Part shown: positions 1 to 64,000 of the stretch, piece after piece | How positions within the stretch are numbered: the stretch's first letter is position 1 | Layout: the number at the start of each line of letters is the position of its first letter | Source of the DNA: Actinomycetota bacterium | GTDB lineage: Bacteria > Actinomycetota > Actinomycetes > Mycobacteriales > Mycobacteriaceae | Direction: 5' to 3' | NCBI GenBank assembly: GCA_018268465.1 | Contig: JAFDWN010000062.1 | Coordinates: forward strand, 1-64,000 | Length of the DNA: 64,000 nucleotides | The notes under the pieces: model-generated | What the model was told of the DNA's origin: nothing | Seen by the model: only the letters and a program-made list of their open reading frames with translations | The model's database searches: none | Position numbers and translations under genes: made by a program

Positions 1-123
1 TTCGAAATGGACCCCGGCGCCAGCAGCAGCTCGGTCGGATCCACCTACCAGCAGGCCGGCCTGCGCTGGGACTACGACAGCTTGCCCGGCCTCCCGTACA
101 ACCGCCTGCAGGTCCTGTCCTGA
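1..123 (+). CDS. C-terminal end of an unidentified protein (cut by window edge)
   Basis: The first reading frame is open from base 1 to a TGA stop and encodes the last 40 residues of a protein, ending in LPYNRLQVLS. The piece is rich in Ser, Tyr and Asp near its visible start, but it has no motif I recognise. It ends 14 bp before the stop of the convergent deacetylase gene. The gene is called only because the frame is open to the edge and the neighbouring gene layout leaves no other use for this strand. Confidence 0.45.
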   Translation, partial: FEMDPGASSSSVGSTYQQAGLRWDYDSLPGLPYNRLQVLS

Positions 124-137
124 GCGGCGCGCGCAGG

Positions 138-1172
138 TCAGGGCACCGCGCCGGAGACCAGGACCTGGAACTTCGCCCAGGAGAGGTTGCTTCCGATGGG
201 TATGCGCGGCAATGCCAGGGGATCCGAATCCGCATGGGCGAAGCCGTAGGTCGTCGACAGGGCCCACTGGACGCCGTTTCGGCGCAGGACTGATTTGGCC
301 CGCTCGTCGAAGTCCTGGGCGCGACCGTTCGGGTAGGCGAAGATCGTCGGCGCGGTTCCGGTCTCCCGTTCCAGGGCGCTGCACGAACCGGAGATCTCCC
401 GCTCCACCTTCTCGTCGGCGCACCGGGACAGGATGGGATGGGTCACGGTATGTGGGTACAGCGTGACCAGTCCGTCGGCGCTGAGTTCGCGTGCTTCGTC
501 CCAGGTCAGCAGGCGGAAGGGTCCGCTCTCTTCGTCTGCTGACTGTTGGAGCGCCTCGACGAGTGAGTCGAGTCGCGCGAGCCGCTCATCGTCGGGCAGT
601 TCCTTGAACCGGTTGACGATCTGCGCGTAGGCCTCGCCCCGCTCGGCGTTGGTGCGCAGCGGATACACCCGCAGGCCCGCGCCGGTGAGGTCGGCTTTCG
701 GCTGCCGGGTGCGTGCGAGTGCAAGCCACAGGCGATCGGGCCACAGGGTGACGTCGCTGCCCATCGGGCCTGTGCTGAGGAACACGGCGGCGGGTAGACC
801 CAGATCACGCAACACCGGGGCGGCGTGCGTCGCGAGATTGCGTGTTCCGTCGTCGAAGGTCAGTACTGCGGCGTTGTCGGGCAGGGTGTGCGCCGCCATG
901 CGCTCGAGCGCGTCGTGGAGGGGGAGCACGTGGAAATGTCTGCGGACGTACTGCAGCGTCCGTCGGAGGGCGTCGACGTCCAGGACGTGCCAGCACGCCG
1001 GCGACAGCGGTGCCGCCTCGACACCGTGGAACATCAGGATCGCCAGACGGCGGCGATTGCGGCGGCGCGCCATCGCGGGCATGCCGGCAGCGCACATCAC
1101 ACGTGCGGAGAGCTCTTTCGCGGACGCCGCTGCATGCTTCGCGGCGACTGACAGCGTTACGGACTGCGGCAT
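138..1172 (-). CDS. Polysaccharide deacetylase family protein (NodB domain)
   Basis: The 344-residue product has the NodB homology signature. TFDDGTRN near residue 105 supplies the catalytic and metal-binding aspartates, PHTVTHPIL near residue 240 the H-x3-H metal motif, and AYPNG near residue 280 the third motif. This carbohydrate esterase 4 fold removes acyl groups, usually from N-acetylated sugars, so a role in cell-envelope or surface polysaccharide metabolism is likely; the substrate cannot be read from sequence. The first 45 residues are basic and lack a clear signal peptide. A later ATG just before MARRRNRRRL is an alternative start. It lies downstream of the GtrA gene on the same strand, 114 bp away. 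Confidence 0.85.
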   Translation of the reverse strand: MPQSVTLSVAAKHAAASAKELSARVMCAAGMPAMARRRNRRRLAILMFHGVEAAPLSPACWHVLDVDALRRTLQYVRRHFHVLPLHDALERMAAHTLPDNAAVLTFDDGTRNLATHAAPVLRDLGLPAAVFLSTGPMGSDVTLWPDRLWLALARTRQPKADLTGAGLRVYPLRTNAERGEAYAQIVNRFKELPDDERLARLDSLVEALQQSADEESGPFRLLTWDEARELSADGLVTLYPHTVTHPILSRCADEKVEREISGSCSALERETGTAPTIFAYPNGRAQDFDERAKSVLRRNGVQWALSTTYGFAHADSDPLALPRIPIGSNLSWAKFQVLVSGAVP

Positions 1173-1286
1173 AGGAACATCACACTAGCAAAGTCTCGCA
1201 AGATCGCGAGCAAACATTGCACAACAGGAGCAGGCGTTGCTGCCAATGGGTGTGGCGGGTTAGCTCACGCCTCGACGCTCCGCAGG

Positions 1287-1979
1287 TCAGGACGACTTGG
1301 AGATGGTGTGCTCGTCGGTCTCGCCGTGATGGCGAAGGCCGCGCCGCCGGCGCAGCGGGGTGACGTTGCCCGGGCGGCGGCCGCGGGCCTCGTACTCGTT
1401 CTCGAGCGCCTCGGCGATGCCGCCGTAGGTCAGTGCGGCCCCGACCGTCTGCTCGGCATCGCGGCCGAACTCGTCGGGGAATACGAAGCGCCGGAACGCC
1501 CAGAATCGGAAGGCCATCTGCAGCAGGTTGCCGAGGATGTACGCCGCGATGAAGTCGGCGATGTTCTCCACCGTCAGTGACACGTCCGGGACTCGAAGCT
1601 GCAGTACATAGCTGGAGAACCACAGCGGGGCCATGCTCAGCAACACCCCGACGCCACTGACCGCGAAGAAAAGCAGCGCCTCGTGGTGGCGTTCGCGCCC
1701 ACCGCGGTTTCGGAAGCTCCATTCCCGGTTGAGGATGTAGGACGCGATGACGGCGACGATGCCCGCGATGACCTTCGCGGTGACGGGTTTGGGTTCGAGA
1801 ATCGTCAGTTTGAGCGTGTAGAAGATCGACGAGTCGATGACGAATGTCGTCGCTCCGACGATGGCGAATTTGATCAGTTCGTGATGCTGTTCGGCATACG
1901 GACGGATCGATCGCGGAAGTCGCGCAATCGTTGCATCGGCGAAGGACACAGATAGGGAGTGTACGGAAACGTCCTGCAA
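1287..1979 (-). CDS. GtrA-like membrane protein
   Basis: The roughly 230-residue product has four hydrophobic segments starting near LIKFAIVGATTFVIDS, VIAGIVAVIASYILN, ALLFFAVSGVGVLLS and FIAAYILGNLLQMAF, with the family's NREWSFRNRG motif after the second. GtrA-family proteins are small four-helix membrane proteins implicated in moving lipid-linked sugars for glycan decoration. From memory M. tuberculosis Rv3277 occupies the same place beside purK. The start is uncertain: the longest frame opens with TTG, and an internal GTG at 1949 would remove 10 residues. The gene runs divergently from purK. Confidence 0.8.
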   Translation of the reverse strand: MQDVSVHSLSVSFADATIARLPRSIRPYAEQHHELIKFAIVGATTFVIDSSIFYTLKLTILEPKPVTAKVIAGIVAVIASYILNREWSFRNRGGRERHHEALLFFAVSGVGVLLSMAPLWFSSYVLQLRVPDVSLTVENIADFIAAYILGNLLQMAFRFWAFRRFVFPDEFGRDAEQTVGAALTYGGIAEALENEYEARGRRPGNVTPLRRRRGLRHHGETDEHTISKSS

Positions 1980-2042
1980 GATGCCCCATCGCGGCTCAGC
2001 CGCAGGTCAGCAACCGGCGACCGCCGTGACACCATAGGCGCT

Positions 2043-3269
2043 GTGCCGAGAACTCCCAACAGCCCGCCCGTGGTGGCCATGATCGGTGGTGGCCAGCTCG
2101 CCAGGATGACCCATCAGGCGGCGATCGCGCTTGGTCAGGCGCTTCGCGTACTGGCGGCTCACCCGCAGGAACCCGCCGCCCAGGTCACGCCCGATGTCGT
2201 ACTCGGCTCCCACACCGACCTCGACGATCTTCGGCGCGCCGCCTCGGGCGCCGCCGTGCTGACGTTCGACCACGAGCATGTGCCGACACCGCTGCTGGAA
2301 CGCCTCGTCGCCGAGGGGGTGAACGTGGCGCCGCCGCCGGAGGCGCTCGTGCACGCCCAGGACAAGTTGGTGATGCGGCGTCGCCTGGAGGGGATGGGCG
2401 CACCCGTACCGCGGTACAGCGCGGTCGAGTCGGCCGGTGACGCCGAGGCGTTCGCGCACAGCGTCGGTGGACCCGTGGTGATCAAGACCGTCCGCGGCGG
2501 CTACGACGGACGCGGCGTGGTGATGGCCCGCGACGCCGCCGAGGCGGGCCAGATCGCCGCCCGCTATCTCGGCGACGGCGTACCCGTGCTGGTCGAGGAG
2601 CGGGTCGCGATGCGCAGGGAGCTGGCGGCGCTGGTTGCCCGATCCCCTTATGGCCAGGGCGCGGCCTGGCCGGTGGTGGAGACCGTCCAGCAGGACGGCA
2701 TCTGCGTGCTGGTGATGGCCCCCGCGCCCGACCTGCCCGGCACGACGGCGGCCGAGGCGGAGGCGCTGGCGCTGCGGCTCGCGTCCGAACTCGGGGTGGT
2801 CGGCGTGCTGGCCGTCGAACTCTTCGAGACCGTCGACGGTGCGCTGCTGGTCAACGAGCTGGCGATGCGGCCGCACAACTCCGGCCACTGGACGATGGAC
2901 GGATGCCGCACTAGCCAGTTCGAGCAGCATGTGCGCGCCGTCCTGGACTACCCGCTCGGCGACACCACGATGCTCACCCCGGTGACGGTGATGGCCAATG
3001 TGCTCGGCGCCGCGCAGACACCGGCGATGTCGATGGACGAGCGGCTGCACCACTTGTTCGCGAGGATTCCCGATGCGCGGGTCCACCTGTACGGCAAGGA
3101 GGAGCGGCCCGGCCGCAAGATCGGGCATGTGAACCTGGTCGGCGCGGATTGTGCGCACCTGCGGGAGCGTGCCGAGCGGGCGGCGCACTGGTTGTCGCAT
3201 GCGCAATGGACGGACGGCTGGGATCCCCACACCACAGCGGGCCGTGACCGCCGCGGCGCCGCCACATGA
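2043..3269 (+). CDS. purK: N5-carboxyaminoimidazole ribonucleotide synthase PurK
   Basis: This is the ATP-grasp enzyme of de novo purine synthesis that carboxylates AIR with bicarbonate and ATP to form N5-CAIR. The 408-residue product opens with the nucleotide-binding IGGGQLARM. It contains the ATP-grasp core [15 protein letters not shown] and ends with the metal-binding [15 protein letters not shown]. An upstream in-frame ATG at 1959 is less likely because it would run into the divergent GtrA gene; the GTG used here gives a normal family length. purE follows 13 bp downstream, so the two subunits of the bacterial-type AIR carboxylation step are cotranscribed. Confidence 0.93.
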
Positions 3270-3282
3270 CAGGGTTGTCCGC

Positions 3283-3807
3283 GTGACGGCATCGCAGGGT
3301 CCCCGCGTGGGAGTGATCATGGGCAGCGACAGCGACTGGTCGGTGATGGCCGACGCGGCCGAGGCGCTCGCCGAATTCGGCGTCGCCTTCGAGGTCGGCG
3401 TGGTGTCGGCGCACCGTACGCCCGGCCGGATGTTCGACTACGCCCGCGGCGCGGCCGGCCGCGGAATCGAGGTGATCATCGCGGGGGCGGGCGGCGCCGC
3501 GCATCTGCCGGGCATGGTGGCCGCGGCGACGCCGCTGCCCGTCATCGGTGTGCCGGTCCCGCTGGCCCGGCTGGACGGGCTGGATTCGCTGCTGTCGATC
3601 GTGCAGATGCCGGCCGGGGTGCCGGTCGCCACCGTGTCGATCGGCGGCGCCCGCAACGCGGGCCTGCTCGCCGTCCGCATCCTCGGGGCGGCCGATACCG
3701 CACTGCGCGCCAAGATGACCGCCTTCCAGGAAGACCTGGAGGACGTGGTGCTCGCCAAGGACGCGGCACTGCGTGACCGGCTACTCGGAGACCGCGCGGA
3801 CGGGTAA
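3283..3807 (+). CDS. purE: N5-CAIR mutase PurE
   Basis: PurE converts N5-CAIR, the product of PurK, to CAIR by moving the carboxyl group. The 174-residue protein has the diagnostic [10 protein letters not shown] near the N-terminus, SAHRTP with the catalytic His, and [12 protein letters not shown], covering the whole class I PurE fold. A longer frame starts at 3151 inside purK, but the GTG chosen here lies just after the purK stop and directly before the conserved [12 protein letters not shown]. Its downstream neighbour is fadE25, 30 bp away on the same strand. Confidence 0.93.
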
Positions 3808-3837
3808 AGTTACCGGCGAGTAGCGAGGAGGCCGATG

Positions 3838-5007
3838 ATGGCAGGTTGGGCCGGGAACCCGTCGTTCGATGTGTTCAAGCTCCCCGAGGAGCACGACGAA
3901 TTGCGTGCGGCGATCCGTGGGCTGGCGGAGAAGGAGATCGCTCCGTATGCCGCCGAGGTCGACGAAAAGGCGCGGTTTCCGCAGGAGGCGCTCGAGGCGT
4001 TGAATGCGTCGGGGTTCAATGCGGTCCACATACCCGAGGAGTACGGCGGGCAGGGCGCGGATTCGGTGGCGGCGTGCATCGTGATCGAAGAGGTCGCGCG
4101 GGTGGACGTGTCGGCCTCGCTGATTCCTGCCGTGAACAAGCTCGGCACGATGGGTTTGATCCTGCGCGGCTCCGCGGAGCTCAAGAAGCAGGTGCTGCCG
4201 AGTCTGGCCGACGGTGAGGCGATGGCGTCCTATGCGCTGTCCGAACGCGAGGCAGGCAGTGACGCGGCGGCGATGCGCACCCGGGCCCGCGCGGACGGTG
4301 ACGACTGGATTCTCAACGGCACCAAATGCTGGATCACCAACGGTGGTTACTCCACGTGGTACACGGTGATGGCGGTGACCGATCCGGACAAGGGTGCCAA
4401 CGGGATTTCGGCGTTCGTGGTGCACAAGGACGACGAGGGTTTCTCGGTGGGCCCCAAGGAGAAGAAGCTGGGGATCAAGGGGTCGCCGACCACCGAACTG
4501 TATTTCGAGAACTGCCGGGTGCCCGGGGATCGGATGATCGGGGAGCCGGGTACGGGGTTCAAAACGGCTTTGGCGACGCTGGATCACACCCGGCCGACGA
4601 TCGGCGCGCAGGCGGTGGGGGTGGCGCAGGGCGCGCTGGACGCGGCGATCGCCTACGCCAAGGACCGTAAGCAGTTCGGTTCGGCGATCAGTGATTTCCA
4701 GGGTGTCCAGTTCATGCTCGCCGATATGGCGATGAAGGTGGAGGCGGCGCGGCTGATGGTCTACTCCGCTGCCGCCCGCGCCGAGCGTGGGGAGGGCAAC
4801 CTGGGGTTCATCTCGGCGGCGTCGAAGTGTTTTGCCTCGGATGTGGCCATGGAGGTCACGACCGATGCCGTGCAGTTGTTCGGCGGCGCGGGGTACACCA
4901 CGGACTTTCCCGTCGAGCGCATGATGCGTGACGCCAAGATCACCCAGATCTACGAGGGCACCAACCAGATTCAGCGTGTCGTGATGTCACGCGCGCTGCT
5001 GCGCTGA
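3838..5007 (+). CDS. fadE25: Acyl-CoA dehydrogenase FadE25
   Basis: This flavoprotein dehydrogenase of 389 residues is nearly identical in recalled sequence to mycobacterial FadE25. It has the FAD/substrate motif YALSEREAGSDAAAM (about residues 130-145), WITNGG, the region DHTRPTIGAQAVG, and the C-terminal catalytic Glu in QIYEGTNQIQR. It oxidises acyl-CoA at the alpha-beta position; the physiological chain length is not evident. The start is the second of two adjacent ATGs, 7 nt after a strong GAGGAGG ribosome site and matching the MxGWAGNPSFD N-terminus of orthologues. It is the last backbone gene before the accessory formate dehydrogenase/selenium block. Confidence 0.93.
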   Translation: MAGWAGNPSFDVFKLPEEHDELRAAIRGLAEKEIAPYAAEVDEKARFPQEALEALNASGFNAVHIPEEYGGQGADSVAACIVIEEVARVDVSASLIPAVNKLGTMGLILRGSAELKKQVLPSLADGEAMASYALSEREAGSDAAAMRTRARADGDDWILNGTKCWITNGGYSTWYTVMAVTDPDKGANGISAFVVHKDDEGFSVGPKEKKLGIKGSPTTELYFENCRVPGDRMIGEPGTGFKTALATLDHTRPTIGAQAVGVAQGALDAAIAYAKDRKQFGSAISDFQGVQFMLADMAMKVEAARLMVYSAAARAERGEGNLGFISAASKCFASDVAMEVTTDAVQLFGGAGYTTDFPVERMMRDAKITQIYEGTNQIQRVVMSRALLR

Positions 5008-5074
5008 GCGCGCAGCCCGACCACCGGGTCCAACGGCCCGTCGCTGCGTGATGCGACGGGCTAATCTCGGAGGC

Positions 5075-8000
5075 ATGGTGGGACCGAGATCGTTCCTCGA
5101 GTGGCCGGTGGTACGCCAGTTTCGTTCCGGCGACGTATTCGGCCGCGGACCGGCGGTGACGTCGCCGCGCACCCGTGCGGTGAGCCCGCGCACCGCGACC
5201 GCGGATCGCGTCGTGCAGAGTGTGTGCCCGTATTGCGCGGTGGGTTGCGGCCAGAAGGTCTACGTCAAGGACGAGAAGGTCGTACAGATCGAGGGCGACC
5301 CCGACTCGCCCATCTCCAGGGGCCGGCTGTGTCCGAAGGGTTCGGCCAGTGAGCAACTGGTGAATTCACCGGGCCGGCAGACCGAGATGCTCTACCGCGC
5401 GCCCTATTCCACCGAATGGCAGCGCATCGACGTCGACACCGCCCTCGATATGGTCGCCGAGCGGTTCATGGCGTCGCGGCGGCACACGTGGCAGGACATC
5501 GACAAGAAGGGCAACCTGCTGCGCCGCACCATGGGTATCGCCGCGCTCGGCGGGGCGACGCTGGACAACGAAGAAAACTATGTGATCAAGAAGCTCTTCA
5601 CGGCCGCGGGTGCGATCCAGATCGAGAACCAGGCCCGTATTTGACACTCCGCCACCGTTCCCGGTCTGGGAACCTCGTTCGGGCGCGGCGGCGCCACCCA
5701 GCCTCTGCAGGACATGGCCAACGCGGACTGCATCGTGATCCAGGGCTCCAACATGGCCGAGTGCCATCCGGTGGGTTTCCAGTGGGTCGAGGAGGCCAGG
5801 GCCCGTGGCGCCCGCGTGATCCACGTCGATCCGCGGTTCACCCGCACCTCGGCGGTGTGTGACAAGCACATCCCGATCCGGGCAGGCTCGGATGTGGTGC
5901 TGCTCGGCGCGCTCATCAACCATGTGCTGACCAACGACCTGTGGTTCCGCGATTACGTGGTCGCGTACACCAACGCCGCGACGCTGATCGACGAGAGCTA
6001 CCGCGACACCGAGGATCTCGGCGGCTTGTTCTCCGGATTCGACCCCAAGACGGGTCTGTACGACATGTCGTCCTGGGCATATGCCGAACAGAGCGGCGAA
6101 CCCGAGCACGGCGCGAGTCTGTCCGATCGGGCGGCGGGCGATACGCACGGCAGCGGGGGACCGCCACTGGAGCATGCCCACGTCCAACGCGACGACACCC
6201 TGCAGCACCCGCGGACGGTATTCCAGATCCTCAAGCGGCATTTCGCCCGCTACACCCCCGAGATGGTCCGCGACATGTGCGGTATCGGTCTGGCCGACTT
6301 CGACTATCTCGCCCGGTCGATCACCGAGAACTCCGGACGCGAGCGCACCACCTGTTTCGCCTACGCCGTCGGGTGGACCCAGCACACCCTGGGCGCCCAA
6401 TTCATCCGCACCGCAACGATTCTGCAGTTGCTGCTGGGCAACGTCGGCAGGCCGGGCAGCGGCATCATGGCGCTGCGCGGCCATGCGAGCATCCAGGGCT
6501 CCACCGACATCCCGACGTTGTTCAACCTGCTGCCCGGGTACCTGCCGATGCCCAAAGCCGGTGTCCACGACACGCTGCGCAGCTACCTGGACTTGGTGGG
6601 GCCCAAGCAGGAGAAGGGATTCTGGGCCGACGCCGACGCCTATCTGGTCAGCCTGCTCAAGGCGTGGTGGGGCGACGCGGCCCGGGCCGACAACGACTGG
6701 GCCTACGACTACCTGCCGCGCCTGACCGGTCCGCACGGGACCTATCAGACAGTCATGGCCATGCTCGACGACGAGGTGGAGGGCTACTTCCTGCTGGGCC
6801 AGAATCCTGCGGTGGGTTCGGCGCACGGCCGCATGCAGCGGCTCGGGATGGCACACCTGAAGTGGCTCGTGGTCCGCGACCTCAACCTCATCGAGTCAGC
6901 CACCTGGTGGAAGGACGGACCGGAGATCGCTTCCGGCGAGTTGCGCACCGAGGACATCGCGACGGAGGTGTTCTTCTTCCCCGCGGCGACCCACGTCGAG
7001 AAGGCCGGCTCCTTCACCCAGACTCAACGGCTGCTGCAGTGGCGGCACAAGGCTGTCGAACCGCCGGGCGACTGCCAGAGCGATCTGCAGTTCTTCATCG
7101 AACTGGGTAACCGGATCAGGGCCGCACTGGCCGGGTCGACCGATGAACGGGACCGGCCGCTGCTGGACCTGACGTGGGACTACCCCACCGACGAGCATGG
7201 CGAACCGATGCCGGAGGCGGTGCTCGCCGAGATCAACGGTTTCCACACCGCCGGACCCGGCGCGGGTGAGCCGTTGACGGCCTACACCGAGATGCGCGCC
7301 GACGGGTCCACCGCGGCCGGCTGCTGGATCTACACCGGGGTCTTCGCCACCGGCGTGAATCAGGCTGCCCGGCGGGTGCCCCACGGCGGCGCGGGGCCTA
7401 TGCAGGACCAGTGGGGCTGGGCATGGCCGGCCGACCGGCGGATCCTCTACAACCGGGCGTCGGCGGACCCCGACGGCAGGCCGTGGTCCGAGCGCAAACG
7501 ACTGATCTGGTGGGACGCGCAGCAGAGCCGCTGGGTCGGCGACGACGTGCCCGACTTCGTCGTCGACCGGGCCCCCGACACCCGCCCGGATCCGGCCCTG
7601 GGCGGTCCGGACGCGCTGGCGGGTGACGATCCGTTCGTCATGCAGGCCGACGGCAAGGGGTGGCTGTTCGCGCCGACGGGGATGCTCGACGGTCCGCTGC
7701 CCACTCACTACGAGCCGCAGGAGTCGCCGGTCGCCAACGCACTGTATGCCCAGCAGCAGAGCCCGTCGCGAGTCATCTTCCCGCGTAAGGACAATCTGTT
7801 CGCCCCCAGTGCCGGGGAGCCCGGCGTGGATGTCTACCCGTACGTGTTCACCACCTACCGCCTCACCGAACACCACACCGCGGGCGGGATGAGCCGCTGG
7901 CTGCCCTATCTGTCGGAGCTGCAACCGGAGATGTTCTGCGAGGTCTCACCCGAGCTGGCGGCCGAACGGGGCCTGGAGCCGTACGGCTGGGCCACCATCG

Positions 8001-8341
8001 TCTCCCCGCGGGCGGCGATCGAGGCCCGCGTGCTGGTGACCGAGCGGATGACGCCGGTGGTGGTGGGCGGTCACACCGTGCACCAGATCGGTCTGCCCTA
8101 CCACTGGGGTGTCGGCGGCGACGCGGTGGTCAGCGGCGACGCGGCCAACGATCTGCTGGGCGTGGCGCTCGACCCGAACGTTCAGATCCAGGAGTCCAAG
8201 GCCGGGTCCTGCGATATCCGGCCGGGCCGCCGACCGCAGGGCCAGGCGCTGCTGCGCCTGGTCGAGGAGTATCAATCCCGGGCGGGTGCGACGACCGAGA
8301 CGGACAACGCGCGAGTCACCGACCCGACGAAGGAGGGCTGA
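5075..8341 (+). CDS. fdhA: Formate dehydrogenase catalytic subunit, selenoprotein with in-frame UGA
   Basis: This molybdopterin oxidoreductase oxidises formate to CO2. The frame opens with a [4Fe-4S] site (CPYCAVGC, then RLCPKG) and continues as far as IENQARI. A TGA at 5642-5644 follows, and the same frame resumes with HSATVPGLGTSFGRGG. That is exactly where E. coli FdnG has selenocysteine (NQARV-Sec-HGPTV), so the TGA should be read as Sec190 of about 1088 residues. The downstream half holds normal cofactor motifs (AECHPVGFQWV, QNPAVGSAHGRMQR). No twin-arginine signal is seen, unlike FdnG. The start is uncertain between GTG 5048, ATG 5075 and GTG 5078 near GGAGG. The stop overlaps the fdhB ATG by one base. 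Confidence 0.93.
5642..5673 (+). promoter_or_regulatory. Selenocysteine codon and SECIS hairpin in fdhA
   Basis: The TGA codon is followed after 12 nt by a perfect 6-bp stem, GTTCCC pairing with GGGAAC, closed by the pentaloop GGTCT. In E. coli fdhF the SelB-binding apical loop is also GGUCU at similar distance from UGA, so this is a bacterial SECIS element read directly from sequence. It must bind the SelB elongation factor encoded 9 kb downstream to deliver Sec-tRNA. A lower stem between flanking bases is possible but was not folded computationally. Confidence 0.88.
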
Positions 8342-9345
8342 TGGGCCAACTGGCCGGACCAACCGATCCGACCGCCGACGCGCGTTGGCGGGATCCCCGC
8401 CCGCGCAAGGGGTTCTTCACCGACACGTCGATCTGCATCGGCTGCAAGGCGTGCGAGGTGGCCTGCAAGGAGTGGAACCGCAATCCGCTGGACGGCAACC
8501 TCGAATTGCTGGGGTCTTCGTACGACAACACCGGCGAACTGGGTGCCAGCACCTGGCGTCATGTCGCGTTCATCGAGCAGGGGCGCGACCGTATTGAGGA
8601 GGCGCGGGGATCCGGCCGGGCCCTCATCGACCTGGGTATGCCCGCGGTCGCGGGTTCGTCCGGCCCGGCGGAGGCCGCGCCGGATCGCCATCCGGGACCC
8701 GACACCCCGGAGTTCCGCTGGCTGATGGCATCGGATGTGTGCAAACACTGCACGCACGCCGGATGCCTCGATGTCTGCCCGACGGGCGCGCTGTTCCGCA
8801 CCGAGTTCGGCACCGTGGTGGTGCAGGCCGATGTGTGCAACGGGTGCGGCACTTGCGTGGCGGGTTGTCCGTTCGGTGTGGTCGAACGGCGCAGCGACGG
8901 CACGGTGCGAACCCCGACTGAGCGGGAAGGCCAAGGCGGGCAACATCATTCGGCGGACATTCGCAATGTCGGGGTCGCCCAGAAATGCACCCTGTGTTAC
9001 GACCGCCTGGTCGAAGACGAGACACCCGCGTGCGCGCAGACCTGCCCGACCACCTCGATCAAATTCGGTGACCACGACGACCTCGTGGTGCAGGCCCGCG
9101 AGCGGGTCGCGCAACTGCATGCCAGGGGGCTGACCGAGGCCCGGCTCTACGGCGCCAACGAACACGACGGCGTTGGCGGCACCGGGTCGATCTTCCTGCT
9201 GCTGGACGAGCCGGAGGTTTATGGGCTGCCGCCCGATCCGCGGGTGCCCACGGCCGACTTGATGCGGATGTTCACTCGCGCGGGGATGGCCGGCGCGGGC
9301 ATGCTCGCGGCCGCGGCAGTCGCCTTCTGGAGGAGGCCGCGATGA
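8341..9345 (+). CDS. fdhB: Formate dehydrogenase iron-sulfur subunit
   Basis: This 334-residue ferredoxin-like subunit passes electrons from FdhA to the membrane subunit. Four cysteine clusters are visible: CIGCKACEVAC (residues ~25-35), CKHCTHAGCLDVC, CNGCGTCVAGC, and CTLCYDRL with CAQTC. They match the four [4Fe-4S] clusters of FdnH/FdoH. The last 25 residues (AGMAGAGMLAAAAVAFWRRPR) form one hydrophobic anchor with a basic end, as in FdnH. The ATG overlaps the fdhA stop and is preceded by AGGAGGG. The stop codon lies within the first copy of a 32-bp repeat that separates it from fdhC. Confidence 0.93.
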   Translation: MGQLAGPTDPTADARWRDPRPRKGFFTDTSICIGCKACEVACKEWNRNPLDGNLELLGSSYDNTGELGASTWRHVAFIEQGRDRIEEARGSGRALIDLGMPAVAGSSGPAEAAPDRHPGPDTPEFRWLMASDVCKHCTHAGCLDVCPTGALFRTEFGTVVVQADVCNGCGTCVAGCPFGVVERRSDGTVRTPTEREGQGGQHHSADIRNVGVAQKCTLCYDRLVEDETPACAQTCPTTSIKFGDHDDLVVQARERVAQLHARGLTEARLYGANEHDGVGGTGSIFLLLDEPEVYGLPPDPRVPTADLMRMFTRAGMAGAGMLAAAAVAFWRRPR

Positions 9346-9404
9346 GCGCCTGCGCGAAGAGCAGAGGGCACCGATGAGCGCCTGCGCGAAGAGCAGAAGG
9401 CACC
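9341..9404 (+). repeat. Two tandem copies of a 32-bp repeat at the fdhB/fdhC junction
   Basis: Two abutting 32-bp units differ at one position. Each begins GATGAGCGCC, contains TGCGCGAAGAGCAGA, and ends GGCACC. A third partial copy (GATGAGCACC) supplies the fdhC start codon. The TGA of fdhB and an ATG overlap inside the first unit. The same unit occurs, also in two tandem copies, at the fbiB/NUDIX junction near 26.1 kb on the other strand. The arrangement is like mycobacterial interspersed repetitive units (MIRUs), which also sit at stop/start junctions, but this unit is shorter than classical MIRUs. Confidence 0.9.
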
Positions 9405-9405
9405 G

Positions 9406-10494
9406 ATGAGCACCTCGGAGTACGACAGCCTGCGGCCGCCCGAGCCGGCCGGGCGCCGCCGTCGCGGGATCCGGCTCGGCAGGGTGCGCCGCGGCGCCGG
9501 GGACGGTTCGCGCGAGATGCCGATGGTGCCCGAGGCCGAGTTCACGACCTATTACGGGCGTCCGGTGGTCAAACCCGCGCCGTGGGGTCACGAGGTCGGC
9601 GCGTACCTGTTCCTCGGCGGCGTGGCAGGCGGTTCGGGTCTGCTGGCGGCGGGCGCGCAGCTCACCGGCCGTGCCGCGCTGCGCCGCAACGCCCGGCTCG
9701 CGGCGCTGGTGGCCGCGATCCTCAGTGCCGCCGCGCTGGTCAGGGATCTGGGCAGGCCGGAACGTTTCCTCAACATGCTGCGCACGATCAAGCTGACCTC
9801 GCCGATGAGCCTGGGCTCCTGGATCCTCAGCGCATTCAGCGCCGGGATCTCGGTGGCGGCGGCGTCGGAGGTGGACCGGATGACGGGCGAGCGATTGCCG
9901 CTGGGTCCGCTGCGCCCGGTGCTGCGGGCGGTGGAAGGACCCGCCGGACTGGAGGCCGCGGTATTCGCCGCGCCGCTGGCCGTCTACACCGCGGTACTTC
10001 TCGCCGACACCGCCACGCCGACCTGGAACGCGGCGCACGAGGATCTGCCGTTCGTGTTCGTCAGCTCGGCGAGCCTCGCGTCGGCGGGGCTGGCCATGGT
10101 CACGACACCGGTCGCCCAGACCGGTCCGGCGCGGCGCCTTGCCGTCCTCGGCGCCATCGGGGACGTCGTGGCGATGCGGCTCATGGAGCGCCGGATGGAT
10201 CCCGTCGCCGCCGAGCCGTTGCATCACGGCAATCCGGGCCGGATGCTGCGGTGGAGTGAACGGCTGGTGGTCGCCGGCGGCCTCGGCGCCCTGTTCGGCG
10301 GGCATCGCCGCGGTGTCGCGGTGGTTTCCGGGCTGGCGCTTATGGCGGCGTCGGCGCTGACCCGGTTCGGTGTGTTCGAGGCGGGATTGGAGTCCGCCCG
10401 CGACCCTCGGTACACCATCGAGCCGCAGAAACGCAGACTGGCGGCCCGGCGCGCGGCCGGTGTCACCGGCGATTCGATCACCACCGCCGGCTGA
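9406..10494 (+). CDS. fdhC: Formate dehydrogenase membrane subunit, NrfD/polysulfide reductase family
   Basis: The 362-residue product begins with about 55 polar residues ending in TYYGRPVVKPAPWGHEVG. Several hydrophobic helices follow, for example AYLFLGGVAGGSGLLAAGAQ, LAALVAAILSAAALV, and others towards residue 320. This fits NrfD-type quinone-interacting membrane anchors, not the cytochrome b type of E. coli FdnI, because no paired haem-ligand histidines are evident. It would pass formate-derived electrons to menaquinone. The ATG is embedded in the end of the 32-bp repeat array, so its ribosome site is within the repeat. The gene ends the fdh operon. Confidence 0.85.
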   Translation: MSTSEYDSLRPPEPAGRRRRGIRLGRVRRGAGDGSREMPMVPEAEFTTYYGRPVVKPAPWGHEVGAYLFLGGVAGGSGLLAAGAQLTGRAALRRNARLAALVAAILSAAALVRDLGRPERFLNMLRTIKLTSPMSLGSWILSAFSAGISVAAASEVDRMTGERLPLGPLRPVLRAVEGPAGLEAAVFAAPLAVYTAVLLADTATPTWNAAHEDLPFVFVSSASLASAGLAMVTTPVAQTGPARRLAVLGAIGDVVAMRLMERRMDPVAAEPLHHGNPGRMLRWSERLVVAGGLGALFGGHRRGVAVVSGLALMAASALTRFGVFEAGLESARDPRYTIEPQKRRLAARRAAGVTGDSITTAG

Positions 10495-10524
10495 CCCCTC
10501 TCCTTCCCCCCTTCCGCCGAGGGT

Positions 10525-10545
10525 GCGTGTCTGCGGGCGACACGC
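10525..10545. terminator. Short hairpin between convergent fdhC and selD
   Basis: Perfect 7-bp arms GCGTGTC and GACACGC flank a 7-nt loop in the 107-bp gap between the 3' ends of fdhC and selD. There is no T-run, as is common for mycobacterial terminators. The position between converging genes suggests bidirectional termination. Confidence 0.45.
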
Positions 10546-10601
10546 CGCGTACCGGCGGGAGTTTGCGCACGCTCGCCGAGGGATGGGGTGCGTTCGCCGC
10601 G

Positions 10602-11591
10602 TCAGCGCACCCGGATACCCGGCTGCGCGGTGGTGTGCCCGATGACGGGATGGCCGGGCAGTTCGCCGACCACGAGCAACCCTCCGGAGGTCTGCGCGTC
10701 GGCCAGCAGCAGCTGGTCGCCCTCGGTGACGCCGGGGCCGCACGACAGGTGCGGACGCACCCAGTCCAGGTTGCGCCGGGTGCCACCGGAGACGAAACCG
10801 TCGCGCAGCGCGTCGAGCGATGCCGGGATGACGGGTACGGCGCTGCGATCGATCACCGCGCCGATTCCGGAGGCCCGGCACATCTTGTACAGGTGGCCGA
10901 GCAGCCCGAAACCGGTGACGTCGGTGGCCGCCCGCACCCCGGCGGTCAACGCGGCCGCGGCGGCGTCACGGTTGAGGGCGGTCATGATCGCCACCGCCTC
11001 GGCGAACACCTCACCGGTCTGTTTGTGCCGGTTGTTGAGCAGCCCGGTGCCCAGCGGTTTGGTCAGTGTCAGCGGTAGCCGCGGGGCGGCGGCATCGTTG
11101 CGCAGCAGGCGGTCCGGGTCGGCGACGCCGGTCACCGCCATCCCGTACTTCGGTTCCGGATCGTCGATGGAGTGTCCGCCGATCACCGGGCAACCGGCCT
11201 GTGCGGCCACTGCCAGCCCGCCGCGCAGCACCTCGGTCATCATCTCCATCGGCAGTACGCCGCGCGGCCAGCCGACCAGGTTGATCGCGATGACGGGACG
11301 CCCGCCCATCGCGTAGATGTCCGACAGGGCGTTGGCCGCGGCGATGCGGCCCCAGTCGTAGGGATCGTCGACGACGGGGGTGAAGAAGTCGGCCGTGGAC
11401 AGCACGGCCAGATCGCCGACCCGCACGGCGGCCGCGTCGTCGCCGTCGTCGAGCCCGACCAGCACATGCTCGCCCGACTGGCCCGTGAGTCCGCGCACCG
11501 CGTCCTCGAGCTCACCCGGCGGGATCTTGCATGCGCAGCCGCCGCCGTGGGCGTATCCGGTCAGCCGGGCCGCGGGCGATGTCGCGCTCAC
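10602..11591 (-). CDS. selD: Selenide, water dikinase SelD
   Basis: SelD makes selenophosphate from selenide and ATP, the selenium donor for SelA. The 329-residue product has the glycine-rich active site GGGCACKIPPG (Cys19, Cys21, Lys22), so the catalytic position is cysteine and not selenocysteine. AIRS-type segments follow: VLVGLDDGDDAAAVRVGD, FFTPVVDDPYDWGRIAAANA with SDIYAMGG, GGHSIDDPEPKYG and DVTGFGLLGH. The GTG start was chosen because it lies shortly before the conserved region; the frame extends 30 codons upstream without family similarity. It is divergent from rtcB (71 bp apart) and convergent with fdhC. Confidence 0.95.
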   Translation of the reverse strand: MSATSPAARLTGYAHGGGCACKIPPGELEDAVRGLTGQSGEHVLVGLDDGDDAAAVRVGDLAVLSTADFFTPVVDDPYDWGRIAAANALSDIYAMGGRPVIAINLVGWPRGVLPMEMMTEVLRGGLAVAAQAGCPVIGGHSIDDPEPKYGMAVTGVADPDRLLRNDAAAPRLPLTLTKPLGTGLLNNRHKQTGEVFAEAVAIMTALNRDAAAAALTAGVRAATDVTGFGLLGHLYKMCRASGIGAVIDRSAVPVIPASLDALRDGFVSGGTRRNLDWVRPHLSCGPGVTEGDQLLLADAQTSGGLLVVGELPGHPVIGHTTAQPGIRVR

Positions 11592-11662
11592 CTCACGAGC
11601 GTAGGCCCGGCCCGCACCGGAATTCGATTGACCGCGGCGACCGGCACGCCGACGATCGTCCG

Positions 11663-12847
11663 ATGCCCGAGAAGCTCGCACCGAAGCTCATCAACTTCGC
11701 CGGCGAGGTCGACGAACTGACCATCCGGCAGGCGCGGGAGACCGCGTCCATGCCCTTCGTCCACCCGCATGTCGCATTGATGCCCGACGCGCACTACGGC
11801 AAGGGCTCCAGCGTCGGAACCGTCATCCCCACCATCGGCGCCGTCATCCCCGCCGCTGTCGGCGTCGATATCGGCTGCGGTATGCAGGCAGCCCGAACCG
11901 TCTATACGGCAAGTGATTTCGCGGACCGAGGCGCGCTGTCCGAGCTGCGTGCGTCGCTGGAATCCCTGATCCCCATGTCGCCGGGCAACTACAACGCCAC
12001 CCTGACGCGGTTCGATTTCAGCGCACGGCGCATCGCCGGGCTGGAGTCGCAGGCCGGCGAGGCCGGTGTCGACCTGTCGCACAGCCCGAAGTGGCGCGAG
12101 CAACTCGGGTCGCTGGGCGGTGGGAACCATTTCCTGGAACTGTGCCTCGACGAGCAGGACCGGGTGTGGATGTTCCTGCACTCCGGGTCCCGCGGCGTCG
12201 GCAACAAGATCGCCCAACGACATATCAGGACCGCCCAGCGGCTGTGCCAGCAGTGGTGGATCGAATTGCCCAACCCCGACCTGGCCTACCTCCCGCAAGA
12301 CACTCCGGAGTTCGGCGAGTATCTGCGTGACCTGTCGTGGGCGCAGCGCTTCGCCTACGAGAACCGTGAGGAGATGCTCGACCGGTTCCGGCTCGCGCTG
12401 GCCCGTCACATGGGTGGCGACCCGGACAACATCGAGGTGGACCGTGTTGGCTGCCACCACAATTACACGAAGCGTGAACACCACGGCGGTCGGGATGTGT
12501 GGCTGACCCGCAAGGGTGCGATCGACGCGCACGAGGGTGTGATGGGCCTGATCCCCGGCTCGATGGGCACCCGCTCGTATGTGGTGCGCGGCAAGGGTTC
12601 GGCGCTGGGGCTGTGCTCCGCGCCGCACGGCGCGGGCAGGCGCTACTCCCGCACCAAGGCCCGTCAGCTGTTCACGGCCGGGGATCTCGCGGCCCGCATG
12701 GTCGGTATCGAATACCGGCACGGCGAGGCCTGGGTCGACGAGATCCCCGACGCGTACAAGCCGGTGGAGCAGGTGATCGCCGACGCGGCGCCGCTCATCG
12801 AGGTCGTCCACGAACTGCGCCAGATCCTCAACTGCAAGGGCGAATGA
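11663..12847 (+). CDS. rtcB: RNA ligase RtcB
   Basis: RtcB joins RNA 2',3'-cyclic phosphate or 3'-phosphate ends to 5'-OH ends using GTP and Mn2+. The 394-residue product has the metal-binding Cys in VDIGCGMQ, GGGNHFLEL, HSGSRGVGNK, the histidine cluster HHNYTKREHHGG, and SAPHGAGRRYSR with the His that is guanylylated in E. coli RtcB. The ATG used begins the conserved PEKLAPKLINFAGE. It is placed between selD and the tRNA-Sec gene, 33 bp upstream of the tRNA and on the same strand, so co-transcription with the tRNA is possible. A functional link to selenocysteine is not established; it could equally be a passenger. Confidence 0.93.
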   Translation: MPEKLAPKLINFAGEVDELTIRQARETASMPFVHPHVALMPDAHYGKGSSVGTVIPTIGAVIPAAVGVDIGCGMQAARTVYTASDFADRGALSELRASLESLIPMSPGNYNATLTRFDFSARRIAGLESQAGEAGVDLSHSPKWREQLGSLGGGNHFLELCLDEQDRVWMFLHSGSRGVGNKIAQRHIRTAQRLCQQWWIELPNPDLAYLPQDTPEFGEYLRDLSWAQRFAYENREEMLDRFRLALARHMGGDPDNIEVDRVGCHHNYTKREHHGGRDVWLTRKGAIDAHEGVMGLIPGSMGTRSYVVRGKGSALGLCSAPHGAGRRYSRTKARQLFTAGDLAARMVGIEYRHGEAWVDEIPDAYKPVEQVIADAAPLIEVVHELRQILNCKGE

Positions 12848-12880
12848 GCCGGACGCAGGGATACGGCTAGGTTTGGGCGC

Positions 12881-12976
12881 GGAGGCGTTTGGGTTCCTGG
12901 TGGTCCCCCCGGTCTTCAAAACCGGTGAGGTCGAGTAGCTCGGCCTGGCGGGTTCGATTCCCGTCCGCCTCCGCCA
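12881..12976 (+). tRNA. selC: tRNA-Sec (anticodon TCA)
   Basis: The acceptor GGAGGCG pairs with CGCCTCC, followed by discriminator G and an encoded CCA. The anticodon stem CCGGT/ACCGG carries the loop CTTCAAA, giving anticodon TCA at 12916-12918, which reads UGA. An unusually long variable arm is formed by AGGTCGAG and CTCGGCCT, 8 bp with one G-T wobble. The T loop is TTCGATT. The large variable arm, discriminator G and TCA anticodon identify tRNA-Sec. I see seven acceptor pairs and a T-C mismatch where an eighth would be. It lies directly upstream of selA. Confidence 0.96.
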
Positions 12977-13013
12977 GTAGCCGGCCGTGCCGGGGGAGGA
13001 GGGCCCACCGACG

Positions 13014-14333
13014 GTGACCGATGTCGACCCGCGCCGCCTGATCCCGCGCACCGACGAGTTGCTCGGGCTGCCGGCGGTGGCCCGCGCGCGCACCCGGCTG
13101 GGTGAGCATGTCGTGCGCGCGGTGGTGCGCGAGGTGCAGGAGCGTGCCCGAACCGGCGACCTGCCGCCCGAGCGGGTCACTGAGGCGGTGGCCGCGGCGC
13201 TGGCCGCCCGCTCGGCGACGACGTTGCGCCCGGTCCTCAATGCCACCGGCGTCGTCGTGCACACCAACCTGGGGCGGGCGCCGCTGTCGGCCGCGGCGGT
13301 CGATGCGCTGCTCGCGGCCAGTGGCTACGTCGACGTGGAGCTGGACCTGGCCACCGGAACCCGGTCGAAGCGCGGCGTGGCCGCCCGCGCCGCGTTGCTG
13401 GCGGCATGCCCCGCCGCGCAGGATGCGCTCGTGGTCAACAACGGTGCGGCCGCGCTCGTCCTGGCCACCACCGCGCTGGCCGCCGGCCGGGAGGTGGTGG
13501 TCAGCCGGGGGGAGCTGATCGAGATCGGCGCCGGGTTCCGGTTACCCGACCTCATCGCGTCCACCGGTGCGCGACTGCGGGAGGTGGGCACCACCAACCG
13601 CACCCACTTGCGCGACTACGCCGACGCCATGGGCCCGCAGACCGGGTGCGTGCTCAAGGTGCATCCGAGTAACTTCCGCGTCGAGGGGTTCACCGCCGCA
13701 GTGGGGCTGCCCGAACTGCGGGAGCTGACGAGGTCCCACGGTGTGCCGCTGCTCAACGATCTGGGCAGTGGGCTGCTGGCACCCGATCTCCTGCTGCCCG
13801 ACGAACCCGACGCCGCCACGGCCCTGGCCGCCGGGGCCGACATCGTCACCGCGAGCGGCGACAAACTGCTCGGCGGGCCCCAGGCCGGGGTGGTGCTGGG
13901 CAGTGCCGAGATGGTGGCCCGGATGGCCCGTCATCCCCTGGCGCGCGCCGTACGCGCCGACAAGCTGACGCTGGCGGCGCTGGAGGCGACGCTGTGCGCC
14001 GGACCGCCTCCTGTCATGCGGTTTCTGCACGCCGACTCCGGCCGGCTACGGGAGCGCGCCGAACGTCTCGCCGGCGCGGTCGGGGCATCCGTCGTGCCGC
14101 ATGACGGTCGGGTCGGCGGTGGCGGCGCACCCGGTGTGCCACTGCAGGGTTGGGCGGTGCGGTTGCCCGAGGCCGCCGCCGCGCTGCTGCGCGCCGGTGA
14201 TCCGGTGGTGTTGCCGCGGGTCCATGACGGCGCTTGTCTGCTCGACGTGCGTTGTGTGCCCGACGCCGACGATGAGCGGTTGCTGGGTGCCGTGCGGGCC
14301 GCGTTGGGGGCGTTGAACGGCGGGGACCGCTGA
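13014..14333 (+). CDS. selA: L-seryl-tRNA(Sec) selenium transferase SelA
   Basis: SelA is a PLP enzyme that converts Ser-tRNA(Sec) to Sec-tRNA(Sec) using selenophosphate. The 439-residue product has the N-terminal region RLIPRTDELLGLPAV that orients the tRNA, LNATGVVVHTNLGRAPL, NNGAAALVLATTALA, and the PLP lysine in SGDKLLGGPQAG near residue 285. The GTG start follows a strong GGAGGAGGG with good spacing; an earlier GTG at 12987 would add nine residues and sits upstream of that ribosome site. It lies 37 bp after tRNA-Sec and 23 bp before selB, so selC, selA and selB form one unit. Confidence 0.95.
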   Translation: MTDVDPRRLIPRTDELLGLPAVARARTRLGEHVVRAVVREVQERARTGDLPPERVTEAVAAALAARSATTLRPVLNATGVVVHTNLGRAPLSAAAVDALLAASGYVDVELDLATGTRSKRGVAARAALLAACPAAQDALVVNNGAAALVLATTALAAGREVVVSRGELIEIGAGFRLPDLIASTGARLREVGTTNRTHLRDYADAMGPQTGCVLKVHPSNFRVEGFTAAVGLPELRELTRSHGVPLLNDLGSGLLAPDLLLPDEPDAATALAAGADIVTASGDKLLGGPQAGVVLGSAEMVARMARHPLARAVRADKLTLAALEATLCAGPPPVMRFLHADSGRLRERAERLAGAVGASVVPHDGRVGGGGAPGVPLQGWAVRLPEAAAALLRAGDPVVLPRVHDGACLLDVRCVPDADDERLLGAVRAALGALNGGDR

Positions 14334-14356
14334 GCGGGCAGAGTGCCGCCACCTAT

Positions 14357-16141
14357 GTGGTCGCCACGGCGGGTCACGTCGACCACGGCAAGAGCACGCT
14401 CATCCGTGCGCTGACGGGGATGGAGCCCGACCGGTGGGAGGAGGAGCGCCGCCGCGGACTCACCATCGACCTCGGATTCGCCTGGACCACACTGCCGTCG
14501 GGTCGCGAGGTGGCGTTCGTCGACGTGCCGGGGCACCAGCGTTTCCTGGGCAACACCCTGGCCGGGCTGGGTCCGGCTCCGGTGGTGTGCTTCGTGGTGG
14601 CCGCCGACGAGGGCTGGCAGGCACAGTCCGGCGACCACCGGGATGCGGTGGCGGCGCTGGGTATTCGGCACGGGCTGGTGGTGATCAGCCGGGCCGACCG
14701 GGCGCCGGACCGGGCCGCCGGCGTGCTCGCGCAGGCCCGCGCGGAACTGGCCGAGACAGGTCTGCGCGACGCGCCCGCCGTCGTCGTGTCGGCGGTGGCC
14801 GGCACCGGGATCGGTGAGTTGCGCACCGCGCTCGACGGGGTGCTGGCGCGGCTGCCCGAGCCGGCGACCACTGCGCGGTTGCGGCTGTGGGTGGATCGTT
14901 CGTTCACCATCACGGGGGCGGGCACCGTGGTCACCGGAACCCTGGTGGCCGGCACGCTGGCCCGCGGCGACCGGCTGCACCTGCTGGGCGCCGCGCTGGA
15001 GCGGTCCGTCGTCGCGCGTGGGCTGCAGAGTCGCGGACAGCCCTATCCGGCGCTGCCGCCGGTGGCGCGGGTGGCGCTCAACCTGAGAGGGGTGCCGCAC
15101 GACGAGGTGCGCCGCGGTGACGCTCTGGTCACCCCGGATGCGTGGCCGAGCACCAGGACGCTGGACGTGCGGCGCACCACCGGCGGTGCGTTGACCGAGG
15201 CCCCGTCGCAGCTCGTCGTGCACGTCGGAACCGCGGCGGTGCCGGTCTGGCTGCGCCCGTTCGACGACGATCATGGGCGGTTGCGCCTCGGCCGACGGCT
15301 GCCGTTGGTGCTGGGCGACCGGCTGGTGCTGCGCGACCCCGGCAGTCGGCGCGTGCTGGGCGGTGCCGTGGTCCTCGACGCGGATCCGCCCGCGCTGCGG
15401 CGGCGCGGGGACAGCGCGCGCCGCGCGGCCGTGCTCTGCGGGCTGGATCCGCGCGGCGACGTGGCGGCCGAGGTCGCCCGCCGGGGCGTCGTCGAGGAGC
15501 GCCATCTGCGTCTGCTCGGTCTGGTGCTGCCGGATGCTGCGCCGCCCGACGGGGTGCGGGTGCTCGGCGGCTGGTGGGTGCATGACCCGACGTACGAGGC
15601 CTGGCGGCAACGGCTGGACGCTGCGGTACGGGCGCTGCATGAGCGAGATCCGTTGGCCGCGGGGCTGTCCCGTGGCGCAGCCCGTGACCTGCTCGCACTG
15701 CCCGACGAGTCGCTGCTCGACGCCGTAGTCCGCGACGCGGGGCTCGAACAGGTGGGCGGCCACATCCGGGTCGGCGATGCGGACGCGGGCCTCGGGCCTG
15801 CCGAATCCGCGGTGGCCGAGTTGGAGGCCCGCCTGCGGGACGAACCGTTCCGCGCGCCGGAGGCCCATGAGCTGACGGCGCTGCGCCTCGGCGCCCGTGA
15901 ACTCGCGGCGGCCGAGCGCGCGGGCCGGGTGTTGCGCCTTCGCGACGGTGTGGTGTTGCTGCCGACGGGGCCCGCGCTGGCGATGCGGGAACTGGCCCGC
16001 CTCGAGCAGCCCTTCACCACCAGCCAGGCGCGTCAGGCGCTCGGTACGACGCGGCGGGTTGCGATCCCGCTGCTGGAACATCTCGACGCCAAGGGCTGGA
16101 CCCGGCGCCTGGACGCGGGTCACCGCACGGTCGTGAGGTGA
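14357..16141 (+). CDS. selB: Selenocysteine-specific elongation factor SelB
   Basis: SelB is a GTPase that brings Sec-tRNA to UGA codons marked by a SECIS hairpin. The 594-residue product has the P-loop GHVDHGKST, EEERRRGLTIDLGFAW (switch region) and DVPGHQRF; SRAD stands at the G4 position, where EF-Tu has NKxD. EF-Tu-like beta barrels follow, and the C-terminal third (about 370-594) resembles the winged-helix repeats that bind SECIS RNA. Length is close to E. coli SelB (614). The start is uncertain: the only in-frame candidate is a GTG three codons before AGHVDHGK, and a weak upstream start cannot be excluded. Its only visible target in the window is fdhA. Confidence 0.95.
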   Translation: MVATAGHVDHGKSTLIRALTGMEPDRWEEERRRGLTIDLGFAWTTLPSGREVAFVDVPGHQRFLGNTLAGLGPAPVVCFVVAADEGWQAQSGDHRDAVAALGIRHGLVVISRADRAPDRAAGVLAQARAELAETGLRDAPAVVVSAVAGTGIGELRTALDGVLARLPEPATTARLRLWVDRSFTITGAGTVVTGTLVAGTLARGDRLHLLGAALERSVVARGLQSRGQPYPALPPVARVALNLRGVPHDEVRRGDALVTPDAWPSTRTLDVRRTTGGALTEAPSQLVVHVGTAAVPVWLRPFDDDHGRLRLGRRLPLVLGDRLVLRDPGSRRVLGGAVVLDADPPALRRRGDSARRAAVLCGLDPRGDVAAEVARRGVVEERHLRLLGLVLPDAAPPDGVRVLGGWWVHDPTYEAWRQRLDAAVRALHERDPLAAGLSRGAARDLLALPDESLLDAVVRDAGLEQVGGHIRVGDADAGLGPAESAVAELEARLRDEPFRAPEAHELTALRLGARELAAAERAGRVLRLRDGVVLLPTGPALAMRELARLEQPFTTSQARQALGTTRRVAIPLLEHLDAKGWTRRLDAGHRTVVR

Positions 16142-16244
16142 CGCCGCTCGACCTGCGCCGGGTGCGGTGCGGGATGGGGCGGGCGCGGGCGTTCACACTC
16201 CGGACGTAGTGACCAGTCCGCTGCCGTCGTGGCACGATTCACCC

Positions 16245-16982
16245 GTGAAGTACATCGGGAACGACGCGAACCTCGCATCGAGAATTCTCGAGGAGCTCAA
16301 GGCCGCGATCGTCAACGGTGAACTGGTCGCGGGCAGCCTGTACTCCGTCCACGATCTCGCGAGCAGGTTGGGGGTGTCGCGGACCCCGGTGCGTGAGGCG
16401 CTGATCCAGCTGGCCGGGCGGGGCATGGTCCGGTTCGAGCGCAACCGCGGCGTGCGCATCTTGCAGACCTCGCTGCACGACCTTGAGGAGGTGTTTGCCA
16501 TGCGTTTGCTGCTCGAGGTCCCGGCCACCTACCGCGCCGTCACGCAGCGGACGCCCGCATGGGTGAAACTTCTTGGGACGCAGCTGAAGACGATGCAGAA
16601 TGCGGCGGCCCGGCACGACGAGACGGCGTTCATGGCCGCCGACCGCCGGTTCCACGAGATCATCAACGAGGCGTCCGGGAACGTGCGCCTGGCCCGCTAC
16701 ATCGACTCGTTGCGTGACATGGTGCTGCTGCGGGGCACCTCCACCGTCGACCGTTCCCGCGGACTCGACGACATCCTCGCCGAGCACGAGGAGATCTACC
16801 GGCACGTCGAACGTGGTCACGCAGAACGTGCCGCGGCGTCGATGCGGGCCCACCTGCTGCACACCGCGACGCTGTTGATCGCCCAGGAAGCCGAGGCCTC
16901 CGGCGATCCGAAACCGCAAGTTTCCCTGGACTGGACCGCATTCCCGGGACACCGGGAGGCGAGCCGGAGTTTCGTTGACTGA
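16245..16982 (+). CDS. GntR-family transcriptional regulator (FCD subfamily)
   Basis: The 245-residue product has an N-terminal winged helix-turn-helix ([20 protein letters not shown], about residues 35-55) and an all-helical FCD ligand domain with [16 protein letters not shown] regulators sense organic acids and usually repress adjacent catabolic genes, so the lactonase-like and alcohol dehydrogenase genes downstream are likely targets. The GTG start gives normal family length; in-frame starts at 16167 and 16209 would add residues with no family character. No operator could be identified with confidence. Confidence 0.85.
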
Positions 16983-17041
16983 GTAGCATGCTACATGTCA
17001 CACTCCTGGCGGACGGTCACTTCGAAGCGCAGGAGACGCGG

Positions 17042-17848
17042 ATGACGGCACCGATCAAGGTTCATCTCCTCAAAACGGGAACGATGGAGTGCGACCAAAC
17101 CTGGCTCCTGCTCAAACCGGGCCAGACCATCACCGACCGCAGCACGCCGGCCAAGCCGGCGGTGTGGACCACCTGCCCGACGCACGCGGTGCTCATCGAA
17201 CATCCCGACGGCCGCATCCTGTGGGACACCGGTGTGCCGCAGGACTGGGAGACCCGATGGGCGCCGACCGGGTTGCAGGAATTCTTCCCGGTGCAGGACG
17301 GCACCACCTATCTGCAGGATTCGCTTGCCGCACTGGAACTCTCGCCGGATGACATCGACGTGCTGGTGCTGTCGCACCTGCATTTCGACCACGCGGCGAA
17401 CGCGAAGTTGTTCGACAACGGCAAGACGCGGATCGTCTGCAACCGCAATGAGCACGAGGGTGCGCTGGGCATCGCCGGAGCGTTCAAGGGCGCCCATCTC
17501 AAGGCCGACTACGAGGGCATCGACTTCGAGCTGGTGGACGGTGACGCCGAGATCGCCCCGGGGGTCAGCGTCATCGAAACCCCCGGCCACACCTGGGGAA
17601 CGATGTCACTGCGGGTGGACCTGCCGGAGTCGGGTACCAAGATCTTCACGTCGGATGCCGTCTATCTCGGCGCCAGCTGGGGACCCCCCGCGATCGGCGC
17701 GGCGATCGTGTGGGACAGCGTGCGCTGGCTGGAATCCGTCGACAAACTCCGGCGGATCGCCGAGGAGACCGGTGCCGAGGTGATCTTCGGCCATGACCCC
17801 GAACAGGCCGAGAAACTCGCCTTCGCGCCCGCGGGCCACTTCAGCTGA
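17042..17848 (+). CDS. Metallo-beta-lactamase-fold hydrolase, N-acyl homoserine lactonase-like
   Basis: The 268-residue product carries the zinc motif SHLHFDHA (about residue 115), a downstream metal His in ETPGHTWG and a further His in FGHDPEQ. Together with [14 protein letters not shown] near residue 55 this resembles AhlD/AiiA-type lactonases, which open lactone rings. The substrate is unknown; quorum-signal lactones or metabolic lactones are both possible. The start is the ATG following GCAGGAGACG. It lies between the GntR regulator and the iron alcohol dehydrogenase on the same strand, which points to a catabolic operon and not signalling. Confidence 0.8.
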
Positions 17849-17894
17849 GCGGGGCGGCATCCTGATATGACGAGTGGTTGCGCGAGGAGGCGCC

Positions 17895-19172
17895 ATGACT
17901 GAATACCTCAACGAGACCGTCTTCACATGGGGCGCAACGCCGATCAAGTTCGGTGCCGGCGCGGTCGACGAGATCGGCTGGGACCTTTCGCAACTCGGCG
18001 CCGAGCGGGTGCTCATCGTCACCGATCCGGGGATCGCGGCCACGGGGCTGCCGCAGCGCGTCGCCGACGCCGCCAAGGCCGGCGGCCTGATCGTGGAGAT
18101 CTACGACCAGGTCCACGTCGAACCGACCGACGCGGGCATTCTCGCCGCCGTCGAATTCGCCAGGCAGTCACAGTGGGACGGGTTCGTCGGGGTCGGGGGC
18201 GGATCGTCGATCGACACCGCCAAGGCAGTCAACCTGCTCACGACCTATCCGGGCGACCTCTACGACTACGTCAACAAACCGATCGGCGCGGGCAAGGCGC
18301 CGCCGGGGCCGCTCAAGCCGCTGGTGGCGGTGCCGACCACGGCAGGCACCGGCTCGGAGACCACACCGGTCTGCATCATGGACTTCCTCGAACTCAAGGT
18401 GAAGTCCGGCATCAGCCATCCGCTGCTGCGTCCGTCGATGGCCGTCATCGACCCGCTGCTCACCCTCAGCATGCCGCCCGAGGTGACCGCGGCCAGCGGT
18501 ATGGACGTGCTGTGCCACGCGCTGGAATCGTTCACCGCCAAGCCTTTCGAATCCTTCGCCCGCCACCGCGCCGACACCCGGGTGGCGTACTGCGGCGCCA
18601 ACCCGATCTCCGACGCGTGGAGTCTGCAGGCTCTCGGACTGCTGGCCCGGTCGTTCCGCAAGGCCGTGCTCAACGGTGGCGACCTGGCCGCGCGCAGCGA
18701 CATGATGCTGGCGGCGACGTTCGCCGGGATGGGTTTCGGCAATGCCGGAGTGCATATCCCGCATGCGTGCGCGTATCCGATCGCCGGACGGGTCCGCGAA
18801 TACCGGCCGAAGAACTACCCGCAGGATGAGGCGATGGTGCCCCACGGCGAGTCGGTCGCGCTCACCGCGCCGGCGGCGTTCCGGTTCACCTTCGCGACCA
18901 ACCCCGACAAGCACGTCCACGCGGCGCGACTGCTCGATCCGCGTGCCGCCGACGAGGCCGACCCGGTGGATGCGTTGCCCGCCGCGCTGGCGTCTCTGAT
19001 GCGCGACATCGGGACGCCGAACGGGATCGGCGCGGTCGGTTACACCGAGCGTGACATCGCCGATCTGGTCGATGGCACCCTCAAACAGCAGCGGCTGCTG
19101 GCCATTTCGCCCAGGCCGGTCCGCGACGAGGATCTCGCCGCGATCTTCGCCTCCTCGATCCAGAACTGGTGA
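17895..19172 (+). CDS. Iron-containing alcohol dehydrogenase, hydroxyacid-oxoacid transhydrogenase-like
   Basis: This 425-residue group III dehydrogenase contains VGVGGGSSIDTAKAVNL, PTTAGTGSETTPV, SGMDVLCHALESFT and GFGNAGVHIPHACAYPI, which supply the nucleotide and iron-binding Asp/His residues. These segments and the C-terminal LVDGTLKQQRLLAISPRP align closely, from memory, with human ADHFE1 (hydroxyacid-oxoacid transhydrogenase). That enzyme couples oxidation of 4-hydroxybutyrate to reduction of 2-oxoglutarate. The start follows GAGGAGGCGCC. The neighbouring lactonase-like hydrolase could generate a hydroxyacid from a lactone for it, which is inference. Confidence 0.85.
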   Translation: MTEYLNETVFTWGATPIKFGAGAVDEIGWDLSQLGAERVLIVTDPGIAATGLPQRVADAAKAGGLIVEIYDQVHVEPTDAGILAAVEFARQSQWDGFVGVGGGSSIDTAKAVNLLTTYPGDLYDYVNKPIGAGKAPPGPLKPLVAVPTTAGTGSETTPVCIMDFLELKVKSGISHPLLRPSMAVIDPLLTLSMPPEVTAASGMDVLCHALESFTAKPFESFARHRADTRVAYCGANPISDAWSLQALGLLARSFRKAVLNGGDLAARSDMMLAATFAGMGFGNAGVHIPHACAYPIAGRVREYRPKNYPQDEAMVPHGESVALTAPAAFRFTFATNPDKHVHAARLLDPRAADEADPVDALPAALASLMRDIGTPNGIGAVGYTERDIADLVDGTLKQQRLLAISPRPVRDEDLAAIFASSIQNW

Positions 19173-19175
19173 GCC

Positions 19176-19541
19176 GTGCCGATCTACGATTATGTCTGCC
19201 CGTGTGGTCACCGTTTCGAGGCGCTGGTGGCGTCGCACGCCAGCCCGGCTCCGCCGTGTCGGGAGTGTGGATCCGAACCGCGCCGCAGACCGCCGTCGGT
19301 GGCACTGGGCGGTGTCGCGAATCCGGGGCCCAGCCGCGACGACGCCCCGACCACCTGGCGCGCCACCGGCAACGGTGACCGGGAGACCGTCGCACACTGG
19401 CATCGCCAGATGAGTCGGCGCGAGAAGCTCGAGGAGCGCTATCCCGAACTGGCCGGCGATCGCAGGCCGGTGCTGGCCCATGAGGGCCGATTCGCGAAAA
19501 CGCCGCTGCGGGCCGGCGATCCGCTTCCTCCGGCGACTTGA
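19176..19541 (+). CDS. FmdB-family zinc-ribbon protein
   Basis: The 121-residue product starts MPIYDYVCPCGHRFEAL and has a second CxxC in CRECGSEP, the typical small zinc ribbon of the FmdB family, followed by a charged tail. FmdB proteins were named as putative regulators of formamidase/amidase genes, but the function is not established. It begins three bases after the alcohol dehydrogenase stop, so it belongs to that operon. Confidence 0.75.
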   Translation: MPIYDYVCPCGHRFEALVASHASPAPPCRECGSEPRRRPPSVALGGVANPGPSRDDAPTTWRATGNGDRETVAHWHRQMSRREKLEERYPELAGDRRPVLAHEGRFAKTPLRAGDPLPPAT

Positions 19542-19665
19542 CCACTGCCCCGGGGCCGGCGAGCGCGGGGACGAGGTTGGACACGGTGTGCGTCGCGACG
19601 ATGAGTCTGCCCGCGCACCCGGGTCTACTTGCTGACCGCGACCGCCAACGCATCGGGAGTACGCC

Positions 19666-20286
19666 ATGGGCCTCATCCACATCGAGTTGTTCGCAACCCT
19701 CGACCTCGTCGGCCAGGCGCCCGGCGGGCCGGACGAGGACCCGGTGGGGTTCCCATTCGGCGGTTGGCAGGCGCCCCTGTTGGACGAGGTCACCGGGTCG
19801 CAGGTGGGTGCCGCCTACGAGGGCACCGATGCCCTGCTGCTCGGACGGCGGACGTATGACATCTTCGCCGCGTACTGGCCGCACCAAAAGGGTGGCGAGG
19901 ACGGAAGCATCGCCGAGCTGTTCAACGGCGTCCCGAAATATGTGGCCTCCCGCGGCAGGCCCGACCTCTCGTGGGCCGGGTCAACGCAGCTCGGTCCGGA
20001 TCTGGCCGCGGCCGTGCGCGGGATCCGGGACCGGCATGAGCATGTGAAGGTGGTCGGAAGCCTGAACCTGGTGCAGACGCTGCTGCGGGAGAAGCTCTTC
20101 GACCGTCTCGACCTCTGGGTGCATCCGATCGTGCTCGGAGTCGGGAAGAAGGTGTTCGACGGTGGTGCGGTGCCCACCAACGTCGCGCTCCTGGAACCTC
20201 CGGTGGCCGGCGAGAAGGGCACCGTGTACCTGCGCTACGGGCTCGCGGACGGCACGCCCGCGACGGGCGATATGAGCGCACGATGA
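19666..20286 (+). CDS. Dihydrofolate reductase-fold (RibD C-terminal domain) protein
   Basis: The 206-residue product has the DHFR/RibD-C pattern: LIHIELFATLDLVGQAPG at the start, DALLLGRRTYDIFAAYWP near residue 65, VVGSLNLVQTLLREKLFDRLDLWVHPIVLG near residue 125, and a C-terminal strand TVYLRYGL. Members are NADPH-dependent reductases of mostly unknown substrate and are not the housekeeping DHFR. The ATG follows CGGGAG. It is separated from the FmdB gene by 124 bp in which I see nothing clear, and it converges on the TIGR03089 gene with a 15-bp gap. Confidence 0.75.
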   Translation: MGLIHIELFATLDLVGQAPGGPDEDPVGFPFGGWQAPLLDEVTGSQVGAAYEGTDALLLGRRTYDIFAAYWPHQKGGEDGSIAELFNGVPKYVASRGRPDLSWAGSTQLGPDLAAAVRGIRDRHEHVKVVGSLNLVQTLLREKLFDRLDLWVHPIVLGVGKKVFDGGAVPTNVALLEPPVAGEKGTVYLRYGLADGTPATGDMSAR

Positions 20287-20301
20287 CGACCGCGACGCGG
20301 A

Positions 20302-21021
20302 TCAGCCCTTGGTGACCTTCTCGGTCAGGCGGCGACGGTCCATGACCGCCGGATCGGGGTGGGCCACCTGGACCAGCGATGCACCGACGGCGAACACCGC
20401 GAGCATGTTGTCGATCAGCTCGCCGGCGCTCGCCCAACTCGCGGTGGACAGCACCCGGTCGGCGGCGGTGAATCCCTGCGCTGCTGCCGATGCGTGGGCG
20501 CCCGCCAGCACGTCGGTCACCGGGCGGCCGTCGAGTGCGGGGCCTGGCCGGCGCTCGGGGGAGATCTGGTCGCCGTGCACGCGTATCGATGTCGCGTAGT
20601 CGGTGATGCCGAAGGGCAGGTCGGGGACCGGGCTGCCGAAGGGATCCAGCGACAGCGCGGCGATCTCGCCGGCGCCGACGGCGGCGTCGGCTTCCTCGAG
20701 CCGGCCGGCGGTGCACAGCGCGATGTCGGCCGCACCGTCGGCGCCGGCGGAGTCGGGCACGACTTCCGCCCCGATCCACCAGATCCCGAACAGCACGGCG
20801 GCGGTCTGCCAGTGTGCGGGTAGCAGCACCCTGACGCGGCTGCCGGGTCCCGCGCCCATCTCGTCGCGTAACAGGTTGGCGGTTTTGGCCGCCCAGTTGG
20901 CCAGGGTCACCGTGGACAGTTCGATGCGCGCACCCGTCGCGTCGTCGTAGTAGGTGATGCGCGGGCCGGCGGGGTCCGACGCCAGCAGCGGGTCGAGCAC
21001 CGCTGAGGTGAGGGTCGTCAT
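20302..21021 (-). CDS. TIGR03089 family protein (AMP-binding-like N-terminal domain)
   Basis: The 239-residue product resembles the N-terminal part of acyl-CoA synthetase/AMP-binding enzymes (LANWAAKTANLLRDEMG ... LPAHWQTAAVLFGIWWIGA) but lacks their catalytic motifs. This matches the actinobacterial TIGR03089 family, whose role is unknown. From memory Rv3268 occupies the same place. It follows the LCP-family gene on the same strand after 22 bp. This gene marks where backbone synteny resumes after the formate dehydrogenase/selenium block. Confidence 0.8.
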   Translation of the reverse strand: MTTLTSAVLDPLLASDPAGPRITYYDDATGARIELSTVTLANWAAKTANLLRDEMGAGPGSRVRVLLPAHWQTAAVLFGIWWIGAEVVPDSAGADGAADIALCTAGRLEEADAAVGAGEIAALSLDPFGSPVPDLPFGITDYATSIRVHGDQISPERRPGPALDGRPVTDVLAGAHASAAAQGFTAADRVLSTASWASAGELIDNMLAVFAVGASLVQVAHPDPAVMDRRRLTEKVTKG

Positions 21022-21043
21022 TCCTGGCGGCTCCTGCCCGGCG

Positions 21044-22510
21044 TCAGTAGACGCATTCCGGATCGTCGGCGCCCGCGGTGATGATCTGCGGTGGCGGAGG
21101 GGCCGCCTCGGTGGATCCGGAGGCCGCCTGGTCGACGGTCGTCAGCGTCGGTGACCCGCCGTCCGGGCCGGAACCCGGACCGGTGTAGTCGTTGGCGAGC
21201 ACCACCCGGACGGAACCCTCCGGTACGGACTGATCCTCGATGATCTGAAGTCCGCCGAGCTCCTTCGAAACTTCCTGGGCGCCAAGGTCCTCGGTGGACG
21301 CCGCCTGCACCTGGCTGCTGGTGACGCGGGTGCCTTCGTTGTTGCCGACATCTCCGGGGGTGAAGCCCTTGCCGGCCAGCACCTGCGACACGGCGGCGGC
21401 CAGGCCGTTGATGTCGGTGTCGTTGACGACCTCGACGGTGGTCTTGGCGGGTGCGTAGGCGAGCTCGTCGGTCTTGCCCTGGTCCTGGTCGTGCAGCAGA
21501 CCCTGCACCCAGTCCCGCACCTGGACGGGGTCGACCCGCACCACGCTCTGCATGCCGTCGTCGCTCCAGCCGTCCTCACGCAGCACCGGGATGGTCGCGA
21601 ACGCCACGTTGCCGCCGGCCAGATTCTGTAGCTGCTCGACGAATCCCATGATGTCCCAGCCATCTGAGAGCACCACGGAGCGCTGGATCGCCGCCTGCAG
21701 CCTGCCCAGTGTCGCCGGGCTGGACAGCGTCTTACTCGAGATCACCTCGTGGGCAAGTGATGCCATCACCACCTGCTGACGGGTGACACGGTCGAGGTCG
21801 CCTCGCGGAAGGTCGTGGCGCTGGCGCACGAAGCTCAAAGCCTGTGCACCGTCCAGCTTCTGCCAGCCCGCAGGGAAGTCCGCTCCCGAAAGCGGTTCGA
21901 AGACAGGTTCTTTCAGGCATACGTTGACACCGCCCAGCGCGTCGGTGATCAGCGCGAAGCCCAGCAGTCCGATCTCGGCGTAGTGGTCGACGGTGACACC
22001 GGTCAGGTTGGCGACGGTTTTGATCAGCGCTTCCCGGCCGGCCTCGGTGGCCTGCGGCTCGGCCTGCGCCGGGTCCATGCCCTCCACCTCGACAAGCTGC
22101 TTCATCCGGTCCAGTTTGACCGAACCGTACACGCCGTTGATCTTGAGTTTGCCCAGCCCCGGCGCCTCGACGTAGGAGTCGCGGGGTATCGAGATCGCGG
22201 TGGCGGATTCGCCGTTGTTGGGGATGCGGATGAGGATGATCGTGTCGGTGTTGGTGGCCACGTCGTCGCCCGCCCGCAAGGTGGCCAGCTCCTCGGGCGT
22301 CAACGGGTTGCCGTGTGCGTCGGTGCGGCTGTCCATGCCGACCAGCAGGATGTCGACGGCGCCGTCCTCGCCGCCGCCCCCGAGCGCTGCCGACGAGATG
22401 TGGTTGATGCCGGACTCGAAGGACCGGATCCGGCTCCAGGCGAACCCCGTTCCCAACACCACGGCGACCGCGACAGTCACGGCAATGGTGCGCAGCAGGC
22501 GAGCGGGCAT
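21044..22510 (-). CDS. lcp1: LytR-CpsA-Psr (LCP) family cell-wall glycopolymer ligase
   Basis: The 488-residue protein has one N-terminal membrane helix (LLRTIAVTVAVAVVLGTGFA). The extracellular LCP domain shows LVGMDSRTDAHGNPL, ISIPRDSYVEAPG, KINGVYG and FVRQRHDLPRGDLDRVTRQQ, which carry the Asp/Arg residues that bind the polyprenyl pyrophosphate. A C-terminal LytR_C domain includes TTVEVVNDTDINGLAA. LCP proteins attach arabinogalactan to peptidoglycan. Position beside rmlD and wbbL matches Lcp1 (Rv3267) of M. tuberculosis. It is divergent from rmlD, with 68 bp between start codons. Confidence 0.9.
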   Translation of the reverse strand: MPARLLRTIAVTVAVAVVLGTGFAWSRIRSFESGINHISSAALGGGGEDGAVDILLVGMDSRTDAHGNPLTPEELATLRAGDDVATNTDTIILIRIPNNGESATAISIPRDSYVEAPGLGKLKINGVYGSVKLDRMKQLVEVEGMDPAQAEPQATEAGREALIKTVANLTGVTVDHYAEIGLLGFALITDALGGVNVCLKEPVFEPLSGADFPAGWQKLDGAQALSFVRQRHDLPRGDLDRVTRQQVVMASLAHEVISSKTLSSPATLGRLQAAIQRSVVLSDGWDIMGFVEQLQNLAGGNVAFATIPVLREDGWSDDGMQSVVRVDPVQVRDWVQGLLHDQDQGKTDELAYAPAKTTVEVVNDTDINGLAAAVSQVLAGKGFTPGDVGNNEGTRVTSSQVQAASTEDLGAQEVSKELGGLQIIEDQSVPEGSVRVVLANDYTGPGSGPDGGSPTLTTVDQAASGSTEAAPPPPQIITAGADDPECVY

Positions 22511-22578
22511 CAGCCAAGGCTACTTGCGAGTCGGCCGCAGACGGAGTACCCCGCGACCGGCGTGCCAGACTCTTGGGT

Positions 22579-23457
22579 ATGGGTCAGCGGATCGTCGTCA
22601 CCGGCGCCGGAGGTCTGGTCGGCGGTGTTTTGGCTGATGAGGCTCGCAGACAGGGCCGTGAGGTGTTGGCGTTGACGTCGTCGCAGTGTGACATCACCGA
22701 CGCCACGGCTCCCGAGCGTTTCGTCACCGCCGGCGACGTGGTGATCAACTGCGCGGCGTTCGCGAAGGTGGACGCCGCCGAGGGGAACGCGGCCAGGGCG
22801 CACGCCGTCAACGTGGTCGGCGCCGAGAACGTCGCACACGCCTGCGCCCGGGCCGGTGCCGAGTTCATCCACCTGTCCACCGACTATGTCTTCGGCGGGA
22901 GTGCCGGTGCGGACCGGCGCACCCCGTACGAGATCGACGACGAACCGGCTCCGGTCGGGGTGTACGGCCGTACCAAGCTGGCCGGCGAGTTCGCGGTGCT
23001 GGCCGCGATGCCCGACGCGCACATCGTCCGGACGGCGTGGATCTACCGCGGCGGTGACGGCTCCGATTTCGTCGCGGCGATCCGGCGGAAGGCTGCCGGG
23101 GATGAGCCACTGGACGTGGTCGCCGACCAGGTGGGCTCGCCGACCTATGTCGCCGATCTGGTCGGCGCCCTGCTCCAGGTGGCCGACGGGGCGATCCGCG
23201 AGCCGGTCTTGCACGCCGCGAACGACGGGGCGGTCAGCCGCTACGAGCAGGCGCGCGCCGTGTTCGAGGCGATCGGCGCCGATCCGGACCGGGTGCGGCC
23301 GGTCGGCAGCGATCGGCATCCGCGCCCGGCGCCGCGGCCCATGTACTCGGCGCTGTCGGGTGTGCGGTCCGCGCGGGCGGGTCTGACCCCGCTGCGGCCC
23401 TGGCGTGCGGCGCTGCTGGCGGCGCTGGACGCGGCCGGTCCGGAATCGGCGGCGTAG
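22579..23457 (+). CDS. rmlD: dTDP-4-dehydrorhamnose reductase RmlD
   Basis: RmlD performs the last step of dTDP-L-rhamnose synthesis, the sugar of the linker between peptidoglycan and arabinogalactan. The 292-residue short-chain reductase has the Rossmann VTGAGGLVGG at the start, STDYVFGG near residue 97 and the YGRTKLAGE (YxxxK) catalytic pair near residue 130. The ATG starting MGQRIVVTG is used; the frame opens two codons earlier with TTG. It heads the rmlD-wbbL-manB unit. Confidence 0.93.
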   Translation: MGQRIVVTGAGGLVGGVLADEARRQGREVLALTSSQCDITDATAPERFVTAGDVVINCAAFAKVDAAEGNAARAHAVNVVGAENVAHACARAGAEFIHLSTDYVFGGSAGADRRTPYEIDDEPAPVGVYGRTKLAGEFAVLAAMPDAHIVRTAWIYRGGDGSDFVAAIRRKAAGDEPLDVVADQVGSPTYVADLVGALLQVADGAIREPVLHAANDGAVSRYEQARAVFEAIGADPDRVRPVGSDRHPRPAPRPMYSALSGVRSARAGLTPLRPWRAALLAALDAAGPESAA

Positions 23458-23481
23458 AACTTCCGCTATACCCTCTACGCC

Positions 23482-24393
23482 GTGAGCGACGGAGATGCCG
23501 GCCGGCTGATGGTGGTGACGGTGACGTACTCACCGGGACCACACCTGGACCGATTCCTGGCGTCGTTGTCGCACGCCACCGAACGCCCGGTGACCGTGAT
23601 CATGGCGGACAACGGGTCGACCGACGGCACCCCCGAGGAAGCGGTGCAGCGCTATCCGCACACCCGGCTGCTGCGCACCGGCGCCAATCTCGGCTACGGC
23701 AGTGCGGTCAACCGCGCGGTCGCCTCGTGCCTGAACAGCGCCGACACCAGCGCGGACCCGGCCGCCGAGTACTTCGTGGTGGCCAATCCGGATGTGCAGT
23801 GGGGGCCGCGGTCCATCGACGTGTTGTTGGAGGCTGCCGCGCGCTGGCCGCAGGCCGGGGCGCTCGGGCCGCTGATCCGCGACCCCGACGGTTCGGTGTA
23901 CCCGTCGGCGCGCCACCAGCCCAGCCTGGTGCGCGGCGGTATGCACGCGGTGGTGGGGCCGCTCTGGCAGAACAACCCGTGGACGGCGGCCTACCGGCAG
24001 GACCGGCTGGATCCCAGCGAACGTCCCGTGGGCTGGCTGTCCGGATCGTGCCTGTTGCTGCGACGTGACGCATTCGACCAGATCGCGGGTTTCGACGAGC
24101 GCTACTTCATGTACATGGAGGACGTCGACCTGGGTGATCGACTGGGCCGGGCCGGCTGGCAGAACGTGTACGTGCCGACGGCCGAGGTTTTGCACGACAA
24201 GGGCCACTCGACGGGTCGTGATCCCGCCCGCAACTTGGCTGCCCATCATGTGAGCACCTACACTTTCCTCGCGGATCGGTACCCGAGGCGGTGGCAGGCT
24301 CCGCTGCGTTGGACGATCAAGGGTGCGCTCGCCGTGCGCGGCGGCCTGGTGGTTCAGAGTTCTCGACGCAAACAGGCGAAAGGGCGGGGCTGA
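23482..24393 (+). CDS. wbbL: Rhamnosyltransferase WbbL
   Basis: This family 2 glycosyltransferase transfers rhamnose to GlcNAc-PP-decaprenol to form the arabinogalactan linker. The 303-residue cytoplasmic protein contains ADNGSTDGTPEE (about residue 50), ANPDVQWGP with the sugar-nucleotide/metal aspartate (about residue 95), and YFMYMEDVDLGDRLGRAGW (about residue 212) with the catalytic acid region. Synteny with Rv3265c supports the name. It lies 24 bp after rmlD and one base before the manB start. Confidence 0.92.
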   Translation: MSDGDAGRLMVVTVTYSPGPHLDRFLASLSHATERPVTVIMADNGSTDGTPEEAVQRYPHTRLLRTGANLGYGSAVNRAVASCLNSADTSADPAAEYFVVANPDVQWGPRSIDVLLEAAARWPQAGALGPLIRDPDGSVYPSARHQPSLVRGGMHAVVGPLWQNNPWTAAYRQDRLDPSERPVGWLSGSCLLLRRDAFDQIAGFDERYFMYMEDVDLGDRLGRAGWQNVYVPTAEVLHDKGHSTGRDPARNLAAHHVSTYTFLADRYPRRWQAPLRWTIKGALAVRGGLVVQSSRRKQAKGRG

Positions 24394-24394
24394 C

Positions 24395-25483
24395 GTGTCG
24401 CAGGCCGTGGATCCGTCACGAGTGGACGCCGTCGTTCTCGTCGGCGGGCAGGGCACCCGGCTGCGGCCGCTCACCCTGTCGGTGCCCAAGCCGATGCTGC
24501 CGACGGCCGGGTTGCCGTTCCTGACCCACCTGCTGTCCCGGATCGCCGCAGCGGGTATCGAGCACGTGGTGATGGGGACGTCCTACAAGGCGGAGGTGTT
24601 CGAGGCGGAGTTCGGCGACGGCTCCAAACTCGGCCTGCAGATCGACTACGTCACCGAGACCGAACCGCTGGGCACCGGGGGGGCGATCGCCAACGTCGTG
24701 GACAAGTTGCGCTACGACACGGCGATGGTCTTCAACGGCGACGTGCTCTCCGGGGCCGATCTGGGCGCGCTGCTGACCCATCACGTCGAGCAGTGTGCCG
24801 ATGTGACGTTGCACCTGGTGCGGGTGGGCGATCCGCGAGCGTTCGGCTGTGTCCCCACCGACGCCGACGGGGTGGTGACGGCGTTTCTGGAGAAGACACA
24901 GGATCCGCCGACCGATCAGGTCAACGCGGGCTGTTACGTGTTCCGGCGCGAGGTGCTCGACCGCATTCCGCGCGGCAGGCCGTCGTCGGTCGAGCGCGAG
25001 GTGTTCCCGTCGCTGCTGTCCGACGGGCTCAAGGTGTGCGGGTATGTCGATTCGACCTACTGGCGTGACATGGGCACGCCGGAGGATTTCGTGCGGGGGT
25101 CGGCCGACCTGGTGCGGGGTATCGCCCCGTCGCCGGCGCTGCACGGTCACCGCGGGGAGTGCCTGGTGCACGACGGCGCCGCGGTGGCCCCGGGGGCGCT
25201 GCTGATCGGCGGTACGGTCGTCGGCCGCGGCGCGGAGATCGGTGCAGGTACCCGGCTGGACGGTGCGGTGATCTTCGACGGTGTGCGGGTGGAGGCCGGT
25301 TCGGTGATCGAGCGGTCGATCATCGGCTTCGGCACCCGCATCGGGCCGCGTGCGCTGATCCGCGACGGCGTCATCGGCGACGGCGCCGACATCGGGGCGA
25401 GGTGTGAGCTGTTGCGCGGCGCCCGGGTGTGGCCGGGTGTGGCCATTCCCGACGGCGGCATCCGCTATTCGTCGGACGTCTGA
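24395..25483 (+). CDS. manB: Mannose-1-phosphate guanylyltransferase (Rv3264c-type ManB)
   Basis: This nucleotidyltransferase makes GDP-mannose for lipomannan and phosphatidylinositol mannosides. The 362-residue product has VGGQGTRLRPLT with PKPMLP at residues ~10-30, FNGDVLSGADLG near 110 and YWRDMGTPEDF near 225. A left-handed beta-helix C-terminus of hexapeptide repeats follows (for example IGAGTRLDGAVIFDGVRVEA). Names vary: Rv3264c has been called rmlA2 and manB. The GTG start lies just after wbbL; the frame extends upstream into wbbL. Its 3' end overlaps the convergent NUDIX gene by 19 bp. Confidence 0.9.
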   Translation: MSQAVDPSRVDAVVLVGGQGTRLRPLTLSVPKPMLPTAGLPFLTHLLSRIAAAGIEHVVMGTSYKAEVFEAEFGDGSKLGLQIDYVTETEPLGTGGAIANVVDKLRYDTAMVFNGDVLSGADLGALLTHHVEQCADVTLHLVRVGDPRAFGCVPTDADGVVTAFLEKTQDPPTDQVNAGCYVFRREVLDRIPRGRPSSVEREVFPSLLSDGLKVCGYVDSTYWRDMGTPEDFVRGSADLVRGIAPSPALHGHRGECLVHDGAAVAPGALLIGGTVVGRGAEIGAGTRLDGAVIFDGVRVEAGSVIERSIIGFGTRIGPRALIRDGVIGDGADIGARCELLRGARVWPGVAIPDGGIRYSSDV

Positions 25484-26100
25484 CGCCTCACCCGCCCGAA
25501 CGAGAGGTCAGGGTCGTCAAACGCGCGCGTTGACGACCCAGACGTCTCGTTCGGCGCGGGGGAGCGGCGTAGGCGGGCGGCCGCGGCCAACTGGGTGAGG
25601 CCGAAGTCGACATCGTGGGGTAGCTCGTCAAGTGGCCACCACCGCAGGTCGAGCGATTCGTCGCTACAGGTGATGTCCGCGTTCGGCGGCGCGTACATGA
25701 CGAACTGCATGTCGAGGTGACGCGTCGGGACGCCCAGCGAACACGTCACCGGATGCACGTGCAGAGCCGCCAGCAGCGGGTCGACGGTGAGGCCGTCGAT
25801 CCCGGACTCCTCGGCCGCCTCCCGCAGCGCCGCGGCGTGGATGTCGGGGTCCGACGCCTCACAGTGCCCGCCGAGCTGCAGCCACCGCCCGAACCTGGGG
25901 TGCAGGGTCAGCACCGCCCGGCTGCCCGTGTGGTCCAGCACCAGCGCCGAGGCGGTGATGTGGCCGGGTACGCATTCCCGCAGGCAGGCATCGGGGCGCG
26001 CGGCGAGGAACGCCAGCACCGCATGGCGCAGCGAGTCCTGGGCGGGATCGGGTGCCTGCCAGCTGGTGAGGACATCCACCGCCGACGCGTGCAGGCTCAT
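25465..26100 (-). CDS. NUDIX hydrolase
   Basis: The 211-residue product has the Nudix box split as GGHCE ... AALREAAEESGI near residues 75-100, which binds Mg2+ and cleaves nucleoside diphosphate derivatives. The substrate is unknown. The ATG start (MSLHASAVDVL) coincides with the end of the second 32-bp repeat unit. It follows fbiB on the same strand, separated only by the repeat array. Its C-terminal ~25 residues are encoded across a large inverted repeat and overlap the end of manB, so the true C-terminus may have been extended by insertion of that hairpin. Confidence 0.82.
   Translation of the reverse strand: MSLHASAVDVLTSWQAPDPAQDSLRHAVLAFLAARPDACLRECVPGHITASALVLDHTGSRAVLTLHPRFGRWLQLGGHCEASDPDIHAAALREAAEESGIDGLTVDPLLAALHVHPVTCSLGVPTRHLDMQFVMYAPPNADITCSDESLDLRWWPLDELPHDVDFGLTQLAAAARLRRSPAPNETSGSSTRAFDDPDLSFGRVRRQTSDE
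25496..25554. terminator. Large nested inverted repeat at the manB/NUDIX convergent ends
   Basis: The outer perfect 10-bp arms CCGAACGAGA and TCTCGTTCGG and the inner perfect 10-bp arms GGGTCGTCAA and TTGACGACCC surround a 9-nt loop, with 5-nt unpaired spacers between the arm sets. The hairpin begins 12 bp past the manB stop and is a likely terminator for manB. It also lies inside the NUDIX reading frame. Confidence 0.55.
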
Positions 26101-26159
26101 CGGGGCCTTCTGCTCTTCGCGCAAGCGCTCATCGGGGCTTTCTGCTCTTCGCGCAAGCG
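26096..26159 (-). repeat. Two tandem copies of the 32-bp repeat at the fbiB/NUDIX junction
   Basis: Read on the minus strand, two abutting 32-bp units each contain GATGAGCGCTTGCGCGAAG and AGCAGA, and end in GCCCC; they differ at one base. They match the units at 9.34-9.40 kb except for a few substitutions. The TGA of fbiB overlaps the first GATGAG and the ATG of the NUDIX gene lies in the last GATGAG. The array exactly fills the gap between the stop of one gene and the start of the next. Confidence 0.9.
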
Positions 26160-26160
26160 C

Positions 26161-27504
26161 TCATCGCCTCACCAGGAGGGTGTTGTCGGGCGCCACCGGA
26201 TCCCGCGGTCCGGCCGGCTGCTCCGCATAACCGATAGCGATGGCGCCCAACGGCTCCCAGTCCGGCGGCAGGTCCAGTTCGGCGCGCACCAGATCCGGTG
26301 CGAAGATCGTCGAACCGATCCAGCAGCTGCCCACCCCGCGCGCCGCCAACGCCACCAGCAGTCCCTGCACGGCCGCCCCGACGGCCACGGTGAACATGGT
26401 GCGCTCGGCGGCCGTGCGGTCCGCATCCGGATAGCTGTGGGCCCCATCGGGAACCATGAACGGGATCACCAGTTCGGGTGCGGCATAGAGGATGTCGCCG
26501 CGAGCCACCCGCTTCTCCACGGCCTCCGCCGACCTGCCGTCACCGGCGAGGTCGGACCGCCACTTCTGCTTCATCCGGTCCAGGAGCGCCGCGCGCACGG
26601 CGGCGTCCTGGACCCACACGAACCGCACCGGACGGGTGTGATGGGGTGCCGGTGCGGTGAGCGCCTCTGCCACCGCATCCTCGACGATTTCGGGCGGCAC
26701 CGGTTCGGCGCTGAACCGCCGCACCGAGCGGCGCAACAACTGGGCCTGGCGCCGGCCGAGCGCCAGCGCTTCCTCCGTGCCCAGCCAGAACAGGTCGTCC
26801 TCGCCGGCGCGCACCAGGTCGTGAGCGTTGGATCCGTTGTCGCGCAAAGGTAGTCCGCGCACCACCGCAACCGGCAGCCCGGTGAGCTTCCCCTTGACCA
26901 GATCGGCGGCGGCGGCGATCTCGTCGGCCACGGCCACCTCGGTGACCAGGAGTTCGTTACCGTGAGCGTCGCGCGCCCCGGCGTACCCGTGCAGAACCGT
27001 CAAACCCGCCGCGCCGATCGCGACGTCGGTCTGCCCGTTGCGCCAGGCGCGGCCCATCGTGTCGGTGACGACCACCCCGACGCGCACCCCGAGCCGTTCG
27101 CGCAGCCCGGCGCGCAGCGCGGTGGCGCTGGCGTCGGGGTCGACGGGAAGCAGTGCCAGCTCCGTGGATCCGACGTTGGATCCGTCCACGCCTGCGGCGG
27201 CCTGCACCAGACCCAATGCGTTCTCCGTGATGAGTGTGCGCCCCTTGCGGGCCAGTACGCGCACGGCCTCGGCGTCGATCAGCTTTCGCCGCAGCGCATC
27301 CCGTTGTTCGGGATCCTCGGGGGCCGTGACGATTCGGCCCTCCGTCTTGGATACCACCTTGCTGGTGACGACGACGACGTCGTCGTCACGCAGCCACGGC
27401 GCGGCGTCGGCGATCGCGGCGGCCAGATCGTCGCCGGGACGGAACTCCGGAAGCCCGTGCACCGGGCGCACCTCGATGTCCGCGGCGGCCCCGTGCTCGC
27501 TCAC
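26161..27504 (-). CDS. fbiB: Bifunctional F420:L-glutamate ligase FbiB
   Basis: FbiB adds the glutamate tail to coenzyme F420. The 447-residue product has an N-terminal CofE-type ligase domain (about 1-245; [54 protein letters not shown]). It has a C-terminal FMN-binding nitroreductase-like domain (about 255-447; [32 protein letters not shown]) that in M. tuberculosis reduces the F420 precursor. The length matches the recalled 448 residues of Rv3262. The GTG start overlaps the fbiA stop by 4 nt. Its stop lies in the 32-bp repeat array. Confidence 0.94.
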
Positions 27505-28553
27505 GGCTTCGCCTCCACCGTCAGGCCCGCCAATTCCACTCCCGCGCACACCATTTCGGCTGTCGTCGGCGGATCTTTCATCAGCAGCGGGACGGCGCGG
27601 ACCTCGACCCCGTCGATGTGTGCGCTGTCGCCTTCGTGGATCAGCCACCCGTCGAGCACGCCGGTGCCCGAGCGCGCCCCGTAGTGCCTGCCGACCGACT
27701 CCGATGTCGATTCCACCCCGATCACCGACAGGCATTCATCGGCCATGCCGCGCAGCGGTTTTCCACCGATGATGGGTGAGTAGCCGATGACCTTGGCCGC
27801 CGTGGAGCGCAGGGCTCCACGGATCCCGGGGATCGCCAGGATCGACCCGATACTCACCACCGGGTTCGACGGGGCCAGCAGTACCACGTCCGCGTTTGCG
27901 ATCGCCTCGGTGACCCCCGGCCCCGCGGTCGCCTTGTCTGCGCCGACGAAGGCGAAGCTGTGCGTGGGCACCTGGGCTCGGTGGCGCACCCACCATTCCT
28001 GGAAGTGAATGGCCCGCTGTTCGCCGTCGGCAGGATCGGTGATGACGACGTGGGTTTCGCTGCGATCGTCGCTGGCGGGCAGAAGTCTGGCGCCGGGGGA
28101 CCAGCGTGTGCACAGCGCCTCGGTCACCTGGGACAGCGGATACCCCGCGCGCAGCATCTGGGTTCGCACCAGGTGGGTGGCCAGGTCGCGGTCGCCGAGG
28201 CCGAACCAGTCCGGTTGAACCCCGTAGGCGGCGAGTTCCTCCTTCGCGTTCCAGGTCTCGTCGCGATGCCCCCAGCCGCGGTCCGGGTCGATGCCGCCGC
28301 CCAGCGTGTACATGCAGGTGTCGAGGTCGGGGCAGATACGCACCCCGAACATCCACGCGTCGTCGCCGACGTTGACCACGGCGGTGACTTCGTGCCCGCC
28401 GGCCGCATCGGCGGACCCGGACGGGCGGCTGTCGCCGCTCACACCCGAGGGCCCGCCGCCGCCTTGGAGACCCAGCAGGTTCTGCACGCCCAGCAGGAAT
28501 CGGGCGCCGCCGACCCCGCCGACCAGAACGGTGACCTTCACAGCGTTCGACAT
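27501..28553 (-). CDS. fbiA: 2-phospho-L-lactate/PEP transferase FbiA
   Basis: FbiA transfers a phospholactyl or phosphoenolpyruvyl group to the deazaflavin Fo, forming (dehydro-)F420-0. The 350-residue protein has [16 protein letters not shown] at the start, [19 protein letters not shown] near residue 65 and [17 protein letters not shown] near residue 225, characteristic of CofD-type enzymes. The 12 or so residues after LLGLQGG ([11 protein letters not shown]) look like a small lineage-specific insertion. The ATG start is five codons before a GTG that matches the shorter M. tuberculosis N-terminus. It forms an operon with fbiB. Confidence 0.93.
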
Positions 28554-28893
28554 TAGGCCTTCGCGTTCGATACGGTTTCGGCCGCCCGCGCAGCCGGCGG
28601 GCGGTGGTGCGGCACAACGACGGAAAGGCGCGGGAGTCGACGGGAGTCACGAAGTGGACACGCCGACGAAACGACGCGCCGAATTCGTGTCACGAGATGA
28701 TATGAATTCCTGTTCTAGCGCTTGACCGCGGCAGCTAACACGTGTGTAATCACAGCAGTGTCATTTCCCGGTTGGCTTTCCGATCTTGGTGCCGCAGACC
28801 GAGATTCGATCACTTGTTCGAATTGAGATGGCCACACATCACCATTGTGGGGCTCCACTGAGGACCTACGAGACCGAGTGAGGAGGCGGGGAT
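28554..28893. other. 340-bp intergenic region between divergent fbiA and whiB2
   Basis: This is the longest gene-free stretch in the window. It is less GC-rich towards whiB2 and contains a sigma-A-like promoter facing whiB2 (separate entry). It also holds a CCACA...TGTGG inverted pair near 28831-28849 that could be an operator. No open frame with coding character was seen. A promoter for fbiA must lie in the left part, but I could not place it. Confidence 0.5.
28722..28750 (+). promoter_or_regulatory. Candidate whiB2 promoter
   Basis: TTGACC as a -35 element, a 17-bp spacer and TGTAAT as a -10 element form a good match to housekeeping mycobacterial promoters. Transcription would begin about 135 nt upstream of the whiB2 ATG, leaving a long 5' leader. 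Not tested by alignment. Confidence 0.4.
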
Positions 28894-29292
28894 ATGTCTT
28901 ATGAGAGCGGCGATTTCGATCGTGTTGTCCGGTTCGACAACCGGCTACTCGGCTCAGTGGACAACGCACCGCACATCAACACCGGGTCGACGCAGATGGG
29001 GGCAGCGGGACGTCCGCAATTGAGTTTGGTCCCCGATCGACCCGACCGATATGACCTTGATCCGGCAACTACCGATGATCAATGGCAAGAACGCGCGTTG
29101 TGCGCGCAAACCGACCCCGAGGCTTTTTTCCCGGAGAAGGGCGGTTCCACCCGCGAGGCCAAGCGGATCTGTCTGGGATGCGAGGTGCGCGACGCGTGCC
29201 TGGAGTACGCACTCGCCCACGACGAACGCTTCGGCATCTGGGGCGGTCTGTCCGAGCGGGAGCGCAGGCGCCTCAAACGCGGGATCATCTGA
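28894..29292 (+). CDS. whiB2: WhiB2-family iron-sulfur transcription factor
   Basis: The 132-residue protein has the Wbl iron-sulfur motif: a first Cys in RALCAQTDPEAFFP, then CLGCEVRDAC, giving four cysteines for a [4Fe-4S] cluster. The family turn GIWGGLSERERRRLKR follows near the C-terminus. WhiB2/WhmD is an essential cell-division regulator in mycobacteria and is thought to act with the principal sigma factor. The ATG after GAGGAGGCGGGGAT gives an N-terminal extension before the Wbl core, similar to annotated longer forms. It is divergent from fbiA. Confidence 0.93.
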   Translation: MSYESGDFDRVVRFDNRLLGSVDNAPHINTGSTQMGAAGRPQLSLVPDRPDRYDLDPATTDDQWQERALCAQTDPEAFFPEKGGSTREAKRICLGCEVRDACLEYALAHDERFGIWGGLSERERRRLKRGII

Positions 29293-29308
29293 GCCGCGGA
29301 CCGCGCGC

Positions 29309-29773
29309 TCACTCGTCGTCGATCGTCGGGTCGATGACGGAAGGTTCGACCCCCAGATAGGTGGCCACCTGAGCCACCAGGACATCGTGCAACAGTTCGG
29401 CGAGTTCCTCGGAGTCTTTGGCCCGGCGCTCGATCGGCCTGCGAAACAAGACAATCCGTGCGCGTGTCGCGTTTCCGCGCACATCGACGCCGGCGGGTAT
29501 CAGCCGCGCCAGCGCGATCGGCCCGTCGGCGATCACCTCGGGCGGCCACTGCACGCTCTCCGGATCCTTCGGTGCGATCCGCGGGATCTCGTCCACCGCC
29601 ACGTCCAGCGCCGACACCCGATCCTGCCAGCGCCGCTCGATGGGCTCGTACGCCTCGAGGACCGCCATGTCGAAGCGTTCGGCGCGACTGCGCCAACCCG
29701 GCACCGTCGGCGGAAGCAGCGGGCCACGGATGTCGCGGCCGCGACGGGATCGCCATTGGTTGCGCTCGGCCAC
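29309..29773 (-). CDS. Zincin-like metallopeptidase-family protein (Rv3259-type), degenerate motif
   Basis: The roughly 154-residue product (RFDMAVLEAYEPIERRW ... ARLIPAGVDVRGNATRARIVLF ... LLHDVLVAQVATYLG) is highly conserved with mycobacterial Rv3259 as recalled. The family is annotated as a metallopeptidase, but the expected HExxH is not intact here: the helix reads LLHDVLVAQ. Catalysis is therefore doubtful and the function unknown. The GTG start was chosen because it gives a compact product divergent from the DUF3499 gene; the frame is open for another 160 codons through unrelated sequence. It converges on whiB2. Confidence 0.7.
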   Translation of the reverse strand: MAERNQWRSRRGRDIRGPLLPPTVPGWRSRAERFDMAVLEAYEPIERRWQDRVSALDVAVDEIPRIAPKDPESVQWPPEVIADGPIALARLIPAGVDVRGNATRARIVLFRRPIERRAKDSEELAELLHDVLVAQVATYLGVEPSVIDPTIDDE

Positions 29774-29863
29774 GCCGATGATCGTAACGGTTGGGGATCG
29801 GCGGGCCCGCGGCTGCGCGTGTCCCTCGCCGTTGCGGCATTCGCGCACGATAACCTCTCGTGC

Positions 29864-30283
29864 GTGAATGTTCCCCGTCGCTGCTGCCGGCCCGGGTGCC
29901 CCCACTATGCGGTGGCGACGCTCACGTTCGTCTATTCCGATTCCACGGCGGTGGTCGGTCCGCTGGCGATCGTCTCCGAACCGCATTCGTGGGATCTGTG
30001 TGTCGGCCACGCCAGCCGGATCACCGCGCCGCGCGGCTGGGAACTGGTGCGCCACGCCGGGCCGCTGCCCTCGCACCCCGACGAAGACGATCTGGTCGCG
30101 TTGGCCGACGCCGTGCGTGAGCGCCGGGACGGCGCCGCCCCTGCGGGCGGGGTCGTGGCGGGCTTCTCCGATCCGGCCACCGGCGCCCACGGCGGCGCGC
30201 TGATGGCGCCCGCGGCGCCCCGCCCGGATTCGGCCGGCCGCAGACGGGGCCATCTGCGGGTATTGCCTGATCCGGCGGAGTAG
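29864..30283 (+). CDS. DUF3499 family protein
   Basis: The 139-residue product begins VNVPRRCCRPGCPHYAVATLTFVYSDSTAVVGPL. Cys and His residues (CCRPGC, WDLCVGHASR) suggest a small zinc-binding fold. This matches the actinobacterial DUF3499 family found at the same place as Rv3258c. Function is unknown; position beside whiB2 and pmmA is conserved in mycobacteria. The C-terminal 40 residues are low-complexity and rich in Ala, Pro and Arg. Confidence 0.78.
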   Translation: MNVPRRCCRPGCPHYAVATLTFVYSDSTAVVGPLAIVSEPHSWDLCVGHASRITAPRGWELVRHAGPLPSHPDEDDLVALADAVRERRDGAAPAGGVVAGFSDPATGAHGGALMAPAAPRPDSAGRRRGHLRVLPDPAE

Positions 30284-30359
30284 CTGACGAGGTAGCCGAC
30301 GCGTCGCCGACCGGTGACGGTTAGGCTGGCGGCAACGGTCTTTCGTTGCAAGGAGTTCT

Positions 30360-31760
30360 ATGTCTTGGCCAGCCGCGGCTGTTCACCGTGTGATCAAGGC
30401 GTACGACGTACGCGGGCTGGTCGGCGAGCAGATCACCGAACAGTTCGTGGCCGACGTCGGCGCCGCATTCGCCCGGCTGATTCGCGCTGACGATCCCGCC
30501 GGCCGATACGGCCAGGTGGTGATCGGCCACGACATGCGGGAGAGTTCGCCGGCGCTGGCCGCCGCGTTCGCCGACGGCGTCGTGGCGCAGGGCCTCGACG
30601 TCGTGCGGATCGGGCTCGCGTCCACCGATCAGCTGTACTTCGCCTCCGGGCTGCTGGAATGCCCCGGGGCCATGTTCACCGCCAGCCACAACCCGGCGGC
30701 CTACAACGGCATCAAGCTGTGCCGGGCCGGCGCCAAACCCGTCGGCAGGGATACCGGCCTCAGCGTCATCACCGACGAACTCATCGCCGGCGTGCCCGCC
30801 TATGACGGCGCCCGCGGGTCCATCCGCGATCGCGACGTCCTGGCCGACTACGGCGCATTTCTGCGGTCGCTCGTCGACGTGAGCGATCTGCGGTCACTGC
30901 GGGTCGCCGTCGATGCCGGCAACGGTATGGCCGGTCACACCTCACCGGCGGTATTGGCGGAGGTCTCCGGGATCACCCTGCTGCCGTTGTATTTCGAACT
31001 CGACGGCACCTTCCCCAACCACGAGGCCAATCCGCTGGATCCCGCCAACCTGGTGGATCTGCAGAAGTACGTCGTCGAGACCGGCGCCGACATCGGGCTG
31101 GCGTTCGACGGGGACGCCGACCGCTGTTTCGTCGTCGACGAAACAGGTCGCCCCGTCTCGCCGTCGGCGGTGACCGCGCTCGTCGCCGCCCGCGAACTGC
31201 GCCGCGAGATCGGCGCCACGGTGATCCACAACCTGATCACCTCCCGGGCGGTGCCCGAATTGGTGGTGGAGCGCGGCGGGACGCCGGTCCGCGCGCGGGT
31301 CGGGCATTCGTTCATCAAGGCGTTGATGGCCGATACCGGCGCCATTTTCGGCGGCGAGCATTCCGCTCATTACTATTTCCGCGATTTCTGGGGCGCCGAC
31401 TCCGGCATGCTCGCGGCGCTGCACGTGCTGGCCGCGCTTGGCGAGCAGCAGCGGCCGCTGTCGGAGTTGATGGCCGACTACGAGCGGTACGCCGCCTCGG
31501 GCGAGATCAACTTCACCGTCGCCGACGCTCCCGCGTGCGTGGACGCGGTGCTGAGGGATTTCGGCACGCGGATCCAGTCCATCGACCATCTCGACGGTGT
31601 GACCGTCGACCTGGGTGACGGCACGTGGTTCAACCTGCGCACGTCCAACACCGAACCGCTGCTACGGCTCAATGTCGAGGCGCGCACGGCCGAGGACGTC
31701 GACGACGTGGTGGGCCGGGTGGCCGCCCAGATCACCGCGCTGGGCGGTGCGGCGCCATGA
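30360..31760 (+). CDS. pmmA: Phosphomannomutase (PmmA/ManB)
   Basis: This enzyme interconverts mannose-6-phosphate and mannose-1-phosphate for GDP-mannose synthesis. The 466-residue alpha-D-phosphohexomutase has the phosphoserine loop TASHNPAAYNG near residue 108, the Mg2+ site FDGDADRC near 245, the sugar-binding GGEHSAHYYF near 330 and the phosphate-binding RTSNTEPLLRLN near 430. The ATG follows CAAGGAG. Its stop overlaps the start of the next gene (ATGA). With manA downstream and manB at 24.4 kb it completes the GDP-mannose pathway. Confidence 0.94.
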   Translation: MSWPAAAVHRVIKAYDVRGLVGEQITEQFVADVGAAFARLIRADDPAGRYGQVVIGHDMRESSPALAAAFADGVVAQGLDVVRIGLASTDQLYFASGLLECPGAMFTASHNPAAYNGIKLCRAGAKPVGRDTGLSVITDELIAGVPAYDGARGSIRDRDVLADYGAFLRSLVDVSDLRSLRVAVDAGNGMAGHTSPAVLAEVSGITLLPLYFELDGTFPNHEANPLDPANLVDLQKYVVETGADIGLAFDGDADRCFVVDETGRPVSPSAVTALVAARELRREIGATVIHNLITSRAVPELVVERGGTPVRARVGHSFIKALMADTGAIFGGEHSAHYYFRDFWGADSGMLAALHVLAALGEQQRPLSELMADYERYAASGEINFTVADAPACVDAVLRDFGTRIQSIDHLDGVTVDLGDGTWFNLRTSNTEPLLRLNVEARTAEDVDDVVGRVAAQITALGGAAP

Positions 31761-32842
31761 CCGCTACGCGCGCCGCTGTCGACCTCGACGACGGTGACGG
31801 ACTGCTGGCGGCCGACCGCCACGGGCTGTTGCGGGCGGCGTCGATGGCAGGCGCGCAGGTGCGGGCGACGGCCGCCGCATTCGACGAGGGTGACCTCGAT
31901 TTGTTGCGGTCCGGACAGCCGCCCCGCACGGTGATCTGGGTCGCCGGCCGGGGTGCGGCGCAGACCGCCGGCGCGATGCTGGCCGCGGCCCTCGGTGCGT
32001 CGCTGGCCGCGCCGATGGTGATGGCGGCGGAGGCCCCGCCGTGGATCGGCGCGCTGGATGTCCTCGTCGTAGCCGGTGACGATCCCGGCGACCCCGTGCT
32101 GGTTGCGGCGGCCGCGACCGCCGTGCGCCGGGGTGCGCGGGTGGTCGTGGCGGCGCCGTTCGAGGGTCCGCTGCGCGATGTGACGGTGGGCCGGTCGGTC
32201 GCGCTGGCACCGCGCATGTGGGTTCCCGACGACTTCGGCCTGACCCGCTATCTGGCTGCCGGGGTGGCGGCGCTGACCGTGGTCGACCCGGGTTTGCACG
32301 CCGACCTCGGGGCGATGGCCGACGAGCTGGACGCCGAGGTGCTGCGCAACAGCGCCGGGCGCGAGCTGTTCACCAACCCCGCCAAGGCACTGGCCGAGAA
32401 GATGTCGGGGCGCGATGTGGTGCTGGCCGGCGACAACGCGGCCACGCTGGCGCTGGCCCGGCACGGTGCCGCGGTGATCCTGCGGATCGCCCAGCAGACG
32501 GTGGCGGCGGCGGGGCTGGGAGACGTGCTCGTCGCGCTGCGCATGGGATTGGGTCGATCGGGGGAGGACGCCGGGCGGTCGCTGTTCCACGACGAGGAGA
32601 TCGACGGCCCGCTGCCGCGCCGGGTGCGCACCTTCGTGCTCACGACGGCCGCCGAGCGGCCGGTGGTGACCGCGCGGGTCAGCGGATACGACGGGGTCGA
32701 CGTGCTCGACGCCGAGGATGTGCCGCCTGGTCCCGACGCCGCCGAGCCGGCACGGCTCAGCGGGCGCCCCGAGCAGCAATTGGCCACTATGGCCGTGCGG
32801 CTGGAGATGGCGGCCGTATACCTGCGACTGGTTCGAGGTTGA
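31757..32842 (+). CDS. SIS domain protein (Rv3256c/TobH-like)
   Basis: The 361-residue product sits between phosphomannomutase and phosphomannose isomerase and overlaps the former by 4 nt. It has SIS-like sugar-phosphate isomerase features (TVIWVAGRGAAQTAGAMLAAALG near residue 55, LVVAGDDPGDPVLVAAAATAVRRGARVVVAAP near 100) and a second half resembling bifunctional phosphoglucose/phosphomannose isomerases. Catalytic residues could not be assigned. A role in mannose phosphate metabolism is plausible from operon position only. Confidence 0.78.
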   Translation: MTATRAAVDLDDGDGLLAADRHGLLRAASMAGAQVRATAAAFDEGDLDLLRSGQPPRTVIWVAGRGAAQTAGAMLAAALGASLAAPMVMAAEAPPWIGALDVLVVAGDDPGDPVLVAAAATAVRRGARVVVAAPFEGPLRDVTVGRSVALAPRMWVPDDFGLTRYLAAGVAALTVVDPGLHADLGAMADELDAEVLRNSAGRELFTNPAKALAEKMSGRDVVLAGDNAATLALARHGAAVILRIAQQTVAAAGLGDVLVALRMGLGRSGEDAGRSLFHDEEIDGPLPRRVRTFVLTTAAERPVVTARVSGYDGVDVLDAEDVPPGPDAAEPARLSGRPEQQLATMAVRLEMAAVYLRLVRG

Positions 32843-32846
32843 TCGA

Positions 32847-34073
32847 GTGCACCTGCTACGCGGAGCGGTGCGAACCTATGCCTGGGGTTCGCGTACGGCG
32901 ATTGCCGATTTCACCGGAAGGCCAAGTCCCACAGCTCATCCCGAAGCGGAATTGTGGTTCGGCGCGCATCCGGGGGATCCCGCCTGGCTGCAGACCGACG
33001 ATGGCGAGCAGTCGCTGATCGAGGCGTTGCGCACCGATCCCGACGGGCAGCTGGGCAGGGCGGCCACCCGCCGCTTCGGTGACACCCTGCCCTTTCTGGT
33101 CAAGGTGCTGGCCGCTGACGAGCCGCTGTCGTTGCAGGCCCACCCCAGTGCCCAGCAAGCGGCCGAGGGGTACGCCAGGGAGGACCGGCTCGGCATCCCG
33201 GTCTCGGCCCCGATGCGCAACTATCGCGACCGCAGCCACAAACCCGAACTGCTGGTCGCCCTCGAGCAGTTCGAGGCGCTCGCCGGGTTCCGGCCCGCGG
33301 CGCAGACCGTGGAGCTGTTGCGCGCGCTGTCGGTCCGCGCGCTCGACCCCTACATCCACCTGCTGTCGGACCAGTCCGACGCCGGTGGGTTGCGCGCGCT
33401 GTTCACCACCTGGATCACCGCGCCGCAGCCGGATCTGGACATGCTGGTGCCCGCGGTGCTGGAGGGTGCGATCCACTACATCCGGTCCGGGGAGAAACGG
33501 TTCGCGGCCGAAGCCAAGACAACCCTGGAACTCGGGGAGCGCTACCCGGGTGATGCGGGCGTGCTGGCGGCGCTGTTGCTCAACCGGATCAGTCTGCGCC
33601 CCGGGGAGGGCATCTATCTGCCGGCAGGCAATCTGCACGCCTACATCCACGGCGTGGGGGTGGAGGTGATGGCCAACTCCGACAACGTGTTGCGCGGTGG
33701 CCTCACGCCCAAGCACGTCGACGTGCCGGAACTTCTGCGGGTGCTGGACTTCGCGCCGACCCCGGAATCGGCGCTGCGCGCCGAAACATCCATGGACGGA
33801 ATGGAACTCGTCTATCGAACCCCTGCTCCGGAGTTCGCGGTGTCGGTGCTCGGGGTCGGCGGGGAATTGCTGGGCCACGAGATCGACGCTCCGTCGCGCC
33901 ATGACGGGCCGCAGGTGTTGCTGTGCACCGAGGGGTCGACGGTGGTGCACGCCAAATCCGGCAGCGTGACGCTCGAGCGCGGGGCCGCCGCGTGGATTTC
34001 GGCCGACGACGGCCCGATCCGTCTTGTCGCCCACCATCCGACCAAGTTGTTCCGCGTAACCGTGGGGAGCTAG
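32847..34073 (+). CDS. manA: Mannose-6-phosphate isomerase ManA
   Basis: ManA interconverts fructose-6-phosphate and mannose-6-phosphate. The 408-residue type I enzyme starts HLLRGAVRTYAWGS and has zinc ligands in LSLQAHPSAQQA (about residue 95) and EGIYLPAGNLHAYIHGVGVE (about residue 255), with the catalytic NVLRGGLTPKHVD segment. The GTG start gives the recalled length of Rv3255c exactly; the longer frame runs back into the SIS gene. Only 4 bp separate it from that gene. Confidence 0.93.
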   Translation: MHLLRGAVRTYAWGSRTAIADFTGRPSPTAHPEAELWFGAHPGDPAWLQTDDGEQSLIEALRTDPDGQLGRAATRRFGDTLPFLVKVLAADEPLSLQAHPSAQQAAEGYAREDRLGIPVSAPMRNYRDRSHKPELLVALEQFEALAGFRPAAQTVELLRALSVRALDPYIHLLSDQSDAGGLRALFTTWITAPQPDLDMLVPAVLEGAIHYIRSGEKRFAAEAKTTLELGERYPGDAGVLAALLLNRISLRPGEGIYLPAGNLHAYIHGVGVEVMANSDNVLRGGLTPKHVDVPELLRVLDFAPTPESALRAETSMDGMELVYRTPAPEFAVSVLGVGGELLGHEIDAPSRHDGPQVLLCTEGSTVVHAKSGSVTLERGAAAWISADDGPIRLVAHHPTKLFRVTVGS

Positions 34074-34190
34074 CCGCGACCGTATTGCGGTCGGGATATG
34101 CCCGTCCCGGTTGCGTGTTCACAACTCCGCCACCTCGGCGCCACAGTACTGGGTACATTGCCGAGATCGGACTTGTGAAGGGACACTTCC

Positions 34191-35663
34191 ATGGCGGGCA
34201 GGTGGCGTACCAAGTCGGTGGAACAGTCGATCGCCGACACCGACGAACCCTCCACGCGGTTGCGTAAGGATCTGACGTGGTGGGACCTGACCGTTTTCGG
34301 TGTGTCGGTGGTGATCGGCGCCGGCATCTTCACCATCACGGCGTCGACGGCGGCCAACCTGACCGGGCCCGCGATCTCGATTTCCTTTGTCATCGCCGCG
34401 GTGGCGTGCGGGCTCGCGGCGCTGTGCTATGCCGAGTTCGCGTCCACGCTGCCGGTGGCGGGTAGCGCGTACACGTTCTCCTACGCGACGTTCGGCGAGT
34501 TCATCGCATGGATCATCGGATGGGATCTGATTCTCGAATTCGCCGTCGCCGCGGCGGTCGTTGCCAAGGGCTGGTCGAGTTACCTCGGCACGGTATTCGG
34601 ATTCGGCGGTGGCACAGCCGATCTGGGCGGCATCTCGCTGGACTGGGGTGCGCTGCTGATCATCGCGTTCGTGACGGCGCTCCTCGCGATGGGCACCAAA
34701 CTGTCGGCGGGGGTGAGCCTGGCGATCACGGTGATCAAGGTGGCGGTGGTGCTGCTGGTCGTGGTGGTGGGCGCGTTCTACATCGATACCGCGAACTACT
34801 CGCCGTTCATTCCGCCCGCCGAGAGCGGCAGGGGTGGCAGCGGTGCGGAGCAGTCGCTGTTCTCCCTGTTGACGGGGGCGGAGGGCAGCCACTACGGCTG
34901 GTACGGCGTGCTGGCCGGCGCGTCGATCGTGTTCTTCGCGTTCATCGGCTTCGATATTGTCGCGACCACCGCGGAGGAGACCAAGAACCCGCAGCGCGAC
35001 GTGCCGCGCGGCATCCTGGCCTCGCTGGGGATCGTCACGGTGCTCTATGTGGCGGTCGCGGTGGTGCTGTCGGGCATGGTGTCGTACACGACGTTGCGCG
35101 AGGAAGGTCATCCGAACCTGGCGTCGGCGTTCGCGGTGAACGGCGTGGACTGGGCGGCCAAGATCATCTCCATCGGTGCGCTGGCCGGCTTGACGACGGT
35201 GGTGATCGTGCTGGTGCTGGGGCAGACGAGGGTGCTGTTCGCGATGTCGCGCGACGGTTTGATGCCGCGTCAGCTCGCCAAGACGGGCTCGCACGGCACT
35301 CCGGTGCGCATCACCGTCATCGTGGGTGTGCTCGTCGCGGTGGCGGCTTCGGTGTTCCCGATCGGCAAGCTGGAGGAGATGGTGAACATCGGCACGCTGT
35401 TCGCGTTCGTCCTCGTCTCGGCCGGGGTGATCGTGTTGCGTCGCACCCGTCCGGACCTGCCGCGCGGCTTCCGGGCGCCGTGGGTGCCGGTGTTGCCGAT
35501 CCTGTCGATCGTGGCGTGTGTCTGGCTGATGCTCAATCTCACCGGCCTGACATGGGTGCGCTTCCTCATCTGGATGGGGATCGGCGTGCTGATCTACTTC
35601 GCCTACGGCCGCAGGCATTCGGTGCTGGCCCAGCGTGAGAGAGCGGCTTCCCAGGCCCGCTGA
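34191..35663 (+). CDS. APC-family amino acid permease
   Basis: The 490-residue membrane protein has about 12 hydrophobic segments, starting with LTVFGVSVVIGAGIFTITA, the family's first-helix glycine motif that binds the substrate carboxylate. It also has the conserved FFAFIGFDIVATTAEETKNPQRD in the middle. It resembles cationic amino acid transporters of the YfnA/CAT type and Rv3253c by position. The substrate is uncertain. The ATG follows GGACACTTCC with a weak ribosome site. A hairpin lies just after the stop. Confidence 0.87.
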   Translation: MAGRWRTKSVEQSIADTDEPSTRLRKDLTWWDLTVFGVSVVIGAGIFTITASTAANLTGPAISISFVIAAVACGLAALCYAEFASTLPVAGSAYTFSYATFGEFIAWIIGWDLILEFAVAAAVVAKGWSSYLGTVFGFGGGTADLGGISLDWGALLIIAFVTALLAMGTKLSAGVSLAITVIKVAVVLLVVVVGAFYIDTANYSPFIPPAESGRGGSGAEQSLFSLLTGAEGSHYGWYGVLAGASIVFFAFIGFDIVATTAEETKNPQRDVPRGILASLGIVTVLYVAVAVVLSGMVSYTTLREEGHPNLASAFAVNGVDWAAKIISIGALAGLTTVVIVLVLGQTRVLFAMSRDGLMPRQLAKTGSHGTPVRITVIVGVLVAVAASVFPIGKLEEMVNIGTLFAFVLVSAGVIVLRRTRPDLPRGFRAPWVPVLPILSIVACVWLMLNLTGLTWVRFLIWMGIGVLIYFAYGRRHSVLAQRERAASQAR

Positions 35664-35679
35664 CCTGCCCGTCGCTCAC

Positions 35680-35740
35680 CGCGAGATCCGAGTTGATGTA
35701 CGCTTCCGCGGTTTTCGCGTGCCATAAGTCGAATCTCGCG
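35680..35740. terminator. Inverted repeat after the permease gene
   Basis: The arms CGCGAGATCCGAGTT and AAGTCGAATCTCGCG pair over 15 bp with two mismatches, and lie between the permease stop and the alkB promoter. No T-run follows. The element probably ends permease transcription. Confidence 0.45.
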
Positions 35741-35742
35741 AC

Positions 35743-35773
35743 TTTACAAAACTGATGTTCATGTCTAGACATG
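35743..35773 (+). promoter_or_regulatory. Candidate alkB promoter with overlapping palindromic operator
   Basis: TTTACA, a 17-bp spacer and TAGACA form a possible promoter. The -10 region lies within the perfect 14-bp palindrome CATGTCTAGACATG (35760-35773). That is the expected position for a repressor site, and the TetR-family AlkX gene at the end of this operon is the obvious candidate to bind it. Transcription would begin about 55 nt before the alkB start. Confidence 0.5.
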
Positions 35774-35834
35774 TGACAAATTCACGTCTACAGTCAAGCC
35801 AGTCGTGATGACTCTCACAGGGAGGTGGCGTGCT

Positions 35835-37070
35835 GTGACCACATTCGAAGAAACGGACGCGGCGGGCCGTTCGCAAACCGTCGAGTGGCGTGACAAGAAG
35901 CGCTTTTTGTGGTTGATGGGCCTCATCGCCCCGACCGCGATCTTCGTGATGCTGCCGCTGGTGTGGGCGCTGAACCAGCTCGGCTGGCACGTCGCGGCGC
36001 TGATCCCGTTCTGGATCGGGCCGATCCTGCTGTACGTGCTGCTGCCCGCGCTGGACCTGCGTTTCGGGCCGGATGGCCAGAATCCCCCTGATGAGGTGAT
36101 GGAGCGGCTGGAGAACGACAAGTACTACCGCTACTGCACATACGCCTATATCCCGTGCCAGTACGCGAGTGTGGTGTTCGGCGCCTACCTCTTCACCGCA
36201 TCCGATCTGAGCTGGCTCGGCTTCGGCGGTCCGCTGGCCTGGCCGGCCAAGATCGGGCTGGCGTTGTCGGTCGGCGTGCTCGGCGGGGTGGGGATCAACA
36301 CCGCACACGAACTCGGCCACAAGAAGGACTCCGTGGAGCGCTGGCTGTCGAAGATCACGCTGGCGCAGACCTGGTACGGCCACTTCTACATCGAGCACAA
36401 CCGCGGCCACCACGTGCGGGTCGCCACGCCGGAGGATCCCGCGTCGGCACGCTTCGGCGAGACGTTCTGGGAGTTCCTGCCGCGCAGCGTGTGGGGCAGC
36501 CTGCGGTCGTCGTGGACGCTGGAGGCGCAGCGCCTGCGCCGCCAGCACAAGAGCCCGTGGCACTGGAGCAACGACGTACTCAACGCGTGGGCGATGTCGG
36601 TAGTGCTGTGGGGTGTGCTGATCGCGGTGTTCGGTGCTGCGGTGATTCCGTTCCTCGTCATCCAGGCCGTCTTCGGGTTCACGCTGCTGGAGACGGTCAA
36701 CTATCTGGAGCACTACGGTCTGTTGCGCCAGAAGACCCCCGGCGGCCGCTACGAACGGTGCGCGCCTCAGCACAGCTGGAACTCCGATCACATCGTGACC
36801 AATCTGTTCCTCTATCACCTGCAGCGCCACAGCGACCACCACGCCAACCCGACGCGGCGTTACCAGACGTTGCGCAGCATGGCCGACGCGCCGAATCTGC
36901 CCAGCGGGTACGCGTCGATGATCGCGCTGACCTATGTCCCGCCGCTGTGGCGGAAGGTGATGGACCACCGTGTTCTGGAGCACTATGGCGGCGATATCAG
37001 CCGGGTGAACGTACATCCCCGGGTGCGGGACAAGGTGCTGGCGCGCTATTCCGCCCAGGAGCCGGTGTGA
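35835..37070 (+). CDS. alkB: Alkane 1-monooxygenase AlkB
   Basis: AlkB is a membrane di-iron enzyme that hydroxylates the terminal methyl of medium-chain alkanes, with electrons from rubredoxin. The 411-residue product has several membrane helices and the histidine boxes NTAHELGHKK (about residue 155), EHNRGHHVRV (about 190) and LQRHSDHHA (about 340), plus NYLEHYGL. The GTG following GGGAGGTGGCG is used; two starts 30 and 27 bp upstream precede that ribosome site. The stop overlaps the rubredoxin start (GTGA). Confidence 0.95.
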   Translation: MTTFEETDAAGRSQTVEWRDKKRFLWLMGLIAPTAIFVMLPLVWALNQLGWHVAALIPFWIGPILLYVLLPALDLRFGPDGQNPPDEVMERLENDKYYRYCTYAYIPCQYASVVFGAYLFTASDLSWLGFGGPLAWPAKIGLALSVGVLGGVGINTAHELGHKKDSVERWLSKITLAQTWYGHFYIEHNRGHHVRVATPEDPASARFGETFWEFLPRSVWGSLRSSWTLEAQRLRRQHKSPWHWSNDVLNAWAMSVVLWGVLIAVFGAAVIPFLVIQAVFGFTLLETVNYLEHYGLLRQKTPGGRYERCAPQHSWNSDHIVTNLFLYHLQRHSDHHANPTRRYQTLRSMADAPNLPSGYASMIALTYVPPLWRKVMDHRVLEHYGGDISRVNVHPRVRDKVLARYSAQEPV

Positions 37071-37237
37071 GCGCCTACCGCTGCCCGGTCTGCGACTACG
37101 TCTACGACGAAGTCAAAGGTGCTGCCCGCGAAGGGTTTCCGGCGGGAACCGGGTGGGGCGACATTCCCGACGACTGGTGCTGCCCGGACTGCGGCGTGCG
37201 CGAGAAGGTCGACTTCGAACTCGTCGCGACGGGTTGA
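37067..37237 (+). CDS. rubA: Rubredoxin (first of two)
   Basis: This 56-residue iron protein has the two CxxC pairs YRCPVCDYVYDE and WCCPDCGVR plus GWGDIPDDW, the AlkG-type electron carrier that reduces AlkB. The GTG start overlaps the alkB stop by 4 nt, so translation is coupled. Too short and partly masked by a longer overlapping frame, it is called from motif and operon position. Confidence 0.93.
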   Translation: MSAYRCPVCDYVYDEVKGAAREGFPAGTGWGDIPDDWCCPDCGVREKVDFELVATG

Positions 37238-37299
37238 GTCCCCGCCCGCGGGGGCGATCGCCGTGATCGCGGGTCAACACAGGCAGAAAGGCAACAGGC

Positions 37300-37482
37300 A
37301 TGGACGACTACACGCTGTATCGGTGTGTTCAGTGCGGATTCGAATACGACGAGGCGCTGGGCTGGCCCGACGACGGTATCGCGCCGGGCACCCGCTGGGA
37401 TGACATCCCCGACGACTGGAGCTGCCCGGACTGCGGCGCGGCCAAGTCGGACTTCGAGATGGTGGAGGTCGCCCGTCCGTGA
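37300..37482 (+). CDS. rubB: Rubredoxin (second of two)
   Basis: The 60-residue protein has [20 protein letters not shown] and [14 protein letters not shown], again two CxxC iron sites. It differs from the upstream rubredoxin in the first pair (CVQC against CPVC), suggesting the AlkG1/AlkG2 distinction known from alkane degraders. It lies 62 bp after rubA and follows AGAAAGGC. The alkX regulator follows directly. Confidence 0.93.
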
Positions 37483-37524
37483 GTGCCCCCGAGCGAAGCG
37501 GCGGATACGACTAATCTCCACCGT

Positions 37525-38157
37525 GTGACCGGGTCATCCGCGGAGCCGCAGGGCAGGCGCATCCCCTACGCCGAGGCATCGCGGGTGTTGTTGCGCGACT
37601 CCATTCTCGACGGCATGCGTGAGCTGCTGCTGACGCGCGACTGGTCCTCGATCACCCTGTCTGACGTCGCCAGGGCGGCCGGTATCAGCAGGCAGACCAT
37701 CTACAACGAATTCGGCTCGCGGCAGGGCCTGGCGCAGGGGTACGCACTGCGGCTGGCCGACCGGCTGGTCGATGCGGTCGACGAAGCGATCGTCGGCAAT
37801 GTCGGTGACGTGTTCGCCGCCTTCCTGCAGGGTTTCCGCGCCTTCTTCGCCGATTCCGCCGCGGACCCGCTGGTGATCTCGCTGCTCACCGGCGGCATCA
37901 AACCGGATCTGCTCCAGATCATCACCACCGACAGCGGGCCGATCATCGCGCGGTGTTCACAGCGCCTGACGACGACGTTTCAGCACAGCTGGGTCAGGTG
38001 CAGCGACGAAGACGCGGGCGTCCTGGCCCGCGCGATCGTGCGGTTGGCGATGAGTTACGTGTCGATGCCCCCGGAGGCCGACCACGATGTCGCAGGTGAC
38101 CTGGCCCGGCTGATGACTCCGTTCGCCGAGCGCTACGGTGTCATCGAACAGAGTTGA
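37525..38157 (+). CDS. alkX: TetR-family regulator AlkX
   Basis: The 210-residue product has an N-terminal TetR helix-turn-helix (ITLSDVARAAGISRQTIYNEF, about residues 42-62) and a helical ligand domain. It ends the alkB-rubA-rubB operon, as Rv3249c does. AlkX proteins are reported to repress the alkane operon and respond to fatty acids. The GTG start before TGSSAEPQGRRIPYAEAS gives the recalled length of the orthologue; a GTG at 37483 immediately after rubB is an alternative. Confidence 0.9.
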   Translation: MTGSSAEPQGRRIPYAEASRVLLRDSILDGMRELLLTRDWSSITLSDVARAAGISRQTIYNEFGSRQGLAQGYALRLADRLVDAVDEAIVGNVGDVFAAFLQGFRAFFADSAADPLVISLLTGGIKPDLLQIITTDSGPIIARCSQRLTTTFQHSWVRCSDEDAGVLARAIVRLAMSYVSMPPEADHDVAGDLARLMTPFAERYGVIEQS

Positions 38158-38242
38158 CGATGGCAGGCCGAGCGCCCAGCCGCCGGGGCTAATGTGTAAC
38201 TCGGCTAACTAATTTTCGATGTGCCTATGAGAAGGAACCGCC

Positions 38243-39742
<1,500 letters not shown>

Positions 39743-39760
39743 GCGCCCTCACCCGCCGTT

Positions 39761-39814
39761 GACTCTGCGGTCAGATCCCGTTGTCGTGCAGAATCGCGAT
39801 CTGACCGCAGAATC
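39761..39814. terminator. Long inverted repeat after ahcY
   Basis: TCTGCGGTCAGATC and GATCTGACCGCAGA form a perfect 14-bp stem, extendable to 17 bp with one mismatch, around a 20-nt loop. It begins about 20 bp after the ahcY stop and ends before the next gene, so it is a likely terminator. No T-run follows. Confidence 0.6.
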
Positions 39815-39847
39815 GAACGGACGGTGGCAGACGATCGAGGAGACCGC

Positions 39848-41083
39848 GTGACCACGACGGGCCGGGCGCTGCTGTCTGTGCTGTTCTGTGCGGGCCTGCT
39901 GGCCTCGGGGTGCGCATCCGCCGATACGGCGGCGCCGGGTCCGGAATCGCCGTCGACGGTGTCGTCAGCGACGCCGGCCGCCGGCGGGGACGCGATGACC
40001 CCGCTGATCGGCTCGGTGCCGTTCGCGCCGGTCCCGTTCGAGGGCTCCGATGGTTTGACGCACCTCGTGTACGAGCTGTCGGTCACCAACTTCACCTCCG
40101 AGCCGTTGACGGTGAAGAACGTGGCGGTGCTCGACGCGGCGACCGACAAGCAGGTCGGCGAACTGGACGAGGCCGCCCTGGTGATCCGGGCCTATCCCGC
40201 GGGTTCCCGTCAGGCCGGCAATGTCTTCCAGCCGGGTCAGGCCGGCACGATCTTCATCCACCTGCCGTTCGCGGCGGGAGACGACGTTCCGGACGAACTG
40301 ACTCACCGGGTACATGTCGACAGCGGTGTGCTCCCTCCTGGCGACGACGGCACCATCAAGCGGATGGGCACCGTCACCGTGGACCGGCGCACCCTGCCCG
40401 TCGTATCCGCTCCGCTGGCCGGCGAGCGCTACATCGCCGCCGACGGCTGCTGCGACGCCGCGCGCCACACGCGCGCGATACTGCCGGTGAACGGGCAGAC
40501 GTATGTGTCCCAGCGCTACGCGATCGACTACGAGCAGGCCGACGAGCAGAACCGGATCTTCACCGGTGACCCGAAAGACCCTGCCAGCTATGAGATCTTC
40601 GGCAAAGAGGTGTACGCCGTCGCCGACGGTACGGTGGTCGGCACCCGCAATGATCTCGCCGAGCAGACCCCGGGCACCTATCCGTCGGGCATTCCCATCG
40701 ACGAGGCCGACGGCAACTTCGTCGTGCTGGATATCGGGGACGGCTTCTACGTGAATTACGCGCACATGCAGCCCGGCAGTGTGCGACCGGAACTGGGTGA
40801 CAAGGTGAGTCGCGGCGACGTCATCGGGTTGGTGGGCAATACCGGCAATTCCGTTGCGCCGCATCTCCATATCCACGTGATGGACGGTCCGTCACCGCTG
40901 GCCGCTCAGGGCCTGCCGTATCTGTACGACCGGTTCACCGTCACCGGTCAGGTGGCCAGCACCGCCGATTTCGACGCATCGGAGGGCACCGGCGTGCCGC
41001 TGGCGCTGGTACCGGATGCCACCCGGACCGAACACGCCGATCAGATGGTGCTCGACCAGAACCTGGTGACGTTCGCACCGTAG
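39848..41083 (+). CDS. M23-family (LytM-like) lipoprotein with altered metal site
   Basis: The 411-residue product has a lipoprotein signal (LLSVLFCAGLLASGC, Cys about residue 21) and so is exported and lipid-anchored. A C-terminal LytM/M23 domain (about 240-380) includes VYAVADGTVVG, YVNYAHMQPGSV, GDVIGLVGNTGNS and the metal motif HLHIHV. The usual first zinc ligand (HxxxD) reads RYAID, with Arg in place of His, so the enzyme may be a non-hydrolytic cell-wall binder. The GTG start follows GAGGAGACCGC. It lies between ahcY and tmk. Confidence 0.8.
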   Translation: MTTTGRALLSVLFCAGLLASGCASADTAAPGPESPSTVSSATPAAGGDAMTPLIGSVPFAPVPFEGSDGLTHLVYELSVTNFTSEPLTVKNVAVLDAATDKQVGELDEAALVIRAYPAGSRQAGNVFQPGQAGTIFIHLPFAAGDDVPDELTHRVHVDSGVLPPGDDGTIKRMGTVTVDRRTLPVVSAPLAGERYIAADGCCDAARHTRAILPVNGQTYVSQRYAIDYEQADEQNRIFTGDPKDPASYEIFGKEVYAVADGTVVGTRNDLAEQTPGTYPSGIPIDEADGNFVVLDIGDGFYVNYAHMQPGSVRPELGDKVSRGDVIGLVGNTGNSVAPHLHIHVMDGPSPLAAQGLPYLYDRFTVTGQVASTADFDASEGTGVPLALVPDATRTEHADQMVLDQNLVTFAP

Positions 41084-41108
41084 GGGCTCCCACGACTACG
41101 CTCGCCGG

Positions 41109-41741
41109 GTGCTCATCGTGATCGAGGGTGTCGACGGCGCGGGCAAGCGGACGCTGACCAACGGGCTGCGGTCGGCCTTCGAGGCCGGCCATCGTTCGGT
41201 CGGCTGTCTGTCGTTCCCCCGCTACGGCGATTCGGTGACCGCGGACCTGGCGGCGGAGGCGCTGCACGGCGGTCACGGCGACCTGTCGTCGAGCGTGTAC
41301 GCGATGGCGGTGCTGTTCGCGCTGGACCGGGCGGGGGCGCGCGACGAGATCGGCCACCTGCTGGCCGCATACGACGTGGTGATCCTCGATCGGTACGTCG
41401 CATCCAACGCCGCCTACAGTGCGGCCAGGCTGCACCAGGACTTCGACGGCGATGTCGTCGGCTGGGTGCGGGACCTGGAGTACGGGCGGCTTCGGCTGCC
41501 GGCGCCGGATTGGCAGATCCTGCTCGACGTGCCCACCGAACTGGCCGCGCAGCGGGCCACCCTGCGCGCCGAGCAGGAGGCCGACCGCGCCAAGGACGCC
41601 TACGAACGTGACGACGGATTGCAGCGCCGCACCGGTGAGGTGTACGCCGCGCTGGCTGCGGTCGATTGGTGCGGACGCTGGCATGTGACCGGCCCCGACG
41701 TCGACCCGGGCGCCCTCGCGCAAACCCTGGCGGCCCGCTAG
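41109..41741 (+). CDS. tmk: Thymidylate kinase
   Basis: Tmk phosphorylates dTMP to dTDP. The 210-residue protein starts LIVIEGVDGAGKRTLTNGL with the P-loop, in which Arg replaces the usual Ser, as in M. tuberculosis Tmk. It contains the substrate-binding LDRYVASNAAY near residue 93. The GTG start is 26 bp after the lipoprotein gene. mtrA follows after about 70 bp, as in other mycobacteria. Confidence 0.93.
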   Translation: MLIVIEGVDGAGKRTLTNGLRSAFEAGHRSVGCLSFPRYGDSVTADLAAEALHGGHGDLSSSVYAMAVLFALDRAGARDEIGHLLAAYDVVILDRYVASNAAYSAARLHQDFDGDVVGWVRDLEYGRLRLPAPDWQILLDVPTELAAQRATLRAEQEADRAKDAYERDDGLQRRTGEVYAALAAVDWCGRWHVTGPDVDPGALAQTLAAR

Positions 41742-41746
41742 CGGGC
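41733..41746. terminator. Small palindrome at the tmk stop
   Basis: GCCCGC-TA-GCGGGC is a perfect 14-bp palindrome spanning the tmk stop codon. It could contribute to termination before mtrA, but the loop is only two bases, so a hairpin would lose inner pairs. Weakly supported. Confidence 0.25.
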
Positions 41747-41811
41747 ACACCCACCCGAAAGAGCAAAACGCCCCGTGTGGTAGCCCAGTTTTGTCGCGAT
41801 CTGGTGACACC

Positions 41812-42498
41812 ATGGACACCATGAGGCAAAGGATCCTGGTCGTCGACGACGACCCATCGCTCGCCGAGATGCTCACCATCGTCCTGCGCGGCGAGGGTTT
41901 CGACACCGCTGTCATCGGCGACGGCACCCAGGCGCTCACGGCGGTCCGTGAACTGCGGCCCGATCTGGTGTTGCTGGATCTGATGCTGCCCGGGATGAAC
42001 GGCATCGACGTATGCCGTGTGTTGCGCGCCGATTCGGGCGTGCCGATCGTGATGCTCACCGCCAAGACCGACACCGTCGACGTCGTGCTGGGTTTGGAGT
42101 CCGGCGCCGACGACTACGTGATGAAGCCGTTCAAACCCAAGGAACTGGTGGCACGGGTGCGTGCGCGGCTGCGCCGCAACGAGGACGAGCCCGCCGAGTT
42201 GCTGTCCATCGGTGACATCGACATCGACGTGCCCGCGCACAAGGTGACCCGGCAGGGTGAACAGGTTTCGCTGACACCGCTGGAATTCGACCTGTTGGTG
42301 GCGTTGGCGCGTAAACCGCGGCAGGTGTTTACTCGTGATGTGCTGCTCGAACAGGTGTGGGGTTACCGGCACCCCGCTGACACCCGTTTGGTGAACGTGC
42401 ATGTCCAGCGGTTGCGGGCCAAGGTCGAGAAGGATCCGGAGAACCCGCAGGTGGTGTTGACCGTTCGAGGAGTGGGATACAAGGCCGGACCTCCGTGA
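41812..42498 (+). CDS. mtrA: Response regulator MtrA
   Basis: MtrA is an OmpR-type DNA-binding response regulator controlling cell division, cell-wall and replication genes. The 228-residue protein has the receiver domain [13 protein letters not shown] with phosphorylated Asp in [10 protein letters not shown], switch LTAKTD and KPFKPKEL, then a winged helix ending in [17 protein letters not shown] and [13 protein letters not shown]. It is almost identical, as recalled, to the M. tuberculosis protein, and the ATG (MDTMRQRIL) matches its start. It overlaps mtrB by 4 nt. Confidence 0.96.
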
Positions 42499-44153
42499 TC
42501 TGGGGCTCGCGGCGGCGCACCCGTGGTCGGTGGGGACGTTCGGGACCACTGCTGCGCGGTCTGGGAGCCCTGAGCCGGGCGATGGCGCTCGCGTGGCGCC
42601 GCTCGCTGCAGTTGCGGGTGGTGGCGCTGACGCTCGGGCTGTCGCTCGCCGTGATCATGGTGCTCGGGTTCGTGCTGACCAGCCAGATCACCGACCGCAT
42701 CCTCGAGGTCAAGGTCAACGCGGCCACCGAGGAGATCGAGCGGGCCCGCAACACCGTCAGCGGCATCGTCGGCGGCGAGGAGACCCGATCGCTGGACAGC
42801 AGCCTGCAGTTGGCCCGCAATACGCTCATCGACCGCAAATCCGACGCGGGCGCGGGGCTGGCGGGGGCGTTCGACGCGGTGCTCGTCGTACCCGGGGACG
42901 GGCCGCGCGCGGCCACCGCCGCGGGTCCGGTGCAGCAGATACCGGAGGCGCTGCGCGACTTCGTGAAGGCCGGCCAGGTCAGTTACCAGTACGCGACGGT
43001 GCACACCGACGGGTTTTCGGGGCCGGCGCTGATCGTCGGCAGCCCGACGTCGTCGTCGGTGACGAATCTGGAGCTCTACCTGATCTTCCCGCTGAACAAC
43101 GAGGAGAGCACCATCGCGCTGGTGCGCGGCACCATGGCCACCGGCGGCGTCGTCCTGCTCGGTCTGCTCGCCGCGATCGCCCTCCTGGTGGCCCGCCAGA
43201 TCGTGCTGCCGGTGCGGTCGGCGTCGCGGATCGCCGAGCGGTTCGCCGAAGGACATCTGACCGAACGGATGCCGGTGCGCGGTGAGGACGACATGGCGCG
43301 GCTGGCGGTGTCGTTCAACGATATGGCCGAGAGCCTGCACCGCCAGATCACCCAGCTGGAGGAGTTCGGAAACCTGCAGCGGCGCTTCACCTCCGACGTC
43401 AGCCACGAGCTGCGCACCCCGCTGACGACGGTGCGGATGGCCGCCGATCTGATCTACGACCACAGCGAGGATCTCGATCCGGCGCTGCGCCGCTCGACGG
43501 AGTTGATGGTCAACGAACTGGACCGCTTCGAAACCCTGCTCAACGACCTGCTGGAGATCTCCCGTCACGATGCCGGTGTGGCCGAACTGTCGGTCGAGTC
43601 GGTCGATCTGCGCCGCACGGTGCAGAGCGCGCTGGAGAACGTCGGTCATCTGTCCCATCAGGCCGGCGTGGAGCTGATCGTCGACCTCCCCGCCGAAGGC
43701 GTGATCGCCGAGGTGGACCCGCGGCGGGTCGAGCGGATTCTGCGCAACCTCATCGCCAACGCCATCGATCACGCAGAGCACAAGCCGGTGCGGATCAGGA
43801 TGGCCGCCGACGAGGACACCGTCGCGGTCACCGTCCGCGACTACGGTGTCGGGTTGCGCCCCGGTGAGGAGAAGCTGGTGTTCAGCCGGTTCTGGCGGTC
43901 CGACCCGTCGCGGGTGCGGCGCTCCGGCGGCACCGGTCTGGGTCTGGCGATCAGCATCGAGGATGCTCGGCTGCACCAGGGCCGGCTGGAGGCGTGGGGT
44001 GAACCCGGTAAGGGCGCCTGTTTCCGGCTCACCCTGCCGTTGGTGCGCGGTCACAAGGTCACCACGAGCCCGTTGCCGCTCAAACCCGTTCGGCCCGACC
44101 GCCCACCGCGGCGGTCGGTTCCGGCCCGTGAGCCCGCAGGGGAGGGTGTGTGA
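42495..44153 (+). CDS. mtrB: Sensor histidine kinase MtrB
   Basis: The 552-residue membrane kinase pairs with MtrA. Visible in order: an N-terminal helix ([20 protein letters not shown]), an extracellular sensor region, and a second helix ([20 protein letters not shown]). A HAMP linker follows, then the phosphorylated His in [17 protein letters not shown] (about residue 305), and an ATPase domain with [27 protein letters not shown] and [10 protein letters not shown]. Start GTG and stop both overlap neighbours by 4 nt, giving a tightly coupled mtrA-mtrB-lpqB operon. Confidence 0.96.
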
Positions 44154-45916
44154 AGCGCGTCGTCACGCTGCTGTGGGCGGTCGTGTTCGCCGCCACCCTC
44201 GTGGGTTGTGCGGGTGTGCCGAACTCGTCGGCGCCGCAGGCCATCGGCACCGTCGAGCGGCCAGCCCCGCCGAGCCTGCCGACGCCGTCGCCGGGGATGG
44301 ATCCCGACGTATTGCTGCGCGAGTTCCTCAAGGCCACCGCCGATCCCGCGAATCGTCATCTGGCCGCGCGCCAATTCCTCACCGAATCGGCGTCCAACGC
44401 GTGGGACGATGCCGGCAGCGCGCTGCTGGTCGACCGTGTGGTGTTCGTGGAAACCCGTCGACCTGAACGGGTTTCGGTGACGATGCGGGCCGATATCCTC
44501 GGATCGCTCTCCGACGTCGGCGTTTTCGAGACCGCGGAGGGGGCGCTGCCCGATCCCGGGCCGATCGAGTTGGTCAGGACACCTGGCGGCTGGCGCATCG
44601 ATCGGCTGCCCAACGGTGTCTTCCTGGACTGGCAGCAGTTCCAGCAGACCTACAAACGCAACACCCTGTATTTCGTCGATCCGACCGGGACCACCATGGC
44701 GCCCGATCCGCGCTACGTCGCGGTGTCCGATCCCGACCAGCTGGCCACCGAGCTGGTGTCCAAGCTGACGGCGGGGCCGCGCCCGGAGATGGATGGCACG
44801 GTGCGCAACCTGCTCGACCCGCCGCTGCGGCTGCGGGGCCCGGTGACGAGGGCGGACGGCGGCAAGGCGGGGGTGGGCCGGGGCTACGGCGGGGCCAGGA
44901 TCGAGCTGGAGAATCTGTCGACCACCGATCCGCACAGTCGTCAACTGCTTGCGGCGCAGATCATCTGGACGTTGTCACGGGCCGGTATCAACGGGCCGTA
45001 CGTGATCAACGCCGATGGCGCGGCGCTGGACGACCGGTTCGCCGCCGGCTGGGAGACCTCCGACGTGGCCGCGACGGACCCGGGTGCTGCGTCGGGTGCC
45101 GCCGCCGGTTTGCACGCTCTGGTCGGGGGTGCGCTCGTGTCGCTCGACGGTGACCGGGCGTCGCGGGTGGCCGGGGCATTCGGTCAGATGCCCAACCAGA
45201 CGGCTGCTGCCGTGTCACGCAGCGGCGAGGAGGCGGCGTCGGTGGTGACGCTGCGTCCCGGCGCGCCGGATATGGCGTCGTCGCTGTGGGTCGGCCCGCT
45301 GGGCGGCCCCGCGTCGCAGTCCCTGGAGGGCCGCACCCTCAGCAGACCCACGTGGGCGCTGGACGAGGCGGTGTGGGTGGTGGTGGACGGCAACAACGTC
45401 GTGCGGGTCATCCAGGAGGCGGCCTCGGGTCAGGCGGCACGGATTCCCATCGATTCCACTGCCGTGTCGACGCGCTTCCCCGGCGCGATCTCGGAGTTGC
45501 AGCTGTCCCGGGACGGGACCCGCGCGGCGCTGGTCATCGACGGGCAGGTCATTCTGGCCGGGGTGAAGCAGACCCAGGACGGCCAGTTCACCCTGGCGTA
45601 TCCACGGCGGCTGGGTTTCGGCCTGCGCAACACCGTGGTGTCGCTGTGCTGGCGTACCGGTGACGATATCGTCGTCAGCCGCACCGACCCGCAGCACCCG
45701 ATCTCCTACATCAACCTCGACGGTGTGAACTCCGACGGCCCTGGCCGCAATCTGCTGATGCCGGTGACGACGGTGGTGGCCAATCCGTCGACGGTCTACG
45801 TCGCCGATCAGCGGGGTGTGCTGCAGTTGTCGGGTGCGGCGGCGGAGGGCGACCCGGCGTGGTCGGAGGTGCGTCCGCTGATGGTGGGCGGCGCGCTGCC
45901 GGTGCTGCCGGGCTGA
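44150..45916 (+). CDS. lpqB: Lipoprotein LpqB
   Basis: LpqB is a lipoprotein that interacts with MtrB and tunes MtrA signalling. The 588-residue product has a signal peptide and lipobox ([16 protein letters not shown], Cys about residue 23). A GerMN-type region (about 60-330, including [24 protein letters not shown]) and a C-terminal propeller-like LpqB domain follow. It overlaps mtrB by 4 nt and its stop is one base from the stop of the convergent hydrogenase-locus gene, so no separate terminator fits between them. Confidence 0.95.
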
Positions 45917-45917
45917 G

Positions 45918-46769
45918 TCAGGGTCGCGCGACGAGGGGCCCGGCGAGCCCGGGGTCGAACCGTGACCGTACGGCCACCGATCCCGCGGCGGCCGCCACGA
46001 TCATCCCCGCGTCGGATTCGCTGCCCCTGGGGATTTCGATCGCCGCGCTGTCGGGGTCTTCCCGGTGCGCCATCAGCCAGTCGTAGAGCAGCCAGTCCAG
46101 CGCACAGGCCAGGGCGAACGGGTCGATGGTGGGGTCACCGGAGGTGGTGCCGTCGATACACGTCCGCAGTACCTCGCGGTGTTCCTGGCTGGCGGCCTGC
46201 TTGTTCACCCCCGAGCTGTCGAACAGCATGGTCGACAACGTGAGCGGGAACCGCTGTCCGGATTCGGCCATCAGGATCCAGCGCCCGCCCATCCACGGTC
46301 TGTCCGGGTCGAGCAGGTGCATCTGCCCGAATCCGGAGACCACGCCTTCGGAGGGCCGGTCGAGTTGGTCGTCGAATGGTGCGGGTCCGAGCAGGCCGAG
46401 CGGTTGGCGTGCGCGTATCGAGAACAGCGCCGCGGTGCCGATGATCTTGCCCGCCCGCACATCCGGAACCAGGCCGATGATCTGGGCGGCCGACCAGTAG
46501 TCGAGGCAGAGTCTGTCCAGCGTGCGGTGCAGCTGGAGCAGCCCGTCGTGCTCGTCGGTGTCGGCCGGCCGTCTCCCGCCGCCCAGCAGGTCGCCGAACC
46601 GCCCGGCCGCGATGATCAGTGCGTCGTCGAGAGCCTCCAGGTGGGTGGCGATCAGCCGGTCGGCCTCGTCGTCGCCGCGCACCAGGTCGGGCAGCGTCGT
46701 GGGGTTGCCCGACGGGGTGGCCCAATAGAACCCGATCTGCGCGTCGGACTGGATGATTCTGGGTCTCAA
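45918..46769 (-). CDS. Unrecognised protein at the distal end of the hydrogenase operon
   Basis: I do not recognise this 283-residue protein. It has no signal peptide or membrane segment. It is mixed alpha/beta by eye, with polar stretches such as DLLGGGRRPADTDEHDGL and WMGGRWILMAESGQRFPLTLS and only two cysteines (LDRLCLDYW, VLRTCIDG). It starts with an ATGA overlap with the DUF6390 gene and so is translated with the hydrogenase maturation genes. It converges with lpqB. A hydrogenase-related role is inferred from operon position only. Confidence 0.7.
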   Translation of the reverse strand: MRPRIIQSDAQIGFYWATPSGNPTTLPDLVRGDDEADRLIATHLEALDDALIIAAGRFGDLLGGGRRPADTDEHDGLLQLHRTLDRLCLDYWSAAQIIGLVPDVRAGKIIGTAALFSIRARQPLGLLGPAPFDDQLDRPSEGVVSGFGQMHLLDPDRPWMGGRWILMAESGQRFPLTLSTMLFDSSGVNKQAASQEHREVLRTCIDGTTSGDPTIDPFALACALDWLLYDWLMAHREDPDSAAIEIPRGSESDAGMIVAAAAGSVAVRSRFDPGLAGPLVARP

Positions 46770-47566
46770 CCGATCTCCCTGGTGAGGCGGCGGTTGGTGA
46801 CGCGCAGCTGGCGGTGGGTGCTCTGGGCGAGGGTGTCGAGTTGGTCGAAGGTCAGACGGTCGCAGACGCGGCCCCAGTGCAGCGCGACGTGATCGCCGGG
46901 GCCGGCTTCTGCGGCGGCGGGACGGTCGCCGACGCCGTTCTCGATGACCCGGGTGATGTGGCCGGACAGGGTCAGTTTGTCGGTGTCGTCGTAGAGCAGC
47001 CGGCGGCAGCGCACGGTGAGCGTGGCGCCGTCGCTGCTGAGTACGGTGCCCCAGGTGATGCGGCAGTTGTCCAGGACGTTGAGAGGCTGGCGGTCATGCC
47101 CCTTGCCCAGTAACCGCGACCAGGGGTAGACGCCGAATACGTGGAAGCAGTGGTTGGCCACCGCCTCGTGCGCAAGGTCGCCGGTCAGGTGGTGCCAGTA
47201 GTGGCCCGCCTGGGGTCCGATGACGGCCAGCAGTTCGTCGGTGAACTCCTGGGGATCCAGTCCGGCGCCGAGACCGCCTCCGAGCCAATAGGATTCGACG
47301 AGCCGGTGATCGAGCGGGTCGGGCGTCCCGGTCATCTTCGCCAGCACCTGCAGATAGGGCCAGGCGCCGGAGAATCTCCGTGCCAGGTCCTCGACCTGCT
47401 CGGGGGATCCGCTGAGCAGGGTGGAGGGTTCGTGCGGGCCGCAGTAGCCGAGGCTGTTCGGCGCGTAGGCGTAGCGCGCGAACATTCCCGCGCCGGAGGC
47501 GCGAGTTTCGGCTCCCGCGCCGGAGGCGCCGGCAGGGGAGCCCCTGGCGCTGTCGGTCCGTGTCAT
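46766..47566 (-). CDS. DUF6390-like protein linked to hydrogenase genes
   Basis: The 266-residue product has a Ser/Ala/Gly-rich start (residues 1-27). A conserved-looking core follows: MFARYAYAPNSLGYCGPHEPSTLL, LDHRLVESYWLGGGLGAGLD, HYWHHLTGDLAHEAVANHCFHVFGVYPWSRLL and VALHWGRVCDRL. Several His and Cys residues in the core could bind a metal or cofactor. I link it to DUF6390 from memory with modest certainty; the function is unknown. The start overlaps the hypD stop by 4 nt and its stop overlaps the next gene's start, so it is tightly coupled to hypD. Confidence 0.72.
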   Translation of the reverse strand: MTRTDSARGSPAGASGAGAETRASGAGMFARYAYAPNSLGYCGPHEPSTLLSGSPEQVEDLARRFSGAWPYLQVLAKMTGTPDPLDHRLVESYWLGGGLGAGLDPQEFTDELLAVIGPQAGHYWHHLTGDLAHEAVANHCFHVFGVYPWSRLLGKGHDRQPLNVLDNCRITWGTVLSSDGATLTVRCRRLLYDDTDKLTLSGHITRVIENGVGDRPAAAEAGPGDHVALHWGRVCDRLTFDQLDTLAQSTHRQLRVTNRRLTREIG

Positions 47567-48708
47567 ACCCGGCCGGCCTGTCCGACGAGGTTGGCGGCGT
47601 CGCGGTGCAGGCGGCCGAAGTTGTAGTAGGCGGCGCAGGCGCCTTCGGGGGAGACCATGCAGGTTCCGATGGGGGTTTCGGGGGTGCATGCGGTGCCGAA
47701 GACCTTGCATTCCCAGGGTTTCAGTACGCCTTTGAGGACCTCGCCGCATTGGCATGCTTTGGGGTCGGCCACCCGGATTCCGGGCATGGCGAAGCGTTGT
47801 TCGGCGTCGTAGTCGGCGAGTTCGTCGCGCAGTCGCAGTGCGCTTTGGGAGATGAATCCCAGTCCGCGCCATTCGAAGTGTGGCCGTAGCGCGAACACTT
47901 GCGCCATGAGTGCCAGTGCGGCGGGGTTGCCCTCGTCGTGTACCACCCGCGAGTATTGGTTTTCCACTTCGCAGCGGCCTTCGCGGATTTGGCGCAGCAG
48001 CATGGCGATCGAGGACAGGATGTCCAGTGGTTCGAATCCGGCGACGACGAGCGGTTTTCCGTAGACCGCGGGGACGAACCGGTAGGGCCGGTTTCCGACG
48101 ACGGTGGACACGTGACCGGGCCCGAGGAACCCCGACAGGCGCAGGTCGGGGGAGTCGAGGATCGCTTTGATGGGCGGGACGATGGTGACGTGGTTGCAGA
48201 ACACGGTGAAGTTGGGCAATCGGAGTTCGCGGGCGCGGACCAGGGTGACCGCGGTGGATGGGGCGGTCGTCTCGAATCCGATGGCGAAGAACACGACCTG
48301 TCGGTCGGGGTTGTCGACGGCGATTTTCAGTGCGTCCAGCGGTGAGTAGACGAACCGGACGTCGGCTCCGCGGGCTTTGGCGTCGAGCAGGCTGCCGTTG
48401 GAGCCGGGGACGCGCATCATGTCCCCGAAGCAGGTGAAGATCACTCCGGGTTGTTCGGCCAGCCAGATGGCGTCGTCGACGCGGCCCATGGGGATCACAC
48501 AGACCGGGCAGCCCGGCCCGTGGACCAGTTCGACGTTGTCGGGCAGCAGGTGTTCGATGCCGTGGCGGTAGATGGTGTGGGTGTGCCCGCCGCACACCTC
48601 CATGAATTTGAAGTGCTCGTCGCGGCGGGACGGGGCGGCCAGTTTGCCGATGGCGCCGAGCAGTTTGCGGGCGGCGGCGGGGTCGCGGAATTCGTCTACG
48701 AATCGCAT
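47563..48708 (-). CDS. hypD: Hydrogenase maturation factor HypD
   Basis: HypD is the iron-sulfur scaffold on which the Fe(CN)2CO unit is built together with HypC. The 381-residue protein has CGGHTHTIYRHGI near residue 40, GPGCPVCVIPMGR near 68, AIGFETTAPSTA near 145 and the C-terminal iron-sulfur region CQCGEVLKGVLKPWECKVFG (about 325-345). The cysteine pattern is complete. It lies between hypC and the DUF6390 gene. Confidence 0.96.
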   Translation of the reverse strand: MRFVDEFRDPAAARKLLGAIGKLAAPSRRDEHFKFMEVCGGHTHTIYRHGIEHLLPDNVELVHGPGCPVCVIPMGRVDDAIWLAEQPGVIFTCFGDMMRVPGSNGSLLDAKARGADVRFVYSPLDALKIAVDNPDRQVVFFAIGFETTAPSTAVTLVRARELRLPNFTVFCNHVTIVPPIKAILDSPDLRLSGFLGPGHVSTVVGNRPYRFVPAVYGKPLVVAGFEPLDILSSIAMLLRQIREGRCEVENQYSRVVHDEGNPAALALMAQVFALRPHFEWRGLGFISQSALRLRDELADYDAEQRFAMPGIRVADPKACQCGEVLKGVLKPWECKVFGTACTPETPIGTCMVSPEGACAAYYNFGRLHRDAANLVGQAGRV

Positions 48709-48729
48709 GGTGTCTCCAACGGGTCGGGG

Positions 48730-49002
48730 TTAGAGGATGGCCGAGGAGTCGAAGGCCTCGATCTCGTCGGAGTAGGCGTCGCCGAGTTTCTGGACGGCCG
48801 CCAGGGTGAGCAGCGCCTCGGTCTCGTCGATTTTGGCCATGGCGAATCCGACGTGCACCAGTACCCACTCGTCGGGTTCGGGCATCTCTTTGTCGAGCAG
48901 TCGCACGCTGATGATGCGGCGCACTCCGGCGATGTCCACTTTGGCGAGGCAGTTCTCGGCGTCGGTGATCTCGACGATCCGTCCCGGAATACCAAGGCAC
49001 AT
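48730..49002 (-). CDS. hypC: HypC-family chaperone (first copy)
   Basis: This 90-residue chaperone begins MCLGIPGRIVEI, with the N-terminal Cys2 that holds the iron centre, and contains VLVHVGFAMAKIDETEA. It passes the Fe(CN)2CO group from HypD to the hydrogenase large-subunit precursor. It lies directly upstream of hypD and 17 bp after hypE. A second complete HypC is encoded at 51.6 kb and a fused HypC-like module at 50.8 kb. Confidence 0.94.
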   Translation of the reverse strand: MCLGIPGRIVEITDAENCLAKVDIAGVRRIISVRLLDKEMPEPDEWVLVHVGFAMAKIDETEALLTLAAVQKLGDAYSDEIEAFDSSAIL

Positions 49003-49019
49003 GGGGCTGTGGTCCTTTC

Positions 49020-50135
49020 TCAGCAGATGCGCGGGAGCGGGTCGCCGACCAGTTTGTCGACGATGCGGGTCCCGCCGAAGCCGGTGCGCACCACCACGGT
49101 GGCCGCGGGTTGTTCGGTGATCGCGCCGATGTCGGCCGCGTCGGCGCCCAGCGGATGGGCGCGCAGTGCGGTCAGGGCGGCCTGGGCTTCCTCGGGGGCG
49201 ACGACGGCGAGGAATTTGCCTTCGTTGGCGACGTAGAGCGGGTCGATGCCCAGCATTTCGCAGGCGCCCGCGACGGGCGCCCGCACGGGCAGGTGTTCCT
49301 CGTCGAGGACCACGGCCAGGTTGGTGTCAGCGGCCAGTTCGTTGCAGACCGTGGCGACCCCGCCGCGGGTGGGGTCACGCAGCCAGCGGGTCGCCGGCGC
49401 GGCGGCCATCAGCACCTCGACCAGCTCGCTGACCGCGGCGGTGTCTGAGGCGATGTCGGCTTCGATGGCCAGGTCGCCGCGGGCGAGCATGACCGCCATG
49501 CCGTGGTCGCCGATGGTTCCCGACACCAGCAGCCGGTCGCCGGGGCGCACCGCGTGTGGTGAGAGGTGGCGGCCGGGCGGGACGATACCGACCCCGGCGG
49601 TGGTGATGAACAATCCGTCGGCGGCGCCCTTGGGCACCACTTTGGTGTCGCCGGTGACGATCTGGACTCCGGCGGCGGCCGCCGCGGTGGCCATGTCGGC
49701 GACGATCTCTTTGAGGTCGGCGATGGCGAAGCCTTCTTCGAGGACGAACGCCGCGGTGATCCATGACGGCACCGCACCGGCCATGGCCAGGTCGTTGACG
49801 GTGCCGTGGACGGCCAGGTGCCCGATCGATCCGCCGGGGAAGACCAGCGGCTGTACCACGAACGAATCGGTCGACAGCGCCATCTGCTGCCCGCCGGGCA
49901 GGTCGAGCACCGCGCCGTCGCCAAGTGACTCCAGGTGTGGATTGCGGAACGCTTCGAGGAACACCGCGTCCACCAGGGCCGCCGACGCTTTACCGCCGGC
50001 GCCGTGGGCCAACGTGACCACATTGTCGATCAACCGCGGTCTGCGCTTGCGGAACACCTCGATCCGTTCGATCACCTCACCCTCACCGAACTTCGGTCCC
50101 GAGGTCAGATAGTCGCGAACGTTCTCCGTGGTCAT
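49020..50135 (-). CDS. hypE: Carbamoyl dehydratase HypE
   Basis: HypE dehydrates the carbamoyl group received from HypF on its C-terminal cysteine to a cyanide ligand. The 371-residue AIRS-fold protein contains TLAHGAGGKASAALVDAVF, LSTDSFVVQPLVFPGG, HGTVNDLAMAGA, TGDTKVVPKG and DPTRGGVATVCNE, and ends in PRIC with the required terminal Cys. It overlaps the SIS gene by 4 nt. The length is slightly above E. coli HypE because of a short N-terminal extension. Confidence 0.96.
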   Translation of the reverse strand: MTTENVRDYLTSGPKFGEGEVIERIEVFRKRRPRLIDNVVTLAHGAGGKASAALVDAVFLEAFRNPHLESLGDGAVLDLPGGQQMALSTDSFVVQPLVFPGGSIGHLAVHGTVNDLAMAGAVPSWITAAFVLEEGFAIADLKEIVADMATAAAAAGVQIVTGDTKVVPKGAADGLFITTAGVGIVPPGRHLSPHAVRPGDRLLVSGTIGDHGMAVMLARGDLAIEADIASDTAAVSELVEVLMAAAPATRWLRDPTRGGVATVCNELAADTNLAVVLDEEHLPVRAPVAGACEMLGIDPLYVANEGKFLAVVAPEEAQAALTALRAHPLGADAADIGAITEQPAATVVVRTGFGGTRIVDKLVGDPLPRIC

Positions 50136-50836
50136 GGTGTGTCCTCGGGTCGGGGCTGCTGGGTGCGGGTCCAGAGGTGGTAACCCAGCAGCGCTTGTGC
50201 CTCCTGGATGCGGTGCACGCTTTGCGATCGGACCACGAAACACGCGTCGACATCCGGATTTTCGGCGAACGCACCGCCGTCGTAGCCCGAGAATCCGATC
50301 GTGAACAGGCCGCGGCTCCTGGCCTCGCGCAGCGCCACCAGAAGGTCGGCCGAGTTGCCGCTGGTCGACACCGCGATCGCGATGTCGTTGCGGTCCGCCC
50401 GGGCGATGAGCTGCCGCGCGAACACCAGATCGAAGCCGACGTCGTTGCCCAGCGCGGTCAGGATGGCCTGGTCGGCGGTCAGCGACCAGGCCGGCAGTGC
50501 GTCGCCGACCGGGGGTGACGCGAACAGTGCCGCCAGAGTGGCTGCGTCGGTGGAACTGCCGCCGTTGCCGAAGGTGAACAGTCGTCCTCCGGCGGCGAAC
50601 CGCCGTGCCATCTCGGCACCCGCGGTGTCCACCAGGTGCGCGCATTCGGCGAGTGTCGAGCGCCGAAGGGCCGCGCTCTCCGCCGCCTTGGCCAGCGCGG
50701 AGGCGGCCAGGTCGCTCAGCAACGCACCGGCGTCGGTCTCGTGTTTGTCGATGAACGGGTAGAGGAAGTCGGTGGCCTCCTCGAGGCCGGCGCCGCCCGT
50801 GCCGTTGGGGTCGATGCCCGGATAGTGCTGTGTCAT
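50132..50836 (-). CDS. SIS-domain protein, phosphoheptose isomerase (GmhA)-like
   Basis: The 234-residue product has the SIS core: GGRLFTFGNGGSSTDAATLAALF near residue 85, ILTALGNDVGFDLVFARQLI near 125, and IAIAVSTSGNSADLLVALREARSRG near 155. These resemble sedoheptulose-7-phosphate isomerase. No heptose pathway gene is nearby; it is embedded between hypE and a SIS/HypC fusion with a 4-nt overlap to hypE. Its role in hydrogenase assembly is unknown. It may form a heteromer with the adjacent SIS-like domain. Confidence 0.85.
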   Translation of the reverse strand: MTQHYPGIDPNGTGGAGLEEATDFLYPFIDKHETDAGALLSDLAASALAKAAESAALRRSTLAECAHLVDTAGAEMARRFAAGGRLFTFGNGGSSTDAATLAALFASPPVGDALPAWSLTADQAILTALGNDVGFDLVFARQLIARADRNDIAIAVSTSGNSADLLVALREARSRGLFTIGFSGYDGGAFAENPDVDACFVVRSQSVHRIQEAQALLGYHLWTRTQQPRPEDTP

Positions 50837-50840
50837 GGCG

Positions 50841-51560
50841 TCATTGGTCCTCGTCGATCTTGGCGATCGCCATCCCGGCGTGCACCAGGATGAGTTCGCC
50901 GGGCCGTAGCGGCCCGATCAGTGCGGTCATGACGGGTTCGGTGCCGGTGGCGGTACGCACCCGCGCGGTGCCCGCGCCGTCGTCGGCGATCACCTCACCG
51001 GGCCGTCCCTCGTCGCTGCAGGTGATGCACACGGTGTCGGTGCAGTCCTGCGGTGCGGGGGTGAGCAGCCCCGGATGTTCGAAGCACACGTGGGTCAGCT
51101 CCCACAGCAGGTGGTAGAGCAGGACGAACTGTCCGGTGGCGGGCATGCGCGGATCGGGATCGTCGAGCCACAGGACGTGATCGGCGGCGCCGGGTGCCGG
51201 CCGCGCTCCGTTGCCGATCCACACGGAGGTGACACCCCACGCCGCTGCCCGGCGCATCACCGACGCGACGTCGCGGTCGTCGGCACCCGCGACGGCGACG
51301 ACGATGTCGCCGGCCCGGGCCGACACCCGCACATTGCCGAGCAGGTCCGGTCCGGCCAGGGCCACCGCGGGCAGCGCCTTCTTGCCGACGATGACGGGAT
51401 GCACGAACTCGACGGCGATGTGCTGGGCGTGCGGCGCCCAGCTCGGGGCGATACACCACATCGTGGCGCCACCGGAAAACCGTTGGGCGAGACCCAGTGC
51501 CGCGGTGGCCAGGTCGGCGGCGAGATCCTCGTCGATCAGCGGGGCGGCGGGCGCGGTCAC
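50841..51560 (-). CDS. Fusion of a SIS-like domain with a C-terminal HypC-like domain
   Basis: The 239-residue protein has an N-terminal SIS-like part (about 1-160; LAQRFSGGATMWCIAPSW, ARAGDIVVAVAGADDRDVAS, GVTSVWIGNG). The C-terminal 70 residues are HypC-like: CITCSDEGRPGEVIAD, then RPGELILVHAGMAIAKIDED, the same ending as the two free HypC proteins. The HypC Met-Cys start is replaced by an internal CxxC, so the usual free N-terminal cysteine chemistry cannot apply. The GTG start overlaps the second hypC by 4 nt. The function is unknown; the fusion physically joins sugar-phosphate-isomerase-like and iron-ligand chaperone modules. Confidence 0.8.
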   Translation of the reverse strand: MTAPAAPLIDEDLAADLATAALGLAQRFSGGATMWCIAPSWAPHAQHIAVEFVHPVIVGKKALPAVALAGPDLLGNVRVSARAGDIVVAVAGADDRDVASVMRRAAAWGVTSVWIGNGARPAPGAADHVLWLDDPDPRMPATGQFVLLYHLLWELTHVCFEHPGLLTPAPQDCTDTVCITCSDEGRPGEVIADDGAGTARVRTATGTEPVMTALIGPLRPGELILVHAGMAIAKIDEDQ

Positions 51561-51808
51561 GACGCCGCCCGCGGGTCGCCGAAGACGCCGTACTCGGTCA
51601 TCGTCGCCAGTGTCGTCTGCGCGGAGTCCTCGTCGATGCGGGTGAGGGCGAAACCCGCGTGGATGATCGTGTAGTCGCCGATCTGCAGATCGGGCAGGTA
51701 GGCCAGGCAGACGGTCTTCACCTCGCCGGGGAACTGCACCCGCGCCATCCGCGCGCCGCTCGACTCGTCCCAGATCTCGGTGATCCGGCCGGGAATTCCC
51801 AGACACAT
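51557..51808 (-). CDS. hypC: HypC-family chaperone (second copy)
   Basis: The 83-residue protein begins MCLGIPGRITEIWDES and contains YTIIHAGFALTRIDEDSA, a complete HypC. It is clearly diverged from the first copy at 48.7 kb, so the two may serve different steps or partners. It starts 3 bp after the hypF stop and overlaps the SIS-HypC fusion gene by 4 nt. Confidence 0.93.
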   Translation of the reverse strand: MCLGIPGRITEIWDESSGARMARVQFPGEVKTVCLAYLPDLQIGDYTIIHAGFALTRIDEDSAQTTLATMTEYGVFGDPRAAS

Positions 51809-51811
51809 GGG

Positions 51812-54169
51812 TCAATCCTCCCTCTCGTGCGCCAGAGCTGTCAGCACCGACACCGCCGCCTGGCCCAGCGCCAGCCCGCCGTCGTTGGGGGGAACCGTGC
51901 GGTGGACGAGGACACGGAACCCGGCGTCGTGCAGGCTGCGGCGGCACAGCTGCAGCAACGTGACATTCTGGAACACCCCGCCCGTCAGGCCGACGGTGCG
52001 GATCGGCCCGGCGACCCGCCCGACAACCTGCGTCACCGCGGCGGCGACGGCGTGGTGGAAAGCCGCGGCGAGCCGGGCCGGCGCGACGCCGTCGCGCAGT
52101 GCCGCCACCATGTCGGTGAACATCGGCCCAGGATCGATGGTGTTGTCGGTGCGCACCGGCAGTGTCAGCGCGCTGCGTGGATCGCCCGCGGCGTCGGCGT
52201 ATCGGTCCGCCAGGACCTCCAGTTCGATGGCCGCCTGACCCTCGTAGCCGATGCGGTGCCGGACATCCAGCACCGAGGCGACGGCGTCGAACAGCCTGCC
52301 CATGCTGGTACACGGTATGCAGCCGCGATCGTTACCGAATTGCGAACGCAGCAAGGCGAGTTCGGCTTCGGTGGCCGCCGTGACGGGAGCCAGGTCGCTG
52401 TCCCAGGGGATGCCGGCGGACCACAGATGTGCCAGCGCCATCCGCCACGGATTGCGCACCGCGGCGTCACCGCCGGCCATCGGCACCGCCGCGAGGTGTC
52501 CGGCTCGGGTGAACCGGTGCGAATCGGCGCCCAGCCGCAGGATCTCCCCGCCCCACACCGTGGCGTCGCGCCCGTAGCCGGTGCCGTCGAATGCGACGCC
52601 GACGACGGGTTCACCGAGCATGCCGTGTTCGGCCAGCAGCGACACCACATGGGCGTGATGGTGCTGCACCAGGTCCAGCGGACGTGACCCGGCGGTGCGC
52701 TCGGCCCACGCCCTGGTGAGGTATCCGGGGTGCAGGTCGGCAGCAATCCGATGCGGCGCCGGACGGCCGTCGCACAGCTGGGTCACGGCCGTGCCGAACG
52801 CCTGCAGCGTTTCGGCGCTGCCCATGTCGCCGACATGCGCGGACAGGTAGCCCCGCGATCCGTCGGTGAGGCAGAACGTGTTCTTCAGCTCACCACCGAC
52901 GGCCAGCACCGGAGGTCCGGCGCAGCCGAGGTCGACGGGCAGGGGGGCGTATCCGCGTGAGCGGCGGATCGGCAGCTCCGCACCGTCGCCGAGGACGCGC
53001 ACGACGGAGTCGTCGCACGGGACGTGGATGGGGCGGTTGTGGTCGAGGACCGCGTCGCACAGCGGCGGCAGGCGCCGGTGCGCGTCGTCGTCGGTGTGGC
53101 ACAACGGTTCCCCGGAGCGGTTCGCGCTGGTGAGTACGAGGGCGTCCGGCGGCGCGGCCGGGCCGCCGGGTATCGCGGCGAGCAGCAGGTGGTGCAGCGG
53201 CGTGTAGGGCAGCATCACACCGATCCACGGATTGTCCGGTGCCACCGCATCGGCCAGGTCGCTGCCGGGCCGGCGGCGCAGCAGGACGATGGGCCGGGCC
53301 GGGCCCGACAGCACGGCGGCCTCGGCAGCGTCGACGAAGGCGTGGCGCCGGGCGGTCTCCATGTCGCGGACCAGGACGGCAAACGGCTTGGCGCCCCGTG
53401 CTTTCCGCGCGCGCAGGGCTGCGACGGCAGCCTCGTCGTGGGCCGCGCACGCCAGGTGGTAGCCGCCGACACCCTTGACCGCCACGATGGTCCCGGCGGC
53501 CAGTGCGCCCTGCGCGGCCGCCAGCGCGGCGTCGGTGCCTTCGACCCGGGATCCGCCCGCGGCGAACCAGAGCACGGGCCCGCAGTCGGGGCAGGCGATC
53601 GGCTGGGCATGGAAGCGGCGGTCCGACGGATCGTGGTATTCGGCGGCGCAGCGGCCGCACATCGGGAAGTCCGCCATGGTGGTGGCGGGCCGGTCGTAGG
53701 GCAGCGCGCGGATGATGGTGAACCGGGGACCGCAGTTCGTGCAGGTGATGAATGCGTGGCGGTGGCGCCGGTCGGCCGGATCGCGCAGTTCGGCGAGGCA
53801 GTCGTCGCAGACGGCGATGTCGGGCGGTATCGGCGTCGGCGCGGCGCCGACGGCATGGCTGGCGGCGATGGTGAAGCCGCTCGGCGTGTCGGGCACGACC
53901 GCCATCGGCTCGGCGGCCACGGCGCTGACGACGGCCAGCGGCGGTGCGTCGGCGCGAAGTCGGTGCGTGAACTCGGCGACGGCGGCGGACGGGCCCTGGA
54001 TCTCGATGAACACCGCCGCCGAAGTGTTGCCGACGCAGCCCGACAGGCCCAGGCCCGTGGCGAGCCGGTGCACGAACGGACGGAACCCGACGCCCTGCAC
54101 GACGCCGGTGACGGTGAGCCGCAGCCGCTGTTCGGGTGGCGCTGCGACGACGGCGGGCGGTGCCGTCAC
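51812..54169 (-). CDS. hypF: Carbamoyltransferase HypF
   Basis: HypF makes the carbamoyl group for the CN ligands from carbamoyl phosphate and ATP. In order, the 785-residue protein has an acylphosphatase domain (VTGVVQGVGFRPFVHRLA, about 25-40) and zinc fingers (CDDCLAEL, CTNCGPRF, CGRCAAEY, CPDCGP, about 120-215). A YrdC-like domain follows, then a Kae1-like carbamoyl transfer domain with VQHHHAHVVSLLAEHG. The GTG at 54169 overlaps the NHL gene's stop; a start 4 codons upstream is possible. All expected domains are present. Confidence 0.95.
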   Translation of the reverse strand: MTAPPAVVAAPPEQRLRLTVTGVVQGVGFRPFVHRLATGLGLSGCVGNTSAAVFIEIQGPSAAVAEFTHRLRADAPPLAVVSAVAAEPMAVVPDTPSGFTIAASHAVGAAPTPIPPDIAVCDDCLAELRDPADRRHRHAFITCTNCGPRFTIIRALPYDRPATTMADFPMCGRCAAEYHDPSDRRFHAQPIACPDCGPVLWFAAGGSRVEGTDAALAAAQGALAAGTIVAVKGVGGYHLACAAHDEAAVAALRARKARGAKPFAVLVRDMETARRHAFVDAAEAAVLSGPARPIVLLRRRPGSDLADAVAPDNPWIGVMLPYTPLHHLLLAAIPGGPAAPPDALVLTSANRSGEPLCHTDDDAHRRLPPLCDAVLDHNRPIHVPCDDSVVRVLGDGAELPIRRSRGYAPLPVDLGCAGPPVLAVGGELKNTFCLTDGSRGYLSAHVGDMGSAETLQAFGTAVTQLCDGRPAPHRIAADLHPGYLTRAWAERTAGSRPLDLVQHHHAHVVSLLAEHGMLGEPVVGVAFDGTGYGRDATVWGGEILRLGADSHRFTRAGHLAAVPMAGGDAAVRNPWRMALAHLWSAGIPWDSDLAPVTAATEAELALLRSQFGNDRGCIPCTSMGRLFDAVASVLDVRHRIGYEGQAAIELEVLADRYADAAGDPRSALTLPVRTDNTIDPGPMFTDMVAALRDGVAPARLAAAFHHAVAAAVTQVVGRVAGPIRTVGLTGGVFQNVTLLQLCRRSLHDAGFRVLVHRTVPPNDGGLALGQAAVSVLTALAHERED

Positions 54170-55359
54170 GGCCGCCGCCACAGCACGACCCGGTTGTTGC
54201 CCGAATCGGCGACCGCGAGGGTGTCACCGTGTAGCGCGATCCCGTAGGGCCAGCACATGGTGTCGCGATGCACTGCGCTCCAGCGGTTCTCGCCGTTGGC
54301 GGCGAACGTGGGCTGGGCCAGGACGGCGTCCGCGCCGCGGCCGTCGGTGGGTACACCGTCCCACAACAGGACGCGGTTGTTGGCGGTATCGGCGATGGCG
54401 AGGCGTTCGGTGCCGCCGCGGCTGTCCAGCGCCACCGCGTAGGGGAACCGGAACCGGTCGGCGCGCTGCGGGCCGTAGGGCCATTCCTGCGCCGTCACGA
54501 AATCGGGCTGGCCGAGCACCAGGTCGGCGGGCCGGTCCGCCTCCGGCTGGGGAGACCAGCCCAGCATCCGGTGGTCGCCGGCGTCGGCGACCAGTAGCAG
54601 GTCCTCGCGCCCCGCCAGGGCGTGTGGCCAGCGGAAACTGGATGCGCTCACCGCCGCGCCGCGGTTCTCCTCACGGTGGGACGAATCGGGTTGCCCGACA
54701 ACGATATCCGCGGGCATTCCGGGATCGGGGATACCGCCGCTCCAGCCGAGGATCCGCCGGTTGCCGGTGTCGGCGACCCAGAACCGCGACCCGACGACGG
54801 CGATGCCGAATGGCCAATACATGGTGTCTGCCGTGCAGTCGCCGCCCGCGTTGGGTTCGACGGCCCCGGGATCGGCCTGCCCGAGGATCAGGTCCGGTGG
54901 TGTATCGCTGTGCACGGGGACGCTGTCCCACACCAGGATCCGGTGATGCCATGCGTCGGCGACCAGGAGGCGCCCGTCGTGCACGAGGACGCCCGTGGGC
55001 AGGTTCATACCGTTGTCCGGGCCCCGCCCGCCTGCGGCGCGGCCCTCGGTGGTGCCGTCTGGCTGGCCGAGCACCACGTCGGCGGGCTGCTCGTCACCGG
55101 TGGGCACCCCGTGCCAGATCAGCACCCGGTGGTTGCCTGAGTCGGCGACGACGAGGTGGTTGTCGTCGAGGTAGACCCCGCGCGGCGAGTACATCCAGGC
55201 CATCGTCGGCGTCGCCGAGGGCAGCGCGAGCCCGCCCGGGGCCGGTGCGCCCAACCACACTGCGGGCCGCCAGCCGTCGCGCAGATCGCGGTCCGCCGGC
55301 TCCGGCGCGGGCGCGCCGGGCCGCGTCATCCGGACGACGAGCTGATTCGACGCTGTCAC
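54166..55359 (-). CDS. NHL-repeat beta-propeller protein
   Basis: The 397-residue protein is built of about six repeats of a pattern like LVVADSGNHRVLIWHGVP, LLVADAWHHRILVWDSVP and WVADTGNRRILGWSGGIP, an NHL/SMP-30-like propeller. Each blade carries PADVVLGQPD or a close variant (DLILGQAD, DIVVGQPD, DLVLGQPD). No signal peptide is present, so it is cytoplasmic. It overlaps both hypF and the NifU-Rieske gene by 4 nt. From memory similar genes accompany other actinobacterial hydrogenases; the function is unknown, perhaps protein-protein scaffolding. Confidence 0.85.
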   Translation of the reverse strand: MTASNQLVVRMTRPGAPAPEPADRDLRDGWRPAVWLGAPAPGGLALPSATPTMAWMYSPRGVYLDDNHLVVADSGNHRVLIWHGVPTGDEQPADVVLGQPDGTTEGRAAGGRGPDNGMNLPTGVLVHDGRLLVADAWHHRILVWDSVPVHSDTPPDLILGQADPGAVEPNAGGDCTADTMYWPFGIAVVGSRFWVADTGNRRILGWSGGIPDPGMPADIVVGQPDSSHREENRGAAVSASSFRWPHALAGREDLLLVADAGDHRMLGWSPQPEADRPADLVLGQPDFVTAQEWPYGPQRADRFRFPYAVALDSRGGTERLAIADTANNRVLLWDGVPTDGRGADAVLAQPTFAANGENRWSAVHRDTMCWPYGIALHGDTLAVADSGNNRVVLWRRP

Positions 55360-56264
55360 GTCTGCACCCTGATCCACACCTCGCCGCCGTCGACGCGCAG
55401 CGGCAGCGCCTCGAGTTGGGCGCCCGGCGCGCTCAGACACTCGCCCGAGGTGGCGTCGTAGCAGAACCCGTGCCACGGGCAGGTCAGGGTGCCGGCCTCG
55501 GTGTCGAGCACGGCATTGTCCAAAGGCAGTGCCTCGTGCGCGCATTCGTTGAGGTAGGCGCTGAGCGTCCCGCCCAGGTTGACCACCAGCACCTGCGCCG
55601 GTGCGGTGCCCGCCGTCAAGGTCATCGGGGTGACCGCGCCGTCGGGCAGCGCGTCGGCACGGCCGGCGCGGGCCCAGCCGTCACCGGGGGCGGGTCGGTT
55701 GCCGAACAGCGACTCCACCGAGATCAGGGTCTCCGCGGGCTCGTTGGGCAGCACCTCGACCGCGGTAACCGTGGAAACGCCCTCCACGAGCGCCTTCTCG
55801 ACGAGGTTGCGCAGCGTCACCGAGGACATGGAGCATCCGTTGCACGCACCCTGCAGACGCACGTAGGCGGTGCCGTCGTCGATGCGCACCAGGGTGACGT
55901 CACCCCCGTGGTCCTGCAGCTGCGGACGCACCCCGGCAAGTGCACGGGTGGCCTGGGTCGTCGGATCCGGCCGCACGATGCCGTGCAATGAAAACAGAAG
56001 GTGCACAACGGGATCGTCGACGAGTTCGAACAGCGCCGCGCGGGCGGCGTCGTCGCCGCGCATCCTGCGCACGATGGTCACCAGACCGGCGCGGTGGACG
56101 GCCTCGATCGCGTCCTTCAGTTCCTCGGCGACCGCCCTGGCGGGGCCGTCCAGTCCGGCCAGCGCGCGGTACGCGTCGTCGACGCGGGTGGCCAGCTCCT
56201 CGAACCCGGGATCCTCCGCAGGTTGTGGCGGCGCCGTCCGGACTCCCTCAGAGACGGTGGTCAT
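55356..56264 (-). CDS. NifU-C/Rieske fusion protein
   Basis: The 302-residue protein has a helical N-terminus (1-95). A NifU C-terminal domain with the cluster-carrier CxxC in LQGACNGCSMSSVTLRN follows (about 140-155). A Rieske [2Fe-2S] domain has ECAHEALPLD and LTCPWHGFCYD (about 240-275), giving the two Cys and two His ligands. It probably delivers or transfers electrons or iron-sulfur clusters for the hydrogenase. The ATG lies 17 nt inside the end of the TPR gene. A similar Rieske-type gene (hucE) is recalled from the M. smegmatis Huc locus. Confidence 0.88.
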   Translation of the reverse strand: MTTVSEGVRTAPPQPAEDPGFEELATRVDDAYRALAGLDGPARAVAEELKDAIEAVHRAGLVTIVRRMRGDDAARAALFELVDDPVVHLLFSLHGIVRPDPTTQATRALAGVRPQLQDHGGDVTLVRIDDGTAYVRLQGACNGCSMSSVTLRNLVEKALVEGVSTVTAVEVLPNEPAETLISVESLFGNRPAPGDGWARAGRADALPDGAVTPMTLTAGTAPAQVLVVNLGGTLSAYLNECAHEALPLDNAVLDTEAGTLTCPWHGFCYDATSGECLSAPGAQLEALPLRVDGGEVWIRVQT

Positions 56265-57525
56265 CCTGCGCTCCCGAATGGTCGGATGTGCGGGCCAGCG
56301 CCCGCTGCCTGGCGACCTCGTCGAGGACCCCGCGCACGGTGTGCACCGAATCCATGTCGCCGAGTTCCTCGAACAGGAAACGTGCCTCGTAGAGTTTGGC
56401 TTTGGCCTCGTCGAACACACCCAGGTGGGCGAGTACGTTGCCCTGGTTGGCCAGCACCCGGGCCCGGCCGAGCGGATCGGTGTCGCGGTCGCGGGTCTCG
56501 AGCACCGCCTCGTAGAGTTCGACCGCCTCCACCAGGTTGTCGGCGTGGTGCCGCGACGGTGTGTAGACCAGCGAGTTCGCGAGATTCAGCTGGGTGCTGG
56601 CCCATTCGCGCAGGTGGTCGTCGCGGGTGTATACCGTCAGCGCCGAGCGCAGCGACTGCGCCGCCACCCCGAGGCGCAGCTGACTGGAGGCTTCCGCCAT
56701 CGGCATGGTCAGATATGCCGCCGCCAGACCCGAGTGGGCGGCCGCCCACACCAGCGGGGCGTCGTCGCGCTGCACCAGCTGCAGTGCCGAATGATAGTGC
56801 GGCACAGCTTTTGCGAGGAGATCGGGCCGCTGCGCGGCCTGCTCGTGCAGGAGCCCGGCGAGGCACAGGTGGATCTCGGCGCGTTCCACCCGCAGGCCAT
56901 CGGCACCGGCCAGCGCCTTCAGCGCCCGCTCCAACCGCGCCTGCGTGGCCGGATCGGCGACGTCCCGGCCGATGGCACCGGCATCCCCGAGCAGGATCCC
57001 GGCCAGCGGCGCGGATACCGGTTCGGCGGCGCGCCCCGCGGCGTCAAGGAGTGTGAGTGCGGTGGAGGTGTCGCCGTCCGCCAGAGCCCCACCGGCCTGG
57101 GCGGCCAGTGCGACGGCGGCGAGTTCGCCGTCGGCGACCGCACCGTCGGGCGGGGTGCCGGTGCGCCCGAGGGCGAACTGCACCACGTCGACGAGAATGG
57201 CGAATTCACCCAGTTCCGTACGCAGGGCCTCCGGGTCCGCGCCGTCGGGGTCGAGGACGAAACGGTTGTAACGCGTGATCGGGTCGTCGCCGCCGGCGTC
57301 GGCGGCGTCGAGCGCCGCGACGGCGCCCGCCCGGTCACCGGCGAGGGCGAGCCGATGCGCCTCCAGCGCGGGCGGCCATTCATCGGGCAGGCGCCCGGAC
57401 AGCATGGCGGCGCGGACCTCCTCGCCGCCGTCGCAGACCGGGATGAGCATGTAGCCCAGCGGAAGTGGGAAGGCTCCGACGGGTTGCGGCCGCAGGGCGG
57501 TCGCGGTGGTCAGGGTGTCAGCCAT
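56248..57525 (-). CDS. TPR-like helical repeat protein of the hydrogenase operon
   Basis: The 425-residue product consists mostly of helical repeats. The clearest tetratricopeptide-like units are in the C-terminal half (KAVPHYHSALQLVQRDD, STQLNLANSLVYTPS, RARVLANQGNVLAHLGVFDE). The first 60 residues (PVGAFPLPLGYMLIPVCDGGEEV) are distinct. It has no signal peptide. TPR proteins act as assembly scaffolds, so it may help the large Huc-type complex form; this is inferred from operon position. It overlaps the small downstream and upstream genes. Confidence 0.8.
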   Translation of the reverse strand: MADTLTTATALRPQPVGAFPLPLGYMLIPVCDGGEEVRAAMLSGRLPDEWPPALEAHRLALAGDRAGAVAALDAADAGGDDPITRYNRFVLDPDGADPEALRTELGEFAILVDVVQFALGRTGTPPDGAVADGELAAVALAAQAGGALADGDTSTALTLLDAAGRAAEPVSAPLAGILLGDAGAIGRDVADPATQARLERALKALAGADGLRVERAEIHLCLAGLLHEQAAQRPDLLAKAVPHYHSALQLVQRDDAPLVWAAAHSGLAAAYLTMPMAEASSQLRLGVAAQSLRSALTVYTRDDHLREWASTQLNLANSLVYTPSRHHADNLVEAVELYEAVLETRDRDTDPLGRARVLANQGNVLAHLGVFDEAKAKLYEARFLFEELGDMDSVHTVRGVLDEVARQRALARTSDHSGAQDDHRL

Positions 57526-57823
57526 TGAGGGGTCCTCGCAGTTCGCGTTCGGCGGCCCGCTTGATCAGCCGGGCGGACAGTTCGGCGCGGGCCTTGGTGT
57601 GATGGGTGTCGATCCGCTTGCGCACGACACCGTCGGCGAAGACGACGACGATGTCCACGGCCCACCGTCCGCGTTCCTCGGTCACCACCGTCTCCACCTC
57701 GAGTGCTTCGTGGGGCGGGCGGCCGGCCCAGTCGCCCCCCGCCGAAACGGCATCGGACCCGATGTCATCGTCTCGGCTGTCTGTGCTGTCGCTGCTGTCT
57801 CTGTCCGGTGCCACTGTGATCAC
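57518..57823 (-). CDS. Small acidic-then-basic hypothetical protein
   Basis: The 101-residue product has an Asp/Ser-rich start (APDRDSSDSTDSRDDDIGSD) and a compact C-terminal domain (ALEVETVVTEERGRWAVDIVVVFADGVVRKRIDTHHTKARAELSA) with a run of predicted strands and a helix. I do not recognise the family. It is kept as a gene because the GTG start makes a GTGA overlap with the maturation protease gene and its stop overlaps the TPR start, so it fills the operon exactly. Confidence 0.65.
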   Translation of the reverse strand: MITVAPDRDSSDSTDSRDDDIGSDAVSAGGDWAGRPPHEALEVETVVTEERGRWAVDIVVVFADGVVRKRIDTHHTKARAELSARLIKRAAERELRGPLNG

Positions 57824-58677
57824 GCATTCGGCCCCAACGCGATTCGCAGCGCACCGTTGTCGTCGTCCCAGTATGCCGTGCGATGGCCGGTGGGGATGAC
57901 GTCGTCGAGCACTTCGCGCACCAGGACCGCCCGATCGCCGGCCGGGTTGCGCTGTTTGAGCAGCAGCCCGCCGCTGCGCGGCCCGCGCAGCGGCAGCAGC
58001 CACAGCTCACCGTCACGGACGGATCCGACGGCCGCGCTGGACGCGAACCGCGCCGCGGCCAGGGCGGCGTCCAGACGCAGATAGCCGTCCTCGGTGAACT
58101 CGACGGTGACACCGCCTGCGGCGGTGGGATCTTCGGGCCGCAGCGGCGAAAGGTAGTCGCGTTCCACGATGTCGATCACCTGCTCCATGGCGGCGGCCAC
58201 CGGCGCGGACAGGTCGGCGCCGAGCGCGACGTTCTCGGCTTCGACGAGGAAGACGGTGATGTCGTCCGGGCAGTCGTCGGCCAGCGCCCACCTGGCGAAG
58301 GCGATCGCGTGGTCCCAGCGGAACGAATGGGTGTGCAGCCCTTGTAGCGGTGGGAGTTCGGCGAGTTCGTGGCCGGGCACCCGGTAGATGGTGCCCGGCG
58401 CGGCGCCGGTCGCCGATGCGTCGACGATGACCACGCGCTGCGCGCCGCGCATCTGGAATGCGACGTCCATGCCCGCGGTGCCGCCGTCGACCAGCCGCGC
58501 GCCCTCGGGGACACCGCGTTCCCAGAGGTGGCGCACCATGATCGGGCCGACGCCGTCGTCGCCGCGCAGCAGGTTTCCGCATCCGACGACGAGGACCGCA
58601 CAACCCGGCGGGTCGAGTTCAGGTGTCGACCGGCCGGGTTGCGCCGTGGAGTCAGCGGACATCGGGGTGATCGTCAC
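57820..58677 (-). CDS. Hydrogenase maturation protease with C-terminal extension
   Basis: The N-terminal 165 residues form a HybD/HycI-type nickel-dependent protease: VLVVGCGNLLRGDDGVGP with the metal Glu position as Asp, DGGTAGMDVAFQMRG, VVIVDASATGAAPG, and LHTHSFRWDHAIAF. It should cut the C-terminal peptide from HucL after nickel insertion. The remaining 115 residues (VTVEFTEDGYLRLDAALAAARF ... LWLLPLRGPRSGGLLLKQRN) are an extra domain not found in classical proteases, of unknown role. Its start overlaps the hucL stop (GTGA); an internal ATG five codons in is possible. Confidence 0.9.
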   Translation of the reverse strand: MTITPMSADSTAQPGRSTPELDPPGCAVLVVGCGNLLRGDDGVGPIMVRHLWERGVPEGARLVDGGTAGMDVAFQMRGAQRVVIVDASATGAAPGTIYRVPGHELAELPPLQGLHTHSFRWDHAIAFARWALADDCPDDITVFLVEAENVALGADLSAPVAAAMEQVIDIVERDYLSPLRPEDPTAAGGVTVEFTEDGYLRLDAALAAARFASSAAVGSVRDGELWLLPLRGPRSGGLLLKQRNPAGDRAVLVREVLDDVIPTGHRTAYWDDDNGALRIALGPNA

Positions 58678-60281
58678 ACCATCCCGTTGATCACGAACTT
58701 CGACAGTTCGCGACCCGACTTCCCGTCATAGGCGTGCACGGTACAGACCAGACAGGAGTCGAAGCTGCGCGCGACGTGGCCCAGTTCGACCGGGTCCTCC
58801 GCATCGACGATCGGTGAACCGACCAGTGCCTGCTCGATGGGGCCCAGAACCGAGCTCGCGTCGCGCGGACCGATGTTCCACGCCGTCGGCGTGACCACCT
58901 GGTAGTTCTTGATCTTGTTGTCCTCGATGACGATCCAGTCCGACAGCGAACCCCTGGCGGCCTCGGTGGAACCGAATCCCATACCCTCGGCGTGCTCGAC
59001 GGGCTTGGTGTAGAAACTCTCTTTGAGCTCCAGCTGATTGAGCCACTGGCGCACCCACTGGTAGTACTTGGGTGCCTCGTGCATACGGGCCATCTGACGG
59101 ACGAACACGCTGGGGCCGATCTTGTTGTACAGGTCGACGAACAGCGGGTCGTTGTCCTGGTGGGCGGCGGCGTTGGGTCCGCCCGCGGCCATCCGCCGGG
59201 CCAGCGGTCCCGCTTCCAGCGGAATGTTACCCAGGCCCTGGACGTCGTAGCGCGGGGATTTGGCCCAGCTGTACTTGCCCTGCTTGCGGCCGTCTTCCGG
59301 GTCGATCGGGTTGGTCTCACCCTCGAACGGATGAAGCGACCCGCTGCCTTCGTAGAACGAGTGCGTGACGTCCTCGCGCACCCGGGCCTGGTCGAACTCG
59401 TGCCAGCCGCCGCCGGCGAAGATGCCCGAACGCCCGATCAACGCGGCGTTTCGGCCCTCGATCGTCGGGTTCTCGTACAGCGAGGGCTCGAAGTAGGTGC
59501 CGGTGGCGATGTAGTTGCCGACACCCGCGCCGTACTTGTCCAGGCCGACGTCGAGGCAGTAGCGGATGAAGAATCCGCAGTCGCTCTCGTACTGCGCCTC
59601 GTTCTCGTCGACCCAGGCAAGCATGTCCTCCCAGGTCTTCACCTCCAGCCAGCGCTCCACCGAGCAGCCCAGCCACTGCTTCTCCAGCCAGTTGTCCTTC
59701 CAGTGCTCGAAGATCGCGATCGAGCGGGTCACATCCGACAGCGTGGGGGCGCACATGACGCCGCCGGGCACCATGAAGCTGGAGTGTGGCCACTGGCCGC
59801 CGAAGATCGCATACACCTCAACGGGTTTGGCGGACAGCACCACTCCGGGCTGATAGCTGGTCCCGACGTAGGGCGCGAACCGGCGCACCGCCTCGGCGTA
59901 GAGCGGGGATTTGGCGTAGTTCTTGTTGGTCAGGTCGATGGCGAACAGGGCGTAGAAGTAGCGCGGGATCGACTGCAGTGTCTCGGCGGCCTGACAGATA
60001 TTGCGTACCAGTGTCGCGTTGGGCGGCACGTGGGTGCGCCACGCGGTGTCCAGGGCGTACGCCGACTTGTACAGGTGACTGCCGCCGCAGATGCCGCAGA
60101 TGCGCGGGGTGACCACGAGGCCGGCTTGCGGGTCCTTGCCGCGCAGGATGATCTCGAAACCGCGGAACATCGCGGCCTCAGTCCACGCCGAGGTGACGAC
60201 ACCGTCGTCGATGGTCACCCGCACGTCGAGATCACCTTCTACGCGCCCGAGCGGGCTGACGAACAGGTCAAGTGCGGTCAT
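58674..60281 (-). CDS. hucL: [NiFe] hydrogenase large subunit, group 2a-like (HucL)
   Basis: This catalytic subunit oxidises H2. The 535-residue precursor begins LFVSPLGRVEGDLDVRV and carries the two nickel-binding pairs RICGICGG (about residue 60) and SFDSCLVCTVH near the C-terminus. The 19 residues after that His are the peptide removed by the maturation protease. All four nickel ligands are Cys, so this is not a selenoprotein. Sequence features and locus match, from memory, the high-affinity Huc enzyme of M. smegmatis. hucS is 69 bp upstream. Confidence 0.95.
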   Translation of the reverse strand: MTALDLFVSPLGRVEGDLDVRVTIDDGVVTSAWTEAAMFRGFEIILRGKDPQAGLVVTPRICGICGGSHLYKSAYALDTAWRTHVPPNATLVRNICQAAETLQSIPRYFYALFAIDLTNKNYAKSPLYAEAVRRFAPYVGTSYQPGVVLSAKPVEVYAIFGGQWPHSSFMVPGGVMCAPTLSDVTRSIAIFEHWKDNWLEKQWLGCSVERWLEVKTWEDMLAWVDENEAQYESDCGFFIRYCLDVGLDKYGAGVGNYIATGTYFEPSLYENPTIEGRNAALIGRSGIFAGGGWHEFDQARVREDVTHSFYEGSGSLHPFEGETNPIDPEDGRKQGKYSWAKSPRYDVQGLGNIPLEAGPLARRMAAGGPNAAAHQDNDPLFVDLYNKIGPSVFVRQMARMHEAPKYYQWVRQWLNQLELKESFYTKPVEHAEGMGFGSTEAARGSLSDWIVIEDNKIKNYQVVTPTAWNIGPRDASSVLGPIEQALVGSPIVDAEDPVELGHVARSFDSCLVCTVHAYDGKSGRELSKFVINGMV

Positions 60282-60350
60282 GTGGTGGATCCTTTCGGGA
60301 AGCTCGTGAAAAGGGCTGTATGCCAGGGCGATCGCGTGCGTGGATACCGG

Positions 60351-61322
60351 TCAGACGACGAACATGTCCTCTTTGGACCACTGCGGGGCGGCGATCTTGG
60401 CGGCCGCGGCGTGCGCCATGTAGGTGAGGTGGTCGCTGCCCTCGGGGACTTCCTTGGGGATCATCCCGCTGACCTTCTGGGTCTTGAACACCGTTCCCGG
60501 GGCCAGGTCGAAGTGCGGGAACTCCGGCTCGGTGCACCCAAGGCACGGCATGCCGGCACGGGTCTTCGACGATTGCCGGTTCCACAGGATGCGGTTGCAC
60601 GGCGAGTGCGTCATCGGCCCCCGGCAGCCGAACTCGTAGAAGAGGCAGCCGGTGCGGGTGCCCTCGCCGAAGGACATCGTCGATTGCTTGTATTCGAAGA
60701 ACTGCACACGCGTGCAACCGGTTTGGGTGAACGTCTTGAAGAACGTCTCGGGCCGGTGCAGTTCGTCCAGCGCGATGTCGCCGGCGCGGCCGGTGGCCAG
60801 GGCGACGATGATCTGGGTGATCCAGTCGGGGTGGGCCGGACAGCCCGGGATGTTGATGACCGGCAGACCCATCTTCGAGCGGAAGTCGGGCCCGAGGAAA
60901 CCACCCTTGCGGCGTTTGTGGAATTGGAGGCCGGTGGAGCCCGAGGGATTGGGCTCCATGGCCGGGATCCCGCCGAAGCACGCGCAATCGCCGATCGCGA
61001 CGACGATCTGGGCGGCCGCGGCCAGATCGACCACCCAGTCCTTCATCGGCCGGTCGGCGAACATGTCCATGCGCCCTGTCCCGTTGGGCGCCTCGATCAC
61101 GGTGCCCTCGAAGACGAAGATGTCGAGCGGGCGTTCGCCACGTGCGCAGTCCCAGAACACCTTTTGGGCGTTGGCACCCAGTTCCAGTCCGAGCGAGGGA
61201 TGCCACAGCAGGTCGAGCCCGAAATCAACGATCAGGTCGACGACATTGGGTTCCTCGGCATTGAGGAACGACATGGTGTTGCCACTACACGCCCCTCCTT
61301 GAAACCAGAGCACGGACGCCAT
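60351..61322 (-). CDS. hucS: [NiFe] hydrogenase small subunit, group 2a-like (HucS)
   Basis: The 323-residue iron-sulfur subunit passes electrons from HucL to quinone. Proximal cluster ligands are visible in WFQGGACSGNT, GDCACFGGIPAMEPNP and PGCPAHPDW. The other clusters are ligated by residues in TGCTRVQFFEY, TRTGCLFYEFGCRG, HSPCNRILWNRQ and GMPCLGCTEPEF. There is no N-terminal twin-arginine signal, which separates group 2a enzymes from exported group 1 enzymes. The ATG (MASVLWFQGG) follows GAAGGGAG; the frame is open nine codons upstream. Confidence 0.95.
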   Translation of the reverse strand: MASVLWFQGGACSGNTMSFLNAEEPNVVDLIVDFGLDLLWHPSLGLELGANAQKVFWDCARGERPLDIFVFEGTVIEAPNGTGRMDMFADRPMKDWVVDLAAAAQIVVAIGDCACFGGIPAMEPNPSGSTGLQFHKRRKGGFLGPDFRSKMGLPVINIPGCPAHPDWITQIIVALATGRAGDIALDELHRPETFFKTFTQTGCTRVQFFEYKQSTMSFGEGTRTGCLFYEFGCRGPMTHSPCNRILWNRQSSKTRAGMPCLGCTEPEFPHFDLAPGTVFKTQKVSGMIPKEVPEGSDHLTYMAHAAAAKIAAPQWSKEDMFVV

Positions 61323-61376
61323 GAAGACTCCCTTCGAGTGCGCTTGCATACGGCGATGCCGTCAGCAGGCCTATTG

Positions 61377-61421
61377 GGTGGGCTGTTGAAAGGTGGGCTG
61401 TTGAAAGGTGGGCTGCTGAGC
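61377..61421. repeat. 15-bp tandem repeats between hucM candidate and hucS
   Basis: Two perfect copies of GGTGGGCTGTTGAAA are followed by a third copy matching at the first nine positions (GGTGGGCTGCTGAGC). They lie in the 168-bp gap between the hucM-candidate stop and the hucS start and would be transcribed on the minus strand. A regulatory or RNA-processing role is possible. Confidence 0.6.
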
Positions 61422-61490
61422 AGAGATTCGGGCTGACTGCGGTTGGGCTGTGGAATCGGGTTGTGCTGCGGGCTGATCGGGATGGAGCTA

Positions 61491-62111
61491 CTACGCCGAA
61501 TGGCGCGGACCGCGTTCGGACGTACGCGGTGGATCTTGGGCCAGTCTACGACCGAACGCGCGGGCGACGTGGATCATGAAGCCCAGTCCGCGTGATACGT
61601 CGGGGTCTTTGGCGACTTTCATGAGCGCGAAAACGCCCTTGGGGCCGCGCGGGTCGGCCTCGGCTGCGGCCTTGCCTTCCAGGAGCGCGTCCCCGACCTC
61701 GGCGATCAGGTGTGCGGTCTGCGGATCGGTCAGCGGTGAGCGCAGCAGCATGCTGAACGCCGGTGCCGCCTCGAGAAGTGCGGTCGACAGGTCGGTGACC
61801 GTCGCGCGCAGGGAGGCCATGTCGACGTCGGGCAGCAGCTTCTGCCCGTTGTTGGCGGCGGTGTATGCCGACGCGACATCTCTGACCTCGCCGATGGCCG
61901 ATGCCAGCGAGTCGCTGATCACGTCGCCGCGACGCACCAGACCGTCGAGGCCGGTGAGTAGCGTCGCCACCAGGTCTGCATGGTCGAGGATCAGCGAAAG
62001 CGAGGCGGCGACCTCCGGATCGTCGAGCCGTTGGATGAGCTCGTCGCCGGGGGAGGTCGCCATGAGTTCGTCGGGAGCTGACGCTGCGACGAGTGAACCG
62101 TTCGAGGTCAC
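61491..62111 (-). CDS. hucM: Candidate HucM scaffold/stalk protein of the Huc hydrogenase
   Basis: The 206-residue, mostly helical product contains LLEAAPAFSMLLRSPLTDPQ and DVSRGLGFMIHVARAFGRRL, reminiscent of DUF1641 proteins. It is the first gene of the operon, directly before hucS. In M. smegmatis the HucM subunit, which multimerises the enzyme and links it to the membrane, is encoded immediately upstream of hucS (recalled from the Huc structural work). Identity is inferred from position and size. The GTG start follows AGGAGGACTGC. Confidence 0.65.
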   Translation of the reverse strand: MTSNGSLVAASAPDELMATSPGDELIQRLDDPEVAASLSLILDHADLVATLLTGLDGLVRRGDVISDSLASAIGEVRDVASAYTAANNGQKLLPDVDMASLRATVTDLSTALLEAAPAFSMLLRSPLTDPQTAHLIAEVGDALLEGKAAAEADPRGPKGVFALMKVAKDPDVSRGLGFMIHVARAFGRRLAQDPPRTSERGPRHSA

Positions 62112-62128
62112 GCAGTCCTCCTAGCGGA

Positions 62129-62144
62129 TGTGTCGGTGATCACA
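62129..62144. promoter_or_regulatory. CRP/FNR-type binding-site candidate upstream of the huc operon
   Basis: TGTGTCGGTGATCACA matches the mycobacterial CRP (Rv3676) consensus TGTGA-N6-TCACA at nine of ten arm positions. It lies 18-33 bp upstream of the hucM-candidate start, close to the ribosome site. It is therefore more likely to act as a repressor or downstream site unless the transcript is leaderless-like. It also lies in the region shared with the divergent AraC gene. Confidence 0.4.
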
Positions 62145-62315
62145 TCACGGTAGTCATCCACGCGCCTCAGGCCTATCGCTTTCGCGCAGCGGCTGTCAGA
62201 ATTGCGCAAAGTTATGTGCGTGAACGCGCTCAAAAGGCCATGGAGTCTTGAATGATCGCCAAGGACTCTTCAGCGATGAATCAACCGAGGTGCCCGTCCG
62301 AATGAGGCCGCACTG

Positions 62316-63374
62316 ATGTCACGTTTGACCAGGCTGGGGTTCATCGATGTCCGGCGCACCGGCAATCCGGTCAGGCGCAAGGTCCGCTCACGCGGTGTGC
62401 CGCCGGCGTTGGCAAACAACGAGATCTTCTACACGGAGAACGTGCGCAGCGCCGCATCGATGATCGGGCGCGCCCTGGCACCCGCCCGGCTGACCGTCGC
62501 GGGCGGTGCGTCCGACCGGTTCGCCGCCACGATGCACGGCGTCCGACTGCGCAACGTCAGCATGCTGTATCTGGATCTCACCGTGTGTGCCACGCTCAAC
62601 ATTCCCGAGCTGGGCCGCTACTTCGCCGTGCACATGCCGATGAACGGTCGCGCGCTGTGCGACCTCGACGGACACAGCTTCGAGGCCAACACCATCAGAG
62701 CGCTGGTTACCAGCCCGGGCACCTCGCTGACGATGCACTTCGACGACGATTCGCCGCAGCTGCTGATCCGCATCGAGGAGACCGCCCTGGTGGAGTACCT
62801 GACCCGGATGAGGGGCAGGCGACTGACCCGGCCGTTGGTGTTCCATCCGGACTTCGACCTCACCACCGACGCCGCGATGCGCTGGCACGCGGCCGTGCAG
62901 TTGTTGCACACCGAGGTCTACCACGCGGGGTCTCTGGTGCAGCGCGGCCTCGGCATCAGCGGCATCGAGGAGCTGCTGATGAACAGCCTGCTGCACCTAC
63001 AGCCGTCGACGTATCAGGAGGAGTTTGTCCGGCCGGTCAAACACGAGGCGCGCCGCGTCGTCCGCGACGCGATCAAGTACATCGACGCCCATCTGGCCGA
63101 GCCGATCACGATGGCGTCCATCGCCGCGAACGTGCACATGAGCGTACGGTCGGTGCAGCAGGGTTTCCGGGAAGAACTCGGGGTGTCCCCGATGACCTAC
63201 GTCAGGGACCGCAGGCTCGAGCGCGTCCACGACGAACTCACCGACGCGCTGCCCAGCGACGGGGTCACCGTCACCGACGTCGCGAACCGGTGGGGGTTTC
63301 ACCATCTGGGCAGTTTCGCGGTCGAGTACCGGAAGCGGTGGGGCATCACCCCGTCAGAAACCTTGCGCCAGTAG
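62316..63374 (+). CDS. AraC-family transcriptional regulator
   Basis: The 352-residue protein has an N-terminal ligand/dimerisation region of the AraC-binding type (about 50-220; RYFAVHMPMNGRALCDLDGHSF) and a C-terminal double helix-turn-helix (about 245-352; ITMASIAANVHMSVRSVQQGFREELGV shortened form, then VTDVANRWGFHHLGSFAVEY). It is divergent from the huc operon, 204 bp away, and followed by hypA, so it is the likely local regulator of hydrogenase genes. The inducer is unknown. The ATG lies after a weak ribosome site. Confidence 0.88.
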   Translation: MSRLTRLGFIDVRRTGNPVRRKVRSRGVPPALANNEIFYTENVRSAASMIGRALAPARLTVAGGASDRFAATMHGVRLRNVSMLYLDLTVCATLNIPELGRYFAVHMPMNGRALCDLDGHSFEANTIRALVTSPGTSLTMHFDDDSPQLLIRIEETALVEYLTRMRGRRLTRPLVFHPDFDLTTDAAMRWHAAVQLLHTEVYHAGSLVQRGLGISGIEELLMNSLLHLQPSTYQEEFVRPVKHEARRVVRDAIKYIDAHLAEPITMASIAANVHMSVRSVQQGFREELGVSPMTYVRDRRLERVHDELTDALPSDGVTVTDVANRWGFHHLGSFAVEYRKRWGITPSETLRQ

Positions 63375-63419
63375 GGCGTCCTGCAGGTATGGTCGTCGTT
63401 TGAGTCGAGGAGGCCGACG

Positions 63420-63758
63420 GTGCACGAACTGTCGATCTGCCGGTCGATCGTCGGAATCGTGGAAAAGCACGCCGGCGACCGCGGCGTCCGCATGGTGAAC
63501 GTACGGATCGGTGCGATGCGCCAGATCGTGCCCGATACCCTGGTCTACTGCTGGTCGCTGGTCACCGAGGGCACGCAGTTCGACGGCGTCGAACTCAACG
63601 TCGAACGGGTGCCCGCCGCGCTGCGCTGCGAAGCGTGCGGCCACGAACAGCAGTTGGCCGAACCTGTTCTGGTGTGCGCGGCCTGCTCGGGCGACCGCGT
63701 CACCCTCGTCGCCGGGGACGAATTCCTCATCACTTCACTCGAACTCGCAGAGGTGTGA
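63420..63758 (+). CDS. hypA: Hydrogenase nickel incorporation protein HypA
   Basis: HypA delivers nickel with HypB to the large-subunit precursor. The 112-residue protein starts VHELSICRSIVGIVEKHAG, so the initiating Met/Val is followed by the nickel-binding His2, and it has a zinc site of two CxxC pairs (RCEACGHEQ, VCAACSGD). The GTG start follows GAGGAGGCCGACG. hypB begins 5 bp after its stop. Confidence 0.94.
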   Translation: MHELSICRSIVGIVEKHAGDRGVRMVNVRIGAMRQIVPDTLVYCWSLVTEGTQFDGVELNVERVPAALRCEACGHEQQLAEPVLVCAACSGDRVTLVAGDEFLITSLELAEV

Positions 63759-63762
63759 CGAT

Positions 63763-64000
63763 ATGGGCCGCTTCCACCGACACGACGGCGACCACGATCA
63801 CGGCCACGGGGACCACGGCCACGCGGACCACAGCCACGGGGACCACAACCACGGGGACCATTCCGGCTATCGGACACAGACCGAGCGGGTCATCGTCCTC
63901 GAGCGCATCTTCGAGGAGAACGACACCACCGCCGCGGCCAACCGCGACGACTTCGACCGCGCATCGGTCCTCGCGGTCAACCTGATGTCCTCGCCGGGTG
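63763..64000 (+). CDS. hypB: Hydrogenase accessory GTPase HypB (cut by window edge)
   Basis: The first 79 residues are present. After MGRF comes a metal-storage region with 12 histidines in about 30 residues (HGHGDHGHADHSHGDHNHGD). Then RVIVLERIFEENDTTAAANRDDFDRASVLAVNLMSSPG follows, shown here only as the well-known lead-in to the P-loop, which lies beyond the window. HypB hydrolyses GTP to drive nickel insertion; the His-rich segment stores nickel. The end is missing only because of the window edge. Confidence 0.93.
   Translation, partial: MGRFHRHDGDHDHGHGDHGHADHSHGDHNHGDHSGYRTQTERVIVLERIFEENDTTAAANRDDFDRASVLAVNLMSSPG

Follow-up and report, generated by a model that had tools for sequence, protein, structure and literature searches.

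A predicted selenocysteine-containing formate dehydrogenase encoded beside its decoding machinery in a mycobacterial genome

Genes at the locus

The window, i.e. the whole stretch of 64,000 nucleotides that was analysed (contig JAFDWN010000062.1, Mycobacteriaceae), comes from a genome assembly of 6.9 Mb that is 99.87% complete and 5.86% contaminated. It carries fdhA, the gene of a formate dehydrogenase (FDH) alpha subunit with an in-frame UGA, followed by genes for two further subunits and for the selenocysteine (Sec) machinery (Table 1). The start codon of fdhA was taken to be ATG 5075; a GTG at 5048 is likewise open. We refer to the parts on the two sides of the TGA as the N piece (5075-5641) and the C piece (5645-8341).

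Table 1. Coordinates of the features at the fdhA locus of the window.
Feature	Position	Strand	Basis or remark
fdhA, formate dehydrogenase alpha subunit	5075..8341	+	One frame; in-frame UGA (predicted Sec) is codon 190 from ATG 5075
UGA codon, predicted Sec at active-site ligand position	5642..5644	+	Alignments to solved FDHs and relatives
SECIS hairpin, GTTCCC-GGTCT-GGGAAC	5657..5673	+	Loop starts 18 nt past UGA
fdhB, 4Fe-4S beta subunit	8341..9345	+	TIGR01582 (FDH-beta) 160.4 bits, below the cut-off of 334.7; Fer4 domains
NrfD/PsrC-type membrane subunit, replacing an FdnI-type cytochrome b	9406..10494	+	PF03916, 63.7 bits
selD, selenophosphate synthase	10602..11648 (start approximate)	-	TIGR00476, 380.6 bits (cut-off 125)
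rtcB-family gene	11663-12847	+	PF01139, 381.8 bits; between selD and tRNA-Sec
tRNA-Sec (selC), anticodon TCA	12881..12976	+	ARAGORN; Rfam RF01852, 76.4 bits (cut-off 47)
selA, L-seryl-tRNA(Sec) selenium transferase	12987..14333	+	TIGR00474, 427.8 bits (cut-off 267.9)
selB, Sec-specific elongation factor	14357..16141	+	TIGR00475, 271.4 bits (cut-off 242.25)

The tRNA-Sec gene, selA, selB and selD all lie within 8 kb downstream of fdhA. Since selA, selB, selC and selD all score over their curated cut-offs, the Sec-decoding trait is complete in the window. Inspection by eye found a hydrophobic stretch at the C terminus of FdhB and showed SelD to be of the Cys form, with the motif GGGCACK. The C-terminal winged helix of SelB matches PF09107 (SelB-wing_3) with 56.7 bits.

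Position of the UGA in the formate dehydrogenase

The two pieces of fdhA match the NCBIfam model NF041513 (formate_DH_Act) at profile positions 3-185 and 187-1067, respectively, which leaves exactly one profile residue for the TGA. The cut-off of this model (1400 bits) is exceeded by the C piece alone (1582.5 bits) and by the read-through protein (1934.5 bits, one TGA). With TIGR01553, the model of the E. coli-type FDH-N (cut-off 814.2 bits), the N and C pieces scored apart gave 136.9 and 740.3 bits. At the N terminus no RR was seen by eye after ATG 5075; the start at GTG 5048 adds one RR, with no hydrophobic stretch behind it.

The N and C pieces were also searched separately against solved FDH structures. 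The N piece ends and the C piece starts at residues 191 and 193 of D. vulgaris FdhA (6sdr), 195 and 197 of E. coli FdnG (1kqf) and 157 and 159 of D. gigas FDH (1h0h), which places the TGA at residues 192, 196 and 158, respectively. In FDH-H (1aa6) the C piece starts at 141, and the N piece aligned to 101 only. These are the Sec sites of the respective enzymes. The original prediction had placed the TGA exactly at the Sec site of FdnG, and the alignments agree with it. The codon after the UGA encodes His, and residue 278 of the C piece is an Arg aligned to FdnG Arg446; presumably both arginines have a catalytic role.

The hairpin downstream of the UGA

The hairpin consists of two stem arms (5657-5662 and 5668-5673) around a loop at 5663-5667, with 12 nt between the TGA and the stem. 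A perfect 6-bp hairpin with this loop and this spacing had been predicted, and the prediction is right to the base. The loop had also been called E. coli-like, which is borne out by fdhF: its loop is GGTCT, that of fdnG is AGTCT, and each begins 18 nt after the TGA, as in the window. In drawings of the E. coli SECIS hairpins, one U of the stem is usually left unpaired (bulged). In the window the stem is fully paired, including the place that matches the bulged U. A U occupies this place in the window and in all of the 80 best relative loci described below (81 of 81) and could pair in most of them, the opposite base being A 31 times, G 47 times and U 3 times; this U is also the middle position of a conserved Val codon.

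The pattern of a TGA, 12 nt and six Watson-Crick pairs around GGTCT is found at one of the 1347 TGA trinucleotides on both strands of the window, and at three of them if any 5-nt loop is allowed. Among the 34,481 TGAs of the best 80 relative loci, 13 show the GGTCT form, all of them at the FDH site. The any-loop form restricted to Watson-Crick pairs occurs 21 times at the site and 14 times elsewhere, and when RGTYT loops and GU pairs are permitted the numbers are 76 and 1.

A fold of 5642-5690 had been proposed as a check. The folding energy of these 49 nt is no better than that of shuffled sequences (z +0.63; the fold is as good or better in 143 of 200 shuffles), so we dropped it as proof of the hairpin, and the support for the hairpin comes from its position, loop and conservation.

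When the genome was searched for further selenoproteins by the pattern of this signal, allowing up to 3 mismatches, the FDH site was the only place without mismatch. Two more places had 3 mismatches, and a reversed control pattern gave 5; a search of this kind would miss hairpins of different build. Another hairpin-like match, in one of the relative loci (L006), was dropped as its frames have nearby stops.

Conservation of the UGA and of the hairpin

The relatives used here are the best 80 of at least 595 matches found by searching genome contigs. As only the best matches were kept, the set is biased towards close relatives and is of little use for Cys forms. Among the fetched loci the closest FDHs are from Mycobacterium and Skermania. 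Together with the window the set comprises 81 sequences with 49 distinct 42-mers, and all 81 have TGA at the FDH site. All six hairpin pairs are formed in 77 of them and five in the remaining 4, with the loop types GGTCT (50), AGTTT (18) and AGTCT (13). Four further Sec forms, taken from genomes of the genus, keep six pairs as well, though one of them (L094) may duplicate L006.

The loop type differs between genera and also inside Gordonia and Kocuria. The loop falls on codons 7-8 past the UGA; an exchange between GGTCT and the AGT loops also exchanges Gly for Ser. The AGTTT loop is unlike both E. coli loops.

Codon 5 after the UGA is GTT in 77 of 81 sequences, yet GTT makes up 5.6% of the Val codons in the C pieces; GGC is never used at codon 9, yet it accounts for 55.2% of the Gly codons. 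Synonymous diversity along the C piece reaches its minimum in this region: among 522 scored windows of six codons, the five lowest begin at codons 1-5 after the UGA. The wobble pair between codons 5 and 9 is T-A in 67, T-G in 9, C-G in 4 and T-T in 1 of the 81 sequences; in other words, all four sequences with GTC at codon 5 have G opposite.

Covariation was evaluated on a set of 20 sequences, i.e. 18 of the best 80 loci picked for variety, the window and fdnG. Here 96.7% of the cells pair, as compared to at most 67.5% in slid controls. Two-sided change is found at three of the six stem pairs, for two of them solely via the E. coli row; among the actinobacterial sequences it occurs at one pair only. 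Judged from these alignments, the stem is upheld by covariation and by synonymous constraint, the constraint being strong.

Co-occurrence with tRNA-Sec and the Cys versions

The distribution of the system was investigated in a sample of 148 genomes of the window's genus, the window genome included. A TGA-containing FDH of the NF041513 family is present in 68 of them, and these together with 4 genomes that have a Cys form only are all the 72 genomes over the FDH cut-off. A tRNA-Sec over the cut-off is found in 67 of the 68 genomes with a TGA-FDH, and a TGA-FDH in all 67 genomes with a tRNA-Sec (Fisher test, uncorrected for kinship); a tRNA-Sec without a TGA-FDH was seen in none of the 148. The single exception, a TGA-FDH without a tRNA-Sec over the cut-off (L092), is in a draft genome (G086) where the FDH is on a 6.5 kb contig. 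One genome (G089) was left out of the Sec/Cys count, as its FDH is limited to two short fragments and no tRNA-Sec exceeds the cut-off. In another genome (G134) a further tRNA-Sec match (C4:406636-406723; 55.9 bits, over the cut-off) lies far from the one beside its FDH.

Five full-length FDHs without the stop (L087, L088, L089, L090 and L091) carry TGC or TGT. In these Cys versions the matching stretch pairs at only 3-4 of 6 positions and the loops are different, i.e. there is no hairpin. Four of the five sit in genomes without a tRNA-Sec over the cut-off. One genome (G138) has both a Cys copy without hairpin (L090) and a Sec copy (L093); the latter is divergent, with 63% identity to the C piece of the window, and has sel genes close by.

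The stem encodes Pro (CCC) in all 81 Sec forms, and the residue at this place is Val in all five Cys forms, which suggests that the hairpin dictates the residue. The 81 Sec and 5 Cys genes thus offer a natural experiment in which codons are constrained by an RNA signal. A tree was built from 38 proteins (C pieces from 28 of the best 80 loci, the window, FdnG and 8 genome loci). In it the five Cys forms are set apart by one branch (96/92), and L093 forms a long branch. The branch of FdnG is too long to root the tree, which therefore gives no direction of the change between Sec and Cys.

Gene order, rtcB and plasmid copies

Gene order was compared in 90 loci, i.e. the best 80 and 10 from genomes. 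A tRNA-Sec is present on 78 of the 90; in the best set it is present on 74 of 80, and the other six loci end at most 2.3 kb past the match. Of the 90 loci, 57 have the order fdhA-fdhB-nrfD-selD(opposite)-tRNA-Sec-selA-selB, which runs on one strand in 55 cases and on the other in 2. In 19 loci the sel genes instead precede fdhA.

The window has rtcB inside the cluster, but none of the 90 compared loci carries it, and we therefore rejected the idea that rtcB belongs to the conserved Sec machinery. An RtcB match is present in 40 of the 148 genomes of the genus. In the six of them whose coordinates were compared (G109, G087, G063, G045, G006 and G108), it is more than 100 kb from the tRNA-Sec or on a different contig. 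As it is absent from the 90 loci and unlinked in these six genomes, the rtcB of the window looks like a local arrival. Our literature search found no paper joining selenoprotein, actinobacteria, formate dehydrogenase and RtcB.

A search for plasmid matches gave 777 records; among the 12 listed, an FDH name stands under the match in five and none in four, while three are unannotated. The plasmid of Arthrobacter sp. YA7-1 (L109, 6434-16307 and beyond), typed as conjugative, carries a complete Sec-FDH cassette with a tRNA-Sec near a Tn3-family transposase. A second cassette with a tRNA-Sec is on a Tsukamurella plasmid (L110) typed as non-mobilizable. In both, the FDH is annotated as one CDS across the UGA, which is codon 189.

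In view of the shared gene order, the two plasmid copies and the patchy presence in the genus (68/148), we tentatively raise the possibility, which we regard as somewhat doubtful at present, that the genes from fdhA through fdhB, nrfD, selD, tRNA-Sec and selA to selB could be a self-contained mobile cassette that moves among actinobacteria on conjugative plasmids, and that the mycobacterial copies, including that of the window, could be arrivals. Were this so, the cassette would bring its host both the 21st amino acid and the enzyme that uses it. An earlier paper has inferred that the Sec trait was transferred between actinobacteria (PMC5029168). For plasmid-borne or conjugative Sec cassettes, the text covered by our literature search matched nothing but one Lactobacillus item. 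The plasmid copies make a conjugative spread of selenocysteine coding directly testable.

Interpretation of the UGA

fdhA is almost certainly an intact selenoprotein gene that encodes the alpha subunit of a membrane-linked FDH of the molybdopterin type, its UGA being read as Sec with the help of SelD, SelA, SelB and the hairpin. Sec insertion, as originally predicted, is supported because the UGA is at the active-site position, the machinery is adjacent, TGA is present in all 81 sequences and the hairpin is kept, one wobble pair covaries, synonymous change is constrained, a tRNA-Sec co-occurs with the gene and the Cys versions are without hairpin. By analogy with known relatives, SelD would provide selenophosphate, SelA would convert seryl-tRNA-Sec to selenocysteinyl-tRNA-Sec, and SelB would bring the latter to the ribosome. 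The winged-helix end of SelB is expected to bind the GGUCU hairpin 12 nt past the UGA, whereupon the UGA would be decoded as selenocysteine. In the enzyme the Sec would be a metal ligand, with the conserved His next to it and the Arg that matches FdnG Arg446 completing the active site, and electrons would pass from the FeS beta subunit via the NrfD-type membrane subunit to the quinone pool.

The TGA could also be a nonsense mutation or a sequencing error, which would make fdhA a pseudogene, and six-frame ORF calling does break the gene in two at this codon. However, the TGA is at the same codon in all of the best 80 relatives, the 898 codons past it are open with 74-86% protein identity to these 80 (of at least 595 matches), the hairpin is constrained and the co-occurrence with tRNA-Sec is tight. 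We rejected this explanation on conservation and consider its probability practically negligible. In the original prediction the split by automated callers was expected to lead easily to misannotation; the split itself is confirmed, but NF041513 is a curated model and both plasmid relatives are annotated as a single CDS. It is only slightly less far-fetched, and still very improbable, that the UGA is passed in another way, either by a near-cognate tRNA reading it as Trp or by a separate start downstream, and that the hairpin is incidental. Although ATG 5714 could open an ORF of 875 amino acids, its product would have neither the 4Fe-4S domain (PF04879, in the N piece) nor the active-site residue. 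Any such bypass is also hard to reconcile with the tRNA-Sec, SelA, SelB and SelD genes adjoining fdhA, and with the Cys versions: all five lack the hairpin, and the genomes of four of them have no tRNA-Sec over the cut-off. With Sec decoding as by far the preferred reading, fdhA is a clean textbook case, and annotators should keep it as one selenoprotein gene and not as a pseudogene.

Comparison with known systems

Few bacterial selenoproteins are as widespread as the FDH alpha subunit (PMC1794560, PMC5029168). Like the window, E. coli FDH-N (FdnGHI, 1kqf) has an alpha subunit that aligns with both pieces of fdhA, the UGA at the same residue and the same loop spacing. The two systems differ in the third gene, which encodes an FdnI-type cytochrome b gamma subunit in E. 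coli and a protein of the NrfD family PF03916 here. They also differ in the loop, which is GGTCT here and AGTCT in fdnG (the latter form is found in 13 of the 81 sequences), and possibly in the twin-arginine signal, of which no clear case was seen by eye in the alpha subunit of the window. Rhodococcus equi 103S has, like the window, an FdnG-like alpha subunit, an FeS beta subunit and a membrane subunit of the NrfD family (PMC13332983). The FDH of this strain was proposed to reduce quinone through NrfD, and the word selenocysteine is absent from the main text of that paper (PMC13332983).

Among actinobacteria, a prediction paper of 2005 has FDH in its table under Mycobacterium avium paratuberculosis (PMC1242214). 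Three Sec-FDHs, together with a SECIS search, were described in Actinomycetospora chiangmaiensis, where formate removal is selenium-dependent and FdhA1, SelA, SelB and SelD were seen by proteomics (PMC7176365). The FDH1 cluster of this species resembles the window in that the alpha, beta and gamma genes are clustered with selA and selB and that it has a Sec UGA and a SECIS; FdhA1 (1078 aa), FdhB1 (362) and FdhC1 (366) are near the window genes in size (PMC7176365). In the window selD is part of the cluster and rtcB stands between selD and tRNA-Sec, whereas the published listing of FDH1 is without selD (PMC7176365). The NF041513 model of actinobacterial Sec FDHs is matched by the window over nearly its full length. 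The prediction of a Sec-FDH in the window is therefore correct and well supported, yet unsurprising and already known in kind, as such enzymes have been published in actinobacteria (PMC7176365, PMC1242214), are covered by NF041513 and have plasmid relatives that are annotated as single CDSs.
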